From contig CP011265.1 in NCBI GenBank assembly GCA_000972765.1, forward strand, positions 1,736,001-1,800,000: DNA of 64,000 nucleotides. Reading direction: 5' to 3'. This document shows positions 1 through 64,000 of this stretch, in pieces. The translations under genes were made by a program, and so were the position numbers. Each line of letters begins with the position of its first letter. Position 1 is the stretch's first letter. Under the pieces are notes generated by a model. It ran no database searches and had not been told where the DNA came from. It worked only from the letters and a program-made list of their open reading frames with translations. Origin of the DNA: Verrucomicrobia bacterium IMCC26134. GTDB lineage: Bacteria; Verrucomicrobiota; Verrucomicrobiia; Opitutales; Opitutaceae.

Positions 1-3000
1 GGCGTCAGCACAGGATCGATGCTTAGCAAATATGACCCTCCGCCTACGGGCGCGGGGCGGCTCCAGAGCGCGGTCTCGACGCCGCGATAGTGGGCGGCCG
101 CTTGCTGGATAAGCGCCTTAGCCTGGGCGCGGTCGGTCGGACTTGAGGCGGCTAGGGCACTCAAGAGCGTGGGGTGACTCTTAAGCAGAGTATCCACGGG
201 CTCCGGGTCGAAGCCATGTTCAGTAGCATTAGGAAAAGCGGCCGCCAACACTGAGTCGATGATATCGCCATTAGTGAGATCCACGCCGAAGTCGTAGCTG
301 TCACTCAGCAACCGCACGGCTTGGAACAACTTGATCGCTGCTTTGATCATTTCGAGGTCAGGGTGGGCGAGGACGATGTCTTGCATGCTGCCGACATCGG
401 CGCCGGCGAAGCGGATCTCGGCGGAGGCGGGGATGGCATCGAGATCGGCGAGGAAGGTCGCGAGCACGGCCACGTCCTGGGCTTTGAGAAACGCAAAGAC
501 ATCGGCGAGATTGGCGCCCGCCTTGAAGCGAGGGACGTTATACCCCTTCTGGCCAGCGATCACCTGCACGCTGGCTGGCAGGTTGCCGACCACAGTGACG
601 CGCAGCGGGTTGTAAGCGTATTCGAAATGCAACAAAGCGCTCTTGTGGGGAGGCAGCTGAAGGGTCACATTGCCCTGTGCGTCCATGACGCTCGGATCAC
701 CGAGACGGCGTTCAAGTTGATCCTGTGACAGTTGTATAGCGTCACTCCAGTTCCCGGTGAAGGCCGAGCCGTCGGGTTGATCAAGCTTCAGGGTGAGCGT
801 TACGCTGGCTGCGCTCTGATTATTGAAGGCAATACACGCTGATTCGTAGTCGACCACCTGCCAGCTGTTGCCGTTTTGCACCCAATTGCCGGGCGTGACG
901 TGGTATTTGTTGGGAGATTGGATCTGGGGATTGCCCAAGGCGAAATCCGCGGGCTCCACGCGGGTGGCCCCGAGTTTGTCTTTTAGAAACGCGGGGGTCG
1001 AGGTGTCGGCCAAGATACCGAAGCGCGCTGCGCTGCGAAGCAGGCGGGCGAGCGGCACATCAAGGGCGGCGGGATTGGCGGTGATGTAGGCATCGAGCAA
1101 AGTCTTCGCCTGATTAAAAGCGTAGCCATAGAGCAGGTCGTAAGCATCGGCGGCCTTGGCCAGAGAGGTGGGCAGAGTGACCGCGAGCACCGCTGGCGAA
1201 GAAGTGACCGTGCCGAGGCTGTTGGTCACTTTTACCGTGTAGGAACCGGTGTCGTAGGTATTCGCCACGTTGAGCGCATAGCTGGCAGCGGTCGCACCGG
1301 GGATGGCCTCGCCGTTGAGATACCATTGGAAATAAAGGGGGCTCCCCAAGGCTTTGACCGAAAAGGTGACGCCTTGACCGATGGCGATCGTGGTGGCGGC
1401 GGGAGGGGTGGTGACCTGTGGAGCCGCCAAGGTGATTAAGGCGGCGGTGTGATACCCGCCGGCGGCAATCGCGGCAACGCCCTCCAAGTAGGGGACGGTG
1501 GTTTGGCCGTAGCTATTGTCGCCCCAAGCGACGACGGTGCCGTCTGCCTTCAGCGCCACCGTGTGGGAGGAGCCTGCGGAGATTGCCATCACGTTGCTGA
1601 GGCCGTCGGGGACGGTGGTTTGGCCCTGGTAGTTATAGCCCCAGGCGACGACGGTGCCGTCTGCCTTCAGAGCGGCCGTATGCGAACCGCCGGCGGAGAT
1701 GGCGACCACGTTGCTGAGGCCCTCGGGGATGGTGGTTTGGCCTGCCCAGTTATATCCCCAAGCGACGACGGTGCCGTCTGCCTTCAGCGCGGCCGTATGC
1801 GAATCGCCGGCGGAGATGGCGACCACGTTGCTGAGGCCCTCGGGGATGGTGGTCTGGCCCTGGTAGTTATAGCCCCAAGCGACGACGGTGCCGTCTGCCT
1901 TCAGCGCGACGGTGAAGGCGGAGCCGTCGGAGATCGCGACCACGTTGCTGAGGCCCTCGGGGATGGTGGTTTGGCCAGCCCAGCTATCGCCCCAAGCGAC
2001 GACGGTGCCGTCTGCCTTCAGCGCCACCGTGTGGGAGGAGCCTGCGGAGATTGCCACCACGTTGCTGAGGCCGTCGGGGACGGTGGTTTGGCCAGCCCAG
2101 CTATCGCCCCAAGCGACGACGGTGCCGTCTGCCTTCAGCGCCACCGTGTGGGAGGAGCCTGCGGAGATTGCCACCACGTTGCTGAGGCCGTCGGGGACGG
2201 TGGTTTGGCCTGACCAATTTGCGCCCCAAGCGACGACGGCGGTCTGCCCCGGGATCCGCACGTTTACAAATCCAGTGGCACGCGCGACGCCGCCGTTACC
2301 GTCGGTGACTTTTACGGTGTAGGCCCCTTGATCGAGGTAATCGGTCTTAAGCTTCGTGTAGCTGGCCCCAGTCGCACCGGCGATCGCACGGTTATCGTGA
2401 TACCACTGGTAGGAAAGCGGCGCAGTCCCCGTGGCCGTGGTCCAGAGAGTAAACCCGGAGCCCTCATTCACCACGGTGCGAGCGACCGGCGCAGCGGTAA
2501 TCGTGGGGGCCTGAGCTACCGTGAAGTGCAGGTCCACGACAGTGACAAAGGCCGAGGTCCGGGCAGTGTAGCCGTTGGTATCAGTGGCGGTGAGGGTAAG
2601 GGTGGCGGAGCCGGCGCCGACGGGGTTGATGGAGAGGGTGTGGCCGCCGACGAGGGTGGCGGTGGCAACGTTGGGGTGGTCGCTGGAGACGGTAAAGGTG
2701 ACGACGGCGGTCTGGCCGGTGGCGGCTGGGAAAAGGGGGATGACGGTGGTGCTGTTGACGGTGATAAAATTGGAGACGAGCAGGGTGGTCTGGCCGACGG
2801 TGATGTCGCGGAGGGGGGTCTCGGTGAAGGCTCCGCCGAGATTATACAGCGGGTTTTCGGCGATCGTATCCACGATGGTCATGCCGGTGCCGAGGACGCG
2901 GGCGAAGACGCTGTAGCCGGAGGCGTTGAGTGGGCCGAGGGTGGTGGTGTTGTCTTGGGTATTGAAAAACCACTCGCTGGTGGCGGAGTTGACGTCGCTG

Positions 3001-3467
3001 GTGCGGGCGGCGGCGAGGGTGCCGCGGGCGTTGGGCAGGTTGTATTCCAAGTTAACGGCGGTGCGTTTGGTGAGGGTTGGTGCACCGGGCAGGGTGGCGT
3101 AGTAGCCGCCACCCTGAAGAATGGCCGGGCTGCTGGTTCCCAATCCGTTAACGCGGTGGAAGAAGGTGTTTGAGTAGTCGCCGGCGTTTACGTAGGCGAG
3201 GAAGTTGGCGACGTGGTTGGGGGCGGCGGTGGCGAGGAGCTCGACGTTGAATTGACCGAGGGAGGTATCGAACTGGACGATCTGGCCGGTGACGCCCGGG
3301 ACGGTGAAAACCGTAGAGAGGTCAAACTCGGCGGCGGAGGCGCCGACGGTGAGGGCCTGAGCGGCGATCGGGGAGGCGACGGCGGGGACGGTGGACTGGG
3401 CAGACGCCGAGCCTAGGGTCATCATGAGCAGGCCGAAAAAAACGCGGAACAGGGAGTTGATTTTCAT
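1..3467 (-). CDS. Giant secreted protein: cyclophilin-type PPIase domain, Ig-like modules and RCC1-like repeats (C-terminus off window)
   Basis: Reading leftward from the ATG at 3467 the frame stays open to the window edge, giving more than 1,150 residues. A signal peptide (about residues 1-24, ending ASAQ) is followed by a cyclophilin-type peptidyl-prolyl isomerase domain (about 55-215) with recognisable FFHR, ILQGGG, SEWFFN and YSVFARV stretches. Next come a cadherin/Ig-like module (nt about 2810-2530), an Ig-like module with YQWY (nt about 2510-2280), seven 39-residue RCC1-like repeats (nt about 2250-1440), another Ig-like module with FQWY (nt about 1430-1190) and a long C-terminal region I do not recognise. 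It is exported and probably cell-surface or extracellular. Whether the PPIase domain is active is unknown; secreted Verrucomicrobia and Planctomycetes proteins often carry such domains. The gene lies 30 nt downstream of the small exported protein gene at 4157 and may be co-transcribed with it. Confidence 0.85.
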   Translation of the reverse strand, partial: MKINSLFRVFFGLLMMTLGSASAQSTVPAVASPIAAQALTVGASAAEFDLSTVFTVPGVTGQIVQFDTSLGQFNVELLATAAPNHVANFLAYVNAGDYSNTFFHRVNGLGTSSPAILQGGGYYATLPGAPTLTKRTAVNLEYNLPNARGTLAAARTSDVNSATSEWFFNTQDNTTTLGPLNASGYSVFARVLGTGMTIVDTIAENPLYNLGGAFTETPLRDITVGQTTLLVSNFITVNSTTVIPLFPAATGQTAVVTFTVSSDHPNVATATLVGGHTLSINPVGAGSATLTLTATDTNGYTARTSAFVTVVDLHFTVAQAPTITAAPVARTVVNEGSGFTLWTTATGTAPLSYQWYHDNRAIAGATGASYTKLKTDYLDQGAYTVKVTDGNGGVARATGFVNVRIPGQTAVVAWGANWSGQTTVPDGLSNVVAISAGSSHTVALKADGTVVAWGDSWAGQTTVPDGLSNVVAISAGSSHTVALKADGTVVAWGDSWAGQTTIPEGLSNVVAISDGSAFTVALKADGTVVAWGYNYQGQTTIPEGLSNVVAISAGDSHTAALKADGTVVAWGYNWAGQTTIPEGLSNVVAISAGGSHTAALKADGTVVAWGYNYQGQTTVPDGLSNVMAISAGSSHTVALKADGTVVAWGDNSYGQTTVPYLEGVAAIAAGGYHTAALITLAAPQVTTPPAATTIAIGQGVTFSVKALGSPLYFQWYLNGEAIPGATAASYALNVANTYDTGSYTVKVTNSLGTVTSSPAVLAVTLPTSLAKAADAYDLLYGYAFNQAKTLLDAYITANPAALDVPLARLLRSAARFGILADTSTPAFLKDKLGATRVEPADFALGNPQIQSPNKYHVTPGNWVQNGNSWQVVDYESACIAFNNQSAASVTLTLKLDQPDGSAFTGNWSDAIQLSQDQLERRLGDPSVMDAQGNVTLQLPPHKSALLHFEYAYNPLRVTVVGNLPASVQVIAGQKGYNVPRFKAGANLADVFAFLKAQDVAVLATFLADLDAIPASAEIRFAGADVGSMQDIVLAHPDLEMIKAAIKLFQAVRLLSDSYDFGVDLTNGDIIDSVLAAAFPNATEHGFDPEPVDTLLKSHPTLLSALAASSPTDRAQAKALIQQAAAHYRGVETALWSRPAPVGGGSYLLSIDPVLT
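1440..2250. repeat. Seven tandem 117-bp repeats encoding RCC1-like units
   Basis: Near-identical 117-nt units repeat in tandem inside the giant secreted protein gene; for example the string acgacggtgc recurs at 1531 and 1648, exactly 117 nt apart. Each unit encodes 39 residues of the pattern VVAWGxNxxGQTT(V/I)P(D/E)GLSN followed by VVAISAG..HT(V/A)ALKADGT, matching RCC1 beta-propeller blades. Seven units give one complete seven-bladed propeller. Nucleotide identity between neighbours is high, so the array was recently duplicated or is being homogenised. Confidence 0.9.
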
Positions 3468-3497
3468 ATTTTGAAAGTATTGAAAAAGGAGGATGGA

Positions 3498-4157
3498 TTA
3501 GGGGGCCTGCGGAATTGGATGGGCGCGCGATAAAGCCACCGCACCGTTCGCCGAGCTGCTGGTCGCGTGCGGATTTATCCGGACTGGCGCATCGGGGTCC
3601 GGGAGACTCGGCGACGGCCTAAAATCCACCACCTGCGCAGCATTACCCGTGAACGCCACTAGGACGGGTTGTGGCCGAGCCAGGCCGCCATCCGCCGCTC
3701 GCATCTGAGCGCGCTCGAAGATGATCTGTTGGCCTCGCACTCGCGGGAACCGGTCCGTGACCAGCTCGCGTTTATCCGGGAGGATCACAAGCAGAGGCTC
3801 GGAAAGCTGGGCGGGGTGAAACCGCAGTAATTCAGCGGTCAAGGTGGACCAATCCGCAGCGGTGCACGGCGTGGAGTTGATCGAAAGCTTGGGTTGCGAG
3901 ATCGCCACTCCGGGGGTCGCGATCCGAAACGGGCCTACCTTGCGATGGGCAGCCCCCAGGGTTGCAAACTCCAACCGGGCAAAGGTCGTCCCCTCGATAC
4001 TCGAGAAGAAGCTCACGCGGCTGTTTTTCAACTCGATCACCTGAGCCACCTTATCGCGTGTGCCGGTCAAGGGTTCAGCACGCGCGTAGCCAATGCAGCA
4101 TAGGCCAAAGAAGAGTGCAATCAGAGCCTGGAACCGTAGGTAGTTCACCGAGTCCAA
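3498..4157 (-). CDS. Small exported protein of unknown function
   Basis: A 219-residue protein with an N-terminal signal peptide (hydrophobic stretch about 9-24, ending YARAEP). The mature part is mostly beta-prone, with no transmembrane segment and no motif I recognise. The last 50 residues are rich in Pro, Ala and Ser. It is transcribed toward the giant secreted protein gene, which starts 30 nt downstream, so the two may be one unit and act together at the cell surface. I cannot assign a function. Confidence 0.7.
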   Translation of the reverse strand: MDSVNYLRFQALIALFFGLCCIGYARAEPLTGTRDKVAQVIELKNSRVSFFSSIEGTTFARLEFATLGAAHRKVGPFRIATPGVAISQPKLSINSTPCTAADWSTLTAELLRFHPAQLSEPLLVILPDKRELVTDRFPRVRGQQIIFERAQMRAADGGLARPQPVLVAFTGNAAQVVDFRPSPSLPDPDAPVRINPHATSSSANGAVALSRAHPIPQAP

Positions 4158-4506
4158 GCGGGGGTTGGAATGGAAACCAAGGTCAATGCGTGGAGCTTGA
4201 TTACGTGAACAAGTATATTGGTCGTGAAACTGTAAGCTGTGGTATCTATTCTATACCTTTAGAACTGTGCCTTAGAATTCGCGATTTTTAATAGGTTTAT
4301 ATAGGTTTAGTCGCGGGTAAGCATTACACGGTATCAGTGTAAACGTAGTCGCACAAAGGCTGTCGGGATAAGGCAGGACGTTATCCCTACTTAATGGTGC
4401 TAGGGCCGTATCGGCCGTTCTCCTTAGTCTGGATACGCATGACATCGGCGTGGCTACACTGCCAAAGGAGCGATTCGGAATCGAAGCCGTATATTCCGCG
4501 CCTCTC
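4158..4506. other. Intergenic region, AT-rich, with a dispersed repeat copy
   Basis: About 350 bp between the small exported protein gene and the MBL-fold gene. It is more AT-rich than its surroundings around 4240-4320, where a short direct repeat (ataggttta twice, about 4291-4313) occurs. It presumably carries the promoter for the leftward gene at 4157. Its right end holds one copy of a 60-nt dispersed repeat (4404-4463). I see no coding sequence with protein-like composition here. Confidence 0.6.
4404..4463. repeat. Dispersed intergenic repeat, copy A
   Basis: A 60-nt stretch that aligns, with only a small indel, to 6244-6303. Both begin GGCCGT-NNN-GGCCGTT, share GTCTG near the middle and end with GGCGTGGCTA. 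The first part of each is an inverted repeat (GGCC/GGCC). This looks like a REP-type intergenic element, here in a degenerate copy. Confidence 0.6.
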
Positions 4507-5352
4507 CTAAGTCGCAAAGGGATTGTGCACGCGCTCATGGCCGAGTGTGGTGAGCGGTCCGTGACCGGGGGCGACGATGGTGGAGGGGGGCAACAACGTG
4601 AGCAGGCGGGCGACCTGCTCGCGCAGGCGTTTGCTGCAGAAAAACGCACCGCCTACCGAGCCGGCGAAGAGCAGGTCTCCGCTGATCAACAAGGGACTCG
4701 CCTGCGTGGCGCCAGGGGCGCGGACGACATAGGAATTATGCGCCTCGGCATGGCCGGGGGTGGCCAGGGTGTCGATTCGGTAGCCGCCGCATTCCATGCT
4801 CGCCCCGTCGCCGAGCCCGGCGGCGCCGGGAAGCTTGGCCCCGAGCGGAGCGAAGACGGGGGCGGGGCCGAAGAGGCGCTGCACGTCGGCAAGCGCGCCG
4901 ATATGCTCGGTTTCGACATGGGTGATGAAAATCGCGGACACCCGGGTGATGCCGGCTGGCCAGATCCGGCGCAGGTGATCGGTCGCGGGCCCGGTGTCGA
5001 AGAGCACGCCGGTGCCGCTGCGGCAGTCGCTGACGAGGTAGGCGTTGGCGGTGCCGATGCCGTGCGGCGAACGCAGCGGATGAAGGCAAAAGGGCAGGCC
5101 GGAGATGACGGGCAGCGGGTAGCGGCCACTGGCGACGGATTCCAGTCCGGCGACATTAAGCTCCAGGGCAGTGGCGAGGCGGCGGATCTCGCCCGGGGTG
5201 AAATCGTAGCGGTAGTCGATGGCGTCGCGAATGCGCTCGGCCTCAATGCCGCTGCGGGCGCCGAGGCCTTCCGGAGTGAGCACGGCATGGCCCATCGCCT
5301 TTTCCAAGACGTCGCCAAACTCGTCTTCCAGGGGTGCCTGCTCGATGACCAT
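4507..5352 (-). CDS. HTH-domain metallo-beta-lactamase-fold hydrolase
   Basis: A 281-residue protein. Residues about 5-75 resemble a Cro/XRE-type helix-turn-helix (LTPEGLGARSGI, then LATALELNVAGL). The remainder is an MBL-fold domain with ITHVETEH (145-150), a TPGH motif with His201, ISGDLLFAG and APGHG. In the usual metal motif HxHxDH the middle His and the Asp are both Glu here (H-V-E-T-E-H), so metal binding is probably altered. I chose the ATG at 5352; the longer frame to 5508 runs back through a heptamer repeat and overlaps the pyrE start, so it is unlikely. The gene is divergent from pyrE. The substrate cannot be predicted. Confidence 0.8.
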   Translation of the reverse strand: MVIEQAPLEDEFGDVLEKAMGHAVLTPEGLGARSGIEAERIRDAIDYRYDFTPGEIRRLATALELNVAGLESVASGRYPLPVISGLPFCLHPLRSPHGIGTANAYLVSDCRSGTGVLFDTGPATDHLRRIWPAGITRVSAIFITHVETEHIGALADVQRLFGPAPVFAPLGAKLPGAAGLGDGASMECGGYRIDTLATPGHAEAHNSYVVRAPGATQASPLLISGDLLFAGSVGGAFFCSKRLREQVARLLTLLPPSTIVAPGHGPLTTLGHERVHNPFAT

Positions 5353-5375
5353 GGACGCGAGCTTTGCACGGGGAA

Positions 5376-5403
5376 TGTCCAATGTCCAACGACCAATGTC
5401 CCG
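5376..5403. repeat. Heptamer tandem repeat, copy 1 (TGTCCAA type)
   Basis: Four consecutive heptamers: TGTCCAA, TGTCCAA, CGACCAA, TGTCCCG. It lies 24 nt upstream of the MBL gene ATG, in the MBL/pyrE divergent interval. A related array sits inside purL at 11606-11640. It resembles the short tandemly repeated heptanucleotides scattered through some bacterial genomes. Confidence 0.75.
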
Positions 5404-5498
5404 TTGGACGACAGCCCGCCCGCCCGCAGATCCCGGAGCGGCGCGGGCGTGCAAAAAAGATTTGGATTTTTGGGTGAGGGTGCGGCACCGTCGCGCAC

Positions 5499-6077
5499 AT
5501 GGACGCATCCCAACAAGAGATTCTCGATATTTTCACGCGCACCCGCGCGTTGCTTCGCGGACACTTCGTGCTCCGTTCAGGCCTGCATAGCGGGCACTAT
5601 TTTCAATGCGCCCAAGTCTGCCAGAACATGGCGGCGGTGTCGCGACTGGCGGAGTTGTTGCTGGAAAAACTCAAGCGCCAGGGCGGGCTGGAGTTCACCA
5701 CGGTGCTGGCTCCCGCGATGGGCGGCCTGGTAATCGGCCAGGAAGTGGCGCGGCAGGCGGGGGTGCGGTATATTTTCGCCGAGAAGGAAAACGACCGGCT
5801 GGTGCTGCGGCGCGGCTTTAAGTTCGCCCCCGGCGAACGCGTGCTGGTGGTGGAGGATGTGGTAACGCGCGGAGGCCGCGTGCTGGAGAGTTTGGAAATC
5901 GTGAAACAGGGCGGAGGCCACGCCGTGGCGGTGGCGATGCTGGTGGACCGGAGCGCGGGGACGCTGCGCTTCGAGGTGCCGGCGGTCTCGCTGCTGGAGC
6001 TGAGCTTCCCGACCTACGAGGCGGATAAGATGCCGGCGGAACTGGCTGCGTTGCCCATCGAGAAACCGGGCAGTTAA
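5499..6077 (+). CDS. pyrE: Orotate phosphoribosyltransferase
   Basis: A 192-residue protein that converts orotate and PRPP to orotidine 5'-phosphate in cytosolic de novo pyrimidine synthesis. The type I phosphoribosyltransferase PRPP loop is visible as VLVVEDVVTRGGR. The N-terminus (ALLRGHFVLRSGLHSGHYFQ) and the YIFAEKEND stretch fit PyrE. Length is normal. It is divergent from the MBL gene and convergent with the DegP-type protease gene, with a strong hairpin terminator 60 nt past its stop. prs, which makes its PRPP, lies 1.9 kb further on. Confidence 0.93.
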   Translation: MDASQQEILDIFTRTRALLRGHFVLRSGLHSGHYFQCAQVCQNMAAVSRLAELLLEKLKRQGGLEFTTVLAPAMGGLVIGQEVARQAGVRYIFAEKENDRLVLRRGFKFAPGERVLVVEDVVTRGGRVLESLEIVKQGGGHAVAVAMLVDRSAGTLRFEVPAVSLLELSFPTYEADKMPAELAALPIEKPGS

Positions 6078-6140
6078 ACCTCGAGCATTTAAAACCCGAA
6101 AAACGCGATTGGTGCTCTGCCGTGCGCAACCGTCTTTGCG

Positions 6141-6186
6141 AAAAAACGGTGCGCCGAATCTTAGGGATTCAACGCACCGTTTTTTT
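6141..6186. terminator. Bidirectional intrinsic terminator with nested hairpin, after pyrE
   Basis: A perfect 13-bp stem (AAAAAACGGTGCG at 6141-6153 pairing with CGCACCGTTTTTT at 6173-6185) flanked by A and T runs, so it can work on both strands. Inside its loop is a second hairpin, GAATC-ttagg-GATTC (6156-6170). It ends pyrE and may also stop readthrough from the leftward protease gene. Confidence 0.9.
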
Positions 6187-6241
6187 GCGAGTGTCTGCTG
6201 ACGCTTATGCCGTTTATGTTTCAATCGGGTTCAGATGTAGC

Positions 6242-6263
6242 AACGGCCGTCCCGGCCGTTTTT
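6242..6263 (+). terminator. GC-rich hairpin with T-run between pyrE and the protease gene
   Basis: AACGGCC-gtccc-GGCCGTT followed by three more T residues forms a short intrinsic-terminator-like hairpin on the plus strand. It is also the first part of dispersed repeat copy B, so it may be a repeat element rather than a dedicated terminator. Confidence 0.5.
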
Positions 6264-6303
6264 CCGGCGTCTGAACACGCCACACACAGGCGTGGCTATA
6301 CCG
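6244..6303. repeat. Dispersed intergenic repeat, copy B
   Basis: A 60-nt stretch homologous to 4404-4463. This copy has the better inverted repeats: GGCC/GGCC in the first part, and CACGCC-acacaca-GGCGTG in the second. It lies just past the 3' end of the protease gene. Confidence 0.6.
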
Positions 6304-6335
6304 GCCGATAGACCGGTTTCGGAATTGGAATAGTA

Positions 6336-7787
6336 TCACTTGGCGATGTTGATGGCGACATGGCTGAACTGGCCGCGGGAGAAGATCACCAGCAGGTTCA
6401 TCCCGGGGCGGAGCAGGCTCTGGGCATCGTCGATGGAGTTTACCGGCTGACGGTTGATCGCAACAATCACCATACCGGGGACGAGACGGCGGGCGAAGGG
6501 TGAGTCGTCTGCGACCTCTGTGATCACGAGACCGGAGAGATCACGAGGGGCGGAGAAGCGTTGGCGGTTGTCATCGCCGAGAGGCTCAAGGGTGACACCG
6601 CGCAACACATTCCGGTCTGTCACCGAGGCATCGAGGGTGCCGAGACTGACGCGGATGACGCGCTCCTTGTCGTCACGCAGGAGACGCACCTCGACGGAGG
6701 ACCCGGGGGCCTTGGCGGCGATGAGAAAACGCAGGTCCTGCATGGTGTTCACGGCTTTGCCGTCGATCGCGGTGATCACATCGCTGCGGGCCAGACCGGC
6801 TTTGGCGGCGGGACTCTCCTTGGGCAGGTTGGTGATGATCACGCCCTTTTGGTCCTTGGGCATGGCAAGGGCCTCGGCGAGTTCGGGTGTCAAGGTCTCT
6901 CCGGTGATGCCCAGATAGCCGCGCGAAACGCTGCCGGTGTCCACCAGGCTGGCGAGCACGGAGGAGGCGAGATTGACCGGGATGGCGAAGCCGATGCCGA
7001 TGTTGCCGGTGCCGCCACGACCGGAGAGGATGGCGGAGTTGATGCCGACGAGACGACCTTGCGCGTCCACGAGGGCGCCGCCGGAGTTGCCCTGATTGAT
7101 GGCGGCGTCGGTCTGGATGAAGCTCTCGTAGCCGCCCTGCTCGGCAAGGATGCCGACCTGGCGACCGGTGGCGGAGATGATGCCCATCGTCACGGTCTGG
7201 CCTACGCCCAGGGGATTGCCGACGGCGAAGACGATGTCGCCGACGCGAAGCTTGTCGCTGTCGGCGAGGGTGAGGATGGGGAGATTGGTGGCATCGACCT
7301 TGATGACAGCGACGTCGGTCTTGGGGTCGGTGCCGATGACCTTGGCATCGAACTCGCGGCCATCGTTGAGGGTGACGCGCAGGGAGTCGGCCTCGGCGAC
7401 GACGTGGTTGTTGGTGAGAATGTAGCCATCGGCGGAAACGATGACGCCCGAGCCCAGGCCGCGTTCGACGGATTCCTGGTCCGGGAAGGCGTTGTTACCG
7501 TAGAGCTGGCGGAAAATGTCGGGGACCTGCGCCCGCTGCTTGGTTGTCTTGGACGAGTAAACCGAGACGACCGCGGATTGAACGGGCTCGATGATATCGG
7601 CGTAAGAAGTGGCGCGAGCGTTGGGCCCGGCGACGAGGGCGGAAGGGTCGATCTTGAGGGCCACCGGATGGTGGTCGCCGGCAGTTTTCCTGGCGGGGTC
7701 AGCCGTCGTTTTTTCCGCGCCACAAGCGGGCATAATGGCGACGCCTAGCAGGGCTAGAAAAAGAGAAACCAGTTTACGGGTATTCAT
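6336..7787 (-). CDS. DegP/HtrA-type periplasmic serine protease with two PDZ domains
   Basis: A 483-residue trypsin-like protease of the HtrA family, expected to degrade or refold damaged envelope proteins. The catalytic triad is intact: His128 (NNHVV), Asp158 (KTDVAV) and Ser235 (GNSGGA). PDZ 1 spans about 285-375 (RGYLGI, then GVIITNLPKESPAAKAGL) and PDZ 2 about 385-480. The N-terminus is a signal sequence; Cys22 in MPACG might make it a lipoprotein, but the lipobox is weak. Length is typical for DegP/DegQ. It stands alone, convergent with pyrE. I give no symbol because degP, degQ and mucD cannot be told apart here. Confidence 0.93.
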   Translation of the reverse strand: MNTRKLVSLFLALLGVAIMPACGAEKTTADPARKTAGDHHPVALKIDPSALVAGPNARATSYADIIEPVQSAVVSVYSSKTTKQRAQVPDIFRQLYGNNAFPDQESVERGLGSGVIVSADGYILTNNHVVAEADSLRVTLNDGREFDAKVIGTDPKTDVAVIKVDATNLPILTLADSDKLRVGDIVFAVGNPLGVGQTVTMGIISATGRQVGILAEQGGYESFIQTDAAINQGNSGGALVDAQGRLVGINSAILSGRGGTGNIGIGFAIPVNLASSVLASLVDTGSVSRGYLGITGETLTPELAEALAMPKDQKGVIITNLPKESPAAKAGLARSDVITAIDGKAVNTMQDLRFLIAAKAPGSSVEVRLLRDDKERVIRVSLGTLDASVTDRNVLRGVTLEPLGDDNRQRFSAPRDLSGLVITEVADDSPFARRLVPGMVIVAINRQPVNSIDDAQSLLRPGMNLLVIFSRGQFSHVAINIAK

Positions 7788-7865
7788 GGTGGAGGGATGG
7801 ACTTAAGGAAAAGATTACGGGATCAAAGACCTGTGATACCGAGGCAAGGTTCCAGAGATAAGCGC

Positions 7866-7899
7866 AAAAAATCCGCGCCCGATGCGGGACGCGGAAAAA
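7866..7899 (-). terminator. Intrinsic terminator of prs
   Basis: On the minus strand TTTTTCCGCG-TCCCG-CAT-CGGG-CGCGGATTTTTT forms a long GC-rich stem flanked by T and A runs, 34 nt after the prs stop. It may act in both directions. Confidence 0.8.
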
Positions 7900-7932
7900 G
7901 AGAACGAGATGCTGCTGCGAGCGGGTGAAGGG

Positions 7933-8880
7933 TTAGAAGCCCTTTACTTTGAAGAGACTGGTGACCGACTCGTTGTTATTGATGCGCATGATGGCCTGGG
8001 CGAGCAACTCGGCGACGCTGAGCACAGTGATGGGAAGGCCCTTGGGATCGACTGGAATCGAGTTGGTGGTGATAAGCTCATCGATGTCGCCGGCGCCGAG
8101 ACGCTCGTAGGCCATGGACGAGAGCAAGGCGTGCGAGACGGCGGCCCGGACGGATTTGGCGCCGTTGGCACGGAGCAGTTTGGCGGCGTTGACCAGAGTG
8201 CCGGCGGTCTCAGTGATGTCGTCCACGATGAGGACGTCCTTGCCTACGATGTCGCCGACGATGTTGACGGTTTCGACCGTGGTTGCGGAGGTGCGTTTTT
8301 TCCAAACCATGCCCAGTCCGGTGCCCAAGGCGCCGGCGTAGGCGGCGGCCATCTTCATGCCACCGACATCAGGCGAGCAGACGACAAGATTTTCGACGCG
8401 AAACTTCTCGAGGTATTTGAAAATGACGGGGGAGGCGAAAAGGTGATCAACGGGAATGTTGAAGAAGCCCTGGATCTGCTGGGAGTGCAGGTCCATGGTA
8501 AGCACGCGATGGGCTCCGGCGGAGGTGAGTAGGTCGGCGACGAGTTTGGCGGTGATGGGAACGCGCGGCTGGTCCTTGCGATCCTGGCGGGCGTAGCCGT
8601 AGAAAGGAATGACGGCAGTGATGCGCTTGGCCGAGGCGCGTTTGGCCGCATCGATCATGATGAGCAACTCCATCAAATGATGATTGGTGGGCGTGCAGGT
8701 GGACTGGATGAGATAGATGTCCTGACCGCGCACGTTTTCCTCGATGCGGACAAAGGACTCGCCATCGGGAAAACTGGTGACGGTCGCCTGCCCAAGGGGA
8801 ATGCCGATGTGTTTGCAAATTTCCTCGGCGAGAGGGCGATTCGAATTACCGGTGAAGATTTTGAGGTTGGGCAGGCTCAT
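7933..8880 (-). CDS. prs: Ribose-phosphate pyrophosphokinase (PRPP synthetase)
   Basis: A 315-residue cytosolic enzyme that makes PRPP from ribose 5-phosphate and ATP. Visible signatures are the N-terminal SLPNLKIFTGNSNRPLAEEI, the ATP-binding region PFYGYARQDRK, and the PRPP-binding loop VLIVDDITETAGTL. Length is standard for class I enzymes. Its product feeds PyrE (5.5 kb) and PurF (15.1 kb), both encoded nearby. It is leftward and single, with its own terminator. The start is not preceded by a clear Shine-Dalgarno, as for many genes in this window. Confidence 0.96.
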   Translation of the reverse strand: MSLPNLKIFTGNSNRPLAEEICKHIGIPLGQATVTSFPDGESFVRIEENVRGQDIYLIQSTCTPTNHHLMELLIMIDAAKRASAKRITAVIPFYGYARQDRKDQPRVPITAKLVADLLTSAGAHRVLTMDLHSQQIQGFFNIPVDHLFASPVIFKYLEKFRVENLVVCSPDVGGMKMAAAYAGALGTGLGMVWKKRTSATTVETVNIVGDIVGKDVLIVDDITETAGTLVNAAKLLRANGAKSVRAAVSHALLSSMAYERLGAGDIDELITTNSIPVDPKGLPITVLSVAELLAQAIMRINNNESVTSLFKVKGF

Positions 8881-9129
8881 GAAAGAAGTGGGTGCGGAAA
8901 TGAAACGAAACAGTGACGACGTTGGGACGGGCGGGGAAAGTTAAATTACACACCGCGACAAAGGTTTTATGCTTGGCACGAATCCAAGGGCAGGCGCCGG
9001 GCGGAGCATGGTGAATGGGGGCCGGTTTCAGGCGAATTAGGTTCATCTACCCACGGGAGAGGCGAGAAGCGGCAGGCGGAAAAACACAGGATGGTTGGAA
9101 TAAAACGCGGATTTAGTCATCTTAGCGGC

Positions 9130-9804
9130 ATGAAACATACGTGGTATTGGTTGGCGGCGGGACTGGTTGCATCGATGGCGGTATGGGCCCAGCAAGCGGC
9201 GCGACCCTCGGCCGCCACGACGGAACCAGGCGCCGGGGTCGCCCCCCTCGAGGTCAACGGAGAGGTCATGGCCGTAAAGTCGGGCGAGCAGAGCGCCCCC
9301 GCTTTTGCGTGCGGAGTGGACGGCAAGTCGGCGTGCGGACTGCCGAGCAATGTCGTGATCGATATGGCTGGACTGGCGGTAAAGCGAACGGACGCGGAGT
9401 GGCGGGCCTTGCTCACGCCGACGCAGTATAAAGTCTCGCGTCAGCAGGGCACCGAGCCGCCCTTTACAAACGAGTATCACGATAACCACCGCGATGGAGT
9501 GTATTTCTCCGTGTGTAGCGACACGCCTCTGTTTGACAGCCGCGACAAGTTTGACAGCGGAACGGGCTGGCCGAGCTTTTCAAAACCGATCGAAGGCCGT
9601 TTCGTCGGCGTCACGCGCGATACAAGTTATGGTATGATACGCGACGAGGTGCACTCGACTGTGGATGGCGCGCATCTGGGGCACGTGTTTAGCGACGGAC
9701 CGCAACCAACGGGGTTGCGCTATTGCATTAACTCGGCGTCGTTGCGGTTCATGCCGCGGGCGGAGTATGAGGCGTGGTTGGCGGGAAAGACGGCGGACAA
9801 GTGA
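9130..9804 (+). CDS. msrB: Exported peptide methionine-(R)-S-oxide reductase
   Basis: MsrB reduces methionine-R-sulfoxide in oxidised proteins. The C-terminal domain carries [17 protein letters not shown] and the catalytic [11 protein letters not shown] (Cys199). The zinc-binding CxxC pairs are absent: the first is FSVC and the second region has no Cys, so this is a zinc-free MsrB, with Cys129 a possible resolving residue. The start at 9130 was chosen because it gives a clean signal peptide ([21 protein letters not shown]); the frame opens at 9091. A spacer of about 70 residues with Cys pairs ([12 protein letters not shown]) precedes the catalytic domain. The enzyme is probably periplasmic. 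Confidence 0.9.
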
Positions 9805-9918
9805 TTCGATCAAAGGCAGGAAGAGCTGCTTGTTTAACGGACAGGCAAGTTGCCGCCCGAGTGATAGTCGAGAGCGACGGCTTGCCTTGGGCGGTAAGGC
9901 CTCTACGCCCTCGATACG

Positions 9919-10782
9919 ATGATTGGTGTTTTCGATTCCGGGTTTGGCGGCCTGACCGTGCTGTCCTCGTTGCTGCGCGAGCTGCCCGGCTACGACTACC
10001 TGTATCTGGCCGACAGTGCGCGGGCCCCCTATGGCTCACGAAGCGCGGAGGTGGTGAACGAGTTTACCCTCGAGGCGGTGGAGTGGTTTTTTGAGCAGGG
10101 CTGTCCTCTCGTGGTGCTGGCCTGCAACACAGCGTCCGCACGGGCGCTGCGCAACATCCAGCGACTGCATTTGCCGGAGCGCTGGCCCGACCGACGGGTG
10201 CTAGGCGTGGTGCGGCCCTCGGTGGAGGCATTGGCGGGGCTGCCGGTGGGCACGGTGGCGATCCCGGATCAGACAGCTCCGTCGCCGGCGGAGGGCTTGG
10301 TGGCGGTGCTGGGCACGACGGCGACGATCGCGTCCGACTCCTACGGCATAGAGCTGCGTAAACTCGCCCCGCGTCTGCGCCTCGTGCAGCAGGCCTGTCC
10401 GCTCTGGGTGCCGCTGGTGGAGGCGGGCGAACTCGACGGGCCCGGCACGGAGTATTTTCTGCGCAAGTCGCTCGCACCGCTGCTCCCGCCGAATGAAGCG
10501 CCGAGCCGAGTGCTGCTGGCCTGCACGCATTATCCGCTGCTGCTGCCGGCGCTCCGGCGGATTTTGCCGGCGCAGACGGAGATCATGGACCAGGGCAATC
10601 TGGTCGCGGAACGCCTGGCCGACTGGCTGCGGCGGCATCCCGAGCAGGAGCAAAAGTTAACGCGAGGTGGCGGACGTAAGTTCGTCACGACAGACGATCC
10701 CGCCTGGTTCGCGGAACACGGCGAAAAACTGCTCGGCGCGCCGATCCACGCGGAGCGGGTGAGGCTGAACCGCGCTCGCTGA
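9919..10782 (+). CDS. murI: Glutamate racemase
   Basis: A 287-residue cytosolic enzyme that interconverts L- and D-glutamate for peptidoglycan. The N-terminus GVFDSGFGGLTVL is diagnostic, and both catalytic cysteines are present: Cys69 in VLACNTASA and Cys202 in LACTHYPLL. It follows msrB by about 115 nt in the same direction and converges on purL. Confidence 0.94.
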   Translation: MIGVFDSGFGGLTVLSSLLRELPGYDYLYLADSARAPYGSRSAEVVNEFTLEAVEWFFEQGCPLVVLACNTASARALRNIQRLHLPERWPDRRVLGVVRPSVEALAGLPVGTVAIPDQTAPSPAEGLVAVLGTTATIASDSYGIELRKLAPRLRLVQQACPLWVPLVEAGELDGPGTEYFLRKSLAPLLPPNEAPSRVLLACTHYPLLLPALRRILPAQTEIMDQGNLVAERLADWLRRHPEQEQKLTRGGGRKFVTTDDPAWFAEHGEKLLGAPIHAERVRLNRAR

Positions 10783-10815
10783 TTGGGACGATTACGTGCT
10801 AAAAACGAAGTGGTT

Positions 10816-13800
10816 TCATCCGACCCAGGTGCGGGCGTTGCGGAAGAGGCGTAGCCAGGGGGCGTCCTCTAGGCCGCGCCAGGCGGGCGGAGCCCAGCTT
10901 TGCTGCACGACGCGGTAGACGCGCTCCGGGTGGGGCATCATCAGCGTGACGCGGCCGTTGCGAGTGGTGATCGCGGTGGTGCCGAAGGGACTGCCGTTGG
11001 GGTTGAGCGGGTAGTGCTCGGTGGCGCGGTGGTGGTTGTCCACGTAGCGTGCGGCGACGAGGCCGGAGCCATTGAACGCGGAGGCGGCGCCGGCGGAGGG
11101 GAACTCCGTAAACCCTTCGCCGTGGGCGACGGCGATGGGGAGCACGCTGCCTTCCATGCCGGCGAAGAGCACGCTGGGACTTTTCTCGATCAGGAGCGAA
11201 GTCACGCGGGCCTCGAAGCGCTCGGACTGGTTTTGCACGAAGCGCGGCCAGTTTTCCGCACCGGGGATGATGGAGTGGAGGTTACTCATCATCTGGCAAC
11301 CGTTGCACACGCCGAGCGCGAAGGTGTCGGCGCGGGCAAAGAAGGCGGAGAACTCGTCGCGCGCGCGGGGGTTGAAGAGGATGCTCTTGGCCCAGCCTTC
11401 GCCGGCGCCGAGGACGTCGCCGTAGGAGAAGCCGCCGCAGGCCACGAGGCCGCGGAAGTCGCGAAGGCTGACGCGGCCGGAGAGGATGTCGGTCATGTGG
11501 ACGTCCACGGCCTTGAAGCCGGCGCGGGCGAAGGCTGCGGCCATCTCGACCTCGCCGTTCACGCCTTGCTCGCGGAGGATCGCCATCGGGGGTTTCGCCC
11601 CGGAGTGACCAATGACCAATGATGAATGTCCAATGGTCGGATCCGAAAAATCGAAGGTGACCTTCGGCGAGAGGCCGGGGTTGGTGCGGTCGAGGCGGAG
11701 GGCGTGCTCTTGCTCGGCGCACTGCGGGTTGTCGCGGAGGGCGGCCATGCGACGGGTGACGTCGCTCCAGATGTCGCGCAGGGCGGTGAGCGACTCGTTG
11801 AGGAGTTCGCGGCCCGACTGGCGGATGATGAAGGCGTGGTGGGCGTTGAGCACGCCGATCTGGGCGACGCAGGTTTTGAGGCCGTTGGAGCGGAGGACGG
11901 CGGAGACGTCGTCGATGTCGTCGTTACGGATTTGAATGACGGCACCGAGCTCCTCGGCAAAGAGGGCGGCGAAGGAATTAAGGCCCGACGGCAGATCGAG
12001 GGTAACACCCGTGTTGCCGGCGAAGGCCATCTCGAGGGCGGTGGCGAAGAGACCTCCGTCGCTGCGGTCGTGGTAGGCGAGAAGTTTGCCTTCGCGGCCA
12101 AGCTGCTGGACGGCGTTCCAGAAACCCTTCAAGTCGGCGGGTGAATCCACATCGGCGGGGGCTTGGCCGGTTTGGGAAACGACCTGGGCGAGGATGGAGC
12201 CGCCGAGACGGTTTTTACCCCGGCCGAGGTCGATGAGGAGGAGGGTGGTGTCTTCGGCGTCAGTGATGAGCTGGGGCGTGAGCGACTGGCGGATGTCAGC
12301 GACGGGGGCGAAGGCGGAGATGATGAGCGAGAGGGGTGAGGTGACGCGTTTTTGCGCGCCGCCGGCCTGGTCCTTCCAGACGGTGGACATGCTCATGGAG
12401 TCCTTGCCGACCGGGATGGTGATACCGAGGGCGGGGCAGAGATCCATGCCGACGGCCTGCACGGCGGCGTAGAGGTCGGCGCCTTCGCCGTGGAGGGCGG
12501 GGGCGGACATCCAGTTGGCGGAGAGGTTAACCTTGCCGAGGTCGCCGATCTGGGCGGCGGCGAGATTGGTGAGGGCTTCGCCGACGGCGAGGCGGGCGGA
12601 GGCGGCGGCGGAGTTGACCGCGACGGGGGTGCGTTCGCCCATTGACATTGCCTCGCCGGTGTAAACGTCAAAAGCGGTCGCGGTGACGGCGCAGTCGGCG
12701 ACAGGGACCTGCCACGGGCCGACCATCTGGTCGCGTGCGATCAAGCCGGTGACACTGCGGTCGCCGATGGAGATGAGGAAAGTCTTGTCGGCGACGGCGG
12801 GGTGGGCGAGGACGCGGCTGGCGAGGTCCTTGAGGGTAAGCGAGCCGAGGGCGAGCGGTTGGAGCGGGCGGAGGAGGGTCTTGTCCTTGCGGTGCATGCG
12901 GGGCGGTTTGCCGAGCAGCACCTCGAGTGGAAGATCGATGGGGGTGTTGTTGAAATGCGGGTCATCGACGACGAGGCGTTTTTCCTCGGTGGCCTCACCG
13001 ACGACGGCGAACGGGCAACGCTCGCGTTCGCAGAGGGCGGCGAAAGTGGCGAGGCGGGCGGCGGGCACGGCCATGACGTAGCGCTCCTGGGACTCGTTGC
13101 ACCAGATGGCGAGCGGGGACATGCCGGGCTCGTCGTTAGGGAGTTTGCGGAGATCGAACCTGCCGCCGCGGCCGCCGTCGTTGACGAGCTCGGGGAGGGC
13201 GTTGGAGACGCCGCCGGCGCCGACATCGTGGATGAAGGAGATGGGGTTCTCGTCGCCGAGGGCCCAGCAGCGGTCAATAACCTCCTGGGCGCGGCGCTCC
13301 ATCTCGGCGTTGTCGCGCTGGACGGAGGCGAAATCGAGGTTCTCCTGGCCGGAGCCGCTTGCCATGGAAGAAGCGGCGCCGCCGCCGAGGCCGATCAACA
13401 TGCAAGGCCCGCCGAGGACGATGAGTTTGTCGCCGGGGTTGATCGCGCCCTTCTGGATGTGACCCTCGCGAATGTTGCCAAGGCCGCCGGCGAGCATGAT
13501 GGGCTTGTGGTAGCCGCGCAGCTCGGTGGCGGGACTGGATGCGACCGAGCCGGGGGCGGGGACCTGCTGTTCGTAGGTCCGGAAGTAGCCGTTGATGGCG
13601 GGGCGGCCGAACTCGTTGTTAAAGGCGGCGGCGCCAAGCGGGCCGTCGAGCATGATGTCGATGGCGGAGACGATGCGGCCGGGTTTGCCGTGGTCGGTTT
13701 CCCAAGGCTGGATGGCACCGGGTATCCTGAGGTTTGATACGGTGAAGCCGGTGAGGCCTGCCTTGGGTTTGGAACCGCGGCCGGTGGCACCCTCGTCGCG

Positions 13801-14781
13801 GATCTCGCCGCCGCTGCCGGTGGCGGCGCCGGCCCAGGGGGAGATGGCGGTGGGATGGTTGTGGGTCTCGACCTTGCAGAGAATGTGGACGGGCTCGGTG
13901 TGGGCAGCGTATTCGTGGGTGACGGGATCGGCCCAGAAACGACCGCCCGTGGTGCCGGCGAGCACGGCGGCGTTGTCCTTGTAGGCGGAGAGGATGCCCT
14001 CGGGGTGGAGATTGTAGGTGTTCTTGATCATCTGGAACAACGATTTGTCCTTGGCGGAACCGTCTATTTCCCAGGTGGCGTTGAAGATCTTGTGGCGGCA
14101 GTGCTCGGAGTTCGCCTGCGCGAACATCATGAGCTCGATGTCGTTGGGGTCGCGGCCGAGGGTGGTGAAGGCTTTGACGAGGTAGTCGATCTCGTCCTCG
14201 GCGAGGGCAAGGCCTAGGGTGGTGTTGGCCTCGACGAGGGCAGAGCGGCCCTGGGCAAGCACGGGCACGCTGCTCATGGGGGCGGGCGCGGCGTGGCTGA
14301 AAAGAGCGGAGCAGGCGTCGAGGGAGTCGAAGACGACCTGGGTCATGCGGTCGTGGATTTTTCCGCGCAGGGTCGCGAGCTGTTCGGCGGAGAGGACGCA
14401 AAGCGGTTTCGTGAGGGCGGAGTTGTCGATGGCGACGGTGAACTCGACGACGCGCTCGATGCGTTTGAGGGAAGCAAGGCCGCAGATGTGGGCGATGTCG
14501 GTGGCCTTGGACGACCACGGTGAAATGGTGCCGGGGCGCGGGGCGATGACCTGCACGAGACCGGAGACGGCGACCTCGGTGCGGCGGGGGCCGTAGGTGA
14601 GGAGTTTTTCCAACACGGACTGCTGCTCGGCGGAAAGTATTGCGGCGGGGTTGGCGAGCTCGACCACATGGATGAAGCGGGCGGCGAGGGCGCGGACGGG
14701 CAGGCCGGAGGCGACGAGGTCGGCGCGCAGTTTTTCCAAGCGAAACGGAGAGAGGGCGGAGGAGCCGCGAAGGGTTAACAT
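10816..14781 (-). CDS. purL: Phosphoribosylformylglycinamidine synthase, single-chain (synthetase plus glutaminase)
   Basis: A 1,321-residue cytosolic enzyme for the fourth step of de novo purine synthesis (FGAR, glutamine and ATP to FGAM), in the large fused form found in gamma-proteobacteria and eukaryotes. The linker/FGAM region has [16 protein letters not shown], the ATP-binding half has [11 protein letters not shown], and the C-terminal class I glutaminase has nucleophile Cys in [10 protein letters not shown] and HPERVYR. I chose the ATG at 14781 (MLTLRGSSA); the frame extends 40 codons further to 14901 but that part is not PurL-like. Oddity: the linker just before the glutaminase (around nt 11600-11645) is encoded by a heptamer repeat array. 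purF is divergent. Confidence 0.95.
11606..11640. repeat. Heptamer tandem repeat, copy 2, inside purL
   Basis: Five consecutive heptamers: TGACCAA, TGACCAA, TGATGAA, TGTCCAA, TGGTCGG. It is read through in frame by purL and encodes roughly [15 protein letters not shown], immediately upstream of the glutaminase domain ([11 protein letters not shown]). It is the same repeat family as 5376-5403. Confidence 0.75.
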
Positions 14782-15139
14782 GGTCGGGAAAGGGTTGACG
14801 GTTTCGGATATGAGCGGGGGGGTCAAGGGGGGGTGCGCAAGCGGACGCAATTTTTGAACAATGATAAGTATGAAGTGGTTTTTTACGGGAGCGGGAAGCA
14901 TGAGTGCAAAAAGCCGTTGACCATATGTGACGAGCTCGCCTGATGACCGCTTTGAATCCCCCGTGACGATTCCACCCAGCGCCCAGCCTACGCAGCACGC
15001 TATTATGAGGCTGGAAAACGCTGTCCGGGCGGGACGCTCGATACGCGCGTTGGTGCTGATTATTCGTTTACCTGATCCTGTGTCAGCGGTGCTTGCCGTG
15101 CGCGGGATCGGAGCGTTTGATTTTTAATTTTCCCGATCC
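14782..15139. promoter_or_regulatory. Divergent purL/purF intergenic region
   Basis: 358 bp between the start codons of purL and purF, so it must carry both promoters. Poly-G/C runs lie near the purL side (14810-14840) and an AT-rich patch near the purF start (15118-15135). I looked for a purine riboswitch-like fold and for a PurR-type ACGCAAACGTTTGCGT palindrome and found neither. Confidence 0.45.
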
Positions 15140-17050
15140 ATGTCCGACAAAATAACCCACGAGTGCGGTATCGCGTTAGTCCGGCTGTTAAAGCCCTTAT
15201 CCTATTATCAGGAGAAATACGGCACGCCGTTGTGGGGTTTTACGAAGCTCTTTTTGCTGATGGAAAAACAGCACAACCGCGGCCAGGACGGCGCCGGTGT
15301 CGCTTGTGTCAAACTCGATGTGCCGGCCGGCGATCCCTTCATGTTTCGCGAGCGCTGCGTTAAGACCAATCCGCTCGACCGTATTTTCAAAACGCTTCTT
15401 GAACAATACGAAGAGAAGAAGAGCAGCGGCGACATCCACCCCGAGTTTGCGCACACCGTAAAAAAGCACTTCGACTTCGGCGGCGAGGTGCTGCTCGGCC
15501 ATCTGCGTTACGGCACCTCCGGCGGCTACAACATCTCCTCGTGCCATCCTTATTTCCGCCGTTCGCCCTGGCCGACACGCAATCTGGCCTTGTGCGGAAA
15601 CTTCAACATGACGAACACCGACGAGCTCAACCAGTCGCTCATCGGCATGGGGCAACATCCGATTTTTGCCACGGATACCCAGGCGCTCTTGGAGAAAATC
15701 GGCTTTTTCCTCGATGAAGAGCATGACGACATCTACCGCGGCCTTCGCGAGCAGGGACTCAAGGGCGAGGAAATCGCCCAGCTCATCAGCGAGCGACTCG
15801 ACCTCGGTCGGGTGATCACCCGCTCCGCCGCCAAGTGGGACGGAGGCTATACGCTCTGCGGGCTCATCGGCAACGGGGATGCTTTCGTGGCGCGCGATCC
15901 GGCGGGCATACGGCCGGCTTTTTATTTCCAGAACGACGAAGTGGTCGCCTTCGCGTCTGAGCGCGCCCCGCTTCAGACGATTTTCGACCTCGCTGCGCCC
16001 CAGGTAAAAGAGCTTCCGCCCGGACACGTGATGGTGATGAAGCGCGACGGACGCATCAGCGAGACGCAGTTCACCGCTCCCTTGCCCCGCGCCTCCTGCT
16101 CCTTTGAGCGCATCTACTTCTCACGGGGCAACGACCTCGATATTTACAAAGAGCGCAAAGCCTTGGGCGCACTCCTCACCGGACAGGTTTTAAAGGCGAT
16201 TAATTACGATTGGGGCCGCACGGTGTTCAGCTTTATCCCCAACACCGCCGAAGTTGCGTGGTTTGGCCTGATGCATGGTTTGCGGGAGAAGCGCCGTGCC
16301 GAGGTGAAGGCCGGAATCCTAGCCGCCGCCGCCAAGGGAGAGATAACGGAAACCCTGCTTGACGAACTGATCACCAATAACTGGCCGCGCGGTGAGAAGG
16401 TCGTCTCCAAGGATGTAAAGCTCCGCACCTTTATCGGGCAGGAGAACATGCGGAATCACCTCGCCAGCCATATCTACGATATCAGCTACGGCTCGGTTCA
16501 ACCCGGCGACAACCTGGTGTGCGTGGACGATTCCATCGTGCGCGGCACCACCTTGAGGAAATCCATTCTGCGCATCCTGACGCGTCTGCAACCGCGCAAG
16601 ATCGTCATCGTCTCAACTGCGCCGCAAATTCGCTACCCGGATTGCTACGGCATAGATATGTCGCAGCTCGGCAAGTTCATCGCCTTCGAGGCTGCGATCA
16701 CGCTTCTCAAGGAGCGCGGCCAGACCGATTTGATGCGCGAGGTTTACGAACTCTGCCGCGAAGCCGTGGCGAAGGGAGAATCCATCAACTACGTGCAACG
16801 CATTTACACGCCTTTCACTCCCGAGGAAATTTCAGCAAAGATCGCCGAGTTTGTGCGTCCGAGCGGTGTCGAGTGGACGGGTGAAATCGAGGTGATTTTC
16901 CAGACGCTGGAGAACCTTCACACCGCTTGCCCACAACATACGGGCGACTGGTATTTCTCCGGTAAATATCCGACCCGCGGCGGCTATCGGGTGGTGAACC
17001 AAGCCTACGTGAATTACTACGAAAACAGTGAAGGCGGGCGCAGTTATTGA
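15140..17050 (+). CDS. purF: Amidophosphoribosyltransferase (long form)
   Basis: A 636-residue cytosolic enzyme that commits PRPP to purine synthesis by forming phosphoribosylamine from glutamine. The class II glutamine amidotransferase domain begins HECGIALVRLLKP with Cys9 as probable nucleophile after N-terminal processing, and has KQHNRGQDGAG and GHLRYGTSG. The phosphoribosyltransferase domain has the PRPP loop VCVDDSIVRGTTL. It is longer than E. coli PurF (about 505 aa), with an extended C-terminus. It is divergent from purL and lies 79 nt upstream of purM in the same direction. Confidence 0.92.
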   Translation: MSDKITHECGIALVRLLKPLSYYQEKYGTPLWGFTKLFLLMEKQHNRGQDGAGVACVKLDVPAGDPFMFRERCVKTNPLDRIFKTLLEQYEEKKSSGDIHPEFAHTVKKHFDFGGEVLLGHLRYGTSGGYNISSCHPYFRRSPWPTRNLALCGNFNMTNTDELNQSLIGMGQHPIFATDTQALLEKIGFFLDEEHDDIYRGLREQGLKGEEIAQLISERLDLGRVITRSAAKWDGGYTLCGLIGNGDAFVARDPAGIRPAFYFQNDEVVAFASERAPLQTIFDLAAPQVKELPPGHVMVMKRDGRISETQFTAPLPRASCSFERIYFSRGNDLDIYKERKALGALLTGQVLKAINYDWGRTVFSFIPNTAEVAWFGLMHGLREKRRAEVKAGILAAAAKGEITETLLDELITNNWPRGEKVVSKDVKLRTFIGQENMRNHLASHIYDISYGSVQPGDNLVCVDDSIVRGTTLRKSILRILTRLQPRKIVIVSTAPQIRYPDCYGIDMSQLGKFIAFEAAITLLKERGQTDLMREVYELCREAVAKGESINYVQRIYTPFTPEEISAKIAEFVRPSGVEWTGEIEVIFQTLENLHTACPQHTGDWYFSGKYPTRGGYRVVNQAYVNYYENSEGGRSY

Positions 17051-17129
17051 GCCACCTTCCATCCCGGCGTTTTCCTTATCTGCCTCCAGCTGCTCCCGAC
17101 TCCTGAACCCTTCCGCACTTCTCGCCTCC

Positions 17130-18236
17130 ATGTCACTTTCCTACGAATCCTCCGGCGTAAACTATGATCAGCTCGATGCCTTCAAGCGCGCCTGCCAGCA
17201 GGCCGCGAAGACCACCGCGCCCATGCTCGAACTTCATGGCTACGCCGAGCCCGCCAACACCCGCGGAGAGAGTTGCTACCTCATGGAAGCAAGTGACCAC
17301 TTCCTGGCCCACGTCGAAGAGGGGCTCGGCACCAAGAACCTCGTGGCAGACGCAGTCTATGCCCAAACAGGCAAAAACTTCTACCGGGCGATCTCCATCG
17401 ATACCGTTGCCACCATTGTGAACGACCTTGTGACCTGCGGTGCGCTGCCGATCTCGGTTGCCATGCACGCGGCCGTGGGCGAATCCGCCTGGTTCACCGA
17501 TACCAACCGTATGGAGGCGCTCGTCTCAGGCTGGGCCGAGGGTTGCCGTCAGGCCGGTGCCGTCTGGGGCGGCGGCGAGACACCCACGCTTCGCGGCATC
17601 GTCAATGCCGACGCCATCGTGCTAGCGGGCTCTGCCATCGGCAAAATAGAGCCGAAGTCGCAGCGCATAACCGGAAACGTGCGGGCCGGAGACGAAATCG
17701 TGTTCCTTGCTTCCTCCGGTGTGCAGACCAACGGCCTCTCGCTCTGTCGTTTAATCGCCGACCGGCTTCCCCAAGGCTACCAGACACCCATCGGTCATGG
17801 CGATTCCCGCACCTACGGGGAAGCCCTGCTCGCGCCCTCCGTCATCTATGTGAACTTTGTGCGCGAGTGCCAGCAGGCCGGCATCACACTCAACTACGTC
17901 TCACACGTCACCGGCCACGGCTGGCGCAAGATCATGCGTCTCGACGAGCCCTTCATTTACGAGATCCACACTCCCGGCGAAGAACCTGCGCTCTTCAAAT
18001 TTTTGCGCGAAGCCGGCCCCATCGATCTGCGTGAAGCCTACGCCACGTTTAACCAAGGCGTCGGCTTTGCAGCCTACGTTTTCCCCGAGAACCTCGAGGC
18101 AACCCTCGCCGCCGCCAAAGCCTCCGGCTACAATGCCTGGCACGCCGGCACGGTTAAGAAAGAAGGTGCCCGCAAGGCGGTTACCATACCCTCGCTCGGA
18201 CTCGCTTACGACGGCAGCACGCTGCAGGTCCGCTAG
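17130..18236 (+). CDS. purM: Phosphoribosylformylglycinamidine cyclo-ligase (AIR synthase)
   Basis: A 368-residue cytosolic enzyme that closes the imidazole ring (FGAM to AIR), directly after PurL's step. PurM/AIRS features are SYESSGVNYDQLDAFK at the start, the central IDTVATIVNDLVTCGA, the GGETPTLRGI stretch and ASSGVQTNGLSL. I chose the ATG at 17130; the frame runs 34 codons further upstream in a non-homologous leader. It lies 79 nt after purF, probably co-transcribed. Sequence is somewhat divergent from proteobacterial PurM. Confidence 0.9.
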   Translation: MSLSYESSGVNYDQLDAFKRACQQAAKTTAPMLELHGYAEPANTRGESCYLMEASDHFLAHVEEGLGTKNLVADAVYAQTGKNFYRAISIDTVATIVNDLVTCGALPISVAMHAAVGESAWFTDTNRMEALVSGWAEGCRQAGAVWGGGETPTLRGIVNADAIVLAGSAIGKIEPKSQRITGNVRAGDEIVFLASSGVQTNGLSLCRLIADRLPQGYQTPIGHGDSRTYGEALLAPSVIYVNFVRECQQAGITLNYVSHVTGHGWRKIMRLDEPFIYEIHTPGEEPALFKFLREAGPIDLREAYATFNQGVGFAAYVFPENLEATLAAAKASGYNAWHAGTVKKEGARKAVTIPSLGLAYDGSTLQVR

Positions 18237-18255
18237 CGCGTCGTTCGTAAAAGCA

Positions 18256-19065
18256 ATGAAGCCCGTTGCCCAGGTTGATTTGACGTCGCGCGAACTGGGT
18301 GGAGCGGGCAAGGCGCCGCTGGTGCTGTTGCATGGCCTGCTTGGTTCGGGTCGCAACTGGCAGACCGCCGGGGCCGGGCTGGCGGAGGCGGCGGGCGGGA
18401 GAAATGTGTGGGCGCTGGATATGCGTAATCACGGCAAGTCGCCGTGGAGCGATGTCATGACTTATGATGCGATGGTGTCCGATGTGGTGTCCTGGCTGGA
18501 TTCGCAGGCAATGGATGCGGTTGACCTGATGGGACATAGCATGGGCGGAAAAGTGGCGATGGCGCTGGCCTGCCGTCATCCCGAGCGGGTGCGAAGCTTG
18601 GTGGTCGTGGATATAGCGCCCAAAGACTATTTGTCGCACGGGCATCGCGCGGAATTTGCGGCGATGAACGAACTCAGGTTGTCCGAGCTGCAGTCGCGAG
18701 GAGAGGCTGAGTTGAAAATGGAAGGGCGGGTTCCGGATTGGGGAATGCGAAAATTTTTGACCACCAATCTGGAACGTGGCGATGACGGTGCTTGGCGGTG
18801 GGCGGTCAACCTCCCCGTGCTCACGACGGCGTTACCGGAGATCGAGTCGAATCCTCTGGGGGATGAGGCGCAATTCAAGCGCCCGGTGCTCCTCCTGCGC
18901 GGGGGAAGGTCGCACTACGTCACCGAGGATGACGCCGGACGAATCACGGAGCATTTTCCCCGTGGTCGAGTGGAAACAATCACGGCGGCCGGGCACAATC
19001 CTCACATGGAGACCAGGGCGGAGTTTTGCGCTGCGGTCGGCTTGTTTTTGACCAGCAATTCCTGA
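18256..19065 (+). CDS. Alpha/beta-hydrolase fold esterase
   Basis: A 269-residue cytosolic hydrolase with LVLLHGLLGSGRNW (oxyanion loop), nucleophile elbow GHSMGG and a C-terminal catalytic His in AAGHNPHME. The order and the MRNHGKSPWSDVMTY stretch resemble the YbfF family of small acyl esterases. The start at 18256 was chosen for the hydrolase domain; the same frame is open further upstream through purM. It is 19 nt after purM, so it may share its transcript. Its stop directly abuts the stop of the convergent transporter gene. Substrate unknown. Confidence 0.88.
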   Translation: MKPVAQVDLTSRELGGAGKAPLVLLHGLLGSGRNWQTAGAGLAEAAGGRNVWALDMRNHGKSPWSDVMTYDAMVSDVVSWLDSQAMDAVDLMGHSMGGKVAMALACRHPERVRSLVVVDIAPKDYLSHGHRAEFAAMNELRLSELQSRGEAELKMEGRVPDWGMRKFLTTNLERGDDGAWRWAVNLPVLTTALPEIESNPLGDEAQFKRPVLLLRGGRSHYVTEDDAGRITEHFPRGRVETITAAGHNPHMETRAEFCAAVGLFLTSNS

Positions 19066-20058
19066 TCAGCGCCCAAGCAGAGCGGTGACGGTGATGTCGT
19101 AGAGAGGTATGCCGACCAGAATATTAAAAGGGAACGTAAGGGCCAGGGAGAGCGTCACGTAGATCGCCGGGTTTGCCTCGGGCAAGGCGATGCGCAGGGC
19201 GGCGGGCACGGCGATGTAGCTGGCGCTAGCGCAGAGAATCACCAGTAGCAAAGCGTCGCCATGCGGCAACCCAAGCAGCGCGGCGAGGCCGAGGCCGAGA
19301 GAGGCATTTATGAGTGGGGCGAGGAAGGCGAAGGCAATGGCACTCACTCCAACAGCGCGGAGATCGCCGAGACGTCTTGCAGCGACGATGCCCATATCGA
19401 GCAGAAAGAGCGCGAGTAGACCGGGGAAAAGGGTGTCGATAAACGGCTTCAAGGGGGCCGCGCGCACCGGGCCGCAGACGAAGCCGATGAGCAAACTTCC
19501 AAGCAGGAGAAAAACAGAGCCATTAAGCAGCGCGTCTCGACCGAGGTGGCTCCAATTAATCTTTGCAGACGCAGAAGTGGAGTCGACCGATGATACGGTG
19601 GCGAAGCGGCGGGCGAGTATGACGCCGATGATAATCGCGGGAGACTCCATAAGGGCCATGGCTGCGACCATGTGACCGGAAAAGTCCACGCCTCGCTGCG
19701 TGAGAAAACCGCAGGTGGTGATAAAAGTGACGGCACTAACCGAACCGTAGGTGGCGGCCAGACCTGCGGCATCGGCGGAGCCGAAGCGTCTGCGGAGGGC
19801 AAAGAAAGACCAGAGCGGCACTAAAACAGCAGCGGCCATGGCGGCCATCATGGTCGCGACCACTTCATAGCGCAGTCCGCTCTGGGCAAGCGACACGCCG
19901 CCCTTCATCCCGATCGCGAAGAGCAGGAACAAGGAGAGCGTCTTGGCTGCGGGGGCGGGTATTTCCAAATCGCTACGCAACAAGGTCGCTGAAAGACCCA
20001 GCAAGAAAAGCAGAATGGGAGGCGACAATAGGTTGGCGAAGAGATCGGCGATATTCAT
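19066..20058 (-). CDS. SbtA-like sodium-dependent bicarbonate transporter
   Basis: A 330-residue inner-membrane protein with about ten hydrophobic segments, matching the SbtA/DUF897 (Na_bic_trans) family: SPPILLFLLGLSATLLRSDLEIP at the start, LFLLFAIGMKGG, ATYGSVSAVTFIT and MALMESPAIIIGVILAR. Cyanobacterial members import bicarbonate with sodium; the role in heterotrophs is less clear. No sbtB-like PII partner is adjacent. It is divergent from a LysR-type regulator, 107 bp away, which probably controls it. Confidence 0.88.
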   Translation of the reverse strand: MNIADLFANLLSPPILLFLLGLSATLLRSDLEIPAPAAKTLSLFLLFAIGMKGGVSLAQSGLRYEVVATMMAAMAAAVLVPLWSFFALRRRFGSADAAGLAATYGSVSAVTFITTCGFLTQRGVDFSGHMVAAMALMESPAIIIGVILARRFATVSSVDSTSASAKINWSHLGRDALLNGSVFLLLGSLLIGFVCGPVRAAPLKPFIDTLFPGLLALFLLDMGIVAARRLGDLRAVGVSAIAFAFLAPLINASLGLGLAALLGLPHGDALLLVILCASASYIAVPAALRIALPEANPAIYVTLSLALTFPFNILVGIPLYDITVTALLGR

Positions 20059-20136
20059 GTGTGGCGGTGAAGCGATGCAGGCCGCGATGCCTGGAGATTA
20101 GGTAAAAGTTTGATTTTAGACAATTACAGGCTTTAG

Positions 20137-20147
20137 AACGAATCGTT
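20137..20147. promoter_or_regulatory. Inverted repeat in the SbtA/LysR divergent promoter
   Basis: AACGA-a-TCGTT is a perfect 5+1+5 palindrome in the 107-bp interval between the two start codons, 19 nt before the LysR gene. It is set in AT-rich DNA typical of a LysR-regulated divergent promoter. It is a candidate regulator site only. Confidence 0.4.
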
Positions 20148-20165
20148 AGATTAAATTTAACACAG

Positions 20166-21074
20166 ATGCCCTTTTTGAATTATCATCACTTGCGGTATTT
20201 CCGGGTGATCGCTCGAGAGCTGAGCCTGACCAAGGCTGCCGATAAACTGAGTCTTTCCCCGCCCGCCTTGAGCATCCAGTTGAAGCAGTTGGAAGAGAGC
20301 CTGGGGCAGGCCTTGTTTGTGCGGGAACGTGGCGGGTTGACGCTGACGGAAGCCGGACGGGTGGCGGTGGACTATGCGGAAACAATCGGCAAGGCGGGGG
20401 AGGAGCTGATGGATGTAATGCAGAATCAGGCCCATGGTCGCGGGCGGCAGGTGCTGCGAGTGGGTGCCGTGGCGACCTTGTCGCGGAATTTTCTTTTGGA
20501 GTTTTTAAGACCCGCACTGCACCGGACTGAAGTGGAGGTGGTGGTGCGCTCAGGCGGGCTCAGGGAGCTGATGGTATCGTTGCACGCGCATCAGGTGGAT
20601 ATGGTTTTATCGAATCAAGCGGCGCGACGAGATGTGGAAACCCCCTGGCACAGTCACCTCCTGGCGGAACTGCCCGTGAGTCTGGTGGGCACACTGGCGT
20701 GGAAAAAAAAGCGGCTCAAATTCCCGGAGGGTTTTGCTGACGCGCCGGTGATTTTGCCGAGTCTGGAAAGCAATACGCGGGCGGGCTTCGATCGCATGCT
20801 CGCGGCGGCAGGGGTGCGCCCCAGGGTCATCGCGGAGGTGGACGACATGGCCATGCTGCGTTTGATGGCACGAGAAGGCGAGGGGTTTGCCTTGGTGCCG
20901 CCCGTCGTGGTGCGAGACGAAATTGAACGCGGCGAATTGGTTGAGACACACCGAGTGCCGGAGTTGCGCGAGACATTTTATGCCATCACACCAAGCCGTA
21001 AATTTCCTAATCCTCTGGTCGGAGAACTAGTCGAGCGTATGGGATCGGGTGGAAAAAAGACGCCGGTGAAGTGA
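20166..21074 (+). CDS. LysR-family regulator, NhaR-like
   Basis: A 302-residue DNA-binding regulator. The winged HTH (about 5-65: YHHLRYFRVIARELSLTKAA, then LSPPALSIQLKQLEESLG and LFVRERGGLTLTEAG) is closest in pattern to NhaR, the sodium-responsive activator, rather than to CysB or CbbR types. The rest is a LysR substrate-binding domain. It is divergent from the sodium-bicarbonate transporter gene. I infer that it senses sodium, pH or carbon status and regulates that gene. Confidence 0.88.
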   Translation: MPFLNYHHLRYFRVIARELSLTKAADKLSLSPPALSIQLKQLEESLGQALFVRERGGLTLTEAGRVAVDYAETIGKAGEELMDVMQNQAHGRGRQVLRVGAVATLSRNFLLEFLRPALHRTEVEVVVRSGGLRELMVSLHAHQVDMVLSNQAARRDVETPWHSHLLAELPVSLVGTLAWKKKRLKFPEGFADAPVILPSLESNTRAGFDRMLAAAGVRPRVIAEVDDMAMLRLMAREGEGFALVPPVVVRDEIERGELVETHRVPELRETFYAITPSRKFPNPLVGELVERMGSGGKKTPVK

Positions 21075-21092
21075 CCGGCATCAATGCATGCA

Positions 21093-23582
21093 TCAGGTCG
21101 AAATTGGAGCGAGCAGCTCACGGAGATCGGTGAGCGACAGCTTGGAGTTGGCGGCATCGCTGGCCTCGAAGACGTCGGCCAGCAAACGACGCTTCGTTTC
21201 CTGCATGGCCATGACCTTCTCCTCCACCGTTCCGGTGCAGATGAGTTTATAGGACGTCACCACCTTGGTCTGGCCGATACGGTGGGCGCGGTCGGAGGCC
21301 TGCGCCTCGACGGCGGGATTCCACCACGGATCAAAGTGCACAACCGTGTCTGCCGCCGTTAGGTTGAGACCGGTGCCGCCGGCCTTGAGAGAGATCAGAA
21401 AAACCGGAATGTCCGGTGAGTTTTGGTAACGGTCCACCTCGAGCTGACGCTGTTTTTGCGGTGTGGAGCCGTCGAGGTAACAGTAGGTGAGACCTTGGTT
21501 ATCCAGCTCATCGCGGAGCAGCCCGAGCAGACTGGTGAATTGGGAAAAGACGAGCAGGCGGTGGCCGTCGTCGATCGCCTCGGCGAGCAACTCGCGGAAG
21601 GCTTCGAGTTTTGACGAGGCGGAGGCCTCGACCATGACGTCGACAAGTCGCGGGTCGCAGCAGATCTGGCGCAGGCGGAGCAGTTGGGTGAGCGTGGCCA
21701 GACGCATCGAGCCCTCGGATGCGCCGTCGCCGGCGAGGGTGTCGAGCTCCTGTTCGGATTTGCGCTGCCACTCGGTGTAGAGCGTGGTTTGCGTGGAGGT
21801 GGGCGCGCAGTAGATGACCTGTTCGATTTTGGGCGGGAGCTCGGTGGCGACGAGCGCCTTGGTGCGCCGCAGGATGTAAGGCGCGGTTTGTTTGCGCAGA
21901 CGATCGTCGTGCCAGCTGCGTTCGCCCGGCTTCAGGCCGGTGGGAGCTTTTTCGACGTAGCCCGGCAGCACGATCTCGAAGAGGGCGCGAAGATCTTCGA
22001 GCGAGTTTTCGACTGGCGTGCCGGTGAGCAGGATGCGGCTGCTGGCGTGGATGGAGCGCAGGGCGCGGGCGTTTTGAGAGCGCCGGTTTTTGACATGCTG
22101 CGCCTCGTCGGCGATGAGCACGGCGAGATCGACGCCGGCGAATAATTCCTGGTCGCGGGCCAGGGTGCCGTAAGAAGTGATGACGAGGTCCTGTTCATTC
22201 GCAGCGACACTGGCCTCGGTGAGGCGGTTCGAGCCATGGTGGACAAATACGCGCAACGATGGTGCGAAACGCGCGGCCTCGCGGCGCCAGTTTTCCACCA
22301 GGGATGCGGGACAGACTACTACTGAGGGGCGATGATCGGGGGCCTTTTTGGCCGAGGCGGGGCGGTCCAGCGAATCGACCATCGACAAGGGGTCATGAAG
22401 GGCGGCGAGAAAGGCCAGGGCCTGGGCGGTTTTTCCGAGGCCCATTTCATCGGCGAGCACCCCGCCGAGTTCGCATTGGTGGAGGTGCCACAACCACGCC
22501 ACGCCGATGTGCTGGTAGGGGCGCAGAATGGCGGTGAAGGATGCCGGCACTGGGGCGGGTTGAAGGCGCGTGAGGTCGCGCAGCGCCTCGGCGCGGCGTC
22601 GCCATCCGGCGGGTGGCTGGTAATCGGGTGCGAGCGACTCGATCAGTTCCTGCAACTCGGGGATGCGGGCCTTGCCTACGCGGAGCGTTCGACGCGCGGC
22701 CACGGCGGCTCCGGTGCCTCCAGCGAGCGCGGCCTGCGCGGAGGCGAGGCGGGCCAGGGCGGGCGGGGGGAGTAGATAGATTTTTTTGCCGTCCTCGACG
22801 TAGTTGCGTCCGGCGGCAAGGGCTTGACGAAGTTGTTCCTCGGTGGATTTACCGGCGGCGAGTCCGACCGAGACGGAGAACTCCCCTGCGGTCTCTGTTA
22901 CCTCACAGGTGACGCTGGCGGCGGCGAGACCTGCGGTATGCTTTTCGAAGTTAGGGGTAAAATCGGCGTGGTAGGTCGTTCGAAGCGCTTCGGAATGGTT
23001 GGCAAGGAAGTTGAGCACCTTATGCCGGTCGCGCAGCCACCATTTGCGAGTCGTTGGATCGAGGGCGAAGCCGCTGGAGGAAAGAAGTTCGCGGGCGGAG
23101 CCGTAGGCGGGGTGTTCACGGGAAGGTAGTGCAATGGCGAGATAGTGCTCGCTCCCGTCGACGCATAACGGCGTAAGCGGCTCATCGCGGGCTACGATGC
23201 GCGGTGACCTCATGGAGAGAGATCTTGGGCCCTCGCGCGGCGCGGGCGCGACCGGCGTGGGCACCAACGGAGTGGAGGGAGCGAGGTGTTCACTCACCCC
23301 TCGCAGACGCTGGCCCAGCCAGAGCAAGTTTTTCTGCGGCTCGGCAAGGGCTGCGAAAACCGGATGGCCGGCGAAGGCGATCACGAGCTCGCGTAACTGG
23401 GCGCGGGTGAGCTGGACGAAAGGAGGCGGCGTCGGGGCTCCGCCACAGAGTCGAGACAGGACCGCCAGGGCCGGCAACAGCGCGGGGGGGGGAGGCGTGG
23501 CAGGGTCGAACTCAATCTTTACCGGAATGGCGTCTCGTAAGGCGGCTGCGGGCAGATTTGGCGGGAGCAGAAGGCGGAGCAT
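21093..23582 (-). CDS. SNF2-family DNA-dependent ATPase/helicase
   Basis: An 829-residue protein. An N-terminal region of about 330 residues that I do not recognise precedes a SWI2/SNF2 core: DEMGLGKTAQAL (Walker A), DEAQHVKN (Walker B), LTGTPVENSLEDL, FSQFTSLLGLL, LKAGGTGLNLTAAD and ASDRAHRIGQ. Bacterial members are linked to RNA polymerase recycling (RapA) or DNA repair; this one lacks RapA-specific domains. No zinc-finger SWIM domain is seen. The frame continues only about 25 codons upstream of the ATG, without another ATG or GTG. It lies 84 nt after the SGNH hydrolase gene and may be co-transcribed. Confidence 0.92.
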   Translation of the reverse strand: MLRLLLPPNLPAAALRDAIPVKIEFDPATPPPPALLPALAVLSRLCGGAPTPPPFVQLTRAQLRELVIAFAGHPVFAALAEPQKNLLWLGQRLRGVSEHLAPSTPLVPTPVAPAPREGPRSLSMRSPRIVARDEPLTPLCVDGSEHYLAIALPSREHPAYGSARELLSSSGFALDPTTRKWWLRDRHKVLNFLANHSEALRTTYHADFTPNFEKHTAGLAAASVTCEVTETAGEFSVSVGLAAGKSTEEQLRQALAAGRNYVEDGKKIYLLPPPALARLASAQAALAGGTGAAVAARRTLRVGKARIPELQELIESLAPDYQPPAGWRRRAEALRDLTRLQPAPVPASFTAILRPYQHIGVAWLWHLHQCELGGVLADEMGLGKTAQALAFLAALHDPLSMVDSLDRPASAKKAPDHRPSVVVCPASLVENWRREAARFAPSLRVFVHHGSNRLTEASVAANEQDLVITSYGTLARDQELFAGVDLAVLIADEAQHVKNRRSQNARALRSIHASSRILLTGTPVENSLEDLRALFEIVLPGYVEKAPTGLKPGERSWHDDRLRKQTAPYILRRTKALVATELPPKIEQVIYCAPTSTQTTLYTEWQRKSEQELDTLAGDGASEGSMRLATLTQLLRLRQICCDPRLVDVMVEASASSKLEAFRELLAEAIDDGHRLLVFSQFTSLLGLLRDELDNQGLTYCYLDGSTPQKQRQLEVDRYQNSPDIPVFLISLKAGGTGLNLTAADTVVHFDPWWNPAVEAQASDRAHRIGQTKVVTSYKLICTGTVEEKVMAMQETKRRLLADVFEASDAANSKLSLTDLRELLAPIST

Positions 23583-23666
23583 CGAACCGCACAGCTTGTG
23601 GCCGATTTGCTCAGGCGGAAGCCTAAAGGCGGTGAGGTCAAAAATCCTCCGCGATTTTGCCTGCGA

Positions 23667-24407
23667 TCAAGACTTCGTGGCAGCGGAGGTGAGGGCGGGG
23701 GATTTCCATTCCTTATCCAAGACCCGGCGGAGAATCGAGGTCATTTGGGCATACCCTTTGGCGTTGAGATGAAGTTTATCCTCGATGTAACAGTCGAGCT
23801 GCGCCTCGCCACCGGGCGTTTCGAGCGCGGGATTCACATCCAAATAGGTAACGTCGGGCACAGACTCGGCGAGCTTCTTCAGGCCCCGATTGGTTTCGTC
23901 TACTTGCGAGAGGTAACCCGAGTCACGTTTTTGCGGGGCGCGTATGACAGACAGGAGAACCACGACTGCATCGGGCAGCGCAGCGCGAGTTCGGGTTAAC
24001 CATTCGGACGTGTTCTTGACGATTTCATCCGGCGGGACCTTGCCGTTCACGTCGTTACTGCCGCAATACCAGACGACGAGCGCGGCTTTGGAGCTTGGCA
24101 CGATCTGATCGAAGAAAAGGAGCTGGTCCACGGTGCGTGAGCCACCAAAAGCGCGGTTGGTGATCGGTAGGGGAGCGAAATCGACCGCTGCGGTGGTCCA
24201 GCGTTTGAATATACTGCTACCCACCATCAGAATACCGCCAGGCGAAGGCGCTGGCTCGGCAGCCAATTTGGCGACTTCTGGAGCAAATCGCTCCTCTCGA
24301 GTCTGGGCCTTTTTTTCGGCGCCCTGTAGCGCCGTTAAACCCGCAAATAGGCTGATCAGGCTAAATAAGGACAGAATGGCCAATCGGGTTTTAATGGTTA
24401 AGCGCAT
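23667..24407 (-). CDS. Exported SGNH/GDSL-type hydrolase
   Basis: A 246-residue protein from the ATG at 24407 (MRLTIKTRLAIL), chosen because it begins a good signal peptide; the frame opens eight codons earlier. SGNH blocks are present: block I MVGSSIFKRW (nucleophile Ser in GSS rather than GDS), block II NRAFGGS, block III YCGSNDV and block V DKLHLNAKGY. The family includes esterases acting on lipids, platelet-activating-factor-like substrates and acetylated sugars. It is probably periplasmic or secreted, with unknown substrate. Confidence 0.88.
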   Translation of the reverse strand: MRLTIKTRLAILSLFSLISLFAGLTALQGAEKKAQTREERFAPEVAKLAAEPAPSPGGILMVGSSIFKRWTTAAVDFAPLPITNRAFGGSRTVDQLLFFDQIVPSSKAALVVWYCGSNDVNGKVPPDEIVKNTSEWLTRTRAALPDAVVVLLSVIRAPQKRDSGYLSQVDETNRGLKKLAESVPDVTYLDVNPALETPGGEAQLDCYIEDKLHLNAKGYAQMTSILRRVLDKEWKSPALTSAATKS

Positions 24408-24905
24408 CAGGATCGGGGGCATAGTATACATTATTGATCATATGGTTTTATCAATGGTGGAGTTATCATAACTCTTGGTAAGGGGAAACGGCATGGGGCG
24501 GCCCTGATTCGATTCAGTCGATCCGGTGGGCGGAGCGGAGTGGAAGTCAGCGCTGGTGGGATGAGTGCCAGACTGACGGCTTCGCGGGGGGCGATGAGGT
24601 CGCTTTGGTAAACAGCGGCGAGTTGAGGGACCGTTGCAAACATAAGTTCCCACACATGTGACCAACCTGCCGTGAAGTTTGCGGCCAAGGAACCGATGGT
24701 TTAGACACGAAGCTCAAGGCGCAGGGATGAGAGAACTGAATAGCCTGTGTTTTTATTTTCAGATTTTTCGCGCTATTAAGTTCAATGCAGCCAGAGTCGT
24801 GAATCGCAGCTTAGCGTCGATGAAACCAGAGTCAGCGGGGGCGCAAGTCTTGACTGCGTGTTTGCTGAAGCACTTGCTGGGTCGGGTGAACCCCAAGAAG
24901 GAATT
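24408..24905. promoter_or_regulatory. Intergenic region upstream of the ornithine-lipid gene pair
   Basis: About 500 bp between divergent genes. An AT-rich patch at 24423-24475 (near tgatcatatggttttatc) probably holds the SGNH hydrolase promoter. Short open frames here do not look protein-like. A Shine-Dalgarno-like AAGGA precedes the ATG at 24906. I see no riboswitch or tRNA. Confidence 0.45.
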
Positions 24906-25661
24906 ATGAGTGCACCCGTGATTCAAATAGCAGCGCAAACGCCTGCTTACCGGTTGCGACTGGCCTCCAGCGCCGATGATTTGGCGGCTGCACAGCGCCT
25001 TCGTTATGAGGTATTTAACGTGGAAATGCATGAGGGACTGGCAAGCTCTGCAGTGACAGGCAGGGATGAGGATGAGTTCGACGCGGTTTGCGACCATTTG
25101 CTTGTGGAGGACTCCACCGGGGAGAAGGCGGTGGGCACATATCGATTGCAGACGGGTAAACGGGCGGCTGAGTCGGGTCTGGGGTTTTACAGCGCACGTG
25201 AATTTGAATTTACGCCATTTGAAGGAGTCCGTGGACAAATGATTGAACTGGGACGTGCCTGCGTGGCAGCGGAGCACCGGAATCCGGCCGTGCTGGGCTT
25301 GTTATGGCGCGGTATAGCGCAGTATTCCCATGCTTGCGGAGCGCGCTACCTGACGGGATGCAGCTCGCTCACCTCGCAGGATGAGGCGGAGGGGCTTGCG
25401 GTTTATGCAGAGCTCGAATCGCGTTATTTAGTGGACGAACCCTGGCGCACGAAGCCTCAGCCCGGCTGGCTTTGTCATCCGGCCGAGGGGCGTCAGATTG
25501 TCGGCGTAAAAGTGCCGCGGCTCATGGGCACCTACTTGATGCTCGGCGCAAAAATCTGTGGCGAACCGGCGATCGACCGCTCATTCGGCACGATAGATTT
25601 TCTGACTTGGATGGATCTCGAAGGAGCAGCGGCGAGGACCTTGAGAAAATACCTGTGTTGA
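24906..25661 (+). CDS. olsB: OlsB-like ornithine-acyl-ACP N-acyltransferase (GNAT family)
   Basis: A 251-residue acyltransferase of the hemolysin/OlsB group (acetyltransferase-like fold), predicted to attach a 3-hydroxyacyl chain from ACP to ornithine, the first step of ornithine lipid synthesis. Supporting stretches are YRLRLASSADDLAAAQRLRYEVF, MIELGRACV and YLTGCSSL. The ATG at 24906 has AAGGA upstream; an in-frame ATG at 24858 is less likely. The phospholipid-type acyltransferase gene 19 nt downstream fits OlsA, and this pairing is the main reason for the call. A general GNAT of the hemolysin family is the alternative. Confidence 0.75.
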   Translation: MSAPVIQIAAQTPAYRLRLASSADDLAAAQRLRYEVFNVEMHEGLASSAVTGRDEDEFDAVCDHLLVEDSTGEKAVGTYRLQTGKRAAESGLGFYSAREFEFTPFEGVRGQMIELGRACVAAEHRNPAVLGLLWRGIAQYSHACGARYLTGCSSLTSQDEAEGLAVYAELESRYLVDEPWRTKPQPGWLCHPAEGRQIVGVKVPRLMGTYLMLGAKICGEPAIDRSFGTIDFLTWMDLEGAAARTLRKYLC

Positions 25662-25680
25662 TAATAAAAGGCATTTTCAA

Positions 25681-26436
25681 GTGAAGCTATCTGGTATCCG
25701 TAATCGAATACGAGGCTTGGTGAGACTCGTATGGGTTTCGTTCTGTTTGCTCTGGGCGGCGGTGGATTACATGGCGCTCGGAAGACGGCGTCATGATTTG
25801 GCGGTCAAAGCCGCGTGGCTTAGCCGCACCTGTAGCAAACTCCTTCAAGCGCTGGGCGTGCGACTGGTGGAACGAGGCAAGCCCTCACCTGGCGCGGTGA
25901 TCGTGGCAAATCATGTGAGTTACATCGACATTATGGTTTTGTCGGCGCTCAGCCCGGTTGTATTTGTAGCTAAACGCGAAGTGCGGGACTGGCCCGTTTT
26001 TGGCTGGTTCGCGGCCAAGGCAGGCACCCGTTTCATCAATAGAGAACGTCGCGGGGATGTAGCTCGTATCGGCGATGAAATAGCTCCCGTTATAGCGGCG
26101 GGGGTCGGAGTGGTGCTATTCCTCGAAGGCACGACTAGTGACGGAAAAAACGTGTTTCCATTTCGAGCCTCGCTACTTGCACCGGCAATAACGGAAGGTT
26201 GGCGCTTGGTGTGCGCAGGATTGGTTTACGACGTTCCCGTTGGCCGATCGGTTGAACATGAAGTTTGCTGGTGGGGTGACATGACGCTTCCGCCTCATTT
26301 ACTCAATCTCGCCTCGCTTCCCTGGTTGGAGGCCAAGGTTGGCTGGGGCGAGTCCTTGCTCGCAGAGGGTGACCGGAAGGTTTTGGCGGAAGAACTGCGA
26401 GGCAAGGTTGTTGAACTACGCGGGCAAATCAGTTGA
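25681..26436 (+). CDS. olsA: OlsA-like lyso-ornithine lipid O-acyltransferase (PlsC family)
   Basis: A 251-residue membrane-associated acyltransferase. The HX4D catalytic motif is NHVSYIDI, the substrate motif is FLEGTTSDG, and a hydrophobic N-terminal segment (LVRLVWVSFCLLWAAVDYMA) anchors it. It belongs to the 1-acyl-glycerol-3-phosphate acyltransferase family. Because it follows the OlsB-like gene directly, its likely job is to add the second acyl chain of ornithine lipids. PlsC activity on lysophosphatidic acid is the alternative. Confidence 0.78.
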   Translation: MKLSGIRNRIRGLVRLVWVSFCLLWAAVDYMALGRRRHDLAVKAAWLSRTCSKLLQALGVRLVERGKPSPGAVIVANHVSYIDIMVLSALSPVVFVAKREVRDWPVFGWFAAKAGTRFINRERRGDVARIGDEIAPVIAAGVGVVLFLEGTTSDGKNVFPFRASLLAPAITEGWRLVCAGLVYDVPVGRSVEHEVCWWGDMTLPPHLLNLASLPWLEAKVGWGESLLAEGDRKVLAEELRGKVVELRGQIS

Positions 26437-26581
26437 TGCCCAAGGTTACAAACGGGTGAAAACATCTAGGTTATTCGCGTTTTTTTTTATTGTTGTTAGA
26501 ACTACGCTTGCCACCTGCATTCACTACACCCAAAGCTGTCAGTGATTTTACTTCCGCCACCAATTTGCCTAAATTAATCAC

Positions 26582-27412
26582 ATGAAAAATACCCTGCGTC
26601 ATATTCTCGGCGGCCTTGCAGCTGCTGCATTCGCCGCCGTCACTGTCCACGCTGCAGACCTATTGCCGGGGACTTTCTCTGCTCGTTATATCGTTCAAGA
26701 TGTAACTTACAAAGCTAATGGTAGCGGGGACTACGTTCCCCTTACGAGCGGCACCATACTCAAGCAGGGTGCGATTATCAAAACTGGAGGCGGGTCCTCT
26801 GTTGATATCGTATTCCCTACCGGAGCGATTGCCTCCGTGCGTGCGGATACCGAAATCGAGATCAGTAAGTTTGAACAAGAAGCATTCACCGGTCCGGTTC
26901 CTAATGATAAGACGGTGGATGAGCCTTCCGTTTCTAACACCAAGTTTGTTTTGCTCAGCGGAGAAGTTGTTTCCAAAGTTAAGAAATTAAAGACCTCCTC
27001 ACAATATGTGGTAGCCAGTCCGTCGGGTGCAGCTGGTGTTCGAGGAACAATTTTCAGCGTGGTCTACAATGCCGCCAAAAAGACGCTGACTGTTTCAACC
27101 GCAAAGGGAGTCGTTGACGTGATAAGTGTAGCTGACAAGGGAGGAGAGGGCGGAAAAACGAAGGCTTATGACATGCGCTCATTTTATATCTTTCAAGACG
27201 GCTCTGTCGTGGATAGTGCTAATGAAGACGAGGTTATCATTGTTTCGCCTGATGGTCACAGCAAGCGTAGTCTGGAAGGTTCCATCAAGAATCTCTTACT
27301 CGAGATTTTCGAACGCTACGATGATCGTAGAGACTCAGGGCGTAGAGACTCTGATAAGGACGATTTGATTAAAACTATTGAGCACTCACAGATCGGCGTA
27401 AGTTGCAATTAA
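26582..27412 (+). CDS. Exported FecR-domain protein
   Basis: A 276-residue protein with a signal peptide (1-24, ending VHAAD) and a FecR-like domain (about 45-185: GTILKQGAIIKTGGGSSVDI, FVLLSGEVVSKVKKL, VASPSGAAGVRGTIFSVV). The C-terminus is highly charged (ERYDDRRDSGRRDSDKDD). FecR domains classically relay signals to ECF sigma factors, but no sigma factor or transmembrane segment is present, so this is the standalone exported type. Its DNA is more AT-rich than its neighbours. It is a single gene with its own strong terminator. Confidence 0.85.
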   Translation: MKNTLRHILGGLAAAAFAAVTVHAADLLPGTFSARYIVQDVTYKANGSGDYVPLTSGTILKQGAIIKTGGGSSVDIVFPTGAIASVRADTEIEISKFEQEAFTGPVPNDKTVDEPSVSNTKFVLLSGEVVSKVKKLKTSSQYVVASPSGAAGVRGTIFSVVYNAAKKTLTVSTAKGVVDVISVADKGGEGGKTKAYDMRSFYIFQDGSVVDSANEDEVIIVSPDGHSKRSLEGSIKNLLLEIFERYDDRRDSGRRDSDKDDLIKTIEHSQIGVSCN

Positions 27413-27436
27413 TCCACCCCCATTGATTTAAACCTG

Positions 27437-27467
27437 AAAGGCCCGCCGTAAATGGCGGGCCTTTTTT
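27437..27467 (+). terminator. Intrinsic terminator after the FecR-domain gene
   Basis: AAAGGCCCGCC-gtaaat-GGCGGGCCTTT, an 11-bp perfect stem followed by a T run, 24 nt after the stop codon. It is the only structure seen in the 275-bp gap before the HAD gene. Confidence 0.93.
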
Positions 27468-27687
27468 GCTGCGCGAGGCATACTTGGTGAAGTTCCAATA
27501 GCCAAGTTACTGAATTCACGTAAGCCGAGATCCGATGAGGCGGATGGAGCCGAGAAGATGGCCACGAGGCTGGGGAGTAGGGGGCTTTTGTGAAGCCCCG
27601 CGGGAGAACGGACTAGTGCATCGAACGATTTAACGAACGATCAGATGCGCGTCAGGTGACGCCAGATCACGGCGATCCCACTTCGGG

Positions 27688-28710
27688 TTAGAGAAAGCTC
27701 TGCTGCTTCGGTGCGGCAGCCGCGGCGCGAGCAGCTTCATCCTCAGGGGTGGCATTGAGGTGACGGGGAGGCCGGGCGACGCGGGCAGCAACTGCACTTT
27801 CACGGTCGGCAACGATACGATCACACATGCCGTGGATTTGCAGACGCAGCCACTGCGCAGTGCTGCTGTCGGCGCGGTAATCGGCTGGACCATAGTGATC
27901 AATACGACCGGCGGAGCGGAGGCGATCGTTTTGGGCGAATTCGTCGGGGCGATTCGGATTGTAAACTCCGTAAGCCTTGCCTCCGCCTTTTTTGGTAACG
28001 GAGAAACTGGGCACATCGCTGGGGCCGTCGGCGATGTAGATCATGTTCTGAAAGGGAATACGCCGATCTTCCGGCGTGATGTTGGAGTTAACGTCGATGG
28101 CAGGATTTTTATTCGTGCCTTTGTTGATCTCAAAAAGGGCTCGGGTCTTGGTGGTGTTGTCGATCACCATGCCGATCTGTGCGATTACGGAGTCGGCCTC
28201 AATCTCCAGGTTTCCTTGTTCCAGAAAGCCGGGTTGAAGCGGATTCTCAACGAACTCGCAGCCATAAATACCCTCGACGAAGGGGGCTATTTTACTGCCT
28301 CGCACCATCTCCGCCAAACCTGTGCTTACGATGTAATGCTCAAGGCGAATGTCGTGTTTGCGATAGGCTTCTTTCTCGCCTACGTAAGTCTGGGCCAGTG
28401 GGAAAAAATCAGGCAGACCGGGGTAAAACTCGATGTCGGCCCCGGCCGCACGAAGAATTTTATTGCTCAGCTTTGGCATGCGACCGGCGAGCACGTAGGT
28501 GAGCAAGTGGTTGAGATACGCGATTTCTCCCGACAGCTGGTATCCGCGTTTTTTATAGTGGGCGACAAGGTTGTTGGTCTCGTGCCAGAAAGCGGGCTCG
28601 TTCACGCCGAAGCGACGGAAGAGCGGTGACTGCATGTATTCAGGGATAAGGGTCTTGTCGAAGTCCCAAATGCAGGCGATGATGTTTTGTGTGAATAGAG
28701 TCGTAGCCAT
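27688..28710 (-). CDS. HAD-superfamily hydrolase
   Basis: A 340-residue cytosolic protein. HAD motif I is DFDKTLIP (about 17-24), motif II is in STGLAEMV, and motif IV is IADGPSDVPS, an arrangement like phosphoserine phosphatase-type HADs with a C1 helical cap. The last 40 residues are Ala-rich and probably disordered. It is divergent from prfA with 185 bp between starts. Substrate unknown. Confidence 0.85.
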   Translation of the reverse strand: MATTLFTQNIIACIWDFDKTLIPEYMQSPLFRRFGVNEPAFWHETNNLVAHYKKRGYQLSGEIAYLNHLLTYVLAGRMPKLSNKILRAAGADIEFYPGLPDFFPLAQTYVGEKEAYRKHDIRLEHYIVSTGLAEMVRGSKIAPFVEGIYGCEFVENPLQPGFLEQGNLEIEADSVIAQIGMVIDNTTKTRALFEINKGTNKNPAIDVNSNITPEDRRIPFQNMIYIADGPSDVPSFSVTKKGGGKAYGVYNPNRPDEFAQNDRLRSAGRIDHYGPADYRADSSTAQWLRLQIHGMCDRIVADRESAVAARVARPPRHLNATPEDEAARAAAAAPKQQSFL

Positions 28711-28895
28711 AGCGAATCAGCACCGTTAGCGCAGACATTCAATCCTGCGGGGAGTGCCGTGCTGCACACCAAACCGCCTGCCGGCGCGCCGCGCAATCCA
28801 CAAAACCCAGGTTAACCCACGACCTGGTTCCGCTCCAACCGATCTGTTGACGTTTCACAATCCGCTCCTGCTCCCTTTTTCTTTCGCATCTCTCA

Positions 28896-30017
28896 ATGGC
28901 CAATCCGCCTGACATCACTCCCTTTAAACGCCGCAGCGACGAGCTCGACGCACAAATGCGTTCGCCGACGTTTTACGCCAATGCCCGGGCCGCTGCGGAG
29001 GTGACGCGCGAGCACCAGCGTATCGGCGAACTCATTACAAAACACGAAGCTCTTTTGCGCACGATCCGCGATCAGGCGGAAATGCGCACCTTGCTCCGTG
29101 AGTCCAGTGGCGACCCTGAGCTGCGCGAACTCGCGGAGGCGGAGCTACCCGGCTTGGAGGCCCGTGCGGTCGAACTGGAGGCGGAGGTATGGACCGCCAT
29201 GATCCCGCCCGAACCGACCGACTCCCGTAACACCGTGGTCGAGGTGCGCGCCGGCACCGGCGGCGAAGAGGCCGCGCTTTTCGCCGCGACCCTCGTGCGA
29301 ATGTATCAACGCTACTGCGAGACGCGCGGTTGGATGATCGAGCCGATGGGCACCAGTGAGAGTGAACGCGGTGGTTTTCGCGAAGCGACTTTCCTCGTTC
29401 GCGGCAAAGATGTTTACAAGCAGCTCAAGTTTGAGAGCGGCGTCCACCGGGTCCAACGCGTGCCATCCACCGAGGCCAACGGTCGCATCCACACCTCAAC
29501 CGTCACGGTGGCGGTTCTTCCCGAGGCGGAGGAAGTGGATATCCACATCGATCCTCAGGACCTCGAAATCACCGTGCAACGCGCCAGCGGTCCCGGCGGG
29601 CAGGGGGTCAACACCACCGACTCGGCGGTCCGCATCATCCACAAACCCACCGGCCTCATCGTGTTTTGTGCGGATGGTCGTTCGCAGATTAAAAACAAGG
29701 CCAGCGCCATGTCCGTGCTGCGCGCACGACTCCTGCAGAAAAAGCAGGACGACGAGCAGGCCAAATACGCGGCGCAACGGAAAAGCCAGATTGGAACCGG
29801 CGATCGCAGCGAACGTATCCGCACCTATAATTTTCCCCAGAATCGGCTGACCGACCATCGAATCGGCCTCACCCTTTACAGCCTGCCCCAGATTGTGGAA
29901 GGTGCGATCGAGCCCATCGTCGGGGCGCTGCAAAAAGCCGAACTCGACCAGAAAATGGCGATCCTGACCGGGCGCCCCTTTGAGTTGAAACGTGCCGCGC
30001 AGGAGGATGACGAGTGA
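28896..30017 (+). CDS. prfA: Peptide chain release factor 1
   Basis: A 373-residue factor that recognises UAA and UAG and triggers peptide release. The catalytic GGQ is in SGPGGQGVNTTDSAVR; the codon-recognition PxT is PST in RVPSTEANGRIHTS; GTGDRSERIRTYNFPQ is RF1-type. The N-terminal coiled-coil domain is normal. It is followed 53 nt later by prmC, which methylates its GGQ glutamine, a conserved pairing. Confidence 0.96.
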   Translation: MANPPDITPFKRRSDELDAQMRSPTFYANARAAAEVTREHQRIGELITKHEALLRTIRDQAEMRTLLRESSGDPELRELAEAELPGLEARAVELEAEVWTAMIPPEPTDSRNTVVEVRAGTGGEEAALFAATLVRMYQRYCETRGWMIEPMGTSESERGGFREATFLVRGKDVYKQLKFESGVHRVQRVPSTEANGRIHTSTVTVAVLPEAEEVDIHIDPQDLEITVQRASGPGGQGVNTTDSAVRIIHKPTGLIVFCADGRSQIKNKASAMSVLRARLLQKKQDDEQAKYAAQRKSQIGTGDRSERIRTYNFPQNRLTDHRIGLTLYSLPQIVEGAIEPIVGALQKAELDQKMAILTGRPFELKRAAQEDDE

Positions 30018-30070
30018 GTCCTGTGCTTTTCGGTGGCGTTACCGTGTTCGTGGTTGATTGATCTAGCCCC

Positions 30071-30934
30071 ATGCCGACGCTGCTTGAAATTATCCAGAAG
30101 ACGACCGACTTCCTGGCCTCAAAGGGAGTAGAGTCGGCGCGTTTGAATGCAGAGCAACTGGTCGGTCATGCGCTCGCGTTGAAACGCATGCAGCTCTATC
30201 TTCAATTTGAGCGAGTCTTGGCCGAGTCAGACCTCGAAAAAATCCGGCCCTTGGTGAAACGCCGGGCCCAACGCGAACCACTGCAACACATTCTCGGCAC
30301 GGTGGAGTGGGGGGGGCTTACGCTCAAAATCGACCGCCGAGCCCTCGTGCCGCGTCCGGAGACCGAGGAACTCTTTGAGTTGGTTGTCAAAAGACGCGCC
30401 GCCATCACATCGGAGACCTCGGCGCCGCCCCGCGTGCTCGACCTTGGCACTGGTAGCGGAGCGCTTGCACTCGCCCTTGCCCAAGCATGGCCAGATTCCC
30501 GGGTGACGGCGGTGGACGCCAGCGACCATGCACTCGCTCTGGCCGCTGAAAACGCCACCTTCCTCGGCCTCTCCACCCGGGTGACATTTATAAAATCCGA
30601 CTGGTTCTCCGCACTACCCGATGGGGAAACCTTTGATGTGATCGTCAGCAACCCGCCTTACCTCTCTGAAGCGGAGGTGGCCTCGGCGGAGCCCGAAGTG
30701 CGGGTTTACGATCCGCGTGAAGCGCTGGTCGCACCTGACGAGGGTCTGGCTGATTTGAGGTCGATCTTGCGTGCGGCGGCATCTCGTCTCGCCCCCGGAG
30801 GATTACTGGCGCTGGAAACGGGCATCGCCCACCACTGCGTGTTGCTTGAAGAAGTGTCCGCAACCGGTTTGGCGGGTGGCGAATCGGTGCCGGATTTGAG
30901 CAAACGCGACCGCTTCATACTCGCCTGGCGATAA
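30071..30934 (+). CDS. prmC: Release factor glutamine N5-methyltransferase
   Basis: A 287-residue SAM-dependent methyltransferase that modifies the GGQ motif of RF1 and RF2. It shows the N-terminal helical domain (SARLNAEQLVGHAL), RRAQREPLQHILG, the SAM-binding VLDLGTGSGALALALA and catalytic NPPYLSE. It sits directly downstream of prfA. Confidence 0.95.
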   Translation: MPTLLEIIQKTTDFLASKGVESARLNAEQLVGHALALKRMQLYLQFERVLAESDLEKIRPLVKRRAQREPLQHILGTVEWGGLTLKIDRRALVPRPETEELFELVVKRRAAITSETSAPPRVLDLGTGSGALALALAQAWPDSRVTAVDASDHALALAAENATFLGLSTRVTFIKSDWFSALPDGETFDVIVSNPPYLSEAEVASAEPEVRVYDPREALVAPDEGLADLRSILRAAASRLAPGGLLALETGIAHHCVLLEEVSATGLAGGESVPDLSKRDRFILAWR

Positions 30935-31032
30935 GGTAAGGCGGCTCTGGAACCTCTTCTGATTAATTCCTTCCCGCTCGGCGCTGGTTTTTCATGGCCA
31001 AGGGCGGCAGGATCTTTGCAGTGTCTCACCCG

Positions 31033-32727
31033 ATGTCGCAGAACTTTGCCCGTTCGGTCTTCGCCTTTACCGCGCTTTTCTTCGCGGTGTTTTTCCTTTG
31101 GCCTATTTTACAGATCCTCAAGGGCGGCTTCATCGATGCGGACGGCCACTTCACGCTGCGAACCTTCGCAGCCATTCTATCGGATCCACTCTATCTGGGC
31201 GGCTTGTTAAATTCCCTCCTGCTGGCGTGTGCCATCACCGGGATAGCGTTCTCCATCGGGCTGCCACTCGCCTACATCACCGACCGCTACCAATTTCCCG
31301 GCAAGACCGCCCTCGCCTCGGTCGTGCTGGTGCCGATGATCCTGCCGCCCTTCGTCGGGGCGATCGGCATCAAACAAATCTTTGGTCAATACGGAGCGCT
31401 CAATGCCTTGCTCATCAATTGCGGACTTCGACCGGAAGGATGGACCTTTGACTGGTTCGCCGTAGCGCCTTTCTGGGGTGTAGCCGCCGTGACCGCGCTT
31501 TCACTCTATCCGATCGTTTATCTCAACTGCGCGGCGGCCCTCGCCAATGTAGATCCTGCGATGGAAGAGGCGGCGCAAAACCTCGGCTGCACCGGGTTTC
31601 GCCGGTTTCGCCGGGTCACGTTGCCGTTAATTAAACCAGGCCTTTTCGCCGGCGGCACCATTGTGTTCATCGCAGGCTTTACCGAACTGGGGGTGCCTCT
31701 GATTTTCGACTACTCGCGAACGACGTCCGTGCAGATTTTTTATGGCCTAAAGGATATCGGAGCCAATCCGGCTCCTTATGCCTTGGTCACGTTGATGTTG
31801 CTCAGCACCACCGGCCTCTACGCCCTTGGAAAAGGGCTTTTTGGGCGTCAGAACTATGCCATGATGGCCAAGGCTTCATCGACCGGCGGACCGCGAGCCT
31901 TGCCGTTGGGACCGGCTTTAGTCTGCACCGCCGCCTTTGGTTTAGTGACTGCGATCGCTGTGCTTCCGCATATCGGGGTGGTTTTGACTGCCTTCGCGAC
32001 TGATTGGTATGCCAAAGTGCTGCCGAGCGGTTATACGCTGCAAAATTTCGAACTCGCGCTCGGCAATCCGCTGACTGTGTCCGCTATCGGCAACAGCCTC
32101 AAATTTGCGACGGCCTCGACGCTCGTCGACATCGTGCTCGGTATCGCCATCGCCTACGTCATTGTGCGTTCAAAGCTACGCTACCGTGGAGTGCTCGACG
32201 TGCTGGCGATGCTTCCGCTCGCCGTGCCGGGGTTGGTCGTCGCCTTTGGATACCTAGCCATGAGCCAGGAAGGAAAAGCCTTCGCTTTCCTGAATCCCAT
32301 CGAGAATCCTACGATCCTCCTGATCATCGCCTACTCGGTGCGTCGCTTACCCTATGTGGTGAGATCGGCGGTCGCCGGCTTTCAACAAACGAGCGAGACC
32401 CTGGAAGAAGCGGCACAAAATCTTGGCTGCCCGCCCCTGCGCGCCCTGTATAAAATTACGCTCCCCCTGATCGCGGCAAATCTCATCGCGGGCGGATTGC
32501 TGGCCTTTGCCTTCGCCATGCTGGAAGTTTCCGACTCCCTGATATTGGCGCAAAAGCAGGCGTTTTATCCGATCACCAAGGCCATTCTCGAGCTGTTTCA
32601 GATGCTGGGCGACGGCCAGTTTATCGCGAGTGCACTAGGCGTATGGGCGATGGTATTCCTCGGCATCTGCATCGTCGGACTGAGTCTGGTGCTAGGCAAA
32701 AAACTCGGGGCTATTTTCAGGGTCTAA
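31033..32727 (+). CDS. Fused two-domain ABC transporter permease, FbpB (iron) type
   Basis: A 564-residue inner-membrane protein from the ATG at 31033 (MSQNFARS); the frame opens 13 codons earlier. It contains two binding-protein-dependent permease domains with about 12 membrane segments. Each carries an EAA loop: EEAAQNLGCTGFRRFRRVTLP and EEAAQNLGCPPLRALYKITLP. Single-chain double permeases of this kind usually move ferric iron or thiamine. Neither a solute-binding protein nor an ATPase gene is adjacent, so its partners must be elsewhere. It follows prmC by about 100 nt. Confidence 0.88.
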   Translation: MSQNFARSVFAFTALFFAVFFLWPILQILKGGFIDADGHFTLRTFAAILSDPLYLGGLLNSLLLACAITGIAFSIGLPLAYITDRYQFPGKTALASVVLVPMILPPFVGAIGIKQIFGQYGALNALLINCGLRPEGWTFDWFAVAPFWGVAAVTALSLYPIVYLNCAAALANVDPAMEEAAQNLGCTGFRRFRRVTLPLIKPGLFAGGTIVFIAGFTELGVPLIFDYSRTTSVQIFYGLKDIGANPAPYALVTLMLLSTTGLYALGKGLFGRQNYAMMAKASSTGGPRALPLGPALVCTAAFGLVTAIAVLPHIGVVLTAFATDWYAKVLPSGYTLQNFELALGNPLTVSAIGNSLKFATASTLVDIVLGIAIAYVIVRSKLRYRGVLDVLAMLPLAVPGLVVAFGYLAMSQEGKAFAFLNPIENPTILLIIAYSVRRLPYVVRSAVAGFQQTSETLEEAAQNLGCPPLRALYKITLPLIAANLIAGGLLAFAFAMLEVSDSLILAQKQAFYPITKAILELFQMLGDGQFIASALGVWAMVFLGICIVGLSLVLGKKLGAIFRV

Positions 32728-32741
32728 TTTGGTAGCGAAAC

Positions 32742-32776
32742 AAAAAAGGCTGTGCGTTTTGTGAACGCACAGCCTT
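32742..32776 (-). terminator. Intrinsic terminator of the PEP-CTERM gene
   Basis: A perfect 13-bp stem (AAGGCTGTGCGTT at 32746-32758 with AACGCACAGCCTT at 32764-32776) with the T run on the minus strand, 22 nt after the PEP-CTERM gene stop. It closes the GH16-pseudopilin-PEP-CTERM unit. Confidence 0.93.
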
Positions 32777-32798
32777 CGACCTACCTCTAGTAGAATGC

Positions 32799-33509
32799 TT
32801 AAGCCTGTCTGCGACGACGGGCGAACATTACAAACGCGCCCGTAAGACCCGCTCCGATCAGGCTATAAGTGGAGGGCTCGGGGACGGCGGTTGCGGTAAT
32901 CACCATCGTGCCTGCAGCGGCGGCGTCAGTAATCCATACGTCGGCACCAACCGTGCTGAACCCATACTGAATGTGACGAGTCGGATCGGCGGTGGTGGCG
33001 AAGTAAACCGAGAAATCCCCTGCGCTGTTCAACACCTGTGTTTGCCCTACAAAGGAGGAGTAATCGGGTGCAAAGTCACGAATGAAAGCTGTAACCGTAT
33101 GGCCGGTGAAGCTGTTGCTGACGACGGTGCCAATAAAATTGAGATCCACTCCAGCCAAAGGTCCGTCGCTTTGAGCATAGACATTGGCCTCTATAATTTT
33201 ATTTCCCGTCGCTCCAGGTCCGCCTTCGGGGGTATACCAAAACGAAGCTGGATCACCGATCGAGTTTGGCGCCAATGTGATGGTAGCGGCGTCGGAGAAG
33301 GAGGCGCACAAATCGGCTACTCCCCAAGAGCTTCCAAACACGTATGCCCCGCCGTTAGACGGTAACTCAAAAACGTTTACGTATCCGTTTGTAAGGGTGT
33401 TAATGTCCACCGTGACTTCCACCGCACGGGCAGGAGTGATGAAGATGCCTGCGGTAACGAGCAGGCACGATAGGCTGATGTTTTTAATACTAACTGATCT
33501 AGCATTCAT
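32799..33509 (-). CDS. PEP-CTERM sorted surface protein
   Basis: A 236-residue exported protein. The signal peptide covers about 1-29 (ending TPARAVE). The C-terminus is a PEP-CTERM sorting signal: VPEPST, a hydrophobic helix, and the basic tail RRRRQA, recognised by exosortase. The middle is beta-rich without a known enzymatic motif. The ATG at 33509 was chosen because it starts the signal peptide; the frame continues 58 codons upstream without homology. It is the last gene of a leftward unit with the pseudopilin and GH16 glucanase. Confidence 0.88.
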   Translation of the reverse strand: MNARSVSIKNISLSCLLVTAGIFITPARAVEVTVDINTLTNGYVNVFELPSNGGAYVFGSSWGVADLCASFSDAATITLAPNSIGDPASFWYTPEGGPGATGNKIIEANVYAQSDGPLAGVDLNFIGTVVSNSFTGHTVTAFIRDFAPDYSSFVGQTQVLNSAGDFSVYFATTADPTRHIQYGFSTVGADVWITDAAAAGTMVITATAVPEPSTYSLIGAGLTGAFVMFARRRRQA

Positions 33510-33613
33510 TATTTGTTTTTTGGGTTTAGTGTTACTGACTGGGGGTGATACCGCTGTTAGGCGATAAAGGGGGCTGAAGAGTGTGTAATGGATGATTCCG
33601 AGTTCGTGGAAAC

Positions 33614-34327
33614 TTACTCGGTAAATATCACATTCCGGTTTTTGATCGTTCCTTTGGCCATGGCTACGGCGTGGCCATCGCACATCGCGACGTTAACTTT
33701 GCCTTTGTGACGATAGCGCATCCACTTGTTATTCCCGGTATCATCATCCGTCGCCGTGCTAATAAAATCATCCATCGCGACTGCGCTGCCGCGCGATCCA
33801 CTCTGGGATGCGATAATAGAAGGCTGTTCGATCGAATTCGGGCTCCACCCTTTATTGGTGGGGTCCTGACACATATCCGCTACGATAATAACCTCTGACG
33901 GGCGCGACACTTTAGATAAGGACAAAGCGGGCAGACCGCGCGGCATGAGTCCGGCGTGCATACCATAGGTCAGCACAATATCCGTGGGATTAGTGGATTC
34001 TTCGACGGGAATAGCGACACCTGGGCATACAAATATGGTGGCTTTCTGACTGGGTGGCGTATTGATGTAGGCAGCCAGCGTTCTGGCCCAGGCGGCATCG
34101 TTACCCGTGCCGGCATAAGGCAGATAGTTTTTGTTTTCATTGGCGTAGGTGATGGCGGAAAGCCCGACCTGCCTGAGACCTGATATACAGGCACTCGCCT
34201 TGGCCGCATCCCGAACGGAACCTACGGTGGGAATTATTATAGCCGCCAAGATACCGATGATGGCGATCACGGTCAGCAACTCTATCAGCGTAAAAGCACG
34301 ACGTGTTGTAATATATCGGTTTTTCAT
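33614..34327 (-). CDS. Type II secretion-like pseudopilin
   Basis: A 237-residue protein with the prepilin N-terminus RRAFTLIELLTVIAIIGILAAIIIP. The residue before the cleavage site is Ala instead of the usual Gly, which may slow peptidase processing. The C-terminus has MCDGHAVAMAKG, the H-X9-DG-like end common in Verrucomicrobia and Planctomycetes pseudopilins. It begins 18 nt after the GH16 glucanase gene and precedes the PEP-CTERM gene, so the three are probably co-transcribed. No other pilus or secretion genes are here. Confidence 0.88.
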   Translation of the reverse strand: MKNRYITTRRAFTLIELLTVIAIIGILAAIIIPTVGSVRDAAKASACISGLRQVGLSAITYANENKNYLPYAGTGNDAAWARTLAAYINTPPSQKATIFVCPGVAIPVEESTNPTDIVLTYGMHAGLMPRGLPALSLSKVSRPSEVIIVADMCQDPTNKGWSPNSIEQPSIIASQSGSRGSAVAMDDFISTATDDDTGNNKWMRYRHKGKVNVAMCDGHAVAMAKGTIKNRNVIFTE

Positions 34328-34345
34328 GTTAGGACTTAATCTGAG

Positions 34346-37300
34346 TTACTTGACTGCCTTGATACGCAGGAATTTTTTTGTCGCTCCACTGATGACGACC
34401 GAGTATATTTTCCTTACGCAACCGGAAGGGACGGAGACTTGATTGGGGTCGTCGGCCACCGAAACTCCGGTGGTGCTCCATGATCCGGAGTTGGCTATGT
34501 CGGTGGTTGCTTCACAACTCACGGTCAGCCCTGGATCATTTGTTCTCACTATGGCGGACAGACTGAGCGTCGTAGGCGTCGCACTGGTGGACGGTGCTTG
34601 GGTGGTATCGTTCGGATTGGAGGCACCTAATGCATACTTCAGCAGGGGTGAGTAGCCATCAGCGCCCGCAGTGGCTGCATTAGCGATTGCGACCGTTACG
34701 GTGCGGGTGACTGGAGTGGCGGCGTTGCCGGCGACATCGGACGCATTATAGGTCAGCGTATAGGTGCCAGCGATGGAGGTGTTGACCGAACCGGAGGTGA
34801 CGACCGAAACCGTTGTATCCAGGTTATCGGTGGCAGTAGCGCCTGCGTCGCTATATGATGAGCCCCAATTCACTGAGACCGGTGAAGAACCCGTGAGCGT
34901 TATGACCGGGGCCGTGGTATCCGCTACGGAGACGGGAGCTTGATAAACCCGGACATAGTCCACCTCGTAGGTCGCGCTGGTGAGGGCCGAGTCGATCTGG
35001 TTGCCGACGTAGGCGCCGCCCATGGCGAGATTGAGGAGTATGAAAAACTCCTTTTCAAAGGGGCTGCCGGTATCCGCGGTATTCCAGTTGGCGGTGTTCA
35101 CGCCATCGACGCTGAAAGTGACGTGGTTGGTTTCCCAAACGACAGCGTAAGTGTGGAATACGCCGGAAGGATTCGTAACTGCAACGCGAGCCTCGATGGG
35201 ATTACCGCCGAAACGGCTGGGCGAGTGGGTGGCGTGGCCCACGGAGTTGGCATCCGAGCCAGTCCCGCGCCACTCCATGACGTCGATTTCACCGCAATTG
35301 GGCCAGCTGACGGTGGAGATGTTATCCCCCATCATCCAAGCGGCAGGCCAAGGGCCTACGCCGGAGGGCAACTTGGCCCGAAACTCGATTTTGCCGAATT
35401 TGAAGCTACGCTTCCCCAGAGTCTTGATACGAGCGGACGTCCAGTCAGCGCCTGTCTTCTTGGCCTGGATGATAAGGGAGCCACCCGTGACCCGGAGATT
35501 CTCGGAGTCAGCCGTGTAAGTTTGAGATTCGCCGTTGCCCCAGCCACCCCCTCCGAGCTCGGGGGTCCAATTGGCGGAGTTGAGTGCGTTGCCGTCAAAC
35601 TCATCCGACCAGACAAGAGAGTAAGCGGTGCTGCCAATCGTTACGCTGGGAGTGATAGCCCCAAGCCCGACGGACACATCATCCAAGTAAACCGAGCCGC
35701 CGTCCGAAGCTGCATTTTGAATGAATTCTGAAACGACCTCGATTTTAACCGTGCCGGCGGGAACGGTGCCATTGGCGGTCAGCGCTACCCAGGTGTCCGG
35801 GGTGTCGTTGCTGGCGGTGAGCGTGGTGACGCTCCGGCTGATTTCGCCATTGGACGCGTTGAGGTATTTGAACCCGAAGTTGAAAGTGGTGGCACCGGTG
35901 AGAGGGTCTATGCCGAAAACTTTGGCCATGGCACGCGCATGGATCTGCGTGCCGGTGGAAAGTGCGGTGGTGTCGGCAGTCAGGAATGACTGATAGACGG
36001 TGCCGGTTTGGCTGGGGCCTTGCCACACCCCGCCCGGGTAATAGTTTTGACCGTAGACCTTGAGGGCTTTGCTGCCGGCGTAGGCAGTGAACGTCGCGGT
36101 GGGATCCAGCTGCTGAAGCGTGGCATTGTAGATACCGGTGCCATTACTTACGACATTCTTGCTTACTCCCTCAACCGGGAATTGTGACCAGGTGGACGGC
36201 GCGGTAGCCGTGCCGGGGTCGGTCAAATCGCTTTCAAAGCCTCCGTTACTCAAGGAGAACGCCTTCGTGCCCAAGATGAGATTGATGGAGTCGATCTGGA
36301 CGATATTTCCGGCGTCTTTGTCGAATTCGAAGTCGGTCATCTGCACGACCAAGCGAAAGGCGGGGGCGTTTACGTCGAAGGTGGTTTTAACGCCGGTAAC
36401 GTCCAATTGACCACCGACCGTCGTGAAGGTGCCGCCCTCGGGCAGCAGCACCGCAACCCGGTCGTTGATACCATCAGGTGTAAAGTAGGCCGTGACGCCT
36501 GGAATGGCGCCAGCGGTGGTTTCGTCTACTGGCGTGCCCAGCTCAATTTTACCGGTGGCGTTGCCGGCGGCATTGAGTGACTCCAGTCGTATTTGGACCT
36601 TATTATTGGAACTGCCTGAGAATTTACCAAAGGCGCGCAGGGCCACACTCAATGTGCTTGTGGTTAAATCAATGGCACCGGGAGAAGCGAAGGGCTTGCT
36701 GACGATATAAGTCCAAGGGTAGTCGTCGGCGGAAGAGTTGACATTGAGTTCCAACGCACCCGAGGCGACGGCCATCGAACTGGATGCGCCTAACGTGGTC
36801 GTTGAGGCATAGGTAAACCAACCGAGCTGAGATGCGGTGGAAGCTCCATCGAATGCGTCGACCAGATTGATTGATGACGCAGCGAGGTTTACGACGTAGC
36901 TTTGGTCGGCGACCTCCTTGTCGTTACTCGTGATCGTGAGCACCCCAGCGAGGCTAGCCAGAGAGGATGGAGTGGTCGTGATTGAAACCGACTGGCTGGC
37001 GCCTGGCGCTAAAGTAACGGGGAGGGAAAGGGCGGACAGGGCGAAGTCGCTACCGCTAAGATTGACCGCGCTGATCGTGAGATCCTGACCACCGCGATTC
37101 TCAAGCTTGAGCGAATAGGGGGTGGTTTTACCGACTGCGGGACTGGTCAAGGTAACGGACTCACCATCCGTGCGGGCGGCTCCGGCTACTTTGACGTTGA
37201 TTTGAGGTCCCACACTCGCGGCCGTGGCTTGCGTTAAAACAACGTTGTCGATGAGCGCACTTGAAAAGGCCGTTCCACTCACCGTGCGGACCAGCGGCTG

Positions 37301-38539
37301 TATCTTGAGTGACATGGCGCCATTCATCGCCGTGATATTCGCTGTGCTCGCTCTGAATGTAGCAGTGTAGGTGGCCCACTGGCCTAAACGCGGGGCGATA
37401 TCATCGGTGATATCGGCTTCCAGAAACGTATTAACACCGCCCCCATCCATGAAGGCGACGATTGTTTTATCCGCTTTGTAGTTGGCCTCGAATTTGGCGC
37501 GGAAAGTAGCTGTGAAGAAATCTCCATTGGCCGAGTTTACCGCGATGGAATTTTGCATGAAACCAGCATACTGGCTGCCGCTCCAACCGGGGATTATGGC
37601 AAACTTGGAGCCGTCTTCACTCCATGCATCGGATGCGACATAAGCGCCCTCGAAGAAGGTCCAGTTGGCATCGCCGGTATTAAAATCAGCGTTTCTCAAC
37701 AGTTGAGCCGGCGTGGTAGCAGCGAGATAGCCCGTGGTAGCCGGATCGGTGACGACTAACTTAACGTCATCGATTTCTACGCGTATTCCGGAACCGGCCA
37801 GGTCAAAGCCGGGATTCTTGCGGCCTCCATTGGAGGTGCCAGACGGGGTGTTGTAAGCTACATAGCCCGCGACACCGAAACGGTTGAATCCGCTGACCTC
37901 GGCGAGAACCGTATACTGGGCTGAGTTTGTAACGAATTGATAAGTTGAACCCTTTGCGGCCGTGAGACCCGTTGTATCCAAGGTGCCGCCGACCGTAGTC
38001 CAGTCGTTCCCACTCAAGAAAACAGGCTCAAAACGAATGCGCTTGTAGCCGTAGGTTGGCGCGCCGGGGTTATCACCGTTGGCCCTGATTTCGAGGATGA
38101 CCACCGCGCCATTGGCCGGCATGCCGCGAGCGCGAATACGTGCAGTCAAAGCCACCTTGCTCAGGTCGGCCTGACCAAAGCCACCAGCAGTGTAGGCGCT
38201 ATTGATAGTCGCGAGCGTTACGTTGGCCGCCCAGCCATTGTAATACGACGCGGCGGTAACTGCCGAAGCGTTCGGGGCAAGGGCAAGGTAACCACTTGAG
38301 GGAGCGGTGGCAAAAAGCGGACTGGCGAATCCCGCTTGCCCGGATAGAGTAGGGGCAAGGGTTGCGACTCCATTGCCCGGCGTGCCCGTCAAGGCCGTCG
38401 AACCCCACGCGGCGTAAGTTGCTCCCGCACTGTCAAAATTCAGGTCGAGTAGCGTGCTTGTCGCGCCCTGCAGGAAAGAGGCACCACCAATGCAACTATA
38501 TGCAAAGATTGCACGCGATAGGGTAGATAGGGATCTCAT
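34346..38539 (-). CDS. Large secreted multimodular GH16 beta-glucanase
   Basis: A 1,397-residue exported enzyme. After a signal peptide (about 1-25) come several beta-sandwich modules likely to bind carbohydrate and a choice-of-anchor/ASH-like module (GGQDLTISAVNLSGSDF). The GH16 domain (about 1030-1255) begins YSLVWSDEFDG; its catalytic motif is GEIDVMEW with Glu1084, Asp1086 and Glu1089. A DUF5011/HYR-like module (DTTAPVITLTG) and a C-terminal module (DGYSPLLKYALG) follow. GH16 enzymes with this motif usually cut beta-1,3 or mixed-linkage glucans such as laminarin. It heads the unit with the pseudopilin and PEP-CTERM genes and is probably under the LacI regulator at 40.5 kb. Confidence 0.92.
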   Translation of the reverse strand: MRSLSTLSRAIFAYSCIGGASFLQGATSTLLDLNFDSAGATYAAWGSTALTGTPGNGVATLAPTLSGQAGFASPLFATAPSSGYLALAPNASAVTAASYYNGWAANVTLATINSAYTAGGFGQADLSKVALTARIRARGMPANGAVVILEIRANGDNPGAPTYGYKRIRFEPVFLSGNDWTTVGGTLDTTGLTAAKGSTYQFVTNSAQYTVLAEVSGFNRFGVAGYVAYNTPSGTSNGGRKNPGFDLAGSGIRVEIDDVKLVVTDPATTGYLAATTPAQLLRNADFNTGDANWTFFEGAYVASDAWSEDGSKFAIIPGWSGSQYAGFMQNSIAVNSANGDFFTATFRAKFEANYKADKTIVAFMDGGGVNTFLEADITDDIAPRLGQWATYTATFRASTANITAMNGAMSLKIQPLVRTVSGTAFSSALIDNVVLTQATAASVGPQINVKVAGAARTDGESVTLTSPAVGKTTPYSLKLENRGGQDLTISAVNLSGSDFALSALSLPVTLAPGASQSVSITTTPSSLASLAGVLTITSNDKEVADQSYVVNLAASSINLVDAFDGASTASQLGWFTYASTTTLGASSSMAVASGALELNVNSSADDYPWTYIVSKPFASPGAIDLTTSTLSVALRAFGKFSGSSNNKVQIRLESLNAAGNATGKIELGTPVDETTAGAIPGVTAYFTPDGINDRVAVLLPEGGTFTTVGGQLDVTGVKTTFDVNAPAFRLVVQMTDFEFDKDAGNIVQIDSINLILGTKAFSLSNGGFESDLTDPGTATAPSTWSQFPVEGVSKNVVSNGTGIYNATLQQLDPTATFTAYAGSKALKVYGQNYYPGGVWQGPSQTGTVYQSFLTADTTALSTGTQIHARAMAKVFGIDPLTGATTFNFGFKYLNASNGEISRSVTTLTASNDTPDTWVALTANGTVPAGTVKIEVVSEFIQNAASDGGSVYLDDVSVGLGAITPSVTIGSTAYSLVWSDEFDGNALNSANWTPELGGGGWGNGESQTYTADSENLRVTGGSLIIQAKKTGADWTSARIKTLGKRSFKFGKIEFRAKLPSGVGPWPAAWMMGDNISTVSWPNCGEIDVMEWRGTGSDANSVGHATHSPSRFGGNPIEARVAVTNPSGVFHTYAVVWETNHVTFSVDGVNTANWNTADTGSPFEKEFFILLNLAMGGAYVGNQIDSALTSATYEVDYVRVYQAPVSVADTTAPVITLTGSSPVSVNWGSSYSDAGATATDNLDTTVSVVTSGSVNTSIAGTYTLTYNASDVAGNAATPVTRTVTVAIANAATAGADGYSPLLKYALGASNPNDTTQAPSTSATPTTLSLSAIVRTNDPGLTVSCEATTDIANSGSWSTTGVSVADDPNQVSVPSGCVRKIYSVVISGATKKFLRIKAVK

Positions 38540-39041
38540 AGGGCAATTAAGGGGAAAGGTTGGGCGACGAGACTGTTAGTATACCGCAGTCAAAAAACCG
38601 AGTTGTATCTAAGGGGTGGAGGGGGAAAGCCGACAACTTTACGACGTAAATCAGTGATTTTGCAAAAGCAAATTAATAGATATGAAACGAGTAAATGCCC
38701 GTATTTCCGGGTAACGAATTGAATGAGTCATTGTTGGCAGAATCAGTTCAGTAAAAAGGTGCTTTAGGTTACGCGAACGAGGACCGATGCAAGGATGAAA
38801 CGACCTAGGGGAAGGTTGGAATGAGCGGGGGACGTGAAAATTGATTGAGAGGAACAAGGACGAATAAAATCATTTCGTCAAGTCATTGTTGCATAGAATT
38901 GCACATGCATTATTTGCAGCAAACGAAAAATTCGTTAAGCACTTTATCATATGTATTAGCAAACGCTCTCGTTCGTGGTTTTGGGCGAGATTTTTTGAGT
39001 TGGTGGAGGCACATGGCACCTGGGGTCGCCTTGCATTCGCA
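38540..39041. promoter_or_regulatory. Long AT-rich upstream region of the GH16 gene
   Basis: About 500 bp between the GH16 start and the end of the second glycosidase gene. It contains four TGCA tetramers within 38890-38918, including the operator-like element described separately. I see no convincing gene; the short frames here have no protein-like features. It presumably holds the GH16 promoter. Confidence 0.5.
38890..38905. promoter_or_regulatory. Operator-like motif, copy 1 (TGCATAGAATTGCACA)
   Basis: Inverted-repeat element TGCA-N6-TGCA identical at 15 of 16 positions to 40390-40405 at the LacI/glycosidase divergent start region. It lies 351 nt upstream of the GH16 start codon and is followed by a second TGCA-N5-TGCA (38906-38918). 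A LacI-family operator is the likeliest reading, but the distance from the start codon is large. Confidence 0.5.
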
Positions 39042-40394
39042 CTACTTCACCAGAAAAGGGAAATTGTCTGCACTTGCGCCGCCTTTACCGTCCCTTACGT
39101 ATAGGAAAACTCGATAAGGACCAGGTTTGCTGGGAGCGAGGAGTTCGGCCCGCGGACCATCACCCTTGACTACGCATTCCGGGAAGGTGGGGGGCGCGTT
39201 TTCGTGGTCACCGCCTTCTTTGCGGTCCGTGCTCTCTGCGACCACCTGCCAATCGTAGCTTAACCGGTCTCCCTCTTTGTCGCTTACCACCGCGGCGGCG
39301 GTCAATTTCTCCAGCGGGGCGACCGTCCCCTCGGCAAAAGAAGCTTCCAGGCGCTCGATGCGGGGGCTGCGGTTTGACGGCCATTTTCCGCTCCACGCGT
39401 AAGCCACCGCGTCCACGGCAGGGAGCTTTTCTCCCGTGGCGAGAAACATCCCATACCAGGTCGCAGTCGTCTCCTGTTTTTGTCCCCATACGAAGGCGAA
39501 GGTCCCTAGACAGCGACCTTGGCTGTCGGCCAGCACGCTCTTGTGCGCGGTGTAGTAGTTGGCGGCTTTTTCCCTGGCCAGCGGTTCGATGGGCGCGCCC
39601 CAGGGAGTTTGTCCGACTTCCCAGTGGCCGACAGGCCCGAATTCCGCCAAGATGAAAGGCTTGATCCAGCCGGCTTCTGCAACGGCTTTACCCACTTCAG
39701 CCGCGGCACCGTAAGCGTTGACGCCGAGGATATCGAGCGAAGGGTAATCACGCATCAGCGCTTGCACCTTGGGCGTCGCCGCACCGGCGATCACAGTGCA
39801 AATGGGATGATCAGGATCCTCCTCCTTCACGATCCGGGCGAGTTGTTCGAGCTCGCGCCAGACGCGTGTGTCACTCCCGTCGGCGTTAGGGCCTTCCATC
39901 TCATTACCGAGTCCCCACATCAAAATGGCAGGGTGATTTTTATAGCGTCGGACGCATGCCCTGACCGCATCGCGCTGCCGGGTGATTAATTCCGGATTGG
40001 AGTAGTCAAAGCCATGCCGTGAGTGCTCGATCCAGATTCCGGCCATCACGGTTAATCCGAGTTCCTGGCATCTCTCCAGAAGTGATTTCCCGTTTACCTC
40101 GCGGTCCAATTGATCGATGCCCCAGGTGCGAATGGTTGTGCCGCCAATCTTTTTTAATACATCGAGATGCGTATCCCCCCCTGCACCTCTCACGACATAG
40201 GGTTCGCCATCGCGTAAAAGCTGCCAGGCCCCGTTTGCCGCCGGGGCTACCTTAACGACCGTAGAGGCAGCGCAACTGGCGACCAGTCCGCAGAAACTGA
40301 CCACTTCAAACCAGGGACGACGAAGAGTGGGGGAGGGTATCACGCCGACCAGAATGCGTGCATCCGGATGGTTGTAAAGCTTGCGCGAATGCAT
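39042..40394 (-). CDS. Secreted TIM-barrel glycoside hydrolase (GH2/GH5 clan)
   Basis: A 450-residue enzyme with a retaining clan GH-A TIM barrel: acid/base Glu165 in MWGLGNEMEGP and nucleophile Glu251 in ILAEFGP. GH2-like traits include RGAGGDTHLDVLKKIGGTTIRTWG. The C-terminal ~90 residues form a beta-domain (AAVVSDKEGDRLSYDWQV, GPYRVFLYVRDGKGG). VASC at 38-41 could be a lipobox with Cys41, which implies a long n-region or a later start. It lies upstream of, and in the same direction as, the GH16 gene. I infer a role in beta-glucan breakdown; its exact family is uncertain. Confidence 0.85.
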   Translation of the reverse strand: MHSRKLYNHPDARILVGVIPSPTLRRPWFEVVSFCGLVASCAASTVVKVAPAANGAWQLLRDGEPYVVRGAGGDTHLDVLKKIGGTTIRTWGIDQLDREVNGKSLLERCQELGLTVMAGIWIEHSRHGFDYSNPELITRQRDAVRACVRRYKNHPAILMWGLGNEMEGPNADGSDTRVWRELEQLARIVKEEDPDHPICTVIAGAATPKVQALMRDYPSLDILGVNAYGAAAEVGKAVAEAGWIKPFILAEFGPVGHWEVGQTPWGAPIEPLAREKAANYYTAHKSVLADSQGRCLGTFAFVWGQKQETTATWYGMFLATGEKLPAVDAVAYAWSGKWPSNRSPRIERLEASFAEGTVAPLEKLTAAAVVSDKEGDRLSYDWQVVAESTDRKEGGDHENAPPTFPECVVKGDGPRAELLAPSKPGPYRVFLYVRDGKGGASADNFPFLVK

Positions 40395-40405
40395 AAAATT
40401 GCACA
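40390..40405. promoter_or_regulatory. Operator-like motif, copy 2 (TGCATAAAATTGCACA)
   Basis: Second copy of the TGCA-N6-TGCA element, overlapping the predicted start codon of the leftward glycosidase gene (ATG at 40394) and 116 nt upstream of the likely LacI-regulator start at 40521. A second LacI-like palindrome (GTAACGCTTTA, about 40421-40431) is nearby. The overlap suggests either direct repression or that the glycosidase starts further downstream. Confidence 0.5.
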
Positions 40406-40520
40406 GTCAGAGTTCACGCGGTAACGCTTTAGAGGTGTCATGATTAATTCATTCCAAGATTTCTCGGCTAGGCAAAATGCTATTTACTTGAACGCGCCGT
40501 CTGACGTTCATGAACCCGAA

Positions 40521-41597
40521 ATGGCTTCTGACAGTAAAGTTAATCAACAGCTTATCGCCAATACCCTGGGGCTTTCACGAGCCACGGTTTCGCGTTGTTT
40601 CACAAATCATCCGGGGATAAATCCCGAAACGAGGGCGAAGGTTTTCTCGCTCGCTTCACGACTGGGTTACAATCATCAGGAAAAACGTGAACCGGCAGCG
40701 CACCAGCGGGTCGCCAAACGCCTTTCCTTCGGTGTTTTGATCTGCGTCGAATTACCCAATTTCAAACATACGGACTACGGAAATCCTGGCCAGGAATTGC
40801 TCAACGGGCTCTCCGAATTTGCCCGGGTGCAGGATGTGAGGCTTGATCTGCATTTCGTAAGGCCAAACGTCCTTCATCTCGATGATCCTTCCTACGATCA
40901 CATACTAAGTGCACGCCGCCGTTTATGGGACGGAGTCGTCTTGATATACCCGTTTCCGGTTTCAGTCGTGAATGAACTCAGGGCTCGCTACCCGGTGGTC
41001 TCGTTGGTGGAGCAGTATGGTGCTCAGCCTCTCGACTGCGTGGATGTCGATCACTTCCGTGGCATCAGTCGCTTGGTCGACGAGTTGACCAGCCTTGGGC
41101 ACCGTAGGATTGGGTTTTCCACGTGGCGGTATCCCGTCGAGGCCAGCTGGGCGCTCCGCAGGTATAGCGCCTTTGTGGAAAAACTGACAGCCATGGGCTT
41201 GGAGCTCGATCCGGCCGACGTGATCAATGTCAGTCACCGTTCCCCGCTCGGGGTAGATGCGGCCCATGCCAGGGCGCTTGAACGGACCCGTGATGGGGTC
41301 ACCGCATGGATATGCGCAGCCGACCACCAAGCCTACGACCTCATCGCTTACTTTAGGAAGCATGGCTTACGCATTCCGCAGGATGTCTCGGTGGCCGGGT
41401 TTGATGGCATCACCAGACCGGCGGGAGCGCCGCTGCTTTCCACCGTGCAGGTTCCCTACCGTCAAATTGGTCTGACCGGGGGCAAGCGTCTACTCGACCT
41501 TGTCATGAAACGCTTCGAATCCAATCAGCACATTTTGCTTAATTGTGAACTACGTCTAGGAGAGACCATTGCGGGTATTGGCCAGAAATCATCCTAG
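40521..41597 (+). CDS. LacI-family transcriptional regulator
   Basis: A 358-residue regulator. The HTH is at the N-terminus (VNQQLIANTLGLSRATVSRCF, then NHPGINPETRAKVFSLASRLGYN), followed by a periplasmic-binding-like ligand domain (SLGHRRIGFSTWR, WICAADHQAYDLIAYFRKHGLRIPQDVSVAGFDG). The ATG at 40521 places the HTH at the usual position; the frame opens at 40440. It is divergent from the secreted glycosidase and probably responds to a beta-glucan oligosaccharide to control this locus. Confidence 0.92.
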   Translation: MASDSKVNQQLIANTLGLSRATVSRCFTNHPGINPETRAKVFSLASRLGYNHQEKREPAAHQRVAKRLSFGVLICVELPNFKHTDYGNPGQELLNGLSEFARVQDVRLDLHFVRPNVLHLDDPSYDHILSARRRLWDGVVLIYPFPVSVVNELRARYPVVSLVEQYGAQPLDCVDVDHFRGISRLVDELTSLGHRRIGFSTWRYPVEASWALRRYSAFVEKLTAMGLELDPADVINVSHRSPLGVDAAHARALERTRDGVTAWICAADHQAYDLIAYFRKHGLRIPQDVSVAGFDGITRPAGAPLLSTVQVPYRQIGLTGGKRLLDLVMKRFESNQHILLNCELRLGETIAGIGQKSS

Positions 41598-41621
41598 CAA
41601 GCCGCCATCGTAATTTTACAA

Positions 41622-42137
41622 GTGCCAAGACTCAAACTTCACAACGCAGGGGGCGCTGGCCTTTTTGTTCTGATCATGTCCTTGCTGGCCTCGATCATTA
41701 ACGCCGAAACGCCTTCGTCCCTTCAGCGAGGGGGGGATTTCAGTGTCACCAGTTCTGCCGCCCTTACCCGTCTTGCCTGGACGGCTCTTGCGGCCAAGGA
41801 CTTCGATGCGGTTGCAGCCTACACCGCTAAATGCCGCGAACTCTATGAAGCTGAAGCGCGCCGCCAGCAAAGTGGACTCACCGCGGTCATTCCAGCGAGT
41901 GAGCGCGAAAGGATCTTTTCGCTCTCGTCCCTGAATGATGTCGCGGTCTGTTATTTGGTAGCCGGGCAGGGTCTCGAATTGCAGGGTAATACGTCCGCAG
42001 CCATCGCGCTTTATCAGTCGTTGAACGAGAAATTCCCCTTTGCGCAATGTTGGGACAACAAAGGTTGGTTCTGGCGACCTGCTGCAGTGGCGAGAACCCG
42101 TCTCTATCATCTCGAGTTTGACGCCGCTTCGCGCTGA
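41622..42137 (+). CDS. Small exported TPR-like protein of the glucanase locus
   Basis: A 171-residue protein starting with GTG at 41622 (an in-frame ATG lies at 41676). A hydrophobic N-terminus (GLFVLIMSLLASIINAE) is a signal peptide. The rest is helical and tetratricopeptide-like: LAWTALAAKDFDAVAAYTAKCRELYE, LNDVAVCYLVAGQGLELQG and SAAIALYQSLNEKFPFAQCWD. Related short proteins are sometimes labelled beta-glucanase precursor, but there is no catalytic motif. It lies 24 nt after the LacI gene, so it probably belongs to the same locus. Confidence 0.7.
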   Translation: MPRLKLHNAGGAGLFVLIMSLLASIINAETPSSLQRGGDFSVTSSAALTRLAWTALAAKDFDAVAAYTAKCRELYEAEARRQQSGLTAVIPASERERIFSLSSLNDVAVCYLVAGQGLELQGNTSAAIALYQSLNEKFPFAQCWDNKGWFWRPAAVARTRLYHLEFDAASR

Positions 42138-42221
42138 AAGGCCTGATCCGGCCCGTTTGCTTGCTGCTTTCTTGCATTCTAATCCAGAGGCAAGGCAGTC
42201 TCGTCCCGATAAACTTTCGGG

Positions 42222-43160
42222 ATGCAGCCGAGCTCGATTCGCGAACTCCCTCGATTCATCCAGCGTCAGTCTCTCTTTCCGATGATTCTCCTCCTCGCCG
42301 TCTCACTCCTCTGGGCCTTTTCGTTTGGCATCATCAAAACGATGCTGGTCGGCCTTCCATCGCCTGCGGTGGCGGTGATCCGGCTGGGCTTTGCGCTCAT
42401 GGTCTTTGCGCCCTTCCTGCGGCCTCGCTCCATCGCCAAACGCACCGCCGCCTGGCTGGCGGGCATTGGCGCAATCCAGTTTGGGGTGATGTATCTGCTC
42501 TACCTGCAAGCCTTCCAGCGACTCCAGGCACATGAGGTGGCCCTCTTCACGATCCTGACCCCGCTCTACGTCGCCTTGCTGGATGGCGCCTTGGAAAATC
42601 GGCTCGCGCCACGGCATGCCGCCGCGGCCTTACTCTCCGCGGTCGGTGCGGGAGTATTGGTGTGGGGCGGAGTCGGCACCCCGAACTTCATCATAGGTTT
42701 CTTCATCGTGCAGGGTGCCAACCTTTGCTTTGCCGCCGGGCAGATCGCTTATAAACGCACTCGCCCCGCGCTGCCCCAATTGAGCGACACCCACCTCTTC
42801 GCCTGGCTCACCGTCGGAGCGTTCCTCGCGACTGCACTGGCCGCCGGACCTTTGGTCAAATGGGCGGATTTCGCACCGACAGCGCTCCAATGGGGGGTGC
42901 TGGCCTTCCTCGGACTGATCGCAAGCGGGCTCGGCTTCTTCGCGTGGAATCTGGGCGCGCTTCGCGTAAACACCGGAACTCTTGCTGCGTTGAACAACGC
43001 CAAGGTGCCTCTCGGTGTGCTGGTGTCGCTTCTCATTTTTAACGAACACGCCCGCATCGAGCGTCTCATATTCAGTTTCGGATTGCTCGCTACGGCTGTC
43101 TGGCTGGCGGAGACGGGGCGTAAAAAAACCGCCGCCCCGGACGGGACGGCGGTTAAATAG
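42222..43160 (+). CDS. EamA/DMT-superfamily transporter
   Basis: A 312-residue inner-membrane protein with about ten hydrophobic segments in two EamA repeats (ILLLAVSLLWAFSFGIIK and NLCFAAGQIAYKRTRP). The start may instead be the ATG at 42282 (MILLLAV), which gives a more typical N-terminus. Members export amino acids or other small metabolites; the substrate is unknown. Its last codons contain the terminator hairpin of the convergent tolB gene. Confidence 0.88.
   Translation: MQPSSIRELPRFIQRQSLFPMILLLAVSLLWAFSFGIIKTMLVGLPSPAVAVIRLGFALMVFAPFLRPRSIAKRTAAWLAGIGAIQFGVMYLLYLQAFQRLQAHEVALFTILTPLYVALLDGALENRLAPRHAAAALLSAVGAGVLVWGGVGTPNFIIGFFIVQGANLCFAAGQIAYKRTRPALPQLSDTHLFAWLTVGAFLATALAAGPLVKWADFAPTALQWGVLAFLGLIASGLGFFAWNLGALRVNTGTLAALNNAKVPLGVLVSLLIFNEHARIERLIFSFGLLATAVWLAETGRKKTAAPDGTAVK
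43122..43154 (-). terminator. Intrinsic terminator of tolB, inside the EamA coding end
   Basis: AACCGCCG-ccccggacggga-CGGCGGTT with a seven-residue T run on the minus strand (43122-43128). It terminates the leftward tolB gene (stop at 43182) while lying within the last 13 codons of the rightward transporter gene. Confidence 0.8.
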
Positions 43161-43181
43161 GTTGCCTTTATGCCAACCGGA

Positions 43182-44402
43182 TTAACGCGGATCAAGAATA
43201 CTGGCCTGAGAGAGCATACCGGCGGAGGCGTTGCTCAGCGAAGTCGCCTTTCCGTTCTCGGTGTCCAGAATCCACAGTGCACGGCGATTCGCGGAACGCG
43301 CGGTGAATACAAGATGGCGGCCATCGGCCAGCCAGTGGGGCTCGACCGCGTCGGAAGGCGCTTTGGACACCACCTTGGCCGTATTCGTAGAGAAGTCATA
43401 CACTCCGATCTGGTAGCCGCTGCCAATGCGCAGAGTAAATGCGAGTTTGCGCGGGTCGGCACGACTCCAATCCGGCTCAGCGCAGTAGCGGCTGAGCTGG
43501 GTTACCAGTCGGCGTGCGGCGCCGCCCGCTGCCGGCATCACGAAAAGTTGGGGCGAGCCCATCGAGTCTGAGGTGAAGACGATTTGGGAGCCGTCCGGCG
43601 AGAAACAGGGGCCCGCCTCGACCGCCTGTGTGCGGGTCTTGCGTGTGATCTGGCGTCCCTGTGCGTTACCGACATAAATCTCGGGATTTCCTTCGCCAGA
43701 GAGCACCATCGCCACATTACGACCATCGGGGCTGAAGCGTGCTCCGCTATTCGTCCCCTTCAAGCTGACGAAGGTCGAGCGTTGGAGGTTATTCAAATCG
43801 AGGCTGAATACGTCGGGGAATCCCGTGCGGAAGAAGCTCGTGTAGAGCAGGCGACCGCCATTGGGCGACCACTGAGGATTAAGCGCCAAGGCCTTGTCAT
43901 TCGTGATCTGGCGAACCTCGCCGAGGAAAAGGTCGCCGACATAGACTTCGGGTTTGCCAGTGCCCTCGCCGATGAAGGCCAGACGCGACGCGAAGAAACC
44001 GGGTTTGCCGGTCATGGCTTTTACCGCCACGTCGGCCGCGCGCAGGAGTGCGTTTCGCGAGGAATTGCCAGAGACCAGTTGGCTCAATACCACGGCGCCC
44101 CCCGCCTTGGTAAGAGTCACTTGCACTTGGTTGGATGCCCCGGGCGCGAATTTCACGTCAAAAGCGAAGCCCTGTGCCTGGAGACGAAACGCCCCGTGCG
44201 CGCCTAAGGCGGTGCGGGCGAGGGTTTGCAGCTCGGGCGTGGAGCCGCTCACCTGAATGGGCATGTTTTTCAGCGAGGTGACGATGTCGACGTTGCCGAG
44301 ATTACGCGTTCCGTCTTGCGCGAAACCGGGGGTGGCGGCCGCAAGGGCGGCCAGCACGATTAGAGGGAGTGATTTAAACCGGGAGAAAAGTCGTGTAGTC
44401 AT
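43182..44402 (-). CDS. tolB: TolB-like periplasmic beta-propeller protein
   Basis: A 406-residue protein with signal peptide (ending GFAQD), an N-terminal alpha/beta domain (IQVSGSTPELQTLARTALGA) and six PD40/TolB propeller blades (NPQWSPNGGRLLYTS, GARFSPDGRNVAM, GPCFSPDGSQIVFTS, LVFTARS). This is the TolB layout; TolB works with Pal and TolQRA in outer-membrane constriction. None of those genes is adjacent, so the name rests on architecture and length (E. coli TolB is 430 aa). Confidence 0.8.
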   Translation of the reverse strand: MTTRLFSRFKSLPLIVLAALAAATPGFAQDGTRNLGNVDIVTSLKNMPIQVSGSTPELQTLARTALGAHGAFRLQAQGFAFDVKFAPGASNQVQVTLTKAGGAVVLSQLVSGNSSRNALLRAADVAVKAMTGKPGFFASRLAFIGEGTGKPEVYVGDLFLGEVRQITNDKALALNPQWSPNGGRLLYTSFFRTGFPDVFSLDLNNLQRSTFVSLKGTNSGARFSPDGRNVAMVLSGEGNPEIYVGNAQGRQITRKTRTQAVEAGPCFSPDGSQIVFTSDSMGSPQLFVMPAAGGAARRLVTQLSRYCAEPDWSRADPRKLAFTLRIGSGYQIGVYDFSTNTAKVVSKAPSDAVEPHWLADGRHLVFTARSANRRALWILDTENGKATSLSNASAGMLSQASILDPR

Positions 44403-44484
44403 GTGGAGTGTTGACCGTTCATCTATTTACTTCGCCACTCGACCGCTCAACGCCAAACCTTCCGTTTCCTTAATTTATCCGTCC

Positions 44485-45591
44485 ATGACACCCGAAGACA
44501 TCAAAGAACACCTCAAACAGGTCAAATACCCCGGGTTTAGCCGTGACATTGTTTCTTTTGGCTTGGTTAAATCCGCCGCGCTGATCGACGGAACCGCCAG
44601 GGTGGCGCTAAATCTCACCACGTCCGACCCCAAAATCCCGCTTCACCTCAAGAAAGAGGTGGAGGCCTGTCTTCGGGTGATGCCGGGCGTTAAAGATGTG
44701 GTCATCGATATCGCGGTCGCGGCGCCAAAGCCCGCACCCGGTGCAGGCGGCAATCTTGGTGGCACTGCAGCTGCACCCAAGACCATTAAATTCGCCGTCG
44801 CCATAGCCTCAGGCAAGGGAGGCGTCGGTAAATCAACGTTCTCCGTTAATCTAGCCGTCGCTGCCGCCGCCCACCTCGCTGCGCTCGGCCGTCCAGGACG
44901 GGTCGGCCTGATGGATTGCGACATCTATGGCCCTTCCGTTCCGCTGATGATCGGTCTCCAAGGGGAGCGGCCCAACGTGATCGGCGAGGGGAGCGAAAGC
45001 CGCCTCATTCCGCTCGAAAAACACGGGGTTAAAGTGATGAGCATGGGCTTCCTCGTGGACGATAATACCCCGGTGGTCTGGCGCGGGCCGATGATCATGA
45101 AAACCATCCAGCAATTCGTCCAAAACGTAGATTGGGGGCAGCTCGATTTACTTCTGGTGGACCTTCCGCCTGGCACGGGTGATGCGCAGCTTTCGCTGGT
45201 GCAAACCCTGCCGCTCGACGGGGCCGTGCTCGTCACCACACCTCAACCCGCCGCCACCCAAGTCGCACGAAAAGGCGGCCTTATGTTTCAGAAAGTAAAT
45301 GTGCCCTTACTCGGTGTGGTTGAGAACATGAGCTACTTCACGGATCCGGCCGGTTTGCGCCATGCCCTCTTTGGTGAAGGCGGGGGTCAACAGGTGGCGG
45401 AGAGCCTCGGCACCAATCTCATCGGGCAGGTGCCGCTTTTTCCTGAAATCCGCACCTCAGGCGACGCAGGCAATCCACTCTTGGCGGCCGATCCCGGGCA
45501 CCCTGCGGCTGGTCACTTCACCGCGATCGCCATCGAACTTCTAGCCCGATTGGAGAAGAAAGTCCCATCAACGCAACATCCCGCTCTTTGA
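44485..45591 (+). CDS. mrp: Mrp/ApbC-type P-loop iron-sulfur carrier ATPase
   Basis: A 368-residue cytosolic protein. Residues 1-80 are a DUF59/MIP18-type domain; the ParA-like ATPase follows with the deviant Walker A GKGGVGKST (110-118), DCDIYGPSVPLM and LLLVDLPPGTGDAQL. Mrp delivers Fe-S clusters. The usual CxxC after VENMSYF is missing: the sequence reads FTDPAGLRHALFGEGGG, so cluster binding may differ. The start at 44485 was chosen because the DUF59 domain begins there. It is divergent from tolB. Confidence 0.9.
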   Translation: MTPEDIKEHLKQVKYPGFSRDIVSFGLVKSAALIDGTARVALNLTTSDPKIPLHLKKEVEACLRVMPGVKDVVIDIAVAAPKPAPGAGGNLGGTAAAPKTIKFAVAIASGKGGVGKSTFSVNLAVAAAAHLAALGRPGRVGLMDCDIYGPSVPLMIGLQGERPNVIGEGSESRLIPLEKHGVKVMSMGFLVDDNTPVVWRGPMIMKTIQQFVQNVDWGQLDLLLVDLPPGTGDAQLSLVQTLPLDGAVLVTTPQPAATQVARKGGLMFQKVNVPLLGVVENMSYFTDPAGLRHALFGEGGGQQVAESLGTNLIGQVPLFPEIRTSGDAGNPLLAADPGHPAAGHFTAIAIELLARLEKKVPSTQHPAL

Positions 45592-45651
45592 GATAAAGCC
45601 GTTAAATATTCGCGAGGAATTGATGTAGACCATCCATTGAAGCTTCACCAC

Positions 45652-46584
45652 TCACAACGCGATGGTTGTAGTTGTCGTTTGGTGACTCCGCAGATAGGGT
45701 AGGGCGATCCCAGTCAAAACCAACAAGACACCCGCGATCTGGGCCGATCCGACTCTATCTCCGAGTATAATTCCCGAGGCTATGATTGCGACGGGGAGTT
45801 CGGTCGTTGTTAAAATGGATCCGAGTGCGCTCCCGGTTCGGGGACCAAAATGCACCATTAAATACACAGGAATTACCTGACCAAATATACCCAAACCGAG
45901 CAGCCATAACACAACCTGCCCAGGCGGCGGTCCCGACGGCAGCAAGGTCCAACCTGCCAGCGCTGCAAAAACAGGTAATACGATACCTCCAACTCCGCAG
46001 CATACAAACGAGCGAATCGCAGGCGTGGCATCTTGACCAAGCCGCGAGGTGAGAACGAAGAAACTGGCAAAACACAGCGCAGATAACACAGCGAAGGGTG
46101 CGCCTCTTAAATTTTCCGCATTGGCCACGCTAAGGAAATCCGCCGCCACCGCCGCTCCTACGATCACAAGTCCAGCCGACACCAATTCACGATGGGATGG
46201 GATCTGTCTGGTAACGAAAAAATTCAGCAACTGAGTAAATGGCACGTAGAGGAAAAGCAAGGTGGCGCCGATCGAAACCGGCCCCAGGCGATAGGCCCAA
46301 AATAGAAACAGGGGCACTCCGCAGCCGATAACACTCGCGGTGAGCAATAGACTCCAAAAGCGCTTGTCCTGAGGCAGGCGAGTGCGTTGCCAAAGCACTG
46401 CCGCTCCGAATGCCAATGACCCCACCAGATATTCGCCGAATACAAGCTGGGGAAAGGTGAAGCCGGCCTCGAAAGCGCACTTTACCGCCGGGCCATGCAA
46501 ACCCCAGATAGAGCCTACGAGGGCCATCATTCCACAACTGAAAGCATCGGGTTTTTGCATTATCTGTAGTGCTTCTAGAGTCAT
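45652..46584 (-). CDS. EamA/DMT-superfamily transporter
   Basis: A 310-residue inner-membrane protein with about ten membrane segments in two EamA halves (SIWGLHGPAVKCAFEAGF and FAVLSALCFASFFVLTSRLG). It is not closely similar to the EamA protein at 42.2 kb. The surrounding DNA is less GC-rich than that of mrp and tyrS. Substrate unknown. It is divergent from tyrS and convergent with mrp. Confidence 0.86.
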   Translation of the reverse strand: MTLEALQIMQKPDAFSCGMMALVGSIWGLHGPAVKCAFEAGFTFPQLVFGEYLVGSLAFGAAVLWQRTRLPQDKRFWSLLLTASVIGCGVPLFLFWAYRLGPVSIGATLLFLYVPFTQLLNFFVTRQIPSHRELVSAGLVIVGAAVAADFLSVANAENLRGAPFAVLSALCFASFFVLTSRLGQDATPAIRSFVCCGVGGIVLPVFAALAGWTLLPSGPPPGQVVLWLLGLGIFGQVIPVYLMVHFGPRTGSALGSILTTTELPVAIIASGIILGDRVGSAQIAGVLLVLTGIALPYLRSHQTTTTTIAL

Positions 46585-46756
46585 GCCGGATGCGAGCGCT
46601 TTGCCTCAAGCCTATTGGATGACATGGTCAGGTTGATTTCCATTTAGAATCGAGCTTTGCCAAAGCCGTTCTTTTTCCGCCTTCTGCGCGTTCACCCGCG
46701 TCGCGCTTTCCGATATCAGACATTCTAGTTATTTCGCTTTCCCTATTTTCGCAACA

Positions 46757-48061
46757 ATGTCCTCCGTTACTAATCTCATCGATGACCTTCAATGGCGCGG
46801 CCTTCTGGCCGATTGCACCGACCTCGCGGGACTGCGCGCCCGCATTGCCACCGGTGCTCCGATCACGGTGTATTGCGGCTTCGATCCTACGGGTGATTCG
46901 CTCCACGTCGGTCACCTCATGGGGCAACTCACGCTCGCCCGCTTCCAACGCGCCGGCCATAATGTGATCGCTCTTGCTGGCGGCGCCACCGGCATGGTCG
47001 GCGACCCCTCGGGCCGTTCATCCGAACGCAATCTGCTGACCCGTGAGCAGCTCTCCCATAATATCGCGTGCATCAAAGCGCAGCTTGCCCAATTGCTCGA
47101 TTTCACGGTCACTGCCAATCCAGCCCGTCTCGTCGATAATGCAGACTGGATCGCCCCTATCAGTTTTCTGGATTTTCTCCGGGACGTGGGAAAATATTTC
47201 TCACTCAATGTCATGCTCGCCAAGGATTCCGTGAAATCCCGCATGGAGGGGGATAACGGCATCAGCTACACCGAGTTCAGCTACCAGTTGTTGCAGGCCT
47301 ATGATTTCCTTCATCTGCGCCAGACGTTTAACTGTGAGCTCCAGATTGGTGGCTCAGACCAGTGGGGAAATCTCACTGCGGGAACCGACCTCATTCGTAA
47401 AAAACTTGGCGCCGAAACCTCGTCTTTCGGCTGGACCTTTCCCCTCATCACCAAGAGCGATGGCACCAAGTTTGGCAAAACCGCCGGTGGCGCGCTCTGG
47501 CTGGATGCCAAGCGGACAAGCCCCTACAAGCTCTACCAGTTTTTTGTGAACACGGAGGATACGAAGGTCTGTGAATACCTGCGTAAGTTCACATTCCTCA
47601 CTCGCGCCGAGATAGAACCGCTCGAGGCCGCCCATGCCGCTAACCCCGGCGCTCGCGAGGCCCACAAGGCGCTGGCACGCGAAGTCACTCAACTCGTTCA
47701 CGGTGTGTCTGCGCTCGAAGCTGCACTCAAGGCTTCAGCGATACTTTTTGGCGCCGAGATTGGTGACACGGCCGAGGATACGTTTAATGATGTCGTAGGC
47801 GAAATACCCACGTATGCGCTCGATGCCACCCGACTCTCCTCCCCTGGCCTGGCACTGACGGAAGCCATGTTACTCGTTGCCCTGGAAACTTCCAAAGGAA
47901 ATGCGCGCAAGTCCATCGAGGCCGGCGGCGCTTACGTAAACAATACCAAGTGCGATCCGCTCCAACCTACACGCACCTTGACCGTAGCCGACCTGTTATT
48001 CGGTAAGCATATCTTGCTGCGAAAAGGCAAACGTAGCTACGCCGTGCTGACGGTCGGCTAG
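46757..48061 (+). CDS. tyrS: Tyrosine--tRNA ligase
   Basis: A 434-residue class I aminoacyl-tRNA synthetase that charges tRNA-Tyr. The HIGH motif is HVGH in SLHVGHLMGQL, the KMSKS motif is KFGKT, the tyrosine site is IGGSDQWGNLTAG, and the C-terminal S4 RNA-binding domain ends the protein (NARKSIEAGGAYVNNTK). Length is typical. I saw no T-box leader in the 170 bp upstream. Confidence 0.95.
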   Translation: MSSVTNLIDDLQWRGLLADCTDLAGLRARIATGAPITVYCGFDPTGDSLHVGHLMGQLTLARFQRAGHNVIALAGGATGMVGDPSGRSSERNLLTREQLSHNIACIKAQLAQLLDFTVTANPARLVDNADWIAPISFLDFLRDVGKYFSLNVMLAKDSVKSRMEGDNGISYTEFSYQLLQAYDFLHLRQTFNCELQIGGSDQWGNLTAGTDLIRKKLGAETSSFGWTFPLITKSDGTKFGKTAGGALWLDAKRTSPYKLYQFFVNTEDTKVCEYLRKFTFLTRAEIEPLEAAHAANPGAREAHKALAREVTQLVHGVSALEAALKASAILFGAEIGDTAEDTFNDVVGEIPTYALDATRLSSPGLALTEAMLLVALETSKGNARKSIEAGGAYVNNTKCDPLQPTRTLTVADLLFGKHILLRKGKRSYAVLTVG

Positions 48062-48238
48062 TTTTTTGAGAATAGATCGTCCGATAGGCATGAGGATTAT
48101 GGCTCGTAGGGGTTTTTCGGGCGAAAGCGGTTCGGAAATATGCAAGTCAAGCCCGTGGCCTACGTTATAATTGGCCGTCAATTATGCTTTCCAAACTTGC
48201 ACGACTGGGTGGACGCGCTGTTCTAATTCACACCTCTC

Positions 48239-48709
48239 ATGTCCACGCCTGTCACAGCATTCATTCCTCACCGTCCGCCATTTTTGTTTGTCGATGAGAT
48301 CGTGTCGGAAACCCCTGATAGTCTGACCGCGAAACGCACCTGGCGCGCGGAGGAGGATTTTTATAAGGGGCATTATCCGAATGCCCCCATCACGCCCGGC
48401 GTGCTGCTTTGTGAAGCGGTTTTTCAAACGGGGGCGCTTTTTATGGCCCGTCAGGCGCTAGCGGCAGGAGCCTCTCCAGACGCTGGCGTTCCTTTACTTT
48501 CAAAAATTAGCGACGTTCGCTTCCGCACGCCGATCTATCCAGGCGACACCGTCATCATCGAAGTGAAAAAGAAAGAAGTCATAGGTGGGTTCACCATGAT
48601 GTCAGGAAGCATTAAGAAGGCAGACGGGACCCGCGTGCTGAGCGTCGATTTCACCGTTGCATGGAAAACACCTGAAGGTCAGCAAGCACAGCAACAGGCC
48701 CAGCAGTGA
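48239..48709 (+). CDS. fabZ: 3-hydroxyacyl-ACP dehydratase, FabZ-like
   Basis: A 156-residue hot-dog-fold enzyme removing water from 3-hydroxyacyl-ACP in fatty acid elongation. The catalytic His and Glu are visible in GHYPNAPITPGVLLCEAVFQ, and the N-terminus IPHRPPFLFVDEI fits FabZ. It is the first gene of a tight operon with fabI (15 nt), oleA (5 nt) and oleB (overlap). In this setting it may serve general synthesis or a dedicated hydrocarbon pathway. Confidence 0.88.
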   Translation: MSTPVTAFIPHRPPFLFVDEIVSETPDSLTAKRTWRAEEDFYKGHYPNAPITPGVLLCEAVFQTGALFMARQALAAGASPDAGVPLLSKISDVRFRTPIYPGDTVIIEVKKKEVIGGFTMMSGSIKKADGTRVLSVDFTVAWKTPEGQQAQQQAQQ

Positions 48710-48724
48710 GCCTCCGCACAACAC

Positions 48725-49543
48725 ATGCCCGATTTCTTACAACTTTCCGGTAGAACTTTTCTCGTCCAAGGCGTCGCCAACCGAAAAAGCGTCGCTTGGC
48801 ATATCGGAAAGTCATTGGAGGGGCAGGGGGCTCGCGTCATCTACGCGGTGCGTTCCGAGGCCCGGAAAAAATCCCTCGAGACGCTCCTCTCTGGTAAACC
48901 AGTTTTTGTCTGCGACGTTGAGCAAGAAGGTGCTGCCGCACGGCTCGCCACCGCGGTAGCTGCTGGCGGTTTTACCCCTTTGCAGGGTTTGGTCCACTCC
49001 ATCGCATTCGCCAATTACACCGAGGGATTTAAGCCGTTTCATGAAACAAAACGGGCGGATTTTCTCCAGGCCACCGCTATATCCGCCTTTTCCCTGGTTG
49101 AGCTAGCGAATGCATTCAAACCTCACTTCGCAAAAAATGCCTCGGTTGTAACTATAGGCATATCCTCGCTCGTCGTCACACCTGATAATTACGGTTATAT
49201 GGGACCAATAAAGTCCGCCCTCGAATCTTCGGTCCGGTTTCTGGCGAAATCCTTTAGCGCTGACAGTGAAATTCGCTTTAATGTCATTGGCGCGGGACCG
49301 CTTAAAACCAGTGCCTCCGCCGGCATACCTGGCTATTTGGAAAGCTATCTTTTCGCCGAGAAACTCACCTTTCGAAAACGGAATCTCTCCACCCAAGAGG
49401 TAGCCGACCCAGCGCTCTTTTTACTCAGTGAGCGCAGCAGCGGAATTAACGGAGTCACACTTACCATCGATGCAGGTCTAGGCTCGAATTACTTCGACAA
49501 GGACATCATCCGACTCGCGATGCGAATGGAAGCCAAGCCCTGA
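48725..49543 (+). CDS. fabI: Enoyl-ACP reductase, FabI family
   Basis: A 272-residue short-chain dehydrogenase-fold reductase completing each round of fatty acid elongation. The catalytic pair Tyr156 and Lys163 (NYGYMGPIK) falls at E. coli FabI numbering, and GVANRKSVAWHIGKSL is the FabI nucleotide site. The position corresponding to Tyr146 of E. coli is Ile, so the second active-site Tyr is lost. It lies between fabZ and oleA in one operon. Confidence 0.88.
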   Translation: MPDFLQLSGRTFLVQGVANRKSVAWHIGKSLEGQGARVIYAVRSEARKKSLETLLSGKPVFVCDVEQEGAAARLATAVAAGGFTPLQGLVHSIAFANYTEGFKPFHETKRADFLQATAISAFSLVELANAFKPHFAKNASVVTIGISSLVVTPDNYGYMGPIKSALESSVRFLAKSFSADSEIRFNVIGAGPLKTSASAGIPGYLESYLFAEKLTFRKRNLSTQEVADPALFLLSERSSGINGVTLTIDAGLGSNYFDKDIIRLAMRMEAKP

Positions 49544-49548
49544 GACCG

Positions 49549-50580
49549 ATGCGTTTTAACCACACACTCATCGAGTCCATCGCAGTTGCCTTACCTGAAG
49601 AGGTCTTGAGTTCTGCCATGATCGAGCAGCGCTTGGCCCCTCTCTATGAGCGGTTGCGCCTGCCCGAGGGACGACTTGAACTGATGACGGGAATACGCGA
49701 GCGACGCGTCTGGCCTGTGGGAACGCGGCCTTCGGATGCAAGCGCAGCCGCCGGTCGCGCCGTGCTCGCGAAATCCGGGCTGAACGTCGATCAAATCGAA
49801 CTGTTTATCCACGCCGCAGTGTGCCGTGACATGCTGGAGCCGGCGACAGCAAGTTTCGCCCACCGCAAGATCGGGTTGCCTGCAACGGCGCAAATTTTCG
49901 ACCTTTCCAACGCATGCCTTGGCTGGCTTAACGCACTTACAGTCGCCGCTGGCTTGATCGAAAGCGGACAGATTAAGTGTGCTTTAATATGTTCTGGAGA
50001 AAACGGCGGCCCGCTGGTCGAGCAAACGTTGCGCACGCTTCTCGGTTCACCGCTTGATCGCAACGGCATCAAGCCCTATTTTGCCAATCTCACCATCGGC
50101 TCCGGCTCAGTCGCGGCCATCCTCTGCCACGACTCGATTCTGCCCGCCGGTGCACGCGCCCATCGCCTAAGCGGTGGCATCGCACGCGCAGCCACGACGC
50201 ATAGCGAACTTTGCCAGGGGGATACTCACGGTGACGACGCCCTGGCAATGCAGACCGATAGCGAAGCCCTGCTCTTAGCCGGTATCCAGCTCGCGACCGA
50301 CACTTGGCGTGGTTTCACCGCCGAGTTCGGCAAGACCTTTGACCGCACTATCTGCCATCAAGTGGGAAGCACTCACAGGCGCAAACTCTACGAGGCGCTT
50401 GGACTCGATATCACCAAGGATTTTTCGACCTTCGAGACCCTGGGCAACACCGGTTCGGTTGCACTACCTGCTACACTTGCTGCCGCCGTCGAAGCCGGTG
50501 CGGTCAAGCCCGGAGACAGCGTCGCGCTGCTCGGTATAGGTAGCGGGTTGAATTCCCTCATGCTCGCCGTCGAATGGTGA
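49549..50580 (+). CDS. oleA: OleA-like thiolase (head-to-head acyl-CoA condensation)
   Basis: A 343-residue thiolase-superfamily enzyme. Cys123 (SNACLGWL), His270 (CHQVGST) and Asn300 (LGNTGSVALP) form the triad. DMLEPATAS supplies Glu97, matching the OleA-specific glutamate (Glu117 of Xanthomonas OleA) that FabH lacks, so OleA fits better than FabH. OleA joins two long-chain fatty acyl-CoAs to a beta-keto acid, the first step to olefinic hydrocarbons. The next gene is OleB-like, a standard partner. FabH remains the alternative. Confidence 0.83.
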   Translation: MRFNHTLIESIAVALPEEVLSSAMIEQRLAPLYERLRLPEGRLELMTGIRERRVWPVGTRPSDASAAAGRAVLAKSGLNVDQIELFIHAAVCRDMLEPATASFAHRKIGLPATAQIFDLSNACLGWLNALTVAAGLIESGQIKCALICSGENGGPLVEQTLRTLLGSPLDRNGIKPYFANLTIGSGSVAAILCHDSILPAGARAHRLSGGIARAATTHSELCQGDTHGDDALAMQTDSEALLLAGIQLATDTWRGFTAEFGKTFDRTICHQVGSTHRRKLYEALGLDITKDFSTFETLGNTGSVALPATLAAAVEAGAVKPGDSVALLGIGSGLNSLMLAVEW

Positions 50581-51527
50581 GCGCACTCTCTTTAGTTCTG
50601 CCCTTCCCGATGATTCCAGCCTGGCTAAATTCCATTTATCCCTTTACCCCGCATCGCTTTACTACGCCTGGCGGGGCGCAGATGAGTTACTTGGACGAAG
50701 GCGGGCGAGGGCAGGGTAGTGCGTCTGCCGCCGCGCCCACCTCCGAGGCCGTGCTGATGCTGCATGGCAATCCAACTTGGTCTTTTTACTACCGAGATCT
50801 CGTCAAGACTCTTGCTCCTTCGTTTCGCTGCATCGTGCCAGACCACATAGGCATGGGGATGTCTGATAAGCCCGAATCCTACAACTACACCCTTGGACAG
50901 CGCATTGATGACATCGCCGCACTGGTTGCGCACCTAGGACTGACACGCATCCATCTGGTGGTTCACGACTGGGGTGGGGCGATTGGTTTCGGATTCGCCT
51001 CCCGACACCCTCAAATGATCGGTCGTATCGTCATATTAAATACAGGTGCTTTCCCCTCAACACGTATCCCTGCCAGAATTTCACTCTGCAAATCAACGTT
51101 TCCAGGCACCGCCTTGGTGCGCGGCATGAATGGGTTTGCCTGGCCGGCCACTTGGATGTCGATGGCCAGACGTGAACTTTCAGCCGCTGAAAAGCGGGGT
51201 TATTTGATGCCCTACGACTCGTGGGCCCATCGCGTCGCGGTGAACGCCTTTGTTAAGGATATCCCGCTTTCGCCTGATCACCCGAGTTGGCCGGCGCTGG
51301 TGGCCACAGCAGAGGGTATCTCACGGTTCAGGGGAAACCCGGTGATCATTATTTGGGGCGGCCGTGATTTCTGCTTTAATGATTCCTTCTATGCCGAGTG
51401 GCGCAAACGTCTGCCAGAATCCGAGTCGCTTTACCTTCCGGATGCAGGGCACTACGTGCTCGACGACGCACGCGAGCAGGTGCTCCCTCGTATTTCTAGC
51501 TTTTTTACTGCCTGCGCCACAGGGTAG
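50574..51527 (+). CDS. oleB: OleB-like alpha/beta hydrolase (haloalkane-dehalogenase type)
   Basis: A 317-residue hydrolase overlapping the oleA stop by 7 nt; an in-frame ATG at 50610 (MIPAWLNSIYPFTP) gives the more usual OleB N-terminus. LMLHGNPTWSFYYRDLV forms the oxyanion region and Asp132 in VVHDWGGAIG is the nucleophile, as in haloalkane dehalogenases. OleB converts the beta-lactone made by OleC to an alkene. A low-complexity insert (GGRGQGSASAAAPTSE) follows YLDEG. oleC and oleD do not follow; the next gene is convergent malQ. Confidence 0.83.
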   Translation: MVSALSLVLPFPMIPAWLNSIYPFTPHRFTTPGGAQMSYLDEGGRGQGSASAAAPTSEAVLMLHGNPTWSFYYRDLVKTLAPSFRCIVPDHIGMGMSDKPESYNYTLGQRIDDIAALVAHLGLTRIHLVVHDWGGAIGFGFASRHPQMIGRIVILNTGAFPSTRIPARISLCKSTFPGTALVRGMNGFAWPATWMSMARRELSAAEKRGYLMPYDSWAHRVAVNAFVKDIPLSPDHPSWPALVATAEGISRFRGNPVIIIWGGRDFCFNDSFYAEWRKRLPESESLYLPDAGHYVLDDAREQVLPRISSFFTACATG

Positions 51528-51537
51528 TTACACGCTT

Positions 51538-53094
51538 TCAGGATCGCCCATAGACTTCACCGAGCGATTTCAGGTAAGGTGCGGTCTCGGCGTGAAGGGC
51601 CTGCAGTTGGCCTTCCGAGTAACGCCATTGCCAGTTGCCGGAAGCGACACCCGGGGTATTGAAACGCGCATCCCCGCCCAAGCTTAGCAGATCTTGCATC
51701 GGTATGACCGCAAGGCGACTGACTGCTCCGTAAGCCGCTCGCACAAAGTCCCAGCCTATCTCGCGTCCGTCCACCCGCAGGTAGTTGCGCACGTGATCTT
51801 GTTCCTTTGACGAAGCAGTGCGATACCAGCCAAGGGTGGTGTTATTGTCATGCGTGCCCGGATACACGATCGCATTCGCGGTCAGGTTATGGGGTAGATA
51901 AAGATTAGCGGCATCGCCACCGAAGGCGAACTGGAGGATAGTCATACCAGGCAGGCCGCAAGCATCTCGCAGCACACGCACACTCTCGAAAAGTTCCCCC
52001 AGATCCTCGGCGATAAGCTTGGCATCGGGCAGGGCGCTTTTGACAGCCATGAAAAAGGGAAGTCCTGGGCCCTTCTTCCACTCTCCGGTTTTGGCCGTCA
52101 GCGCTTCTGCCGGGATGGACCAGTAGGTATCGAAGGCGCGGAAATGATCGATCCGCACAACATCGCACATGGCAAAGTTGGCGCGAAGCCGTTGCAGCCA
52201 CCAATCGTAACCCTCGGCGGCATGTTTGGGCCAGTCATAGAGCGGGTTGCCCCAAAGCTGGCCGTCGGCCGAGAAATAGTCTGGCGGAACACCTGCGACA
52301 AAGTCCGGCGTGCCGTTCTCTTGATTGATTTGAAATAATTCTGGACGACTCCACACATCAGCAGAATCACGTGCGACGAAAATAGGGGCATCGCCGATTA
52401 TTTGAATGCCTCGCATCGATGCCGCGCTGCGCACACGAGCCCATTGCCCATAAAATAGATATTGAAAAAATGCATAGGCTTCTGCGCGCTCAATCACTGA
52501 AACGGGAAGGGCGCTGGTCTTTAAGCGTGTGAAAAAGCGGTGCTCTTTCGGCCAGAGCCACCACGGCCGACCCTCGTGGTGGTCTTTAAGCGCCATAAAT
52601 ACACCATAGGCGTCCAACCAACTGGCATTTGACCGGCAAAATACACTGAAATCTCCGTAATCAAGTTTCGTGAATTTACGTCCTTTTGCTGCTGTATATG
52701 CGCGAAACAACACCGGCCACTTCGTTACGTAAAGCCAACCGTAGTCTACATGGTCGCGCGGTAAAACGCGTAAAGTTGCTAGATCAGCACCGTTAATCAA
52801 TCCGGCGTCAACGAGAGCAGCCAAATCTATCAAATAAGGGTTACCAGCGAAGGAAGAGAAGCACTGGTAAGGTGAGTCGCCATAGCCAGTAGGCCCAAGA
52901 GGACAAACCTGCCAATTGGATATTCCTGATGACCGCAGGTAATCCAGAAACCGATCCACCTGACCATCCAAGACTCCTATACCTTGATCGCTAGGGAGGG
53001 AAGTGGGATGAAGTAAAACGCCGCTCTGACGGGTTTTTAACCAGTGAAAGAGCGGGAGTTGAATCGTAAGTGTTGCCGGCACTTGATTAGACAT
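51538..53094 (-). CDS. malQ: 4-alpha-glucanotransferase (amylomaltase, GH77)
   Basis: A 518-residue cytosolic enzyme that transfers alpha-1,4-glucan segments in maltodextrin and glycogen metabolism. Diagnostic stretches are SGVLLHPTSLPSDQGIG, LGPTGYGDSPYQCFSSFAGNP, the nucleophile region VVRIDHFRAFDTYW, the acid/base LIAEDLGE and THDNNTTLGW. glgB lies at the end of the window. It converges on oleB with only 10 nt between stops. Confidence 0.95.
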   Translation of the reverse strand: MSNQVPATLTIQLPLFHWLKTRQSGVLLHPTSLPSDQGIGVLDGQVDRFLDYLRSSGISNWQVCPLGPTGYGDSPYQCFSSFAGNPYLIDLAALVDAGLINGADLATLRVLPRDHVDYGWLYVTKWPVLFRAYTAAKGRKFTKLDYGDFSVFCRSNASWLDAYGVFMALKDHHEGRPWWLWPKEHRFFTRLKTSALPVSVIERAEAYAFFQYLFYGQWARVRSAASMRGIQIIGDAPIFVARDSADVWSRPELFQINQENGTPDFVAGVPPDYFSADGQLWGNPLYDWPKHAAEGYDWWLQRLRANFAMCDVVRIDHFRAFDTYWSIPAEALTAKTGEWKKGPGLPFFMAVKSALPDAKLIAEDLGELFESVRVLRDACGLPGMTILQFAFGGDAANLYLPHNLTANAIVYPGTHDNNTTLGWYRTASSKEQDHVRNYLRVDGREIGWDFVRAAYGAVSRLAVIPMQDLLSLGGDARFNTPGVASGNWQWRYSEGQLQALHAETAPYLKSLGEVYGRS

Positions 53095-53136
53095 AATATT
53101 TATTGTGCGATTATGCGTGTGGTATCAGACAAAGAC

Positions 53137-53150
53137 TTCTGTAGACAGAA
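53137..53150. promoter_or_regulatory. Palindrome upstream of malQ
   Basis: TTCTGT-ag-ACAGAA, a 6+2+6 perfect inverted repeat 43-56 nt upstream of the malQ start codon, a reasonable distance for an operator. It may equally be coincidental. Confidence 0.35.
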
Positions 53151-53268
53151 AGACTTAAGGAAATGGCACAATACCTCACAACTACATAGCTGTGTTTCTC
53201 CCAAAGCCCCTGGCGACGTAATTGATCGCGGCCAGGACTTGATTCCCGACCGCAGGCATCGGTCCGGC

Positions 53269-54462
53269 TTATTTGCGCAACGTAGCGCAATATTCGGCCA
53301 GACGTGTGACTCCCTTGCTGATGATTTCATCGCTGGTCGCATAGCTGAGGCGAAGATACCCTTCGGCACCAAATGCGGACCCATGCACGGCAGCGACCTT
53401 CTTCTGCTCTAGTAACTGCGTGCAGAAAGCTTCGGATGTCAGGCCGAACGATGAGATGTTCGGGAAAAGGTAAAAGGCCCCCTCGGCGAGCAGACAGCGA
53501 ATTCCAGGGATTTTATTCAGTTCGGCATGAAGAAACTTTCGGCGTCGATCAAAGGCGACCAGCATCTGGGCCAGAGCAGCCTGTGTTTTTTCGCGTTCCT
53601 TTAATGCCGCCAGAGCGCCATATTGGGCGAACGTCGTGGCATTGCTGGTCATTTGACTCTGGAGTTCTGCGATCGCCTTGGCGATGGGTGCCGGGGCTAC
53701 GGTGGTCCCGAGACGCCAGCCGGTCATGGCGTAGGTTTTTGCAAAACCGGAAACAATGATGACCCGTGCGGCGGCGTCGGCACTGAATGTCGCAGGGCTG
53801 AAGTGTTTCGCGCCGTCATAAGTGAGGTGCTCGTAGATCTCATCCGAAAGGATGTAGAGATTATGTTTCAGAGCGACCGCGACTATGGCCTCCAGTTGCG
53901 CTTTGGTATAGACTGCACCGGTAGGATTGGACGGCGAGTTCAGGATGAGCAGGCGTGTGCGCGGAGTGATGGCGGCTTCCAGCTGCTCCGGGGTGAGCCG
54001 GAAACCAGTGGTGTCGTCGGCCAGGACGAAAACAGGTTTCGCGCCGGCGAGTTTTACCATCTCGGGATAGCTTACCCAATAGGGTGCAGGAATGATGACC
54101 TCGTCGCCCGGCGAGCAAGTGGCCAGGATGGCTAAGTAGCAGGAGAACTTACCGCCGGGGGAAACAATGATCTGTGAGGGGGCGACCTTCAGGTTGTAGT
54201 CGGCAAGATATTTGTCTGCGAGCGCCTGGCGAAGAGGCTCTATTCCGGGTGTGGGAGCGTATTTTGTTTTCCCCGAACGAAGCGCGGCGATACAGGCCTC
54301 TTTGATGTGGTCGGGCGTATCGAAATCAGGTTCGCCGGCCGCGAAGCCACAGACATCTTCGCCGGCGGCGGCGAGAGCCTTGGCCTTGGCGTCGACAGCG
54401 AGAGTCGGCGAAGGCGAAACATTGCGAGCCCAAACAGAAAGAGAAGCGGGAGCGGTAGACAT
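53269..54462 (-). CDS. aspC: Pyridoxal-phosphate aspartate/aromatic aminotransferase (class I)
   Basis: A 397-residue cytosolic aminotransferase of the AspC/Ib type: [43 protein letters not shown], the Schiff-base Lys in [16 protein letters not shown], and LRLSYATS with the substrate Arg. It probably interconverts aspartate and oxaloacetate. I chose the ATG at 54462 (MSTAPASL); the frame opens 27 codons earlier. It lies downstream of the tandem RHH gene and its terminator. Confidence 0.9.
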
Positions 54463-54517
54463 GGAGGAAAAAGAGATCAGGGGTGGCGAAAAAAACTCAA
54501 ACGCGAGAAGCGAGGGC

Positions 54518-54560
54518 AAAAAAAATCCGCGGCAGGAAAACAAGTTCCTTGAACCGCGGA
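54518..54560 (-). terminator. Intrinsic terminator after the tandem RHH gene
   Basis: On the minus strand TCCGCGG and CCGCGGA pair around an inner AGGAA/TTCCT stem (loop aacaag), followed by eight T residues. It begins 34 nt past the RHH gene stop. Confidence 0.85.
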
Positions 54561-54594
54561 GTCGGAGATGGTGGCCGTTGGCGGTCGAGAAGGA

Positions 54595-54906
54595 TTATTT
54601 CTTCCCTTTTTTATCAGGCAAGGCGTCGACCGCAGCCCTAACGATTTCACCGATGCTGGTCTTCTGGCGCTTCGCCGTCTTGACGAGTGCTGCCTTGGAA
54701 GATGCTTCAAGTCGAACCGAAATCTGCCTGCGTTCTTCGCTCTCGGACGCGAACGTGCTCAAGTCGAACTCGGCGATCGCATGCCGGACTACTTCTGAAG
54801 TGGAACCCAAACTGAGTTTTTTGCGCTGGGCTTCAATTTTGGCCAGCAACGAAAGAGGCAGGTCAAAAGTTAACGGAGACGGGGCGGGAGCAGTTTTCTT
54901 GGCCAT
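54595..54906 (-). CDS. Tandem ribbon-helix-helix DNA-binding protein
   Basis: A 103-residue basic protein containing two RHH-like units in one chain: LTFDLPLSLLAKIEAQ..STSEVVRHAIAEFDL (about 12-49) and QISVRLEASSKAALVK..TSIGEIVRAAVDAL (about 61-96). Each has a short strand followed by two helices, so the chain could fold as an intramolecular dimer. Lys-rich at both ends. No toxin gene is adjacent, so a regulator or small chromosomal DNA-binding protein is likelier than an antitoxin. Confidence 0.75.
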   Translation of the reverse strand: MAKKTAPAPSPLTFDLPLSLLAKIEAQRKKLSLGSTSEVVRHAIAEFDLSTFASESEERRQISVRLEASSKAALVKTAKRQKTSIGEIVRAAVDALPDKKGKK

Positions 54907-55073
54907 TTGGGTTTAAGGAAAGTAGGAGACTTGATGAACGGACGATGAGGGAAGTATGACGTATCCACAGCAAGGATTCATCGGCAACGCAAAACTGCGT
55001 GGAAATAAAACGTTTTCATTCGATGATAGGAGCGGCCCAGCTGACCATAGCTTTTAATAGGTCCGGAATTATA

Positions 55074-55991
55074 TCACTCCCCTACCCTGGTCGTTTTTAC
55101 GGGTGGTCGGATGGTGTTGGATAGGCTGCCGGGGTCGAACAGACCTCCTGCGAAGTCGAGTCCGAGAGCTGCAGTGGTGACCGTGAAACGAGTTTTATTG
55201 CGCGTCGTTTCATCACGCAGTTCGATGGATTTCACGATCCATTGGTCATCGATTTTCTTAAGTTCAATAACGCGCATGGATTTAAGCGGGGTTTCATTTT
55301 CTCCCAGTTGCTCGGCTTGCACGAGGGCGTTAAATTGCGGATCCAGATACACTCTAATCGCAGCAAGATCCGGACGTCTTGCGACGATGGATGCAGGGGG
55401 ATAAAGGAGAAAAGTGCTCGCTGGCCGTCCCCGCAACCGGGTGATGCCTTCGTAGACGAATTCCTTCCAAAAGAGAAAAGGCATCTGGAGATCGAAAGCC
55501 GTAAGATCTGTGCCTGCCAGCGGGGTAAAAAGAGCCCCATCATCGATTGCGACAGCAACTGTGCCTGATGCGGCCGGCCATTTCCAGGCGGACGGCCGCG
55601 GGCCGCCTTGCACCAGAATGCGATTCTCCCCGGCAACGCCTCCCGGACCACCTTTTGCCGAGCCTAGTTGCATGCGTGTCACGGGTCCATCGATATTCCT
55701 GCCGCCCCAGAGACAACCAGGAATGCGAAACTCGTCTCCGCGACGAGGAAGCACACGCAACTCAAACTCGAGATAATATCCTCCTGCTGGACCGGCGACT
55801 CGCACCTTGCGAAGAATTTCCGCCCCAGTTTCTTGATTCGGCGATCCAAGTTGCAGGTAACGAGGTGGAGGCCGGTTTAACCGTGATTGTGCTACGGACG
55901 GAACCGAGGTGGCGGATAGTAAAGCAAAGAAAAAGCAGACGGTGGATACCGTCTGCTTTTTAAGTATAAAGCGGTGGAACTCCACTCGCAT
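55074..55991 (-). CDS. Exported LolA/DUF4292-like outer-membrane lipoprotein-sorting family protein
   Basis: A 305-residue protein whose N-terminus (about 12-34, CFFFALLSATSVPSVAQ) is a signal peptide. The body resembles outer-membrane lipoprotein-sorting-like proteins (KKIDDQWIVKSIELRDETTRNKTRFTV). Its ATG (55991) lies 6 nt after the secG stop without a Shine-Dalgarno, suggesting translational coupling. Oddity: codons 10-20 are made by a perfect intrinsic terminator hairpin (55930-55961), which should strongly reduce transcription into this gene. Family assignment is moderate. Confidence 0.75.
   Translation of the reverse strand: MRVEFHRFILKKQTVSTVCFFFALLSATSVPSVAQSRLNRPPPRYLQLGSPNQETGAEILRKVRVAGPAGGYYLEFELRVLPRRGDEFRIPGCLWGGRNIDGPVTRMQLGSAKGGPGGVAGENRILVQGGPRPSAWKWPAASGTVAVAIDDGALFTPLAGTDLTAFDLQMPFLFWKEFVYEGITRLRGRPASTFLLYPPASIVARRPDLAAIRVYLDPQFNALVQAEQLGENETPLKSMRVIELKKIDDQWIVKSIELRDETTRNKTRFTVTTAALGLDFAGGLFDPGSLSNTIRPPVKTTRVGE
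55930..55961. terminator. Bidirectional intrinsic terminator within the signal-peptide codons
   Basis: AAAAAGCAGACGG-tggata-CCGTCTGCTTTTT, a perfect 13-bp stem with A and T runs on both sides. It is 37 nt past the secG stop but inside the frame of the next gene, encoding KKQTVSTVCFF of its signal peptide. It can end secG transcripts and act as an attenuator of the downstream gene. Confidence 0.92.
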
Positions 55992-55997
55992 AAAGAA

Positions 55998-56432
55998 TCA
56001 GGGATTAGCGGCAGGTTGCGTGGCGTTGGAAGAAGTTGCCGGCAACTTAACGGAAGGCGCGGGTGCCTCTGAAGCTGCTGTGGTCACAGGTGTTGCCACT
56101 GACTCAGTCTTTACAGGAACCGTGGCAACAGGGGCGGCAACCGCTGACTTGTCCAGCATCGGGAGACTGGATTGATTACGCGCTGCGGTGTGGCGATTGA
56201 TCTGCGCGAGATAGAGGCCGAAGCTAATCAGGAAAAAAGCGATGGCTCCGTAATGAGTCATGCGACTGAGGACATTGCCGGAATCCGCTCCGAAAGTCGC
56301 CTCCGTCATGCCGCCGCCGAGTGCGCCACCGACGCCGCCGTCGGATTTCGACTTCTGCGCGAGCACAAGAAGCACCAGTAAAATTGAGACTACGACCAAC
56401 GCCAAGGTAAAGAGACCGATGAGAATGGACAT
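55998..56432 (-). CDS. secG: Preprotein translocase subunit SecG with extended tail
   Basis: A 144-residue inner-membrane protein of the SecYEG channel. The first segment is LFTLALVVVSILLVLLVLAQKSKSDGG, the conserved GGALGGG loop follows, and a second membrane segment is AIAFFLISFGLYLAQI. The last ~55 residues are a Pro/Ala/Thr/Val-rich tail absent from E. coli SecG (110 aa). It is followed by a gene that starts almost at its stop. Confidence 0.9.
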   Translation of the reverse strand: MSILIGLFTLALVVVSILLVLLVLAQKSKSDGGVGGALGGGMTEATFGADSGNVLSRMTHYGAIAFFLISFGLYLAQINRHTAARNQSSLPMLDKSAVAAPVATVPVKTESVATPVTTAASEAPAPSVKLPATSSNATQPAANP

Positions 56433-56526
56433 GGAAAAGAGTTAAACCACCAATCGCCGCCTCTCTTGTCAATGGCAGGCTTGGCATGGTTTAAAGCAGC
56501 GTTAAGCAGCACAAAGGCCGTATGCC

Positions 56527-58422
56527 CTATATCTCATAGTTCGCGATATATTCAATCGGAGCCCCCGTGGTGCCGGTTTGGTTGTCGGCTCTGCTGCGGT
56601 CGTAGAAAACACGCACGTCCGGTTTCCCTGAGGCGCCGTCGGCGGCGAGTAGCTTCTTGGCGCGTTGAAGCGCGCGTTTGGTGCTCATCGTAAGATTCGC
56701 CTCGGCAGGGAAGATGTTTTCGCTGCCTATGGTTTTCCATGCGCCACTGCGCCAGAGGACGCGTTCTACGTCCGGATTGATGCCGCTTATGAGTAAATGA
56801 CGCTTCGAACTAGTCAGTGATTCGTGAAGTTGCAGCAATGACATCACCGATGTAGCGTCGAGGTGTCGCGCGTTTTTCATTCTTAAAATAACTACGCGAA
56901 TATCCGCCTCTTCAGCACGCATTCGAACTTCTTCTTGAAACAGATCTGCCGCGCCGAAAAACAATTCCCCCTCTACGTGCACGATGGAGATCGTCGAGGA
57001 ACCGCGTTTAACCGCCGCGTCAATTTGGGATAACTGACCCTGTTCATTGAACCCGTATTCGACGAGCGACGGCGCGCTGGCTTTCTTTAAAAACAAGGCA
57101 AGCGAGAGACCGAGTCCTATATAAATCGCGGCATCGAGTTTAAAAAGGAAAGCAGACAGCATGGTGGCCACCAACACTATGGCGTCGGAACGAGTCGCCC
57201 GCCAGGCGATGCGAAGTTGCTCGCGATTGATCATTTTAAGACCGATTCGGATAAGGTGTGCCGCCAGCGCCGGTATCGGCAGGTAGTTGATGAGCGGAGC
57301 GACGCAGAAGAGCGCGCCGAGCACCATTAAACTACTTGAAAGCGCAGCAACCTGGGTGCGGGCGCCACTTTGTTGATTGGTGGCTGAACGAGCGAACGAG
57401 GCCGAACCGGGCATCGCGCCAAAAGCGCAGCACCCGATATTTGCCGCCCCCATGGCAATTAATTCTTGGTTGGCGTTGAAAGACTGGCCTGATCGTGCGG
57501 CGAGCGTTTTGCCGATGGATATTGCTTCCAGCATGCCGAGAAGCGCGATGGCGAGTGCCGTGCTCATCATGGCGGGGAAAACAGATACACTGGCATCCCC
57601 AAACGGTAGCCCCACAAACGATGGAAGAGCTCCGGAAACGGCCCCTTCTTGGGCTATGGTTTTCACGCCTAAAACCTCAAGTCCGGTCCATCGGGTAAAG
57701 AGCGAAATTAAAATTAAACCGACCAATTCCACTGGCACCCATCGGACCAGTCGCTCCAGCGCGAAAAACAAGAGAAACGTTACGAGGCCTATAGCGATGG
57801 AGTAGAAGTTGACCTGGAAGGTGAGCAAGTGCTGCAGGGTGCCTTCGAGCGAGTGGAAAAGGTTGCCGCGTGTGCTTTCCGCGCCGCACAGGTTGGGGAG
57901 CTGACTGGAGGCAAGCAGGATGCCGATGGCGGTTCCATAACCGATGACGACAGAACGGGAGACGAACTGGGTGAGTTTACCGAGCTTTGAAAAACCAGCG
58001 ACGAGCTGAAAAAAGCCGATTAAGAATGCCATCACCAAGGCCAGCTCCGGCTTGGTTACTCCCACGACCGGCAAGGTGGCGATGGCACTGGCCATCAGAA
58101 GACTGATCGAGTTGGTCGGTCCGAAAACCAGATGGCATGAAGTGCTGAATAGAGCAGCCAAAAAACCGCCGACCACTACACACATGATAACCATCTCGGC
58201 CGGAAGGCCGGCGATAAGTGCAAAGCCCACCGCCTGCGGAATAGATACGAGCGCGACGGTGGCGCCTGCGAGTAGATCAGAGCGAAGCTTACCCCTGGAA
58301 TAATGACGGAGCTCGCGCCAGACTGGTGGAACCGGATCCAGTCGGAAGTAGTCCACCGCATCACCAAAGCCATCGACGGCCTGATTAAAGGCGCGTGTAG
58401 CTTTATCGGAATGCGTAGGCAC
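56527..58422 (-). CDS. SulP-family anion transporter with STAS domain
   Basis: A 631-residue inner-membrane protein. About 12 membrane segments include GATVALVSIPQAVGFALIAGLP and FGPTNSISLLMASAI; IAMGAANIGCCAFGAMPGSASFARSA is a SulP signature. The C-terminal STAS domain covers about 470-575 (VHVEGELFFGAADLF, ILRMKNARHLDATSVMSLLQLHESL). Bacterial members carry sulfate, bicarbonate or dicarboxylates; the substrate cannot be told here. It follows parB in the same direction, 23 nt later. Confidence 0.92.
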   Translation of the reverse strand: MPTHSDKATRAFNQAVDGFGDAVDYFRLDPVPPVWRELRHYSRGKLRSDLLAGATVALVSIPQAVGFALIAGLPAEMVIMCVVVGGFLAALFSTSCHLVFGPTNSISLLMASAIATLPVVGVTKPELALVMAFLIGFFQLVAGFSKLGKLTQFVSRSVVIGYGTAIGILLASSQLPNLCGAESTRGNLFHSLEGTLQHLLTFQVNFYSIAIGLVTFLLFFALERLVRWVPVELVGLILISLFTRWTGLEVLGVKTIAQEGAVSGALPSFVGLPFGDASVSVFPAMMSTALAIALLGMLEAISIGKTLAARSGQSFNANQELIAMGAANIGCCAFGAMPGSASFARSATNQQSGARTQVAALSSSLMVLGALFCVAPLINYLPIPALAAHLIRIGLKMINREQLRIAWRATRSDAIVLVATMLSAFLFKLDAAIYIGLGLSLALFLKKASAPSLVEYGFNEQGQLSQIDAAVKRGSSTISIVHVEGELFFGAADLFQEEVRMRAEEADIRVVILRMKNARHLDATSVMSLLQLHESLTSSKRHLLISGINPDVERVLWRSGAWKTIGSENIFPAEANLTMSTKRALQRAKKLLAADGASGKPDVRVFYDRSRADNQTGTTGAPIEYIANYEI

Positions 58423-58445
58423 GAGGCTCGGGCGGTTGAGTAGGG

Positions 58446-59384
58446 TCAGGCCTCGATGCCCAGTTTCTCAAGGATGCGTTGCAGGTCCTCGTTGCCGGCG
58501 TAAGGGATGATGATGCGGCCCTTTTTACCCGTGTGTAAAAGCGCGACACGTGCACCCAGATGCGAGGTCAGCTTTTTCTCTATACTGGCAATGGCGGCTA
58601 CGTCAGCCGGCGCGGTCTTGCGTCCTACGCCTGCACCGGAACCGGAGGAGGTTGTCGCGCTCGCGGCAGCGAGCTTGCGCGCCTGCACTAGACCTTCGGT
58701 GGCTCTGACACTCAACCCCTCCTCGATTACACGACGTGCGATGAGCGTGCGCTGTGCGGTTTCTTCAACGCCGAGCAGAACCTTGGCGTGCCCCACGCTC
58801 AATAGTCCCTTGGCGAGGTAGCCTTGGAGTTCTCCATCGAGCGATAGCAGACGAAGGGAGTTGGCTACACTGGCGCGTGGCTTGCCTACTCTTTCGGCGG
58901 CGACCTCTTGGGTGAGGTCGAAATCACGGATGAGGCTTGCATAGCCATAAGCCTCTTCAAGGGGGTTAAGCCCTTCGCGCTGGAGATTCTCGATCAAGCC
59001 CAGCGCTGCTGCCGAGGCATTGCCTGCAGCGACTAATCGAGCCGGAATAGTTTTGATTTTTAAGAGCTGAAAAGCCCGCCAACGTCTCTCGCCGGCGATC
59101 AGCTGATATTTGCCATCACTGATCTTGCGGACGACGATCGGTTGAAGCAGTCCCTCACTGCGAATGCTATCCGCGAGCTCCTGGAGATGCTCGGGGGCAA
59201 TGTCCTTGCGCGCCTGGTAAGGGCTCGGGCTGATCGTGCTGACGATGAGCTCTAGGAATCCGGCTGGGACAGCTTCGGTGTGTGCTGCAGATGCGGCGAC
59301 CGGAGCGGGAGCTGCTTTGGCGGGAGCGGCGGCGGCGATGAGACCGCCGAGACCGCGACCGAGACGTGATTTTGAAATAGCCAT
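58446..59384 (-). CDS. parB: ParB/Spo0J chromosome-partitioning protein
   Basis: A 312-residue DNA-binding CTPase-type protein that loads at parS sites. The ParA-interacting box (SRLGRGLGGLI) is at the N-terminus; IVVRKISDGKYQLIAGERRWRA is the nucleotide-binding core; the HTH is LTQEVAAERVGKPRASVANSLRLL; a C-terminal dimerisation domain ends with LQRILEKLGI. The intact ParA box implies that parA exists, but it is not adjacent, and no parS site was found in this window. It lies between the LysM and SulP genes. Confidence 0.93.
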   Translation of the reverse strand: MAISKSRLGRGLGGLIAAAAPAKAAPAPVAASAAHTEAVPAGFLELIVSTISPSPYQARKDIAPEHLQELADSIRSEGLLQPIVVRKISDGKYQLIAGERRWRAFQLLKIKTIPARLVAAGNASAAALGLIENLQREGLNPLEEAYGYASLIRDFDLTQEVAAERVGKPRASVANSLRLLSLDGELQGYLAKGLLSVGHAKVLLGVEETAQRTLIARRVIEEGLSVRATEGLVQARKLAAASATTSSGSGAGVGRKTAPADVAAIASIEKKLTSHLGARVALLHTGKKGRIIIPYAGNEDLQRILEKLGIEA

Positions 59385-59426
59385 TTAAGGTCAGGTGTTA
59401 TGATTAAAGTTGGCGACTTGAACGAT

Positions 59427-60017
59427 TTATTTCCCGCCTGGGATAAACAAAACCTGTCCAACCTGCACCCGAGAGGGATCGGCGATGCGATTGGCGTTGA
59501 TGATATCGGTCACTTTGGCACCGGTTTTTTGAGCTATACGTGAAAGCGTGTCGCCGGAAACAACCGTATAACTGATGCCTTCCTTCGAGAAGTTCTCAGT
59601 GAATGTGACCGGTGTGGCCGGATTAGTGGCTTGGGTGACGCGCGGTTTGGTAACCGAATCAAGGGCCGCATTGGTTTGCACAGCGAGCTTCTCAATCTGC
59701 GTGCTCACGAGGGCGAGAGTTTCGGTTTTGGTTTGCTGGTCGCCGGCGCGGACTACGCGGGTGAGATCCGCGACCGCTTCGTTGAGCTGAACAAGAGTAA
59801 CATAATTCAGGGAGGAACCTGCTGCGGATTTAGAGAGGCGCGAGTTGTCCGCTTCAAGTTGCTCAACCCGGAGAGAGAGCTCCCCCGTGCGCTGTTGGAG
59901 CAGGCGGATGTCTTCTCGTAAACTGGCCAACTCCGCGGCCGGAGATTGTGCACCCTGCGACCAAAGCGAAACGGTGCCGGTAAAAACGGCGAATAGGCAA
60001 AGGCTGACTTTCCACAT
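59427..60017 (-). CDS. Exported coiled-coil LysM protein
   Basis: A 196-residue protein with a signal peptide (ending SLWSQG), a coiled-coil region (about 26-60: LREDIRLLQQRTGELSLRVE, then QLEADNSRL) and one C-terminal LysM domain (YTVVSGDTLSRIAQKTGAKVTD, then IINANRIADPSRVQVGQVLFIP). It probably binds peptidoglycan in the periplasm, possibly at the division site, as NlpD-like proteins do. It lies 42 nt upstream of parB and may be co-transcribed with it. Confidence 0.88.
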   Translation of the reverse strand: MWKVSLCLFAVFTGTVSLWSQGAQSPAAELASLREDIRLLQQRTGELSLRVEQLEADNSRLSKSAAGSSLNYVTLVQLNEAVADLTRVVRAGDQQTKTETLALVSTQIEKLAVQTNAALDSVTKPRVTQATNPATPVTFTENFSKEGISYTVVSGDTLSRIAQKTGAKVTDIINANRIADPSRVQVGQVLFIPGGK

Positions 60018-60072
60018 AATACAACGAGTGTGATTAATGCGCCGGACGAAAACAAGTGCCGAGCCTTCCTAA

Positions 60073-61719
60073 TCAATGGGCGGAATGCGATTTCGATGTC
60101 AGTGCATCCAGTTGGGCCTGCCAGCGGGCAGTAAGCTCTAAGTCACGGGCCACACGAGCGATTTCAATAGCTTGTATTAAGGCGGGCTGGCGAAAGTCCA
60201 CCGTGAGCGAATCTTCATCCAGTAATCGACGAAGCAACACACATCCCGACGCTGCGTCGGAAGCGCGGGTAAGCAGACGCGCAGCCTCAAGAACAAGCGG
60301 ACGGTCAACTTCTCTCCAACTAGGTAAAAGTGTGAAAACCCCCAGTGTCCTTATTGCCCCGGGTGCATCAGATGCGTTTAAAAGCAATTCTGCCTGAGTG
60401 AGCGCAAGCGGCAGAGTCGGATTTTTTTTCATTCCGGCGCGGCCCAGAGCCAGCGCGCTTTTTAGATCACCGGCGGCAGCGCGCAGGCGCATTTGCCTCA
60501 TACGAGCGTAGGTTTCGGCGACAGGGCCAAGTGCGTCGCGCCTTTCCCACTGTGTCTCGGCGGAGGTGGCGAAAGGCCGGTAAAGAGGATCGCCGATCAC
60601 CACGCCCTGCCAACTCAGTGCCTTGATGGAGAGAAGCGCGGCACGCCCTAGTGGTTCGCCACGGACTAGCGCGGCGGCGAAGAGTTGTGGTTGGTGAGTG
60701 AGCCCCAGATACGGTTCGGCAACATTACCGAGTGCGGCCGTGACACCGTGACGTACCAATGGGCCAGCCCAGTTAAATTCCCCCGAGCGTAAAGTCGCGG
60801 CAGAAAAACTGTGGATATGCAGGGCAACTGCGCCTACGGGGAAACGGAAACTAGGTGACTTAAAGGGACCGTTTACGTTCCATTCATACCAGCCAAAATA
60901 AAGCACGGGAGCATCGAAGCGAGAGGCTACTGACAGCGTCTTGGCGTCGCGATCGATATCGATCTCAAAACCCAGCGCGGACAAAGCTGGTGCAACACCC
61001 TCCAGCCAAAGGTTTCCTTCATTGACCGGTCCGCCACCCAAATCGATGTAAGCACGTCCGCAGAGGCCGATGCTTTCGGCAAGGATAGCGCGATCAACCA
61101 AGCCCTCGGCGTCGGCCAAAGTAGGACCATCGAGCCGCCCTACGGGTATGATCTGGCTGGCTAGCGCAGCCTCATCCGGATTATCGGCGAGGAACGGATT
61201 GGGGATGAAGGCGTCAATTGGCGCCGAAGCCACGGCGAGTAGCGCCAGTTCGGAATCAACGGCGGCGGCATTATTACGAAACGCGGTGTTTCGATTGAGT
61301 GGCGTGCTGTTTTCGTTAAAAAAAGTCGTGCTGTGTGCTATTCGCAAAGGCACGCCACGACAAACAACAAGGGCCTCAATCGAATGCCCGGACGACGCGA
61401 TTTTTAAACGGCCATAGGCGTCTGTTTTTTCGGACGTAACTGCATCTAGCCACCGGCCCGATATACCAGCCTGCAAAAGGGGATTCCAGATCGTGGATAC
61501 AAACTGAGGCCAAGTGATCTCCTCGGCCGAGGACATACGAACTGCGATGATGCGATTCGACGGCACGCCGCGTTTTTCTGCATAATGCCTGGCCAGTTCC
61601 ATCGACTCGCGATCGGCGGAGTTGGCAATGATGACCACACGCTCTGGATCGGGCGGTGAGGCGCCAGCGAGAACTGCGCTGACGAGAAAAAAGCACCACC
61701 ATATACGACTCATAGACAC
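60073..61719 (-). CDS. TIGR03790-family protein
   Basis: A 548-residue exported protein (signal peptide about 1-19, VSAVLAGASP). It has the traits of the uncharacterised TIGR03790 family: ERVVIIANSADRESMELARHYAEKRGVPSNRIIAV near the start, ALVVCRGVPLRI, VLYFGWYEWNVNGPF and WQGVVIGDPLYRPFA. The GDPLYRPF block resembles one seen in C25/caspase-like peptidases, but no catalytic pair is certain. A TPR-like tail follows (about 400-540). Function unknown; it sits 55 nt upstream of the LysM gene. Confidence 0.83.
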   Translation of the reverse strand: MSMSRIWWCFFLVSAVLAGASPPDPERVVIIANSADRESMELARHYAEKRGVPSNRIIAVRMSSAEEITWPQFVSTIWNPLLQAGISGRWLDAVTSEKTDAYGRLKIASSGHSIEALVVCRGVPLRIAHSTTFFNENSTPLNRNTAFRNNAAAVDSELALLAVASAPIDAFIPNPFLADNPDEAALASQIIPVGRLDGPTLADAEGLVDRAILAESIGLCGRAYIDLGGGPVNEGNLWLEGVAPALSALGFEIDIDRDAKTLSVASRFDAPVLYFGWYEWNVNGPFKSPSFRFPVGAVALHIHSFSAATLRSGEFNWAGPLVRHGVTAALGNVAEPYLGLTHQPQLFAAALVRGEPLGRAALLSIKALSWQGVVIGDPLYRPFATSAETQWERRDALGPVAETYARMRQMRLRAAAGDLKSALALGRAGMKKNPTLPLALTQAELLLNASDAPGAIRTLGVFTLLPSWREVDRPLVLEAARLLTRASDAASGCVLLRRLLDEDSLTVDFRQPALIQAIEIARVARDLELTARWQAQLDALTSKSHSAH

Positions 61720-61777
61720 GCCATAATTATCGGTTGGGATATATCACTCTGAAAATGCAAGATCGTCTATGCCTCTG

Positions 61778-62143
61778 CTACGGTAATCCCGCGGGACGCT
61801 CCGTGGTGAGCGAAATCACGTCCACGGCCGGGATCGCTATTATCGCTCCCCGTTCGGTTGTGATGACGAGAATTGAGCCGGACGCCTTCAACTCTCGAAA
61901 CCCTTCCAAGGTCACAACCTTCTGCCCCTTGATTTGATAGGTTAAAAAGAGCGATGAACGAGAGATGTAACGAAAGGCATCGGCATACCCCAGGGCAAGC
62001 CCCTCGCCTTCCGAGCGTTTAATTACGGTAATGTCCTGCACGATGGGGCTACTCTGACTGCTCTGCGCAACTGCTACTGGACCAAGGCCAACTACAGCGA
62101 CTGCAAAAGTGAAAGTTGAGGCAATGGCATATCGGAGATGCAT
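61778..62143 (-). CDS. Small exported protein of unknown function
   Basis: A 121-residue protein from the ATG at 62143 (MHLRYAIAS); the frame opens nine codons earlier. A signal peptide (1-29, ending AVAQS) precedes a small beta-rich domain (LFLTYQIKGQKVVTLEGFRELKASGSILVITTERGAIIAIP). No known motif. It lies between glgB and the TIGR03790 gene, all leftward. Confidence 0.7.
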   Translation of the reverse strand: MHLRYAIASTFTFAVAVVGLGPVAVAQSSQSSPIVQDITVIKRSEGEGLALGYADAFRYISRSSLFLTYQIKGQKVVTLEGFRELKASGSILVITTERGAIIAIPAVDVISLTTERPAGLP

Positions 62144-62207
62144 GACGGAATTAACGTAGCGCGAAGGCATCTAAGTGCAATCCCCTTACCCGAGGCACGG
62201 CAGTGAT

Positions 62208-64000
62208 TCACGCTTCTCTTTCAGTCCATTTAAATAGTGTGGTGGTAAGTGGCGGCAGCGTGAGACGGAGGCTATAGTCAAACCCGTTCCACGGCACGTC
62301 CTCGGAGGAAACACCGCCTCCGTTGCCCAGACCTGAACCGCCATAATATTCACTATTGGAATTGATTAGCTCGCGCCACCAACCGCGGCGGGGCACACCG
62401 ATGAGGTAGTCCGCACGAACCACCGGCGTGTAGTTACCCACTACAGCGATAAACGTGCGTTCTTTGCCATCGTGGCGAAGGTAGCTGACGACACTGTTGT
62501 CCGCATCGTTGCAGTTAATCCAGCGAAAGGCGGATGCGTTCAGGTCATTGCAGCCCAGTGCGGGCTCGTCCCGGTAGATACGGTTCAAGTCCCGAACAAG
62601 GAGACGAGTGCCCTCGTGGTCGATATACTGGAGCAAATGCCAGTCGAGGGTCCCTGCGTAGGCCCACTCGCGACTTTGCCCGAACTCGCAACCCATGAAG
62701 AGAAGTTTTTTGCCAGGCCAGGCCCACATATGCGCATAGAGTGAACGCAGATGCGCCGCTTTTTCACGTATTTCACCGCCGGGCATTTTTCCTAGCATGG
62801 AGCTTTTACCATGCACAACCTCGTCGTGGGAGAAGACGGTGATAAATCTTTCAGAATACTGATAAAGAGCACCGAAGGTAAAATCGTTGTGGTGCCACTT
62901 GCGGTGGGCGGTATCCTTTTGGAAATACTGGATGGTATCGTGCATCCAGCCCATGTTCCACTTCAGGTCGAAGCCGATACCTCCCTCGGCAACGGATTTG
63001 GTGATACCGGCGAACGCGGTGGATTCTTCCGCGATCATCAATACTCCAGGGTAATAATGATGCACCAGACGGTTGGTTTCGCGTAAAAAGGCTATGGCCT
63101 CGAGGTTTTCGCGCCCGCCGTATTTATTGGGTATCCACTCGCCCTCTTTTCGGGAGTAGTCGAGGTAGAGCATGGAAGCGACCGCATCAACCCGCAAGCC
63201 GTCGAGGTGGTAGCGATCAAGCCAGGCGAGTGCGTTGGCGACAAGGAAACAGCGGACTTCATGACGACCGAAATTGAAAATCAAGGTCCCCCAATCCATG
63301 TGTGCACCTTGCTTGGGGTCGCTATGCTCGTAGAGGTGCGTGCCATCAAACTCGGCGAGCGCAAATTCATCTCTCGGAAAGTGGGCGGGCACCCAATCGA
63401 GAATCACGCCGATGCCGCGCTGGTGCAGGTGATCGACGAAAAACGCAAAATCTTCGGGTCGTCCAAAGCGGTGGGTAGGTGCAAAAAATCCAGTGACCTG
63501 ATAGCCCCACGATCCATCGAAAGGATGCTCCGCCACAGGCATAATCTCCACATGAGTGAACCCCATCTCGACCACGTAATCAGCCAGTGCGGGCGCGAGT
63601 TCACGATAGGTGAGCGGGCGATTGGCATCGGCGAGCTTGTGCTTCCACGAGCCGAGGTGAACTTCGTAAACGGAGAGAGGACGATCCAGTCGATCTGACT
63701 CGGAACGGCGGCGATCCATCCAAACTGAGTCGCCCCATTGGTGCTTGCGTGTGTTACAGACAATGGAGGCATTCCCTGGCGGAGCCTCAAAACGAGTTCC
63801 GTAGGGATCGGTTTTTACCGAGATATCGCCCGACTGGGTGCGCAATTCAAACTTGTAGAGCTCACCCTCGCCGAGGCCGGGTATGAACAACTCCCAGACA
63901 CCGGATGCACCAAGCGGACGCATCGGGTGGTAGCGTCCGTCCCAAGAGTTGAAGTTACCCACCACCGAAACACGGGCCGCGCTGGGAGCCCAGACGGAAA
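62208..64000 (-). CDS. glgB: 1,4-alpha-glucan branching enzyme (N-terminus off window)
   Basis: At least 595 C-terminal residues of the GH13 branching enzyme that makes alpha-1,6 branches in glycogen. The frame is open through the edge: [19 protein letters not shown] is the CBM48 domain at the window end. Catalytic residues appear in [19 protein letters not shown] (Asp nucleophile), LMIAEEST (Glu acid/base) and [10 protein letters not shown] (Asp). The C-terminal beta-sandwich is complete. It pairs functionally with malQ at 52 kb. Confidence 0.95.

Follow-up and report, generated by a model that had tools for sequence, protein, structure and literature searches.

The window analysed here, a 64,000-nucleotide stretch of contig CP011265.1 of Verrucomicrobia bacterium IMCC26134, carries four tightly packed genes on the same strand, fabZ-fabI-oleA-oleB, followed by a convergent malQ gene (Table 1). 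Both features had been described in an earlier, sequence-only reading of this DNA: the coordinates of the array (48239-51527) and its gene names hold on the ORF list, and malQ indeed lies just past oleB on the - strand, its 3' end 10 bp beyond that of oleB. In the ORF list, fabZ and fabI are separated by 15 bp and fabI and oleA by 5 bp, and oleA and oleB overlap by 7 nt, the oleB start codon at 50574 being located inside oleA (an alternative ATG is present at 50610). The four genes would be carried on one transcript. A search for sigma-70-like promoters between positions 47900 and 53200 gave none on the + strand (one in total, on the - strand, versus 3.3 expected). MalQ is no part of the olefin pathway.

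Table 1. Genes of the fabZ-fabI-oleA-oleB array and its convergent neighbour (positions in the window).
Gene	Product	Length (aa)	Coordinates	Strand	Matches and residues
fabZ-like	3-hydroxyacyl-ACP dehydratase	156	48239..48709	+	PF07977; His45, Glu59
fabI-like	enoyl-ACP reductase	272	48725..49543	+	FabI models best; Tyr156, Lys163
oleA	non-decarboxylative head-to-head condensing thiolase	343	49549..50580	+	NF006720; Glu97, Cys123, His270, Asn300
oleB	haloalkane-dehalogenase-like beta-lactone decarboxylase (predicted)	317	50574..51527	+	PF00561; Asn66, Asp132, Trp133, His293
malQ	4-alpha-glucanotransferase		51538..53094	-	NF011080, 642 bits (cut-off 477)

OleA belongs to the KAS III family (Pfam) and scores 425.5 bits with the NCBIfam model NF006720 (cut-off 285). 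Its best relatives of solved structure are 3row, 3s21 and their kin (193.9 bits, the next group beginning at 77.4), which are named 3-oxoacyl-ACP synthase III in the structure table and which we take to be Xanthomonas OleA. The Glu97 residue, pointed out in the sequence-only reading as diagnostic, is aligned with the motif Glu of 3row and corresponds to residue 117 of the 358-residue chains (query residue 5 aligning with chain residue 25). Glu97, Pro98, Cys123 and His270 are invariant in the 117 aligned OleA sequences, and Asn300 is present in 116 of them, the last having a gap; the alignment retains sequences with at least 35% identity and at least 80% coverage, includes the OleA of the window itself and is drawn from overlapping genome sets, so that its rows are not independent. 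All 117 also satisfy the OleA pattern given in the part of PMC7158056 available to us, and the motif Glu is described, in what could be seen of PMC7064751, as an OleA-specific general base. The protein is predicted to condense two acyl chains without decarboxylation.

OleB matches PF00561 with 101 bits, remains under the cut-offs of the haloalkane dehalogenase models (133.1 of 241 bits) and is 40% identical to the OleB of a contiguous oleABCD cluster (L151). Asn66, Asp132, Trp133 and His293 are invariant in 110/110 aligned sequences, the Asp presumably being the nucleophile of the family and acting with the His. The same identity and coverage limits were applied to the OleB, FabI and FabZ alignments, in which rows are likewise not independent. 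We predict that OleB decarboxylates a beta-lactone. The FabZ protein scores 70.7 bits with PF07977 (cut-off 23) and 93.7 bits with NF000582 (under the cut-off of 113), and its His and Glu are invariant in 107/107 aligned sequences. For FabI, the top NCBIfam matches are FabI models, the best one at 163.4 of 370 bits, all being below cut-off among the best 25 of 89 matches; solved FabI chains are matched with up to 127.5 bits, and Tyr156 and Lys163, seven residues apart as in a FabI-type SDR, are present in 112/112 aligned sequences. As both proteins match their families and yet remain under the cut-offs of the equivalog models listed, both are divergent members.

The oleC and oleD genes and the acyl donor

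The array had been described as lacking oleC and oleD, with the suggestion that these might be located elsewhere and a search of the genome as the way to find out. The 4.0-Mb genome, a single contig, was therefore searched for AMP-binding and 3-beta-HSD stretches. Eight AMP-binding and twelve 3-beta-HSD stretches were identified, one of each being neighbours near 3.577 Mb, in ORFs that overlap by 4 bp, on the same chromosome and approximately 1.79 Mb from oleAB. The first protein scores 608.6 bits with NF006754 (cut-off 478), its second-best model being the olefin beta-lactone synthetase NF045786 (526.2 bits, under the cut-off of 900). For its neighbour, the two OleD models are best (334 bits with NF042422 and 301 bits with the other, under cut-offs of 580), the next kind of model reaching 114 bits. 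An oleC and a probable oleD therefore lie side by side: the earlier description stands locally, as the array itself contains neither, and fails genome-wide, and a true absence of oleC and oleD was rejected.

The other AMP-binding stretches comprise an acetyl-CoA synthetase, a MenE-like ligase, one weak match, a relative of acyl-ACP ligase/acyltransferases in two overlapping ORFs, and two domains of a 1876-aa frame. Among the stretches scanned, which were all of the eight but the two in the 1876-aa frame, none scored over cut-off as a fatty acyl-CoA ligase. In the part of PMC6463001 available to us, acyl-ACP is proposed as the in vivo substrate of OleA, an argument based on an E. coli host without fadD. 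On these two grounds, the direct acyl donor of OleA is probably acyl-ACP and not acyl-CoA. The genome has one large ketosynthase frame (1325 aa; KS-ACP-DH-aminotransferase); judged by its domain content it is unlike PfaA, and a PfaA-type polyunsaturated synthase was rejected as the source of the precursor.

Distribution of the split layout and of fabZ-fabI

We then asked how the two sites are distributed among relatives. Among 61 genomes of the family, OleA is over cut-off in 57, OleC in 58 and both in 54, the seven misses (four for OleA and three for OleC) affecting different genomes. Three of the OleA misses are partial matches (G032, G042 and G058) and one has no match (G036). For OleC, G010 has the gene in pieces, G051 has internal stops, and G055 has nothing better than 1.2e-36; in the latter, whose assembly is 94% complete, fabZ-fabI-oleAB is intact and no OleC passes the cut-off. 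An OleD match was present beside OleC, within a 1.5-kb flank, in 26 of 30 OleC loci fetched; at L173 the OleD match is cut by the end of the sequence, about 0.9 kb from OleC. No OleD was detected near OleC at L162, L169, L176 and L179, nor in the wider stretches L242-L245.

OleA loci were collected in three sets whose species overlap: 30 loci of the family, 68 loci, and 24 loci obtained newly from a class-wide sample. FabI is encoded directly upstream of OleA in 29/30, 64/68 (65 with room) and 18/24 loci, respectively, FabZ upstream of FabI in 29/29, 61/61 with room and 17/18, and OleB downstream of OleA in 30/30, 64/68 and 22/24. A convergent malQ lies within 1 kb in 8/21, 44/63 and 3/13 of the loci with room. 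In the 68-locus set, neither neighbour is found, despite room, at L117 (Victivallales) and L118 (Lentisphaerae). In G193 and G225, from the class-wide sample, OleA occurs without OleB alongside. Geminisphaera colitermitum TAV2, presumably among the strains shown to make olefins, has the same four genes (L103), its FabZ match being in two pieces. Given the frequency with which FabI directly precedes OleA in the three sets, this gene order is far beyond chance. Thirty-five loci, all from the 68-locus set, extend 5 kb or more to either side of OleA; 33 of these have the fab genes, L117 and L118 being included without them. OleC (33% identity and 150 aa) and OleD (40% identity) were found at none of the 35 with these thresholds. 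Matches to 'OleD' at 31-33% identity, 6-9 kb upstream of some OleA loci, were taken as other dehydrogenases. The separation of oleAB from oleCD is therefore the pattern of the family among the loci examined, with the exception of G028.

To see how closely fabZ-fabI follows the ole genes, 188 genomes of the class were sampled, 33 listed for the taxonomic order of the window and 155 others. At E <= 1e-80, OleA was found in 32/33 genomes of the order versus 1/155 of the others, the exception in the order being G153. The FabI of the window is matched in 33/33 genomes of the order with 61-100% identity, whereas identity does not exceed 40% in the 77 genomes outside the order that also match; a stop lies inside the match in two of the 33 (G181 and G225). 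By coordinates, FabI and OleA are adjacent in 27 of the 32 genomes of the order having both; they are approximately 8 kb apart in G220 and 105 kb apart in G193, and on different contigs in G091, G108 and G225. Tight fabZ-fabI pairs without an adjoining oleA are found at L230, L231, L232 and L240, and with a 480-bp gap at L241. As FabI is kept in G153, which has no OleA match at 1e-80, and lies apart from OleA in five genomes, the fabZ-fabI pair is not tied to the ole genes; it seems to be an independent unit of the order, with oleAB joined to it in most of the members sampled.

We also compared conservation. Identity to the window proteins is higher for FabI than for OleB in 88/88 loci with both (63-88% versus 45-76%). 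This core-gene-like conservation, and the presence of FabI in G153, lead us to favour, from sequence comparisons, a role of FabI in bulk lipids rather than mainly in supplying OleA. Among 18 PF13561 stretches in the genome, no further close relative of FabI was seen. FabI is not the sole enoyl reductase, since a FabV enoyl-ACP reductase is also encoded (635 bits, cut-off 400). The FabK family (PF03060) gives a best stretch of 40 bits (cut-off 28) in a 494-aa frame. Two further FabA/FabZ-family stretches are present. With FabV and these stretches, the FabZ and FabI of the array need not be the main ones of the cell.

Alternative readings and the favoured pathway

Several readings of the array were weighed against each other. 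The protein named OleA might be a plain FabH, as the sequence-only reading had allowed for, and start fatty-acid synthesis as a FabH-type ketosynthase; its membership of the KAS III family and its fab neighbours would agree with such a role. This is exceedingly improbable: the protein has the Glu97-Pro98 pair, OleA-particular according to the available part of PMC7064751, and scores 425.5 bits with NF006720 versus 101.3 bits with the FabH subfamily model, and the genome encodes a clear FabH elsewhere (NF006829, 421.6 bits, cut-off 249). The gene adjoining this FabH is plsX by eye; a second FabH-type protein has an N-terminal lipoyl/E2-like region. The array might also be a dedicated precursor operon, in which FabZ and FabI are second copies that supply OleA alone with a special acyl chain, FabV and a FabZ-type domain (0.58 Mb) serving the membrane lipids. 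The presence of FabV, the higher FabA/FabZ-family score of a domain within a 485-aa frame (123.2 versus 70.6 bits for the window FabZ) and the adjacency of FabI and OleA in 27/32 genomes speak for such an operon. We nevertheless consider it unlikely, as the same FabI is present in G153, where OleA was not found (1e-80), and away from OleA in G220, G091, G108, G193 and G225, and as no further PF13561 stretch of the genome is close to the window FabI.

A variant pathway through the neighbouring dehydratase and reductase had likewise been suggested. FabZ and FabI would turn the reduced product of OleA into a 2-alkyl branched acid, or OleB would cleave the product of OleA, and no lactone would be formed. 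Such a pathway would account for the tight four-gene array and for G055, in which fabZ-fabI-oleAB is intact and OleC was not found. However, this genome has oleC and a probable oleD, OleC is over cut-off in 58/61 genomes of the family, OleB retains Asn66, Asp132, Trp133 and His293, and the fabZ-fabI pair also occurs in relatives without adjoining oleA, in one of them without a detected OleA; the variant pathway is thus very improbable here. It is an equally long shot that some members, G055 being the candidate, have lost OleC and use an ole-fab hybrid route, in which FabZ would dehydrate the reduced OleA product and FabI would then reduce it, giving a mycolate-like lipid: a long-chain acid with a 2-alkyl branch, built from two fatty acids.

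The reading that we prefer, and hold to be quite likely on the sequence evidence, is the ordinary head-to-head OleABCD olefin pathway encoded at two places, fabZ-fabI-oleA-oleB and, approximately 1.79 Mb away, oleC-oleD, with oleAB placed on fatty-acid elongation genes. OleA would condense two fatty acyl chains into a 2-alkyl-3-ketoacid, which OleD would reduce; OleC would then close a beta-lactone, from which the OleB of the window would remove CO2 to yield a cis-olefin. The fabZ and fabI genes would be general elongation genes of the order, and co-expression of fab and ole genes may couple acyl supply to hydrocarbon synthesis, which would be the regulatory reason for the linkage. These reaction steps are established for the families (PMC7158056 and PMC6463001, in the parts available to us), and we infer that they apply in this organism. 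What the sequences show directly is gene content, gene order, conservation, catalytic residues and the presence of oleC and a probable oleD. In favour of the ordinary pathway are the overlapping oleC-oleD pair, the 54 family genomes with both OleA and OleC, the OleD matches beside OleC and the fabZ-fabI pairs without adjoining oleA. Against it are the scores of OleD (334 of 580 bits) and FabI (163.4 of 370 bits), both below cut-off, the existence of FabV and of two further FabA/FabZ-family stretches, the stops inside the FabI matches of G181 and G225, the OleC miss in G055, the four genomes without OleD near OleC, and G193 and G225, which have no adjoining OleB.

Comparison with known ole systems

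Olefin production was earlier surveyed in species of four Gram-negative phyla including Verrucomicrobia, which is counted among the ole-bearing phyla (PMC7158056, as far as available), and, according to the accessible part of PMC10176705, olefin genes occur in MAGs of PVC lineages that include the Opitutaceae. Three ole gene contexts are given in the available part of PMC7064751, and the fabZ-fabI-oleA-oleB layout is not one of them; nor is it mentioned in the parts of the literature covered by our search, outside of which the 2010 survey by Sukovich et al. may show it. We have filed the layout as a variant of the known pathway. From what is available of both papers, one survey required homologues of oleBCD no more than 5 kb from oleA (PMC7158056), and the other required that two ole genes flank it inside a window of six genes (PMC7064751). 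Because these criteria demand ole genes near oleA, the split layout could make neighbourhood surveys under-count the order, although the adjacent oleB may rescue some members.

As in the oleABCD systems of the Xanthomonas and Shewanella types, the four enzymes are recognisable in the genome of the window: OleA has the Glu-Pro pair and the Cys, His and Asn, OleB has the Asp and His, OleC is over one family cut-off, and OleD, at a score under its cut-off, is the best family for its protein. In contrast to these systems, oleAB lies here behind fabZ-fabI, and oleCD approximately 1.79 Mb off, rather than in a single cluster. Homologues of OleA, OleB, OleC and OleD are also recognisable in the family member G028 (L024, L151), which differs in having oleA-B-C-D in a row; the OleA of that cluster is approximately 40% identical to that of the window, and a second OleA is encoded on contig C200. 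The lasting association of oleAB with genes of fatty-acid elongation, together with the lack of a fatty acyl-CoA ligase over cut-off among the stretches scanned, would make this genome a clean natural test of acyl-ACP use by OleA in the cell. The ole genes of marine bacteria linked to pfa are likewise associated with genes that build acyl chains, with acyl-ACP as the proposed donor (PMC6463001, in the part available), whereas in the window they adjoin type II fabZ-fabI.

OleA genes in other genomes

In one family genome, G055 (94% complete), the fabZ-fabI-oleA-oleB array is intact and the OleC search gave nothing better than 1.2e-36. OleB, FabI, OleC and OleD were not detected adjoining OleA at L208/L248 (genome G193), at L209/L249 (genome G225), or at L117 and L118, which are by title from Victivallales and Lentisphaerae. 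G193 and G225 are small genomes of about 2 Mb.

Related loci in IMCC26134 and G055, and a tandem repeat in the window

Loci outside the window
Feature	Locus	IMCC26134 position	Size or state
fabZ-fabI-oleA-oleB	L246 (G055:C14:385000-398500)		intact
KS-ACP-DH-aminotransferase protein	L181:8645-12619	near 3.923 Mb	1324 aa
Acyl-ACP ligase/phospholipid acyltransferase relative (NF006386)	L008:278-2499	near 0.674 Mb	two ORFs
FabH-type synthase, N-terminal lipoyl/E2-like region	L123:2818-4389	near 3.954 Mb	523 aa

The two ORFs of the NF006386 relative overlap by a single base; the gene may be split, or the break may come from a frameshift or from an error in the sequence. Within the window, a 117-bp unit is repeated in tandem at 1491-2239 (6.4 copies, 88% matches).

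A FabH-type synthase with a lipoyl/E2-like region

In many family genomes, open frames of ∼520–560 aa lie at the corresponding weaker matches of the OleA search, which suggests, from these frame lengths, that the fusion of a lipoyl/E2-like region to a FabH-type synthase is common in the family.
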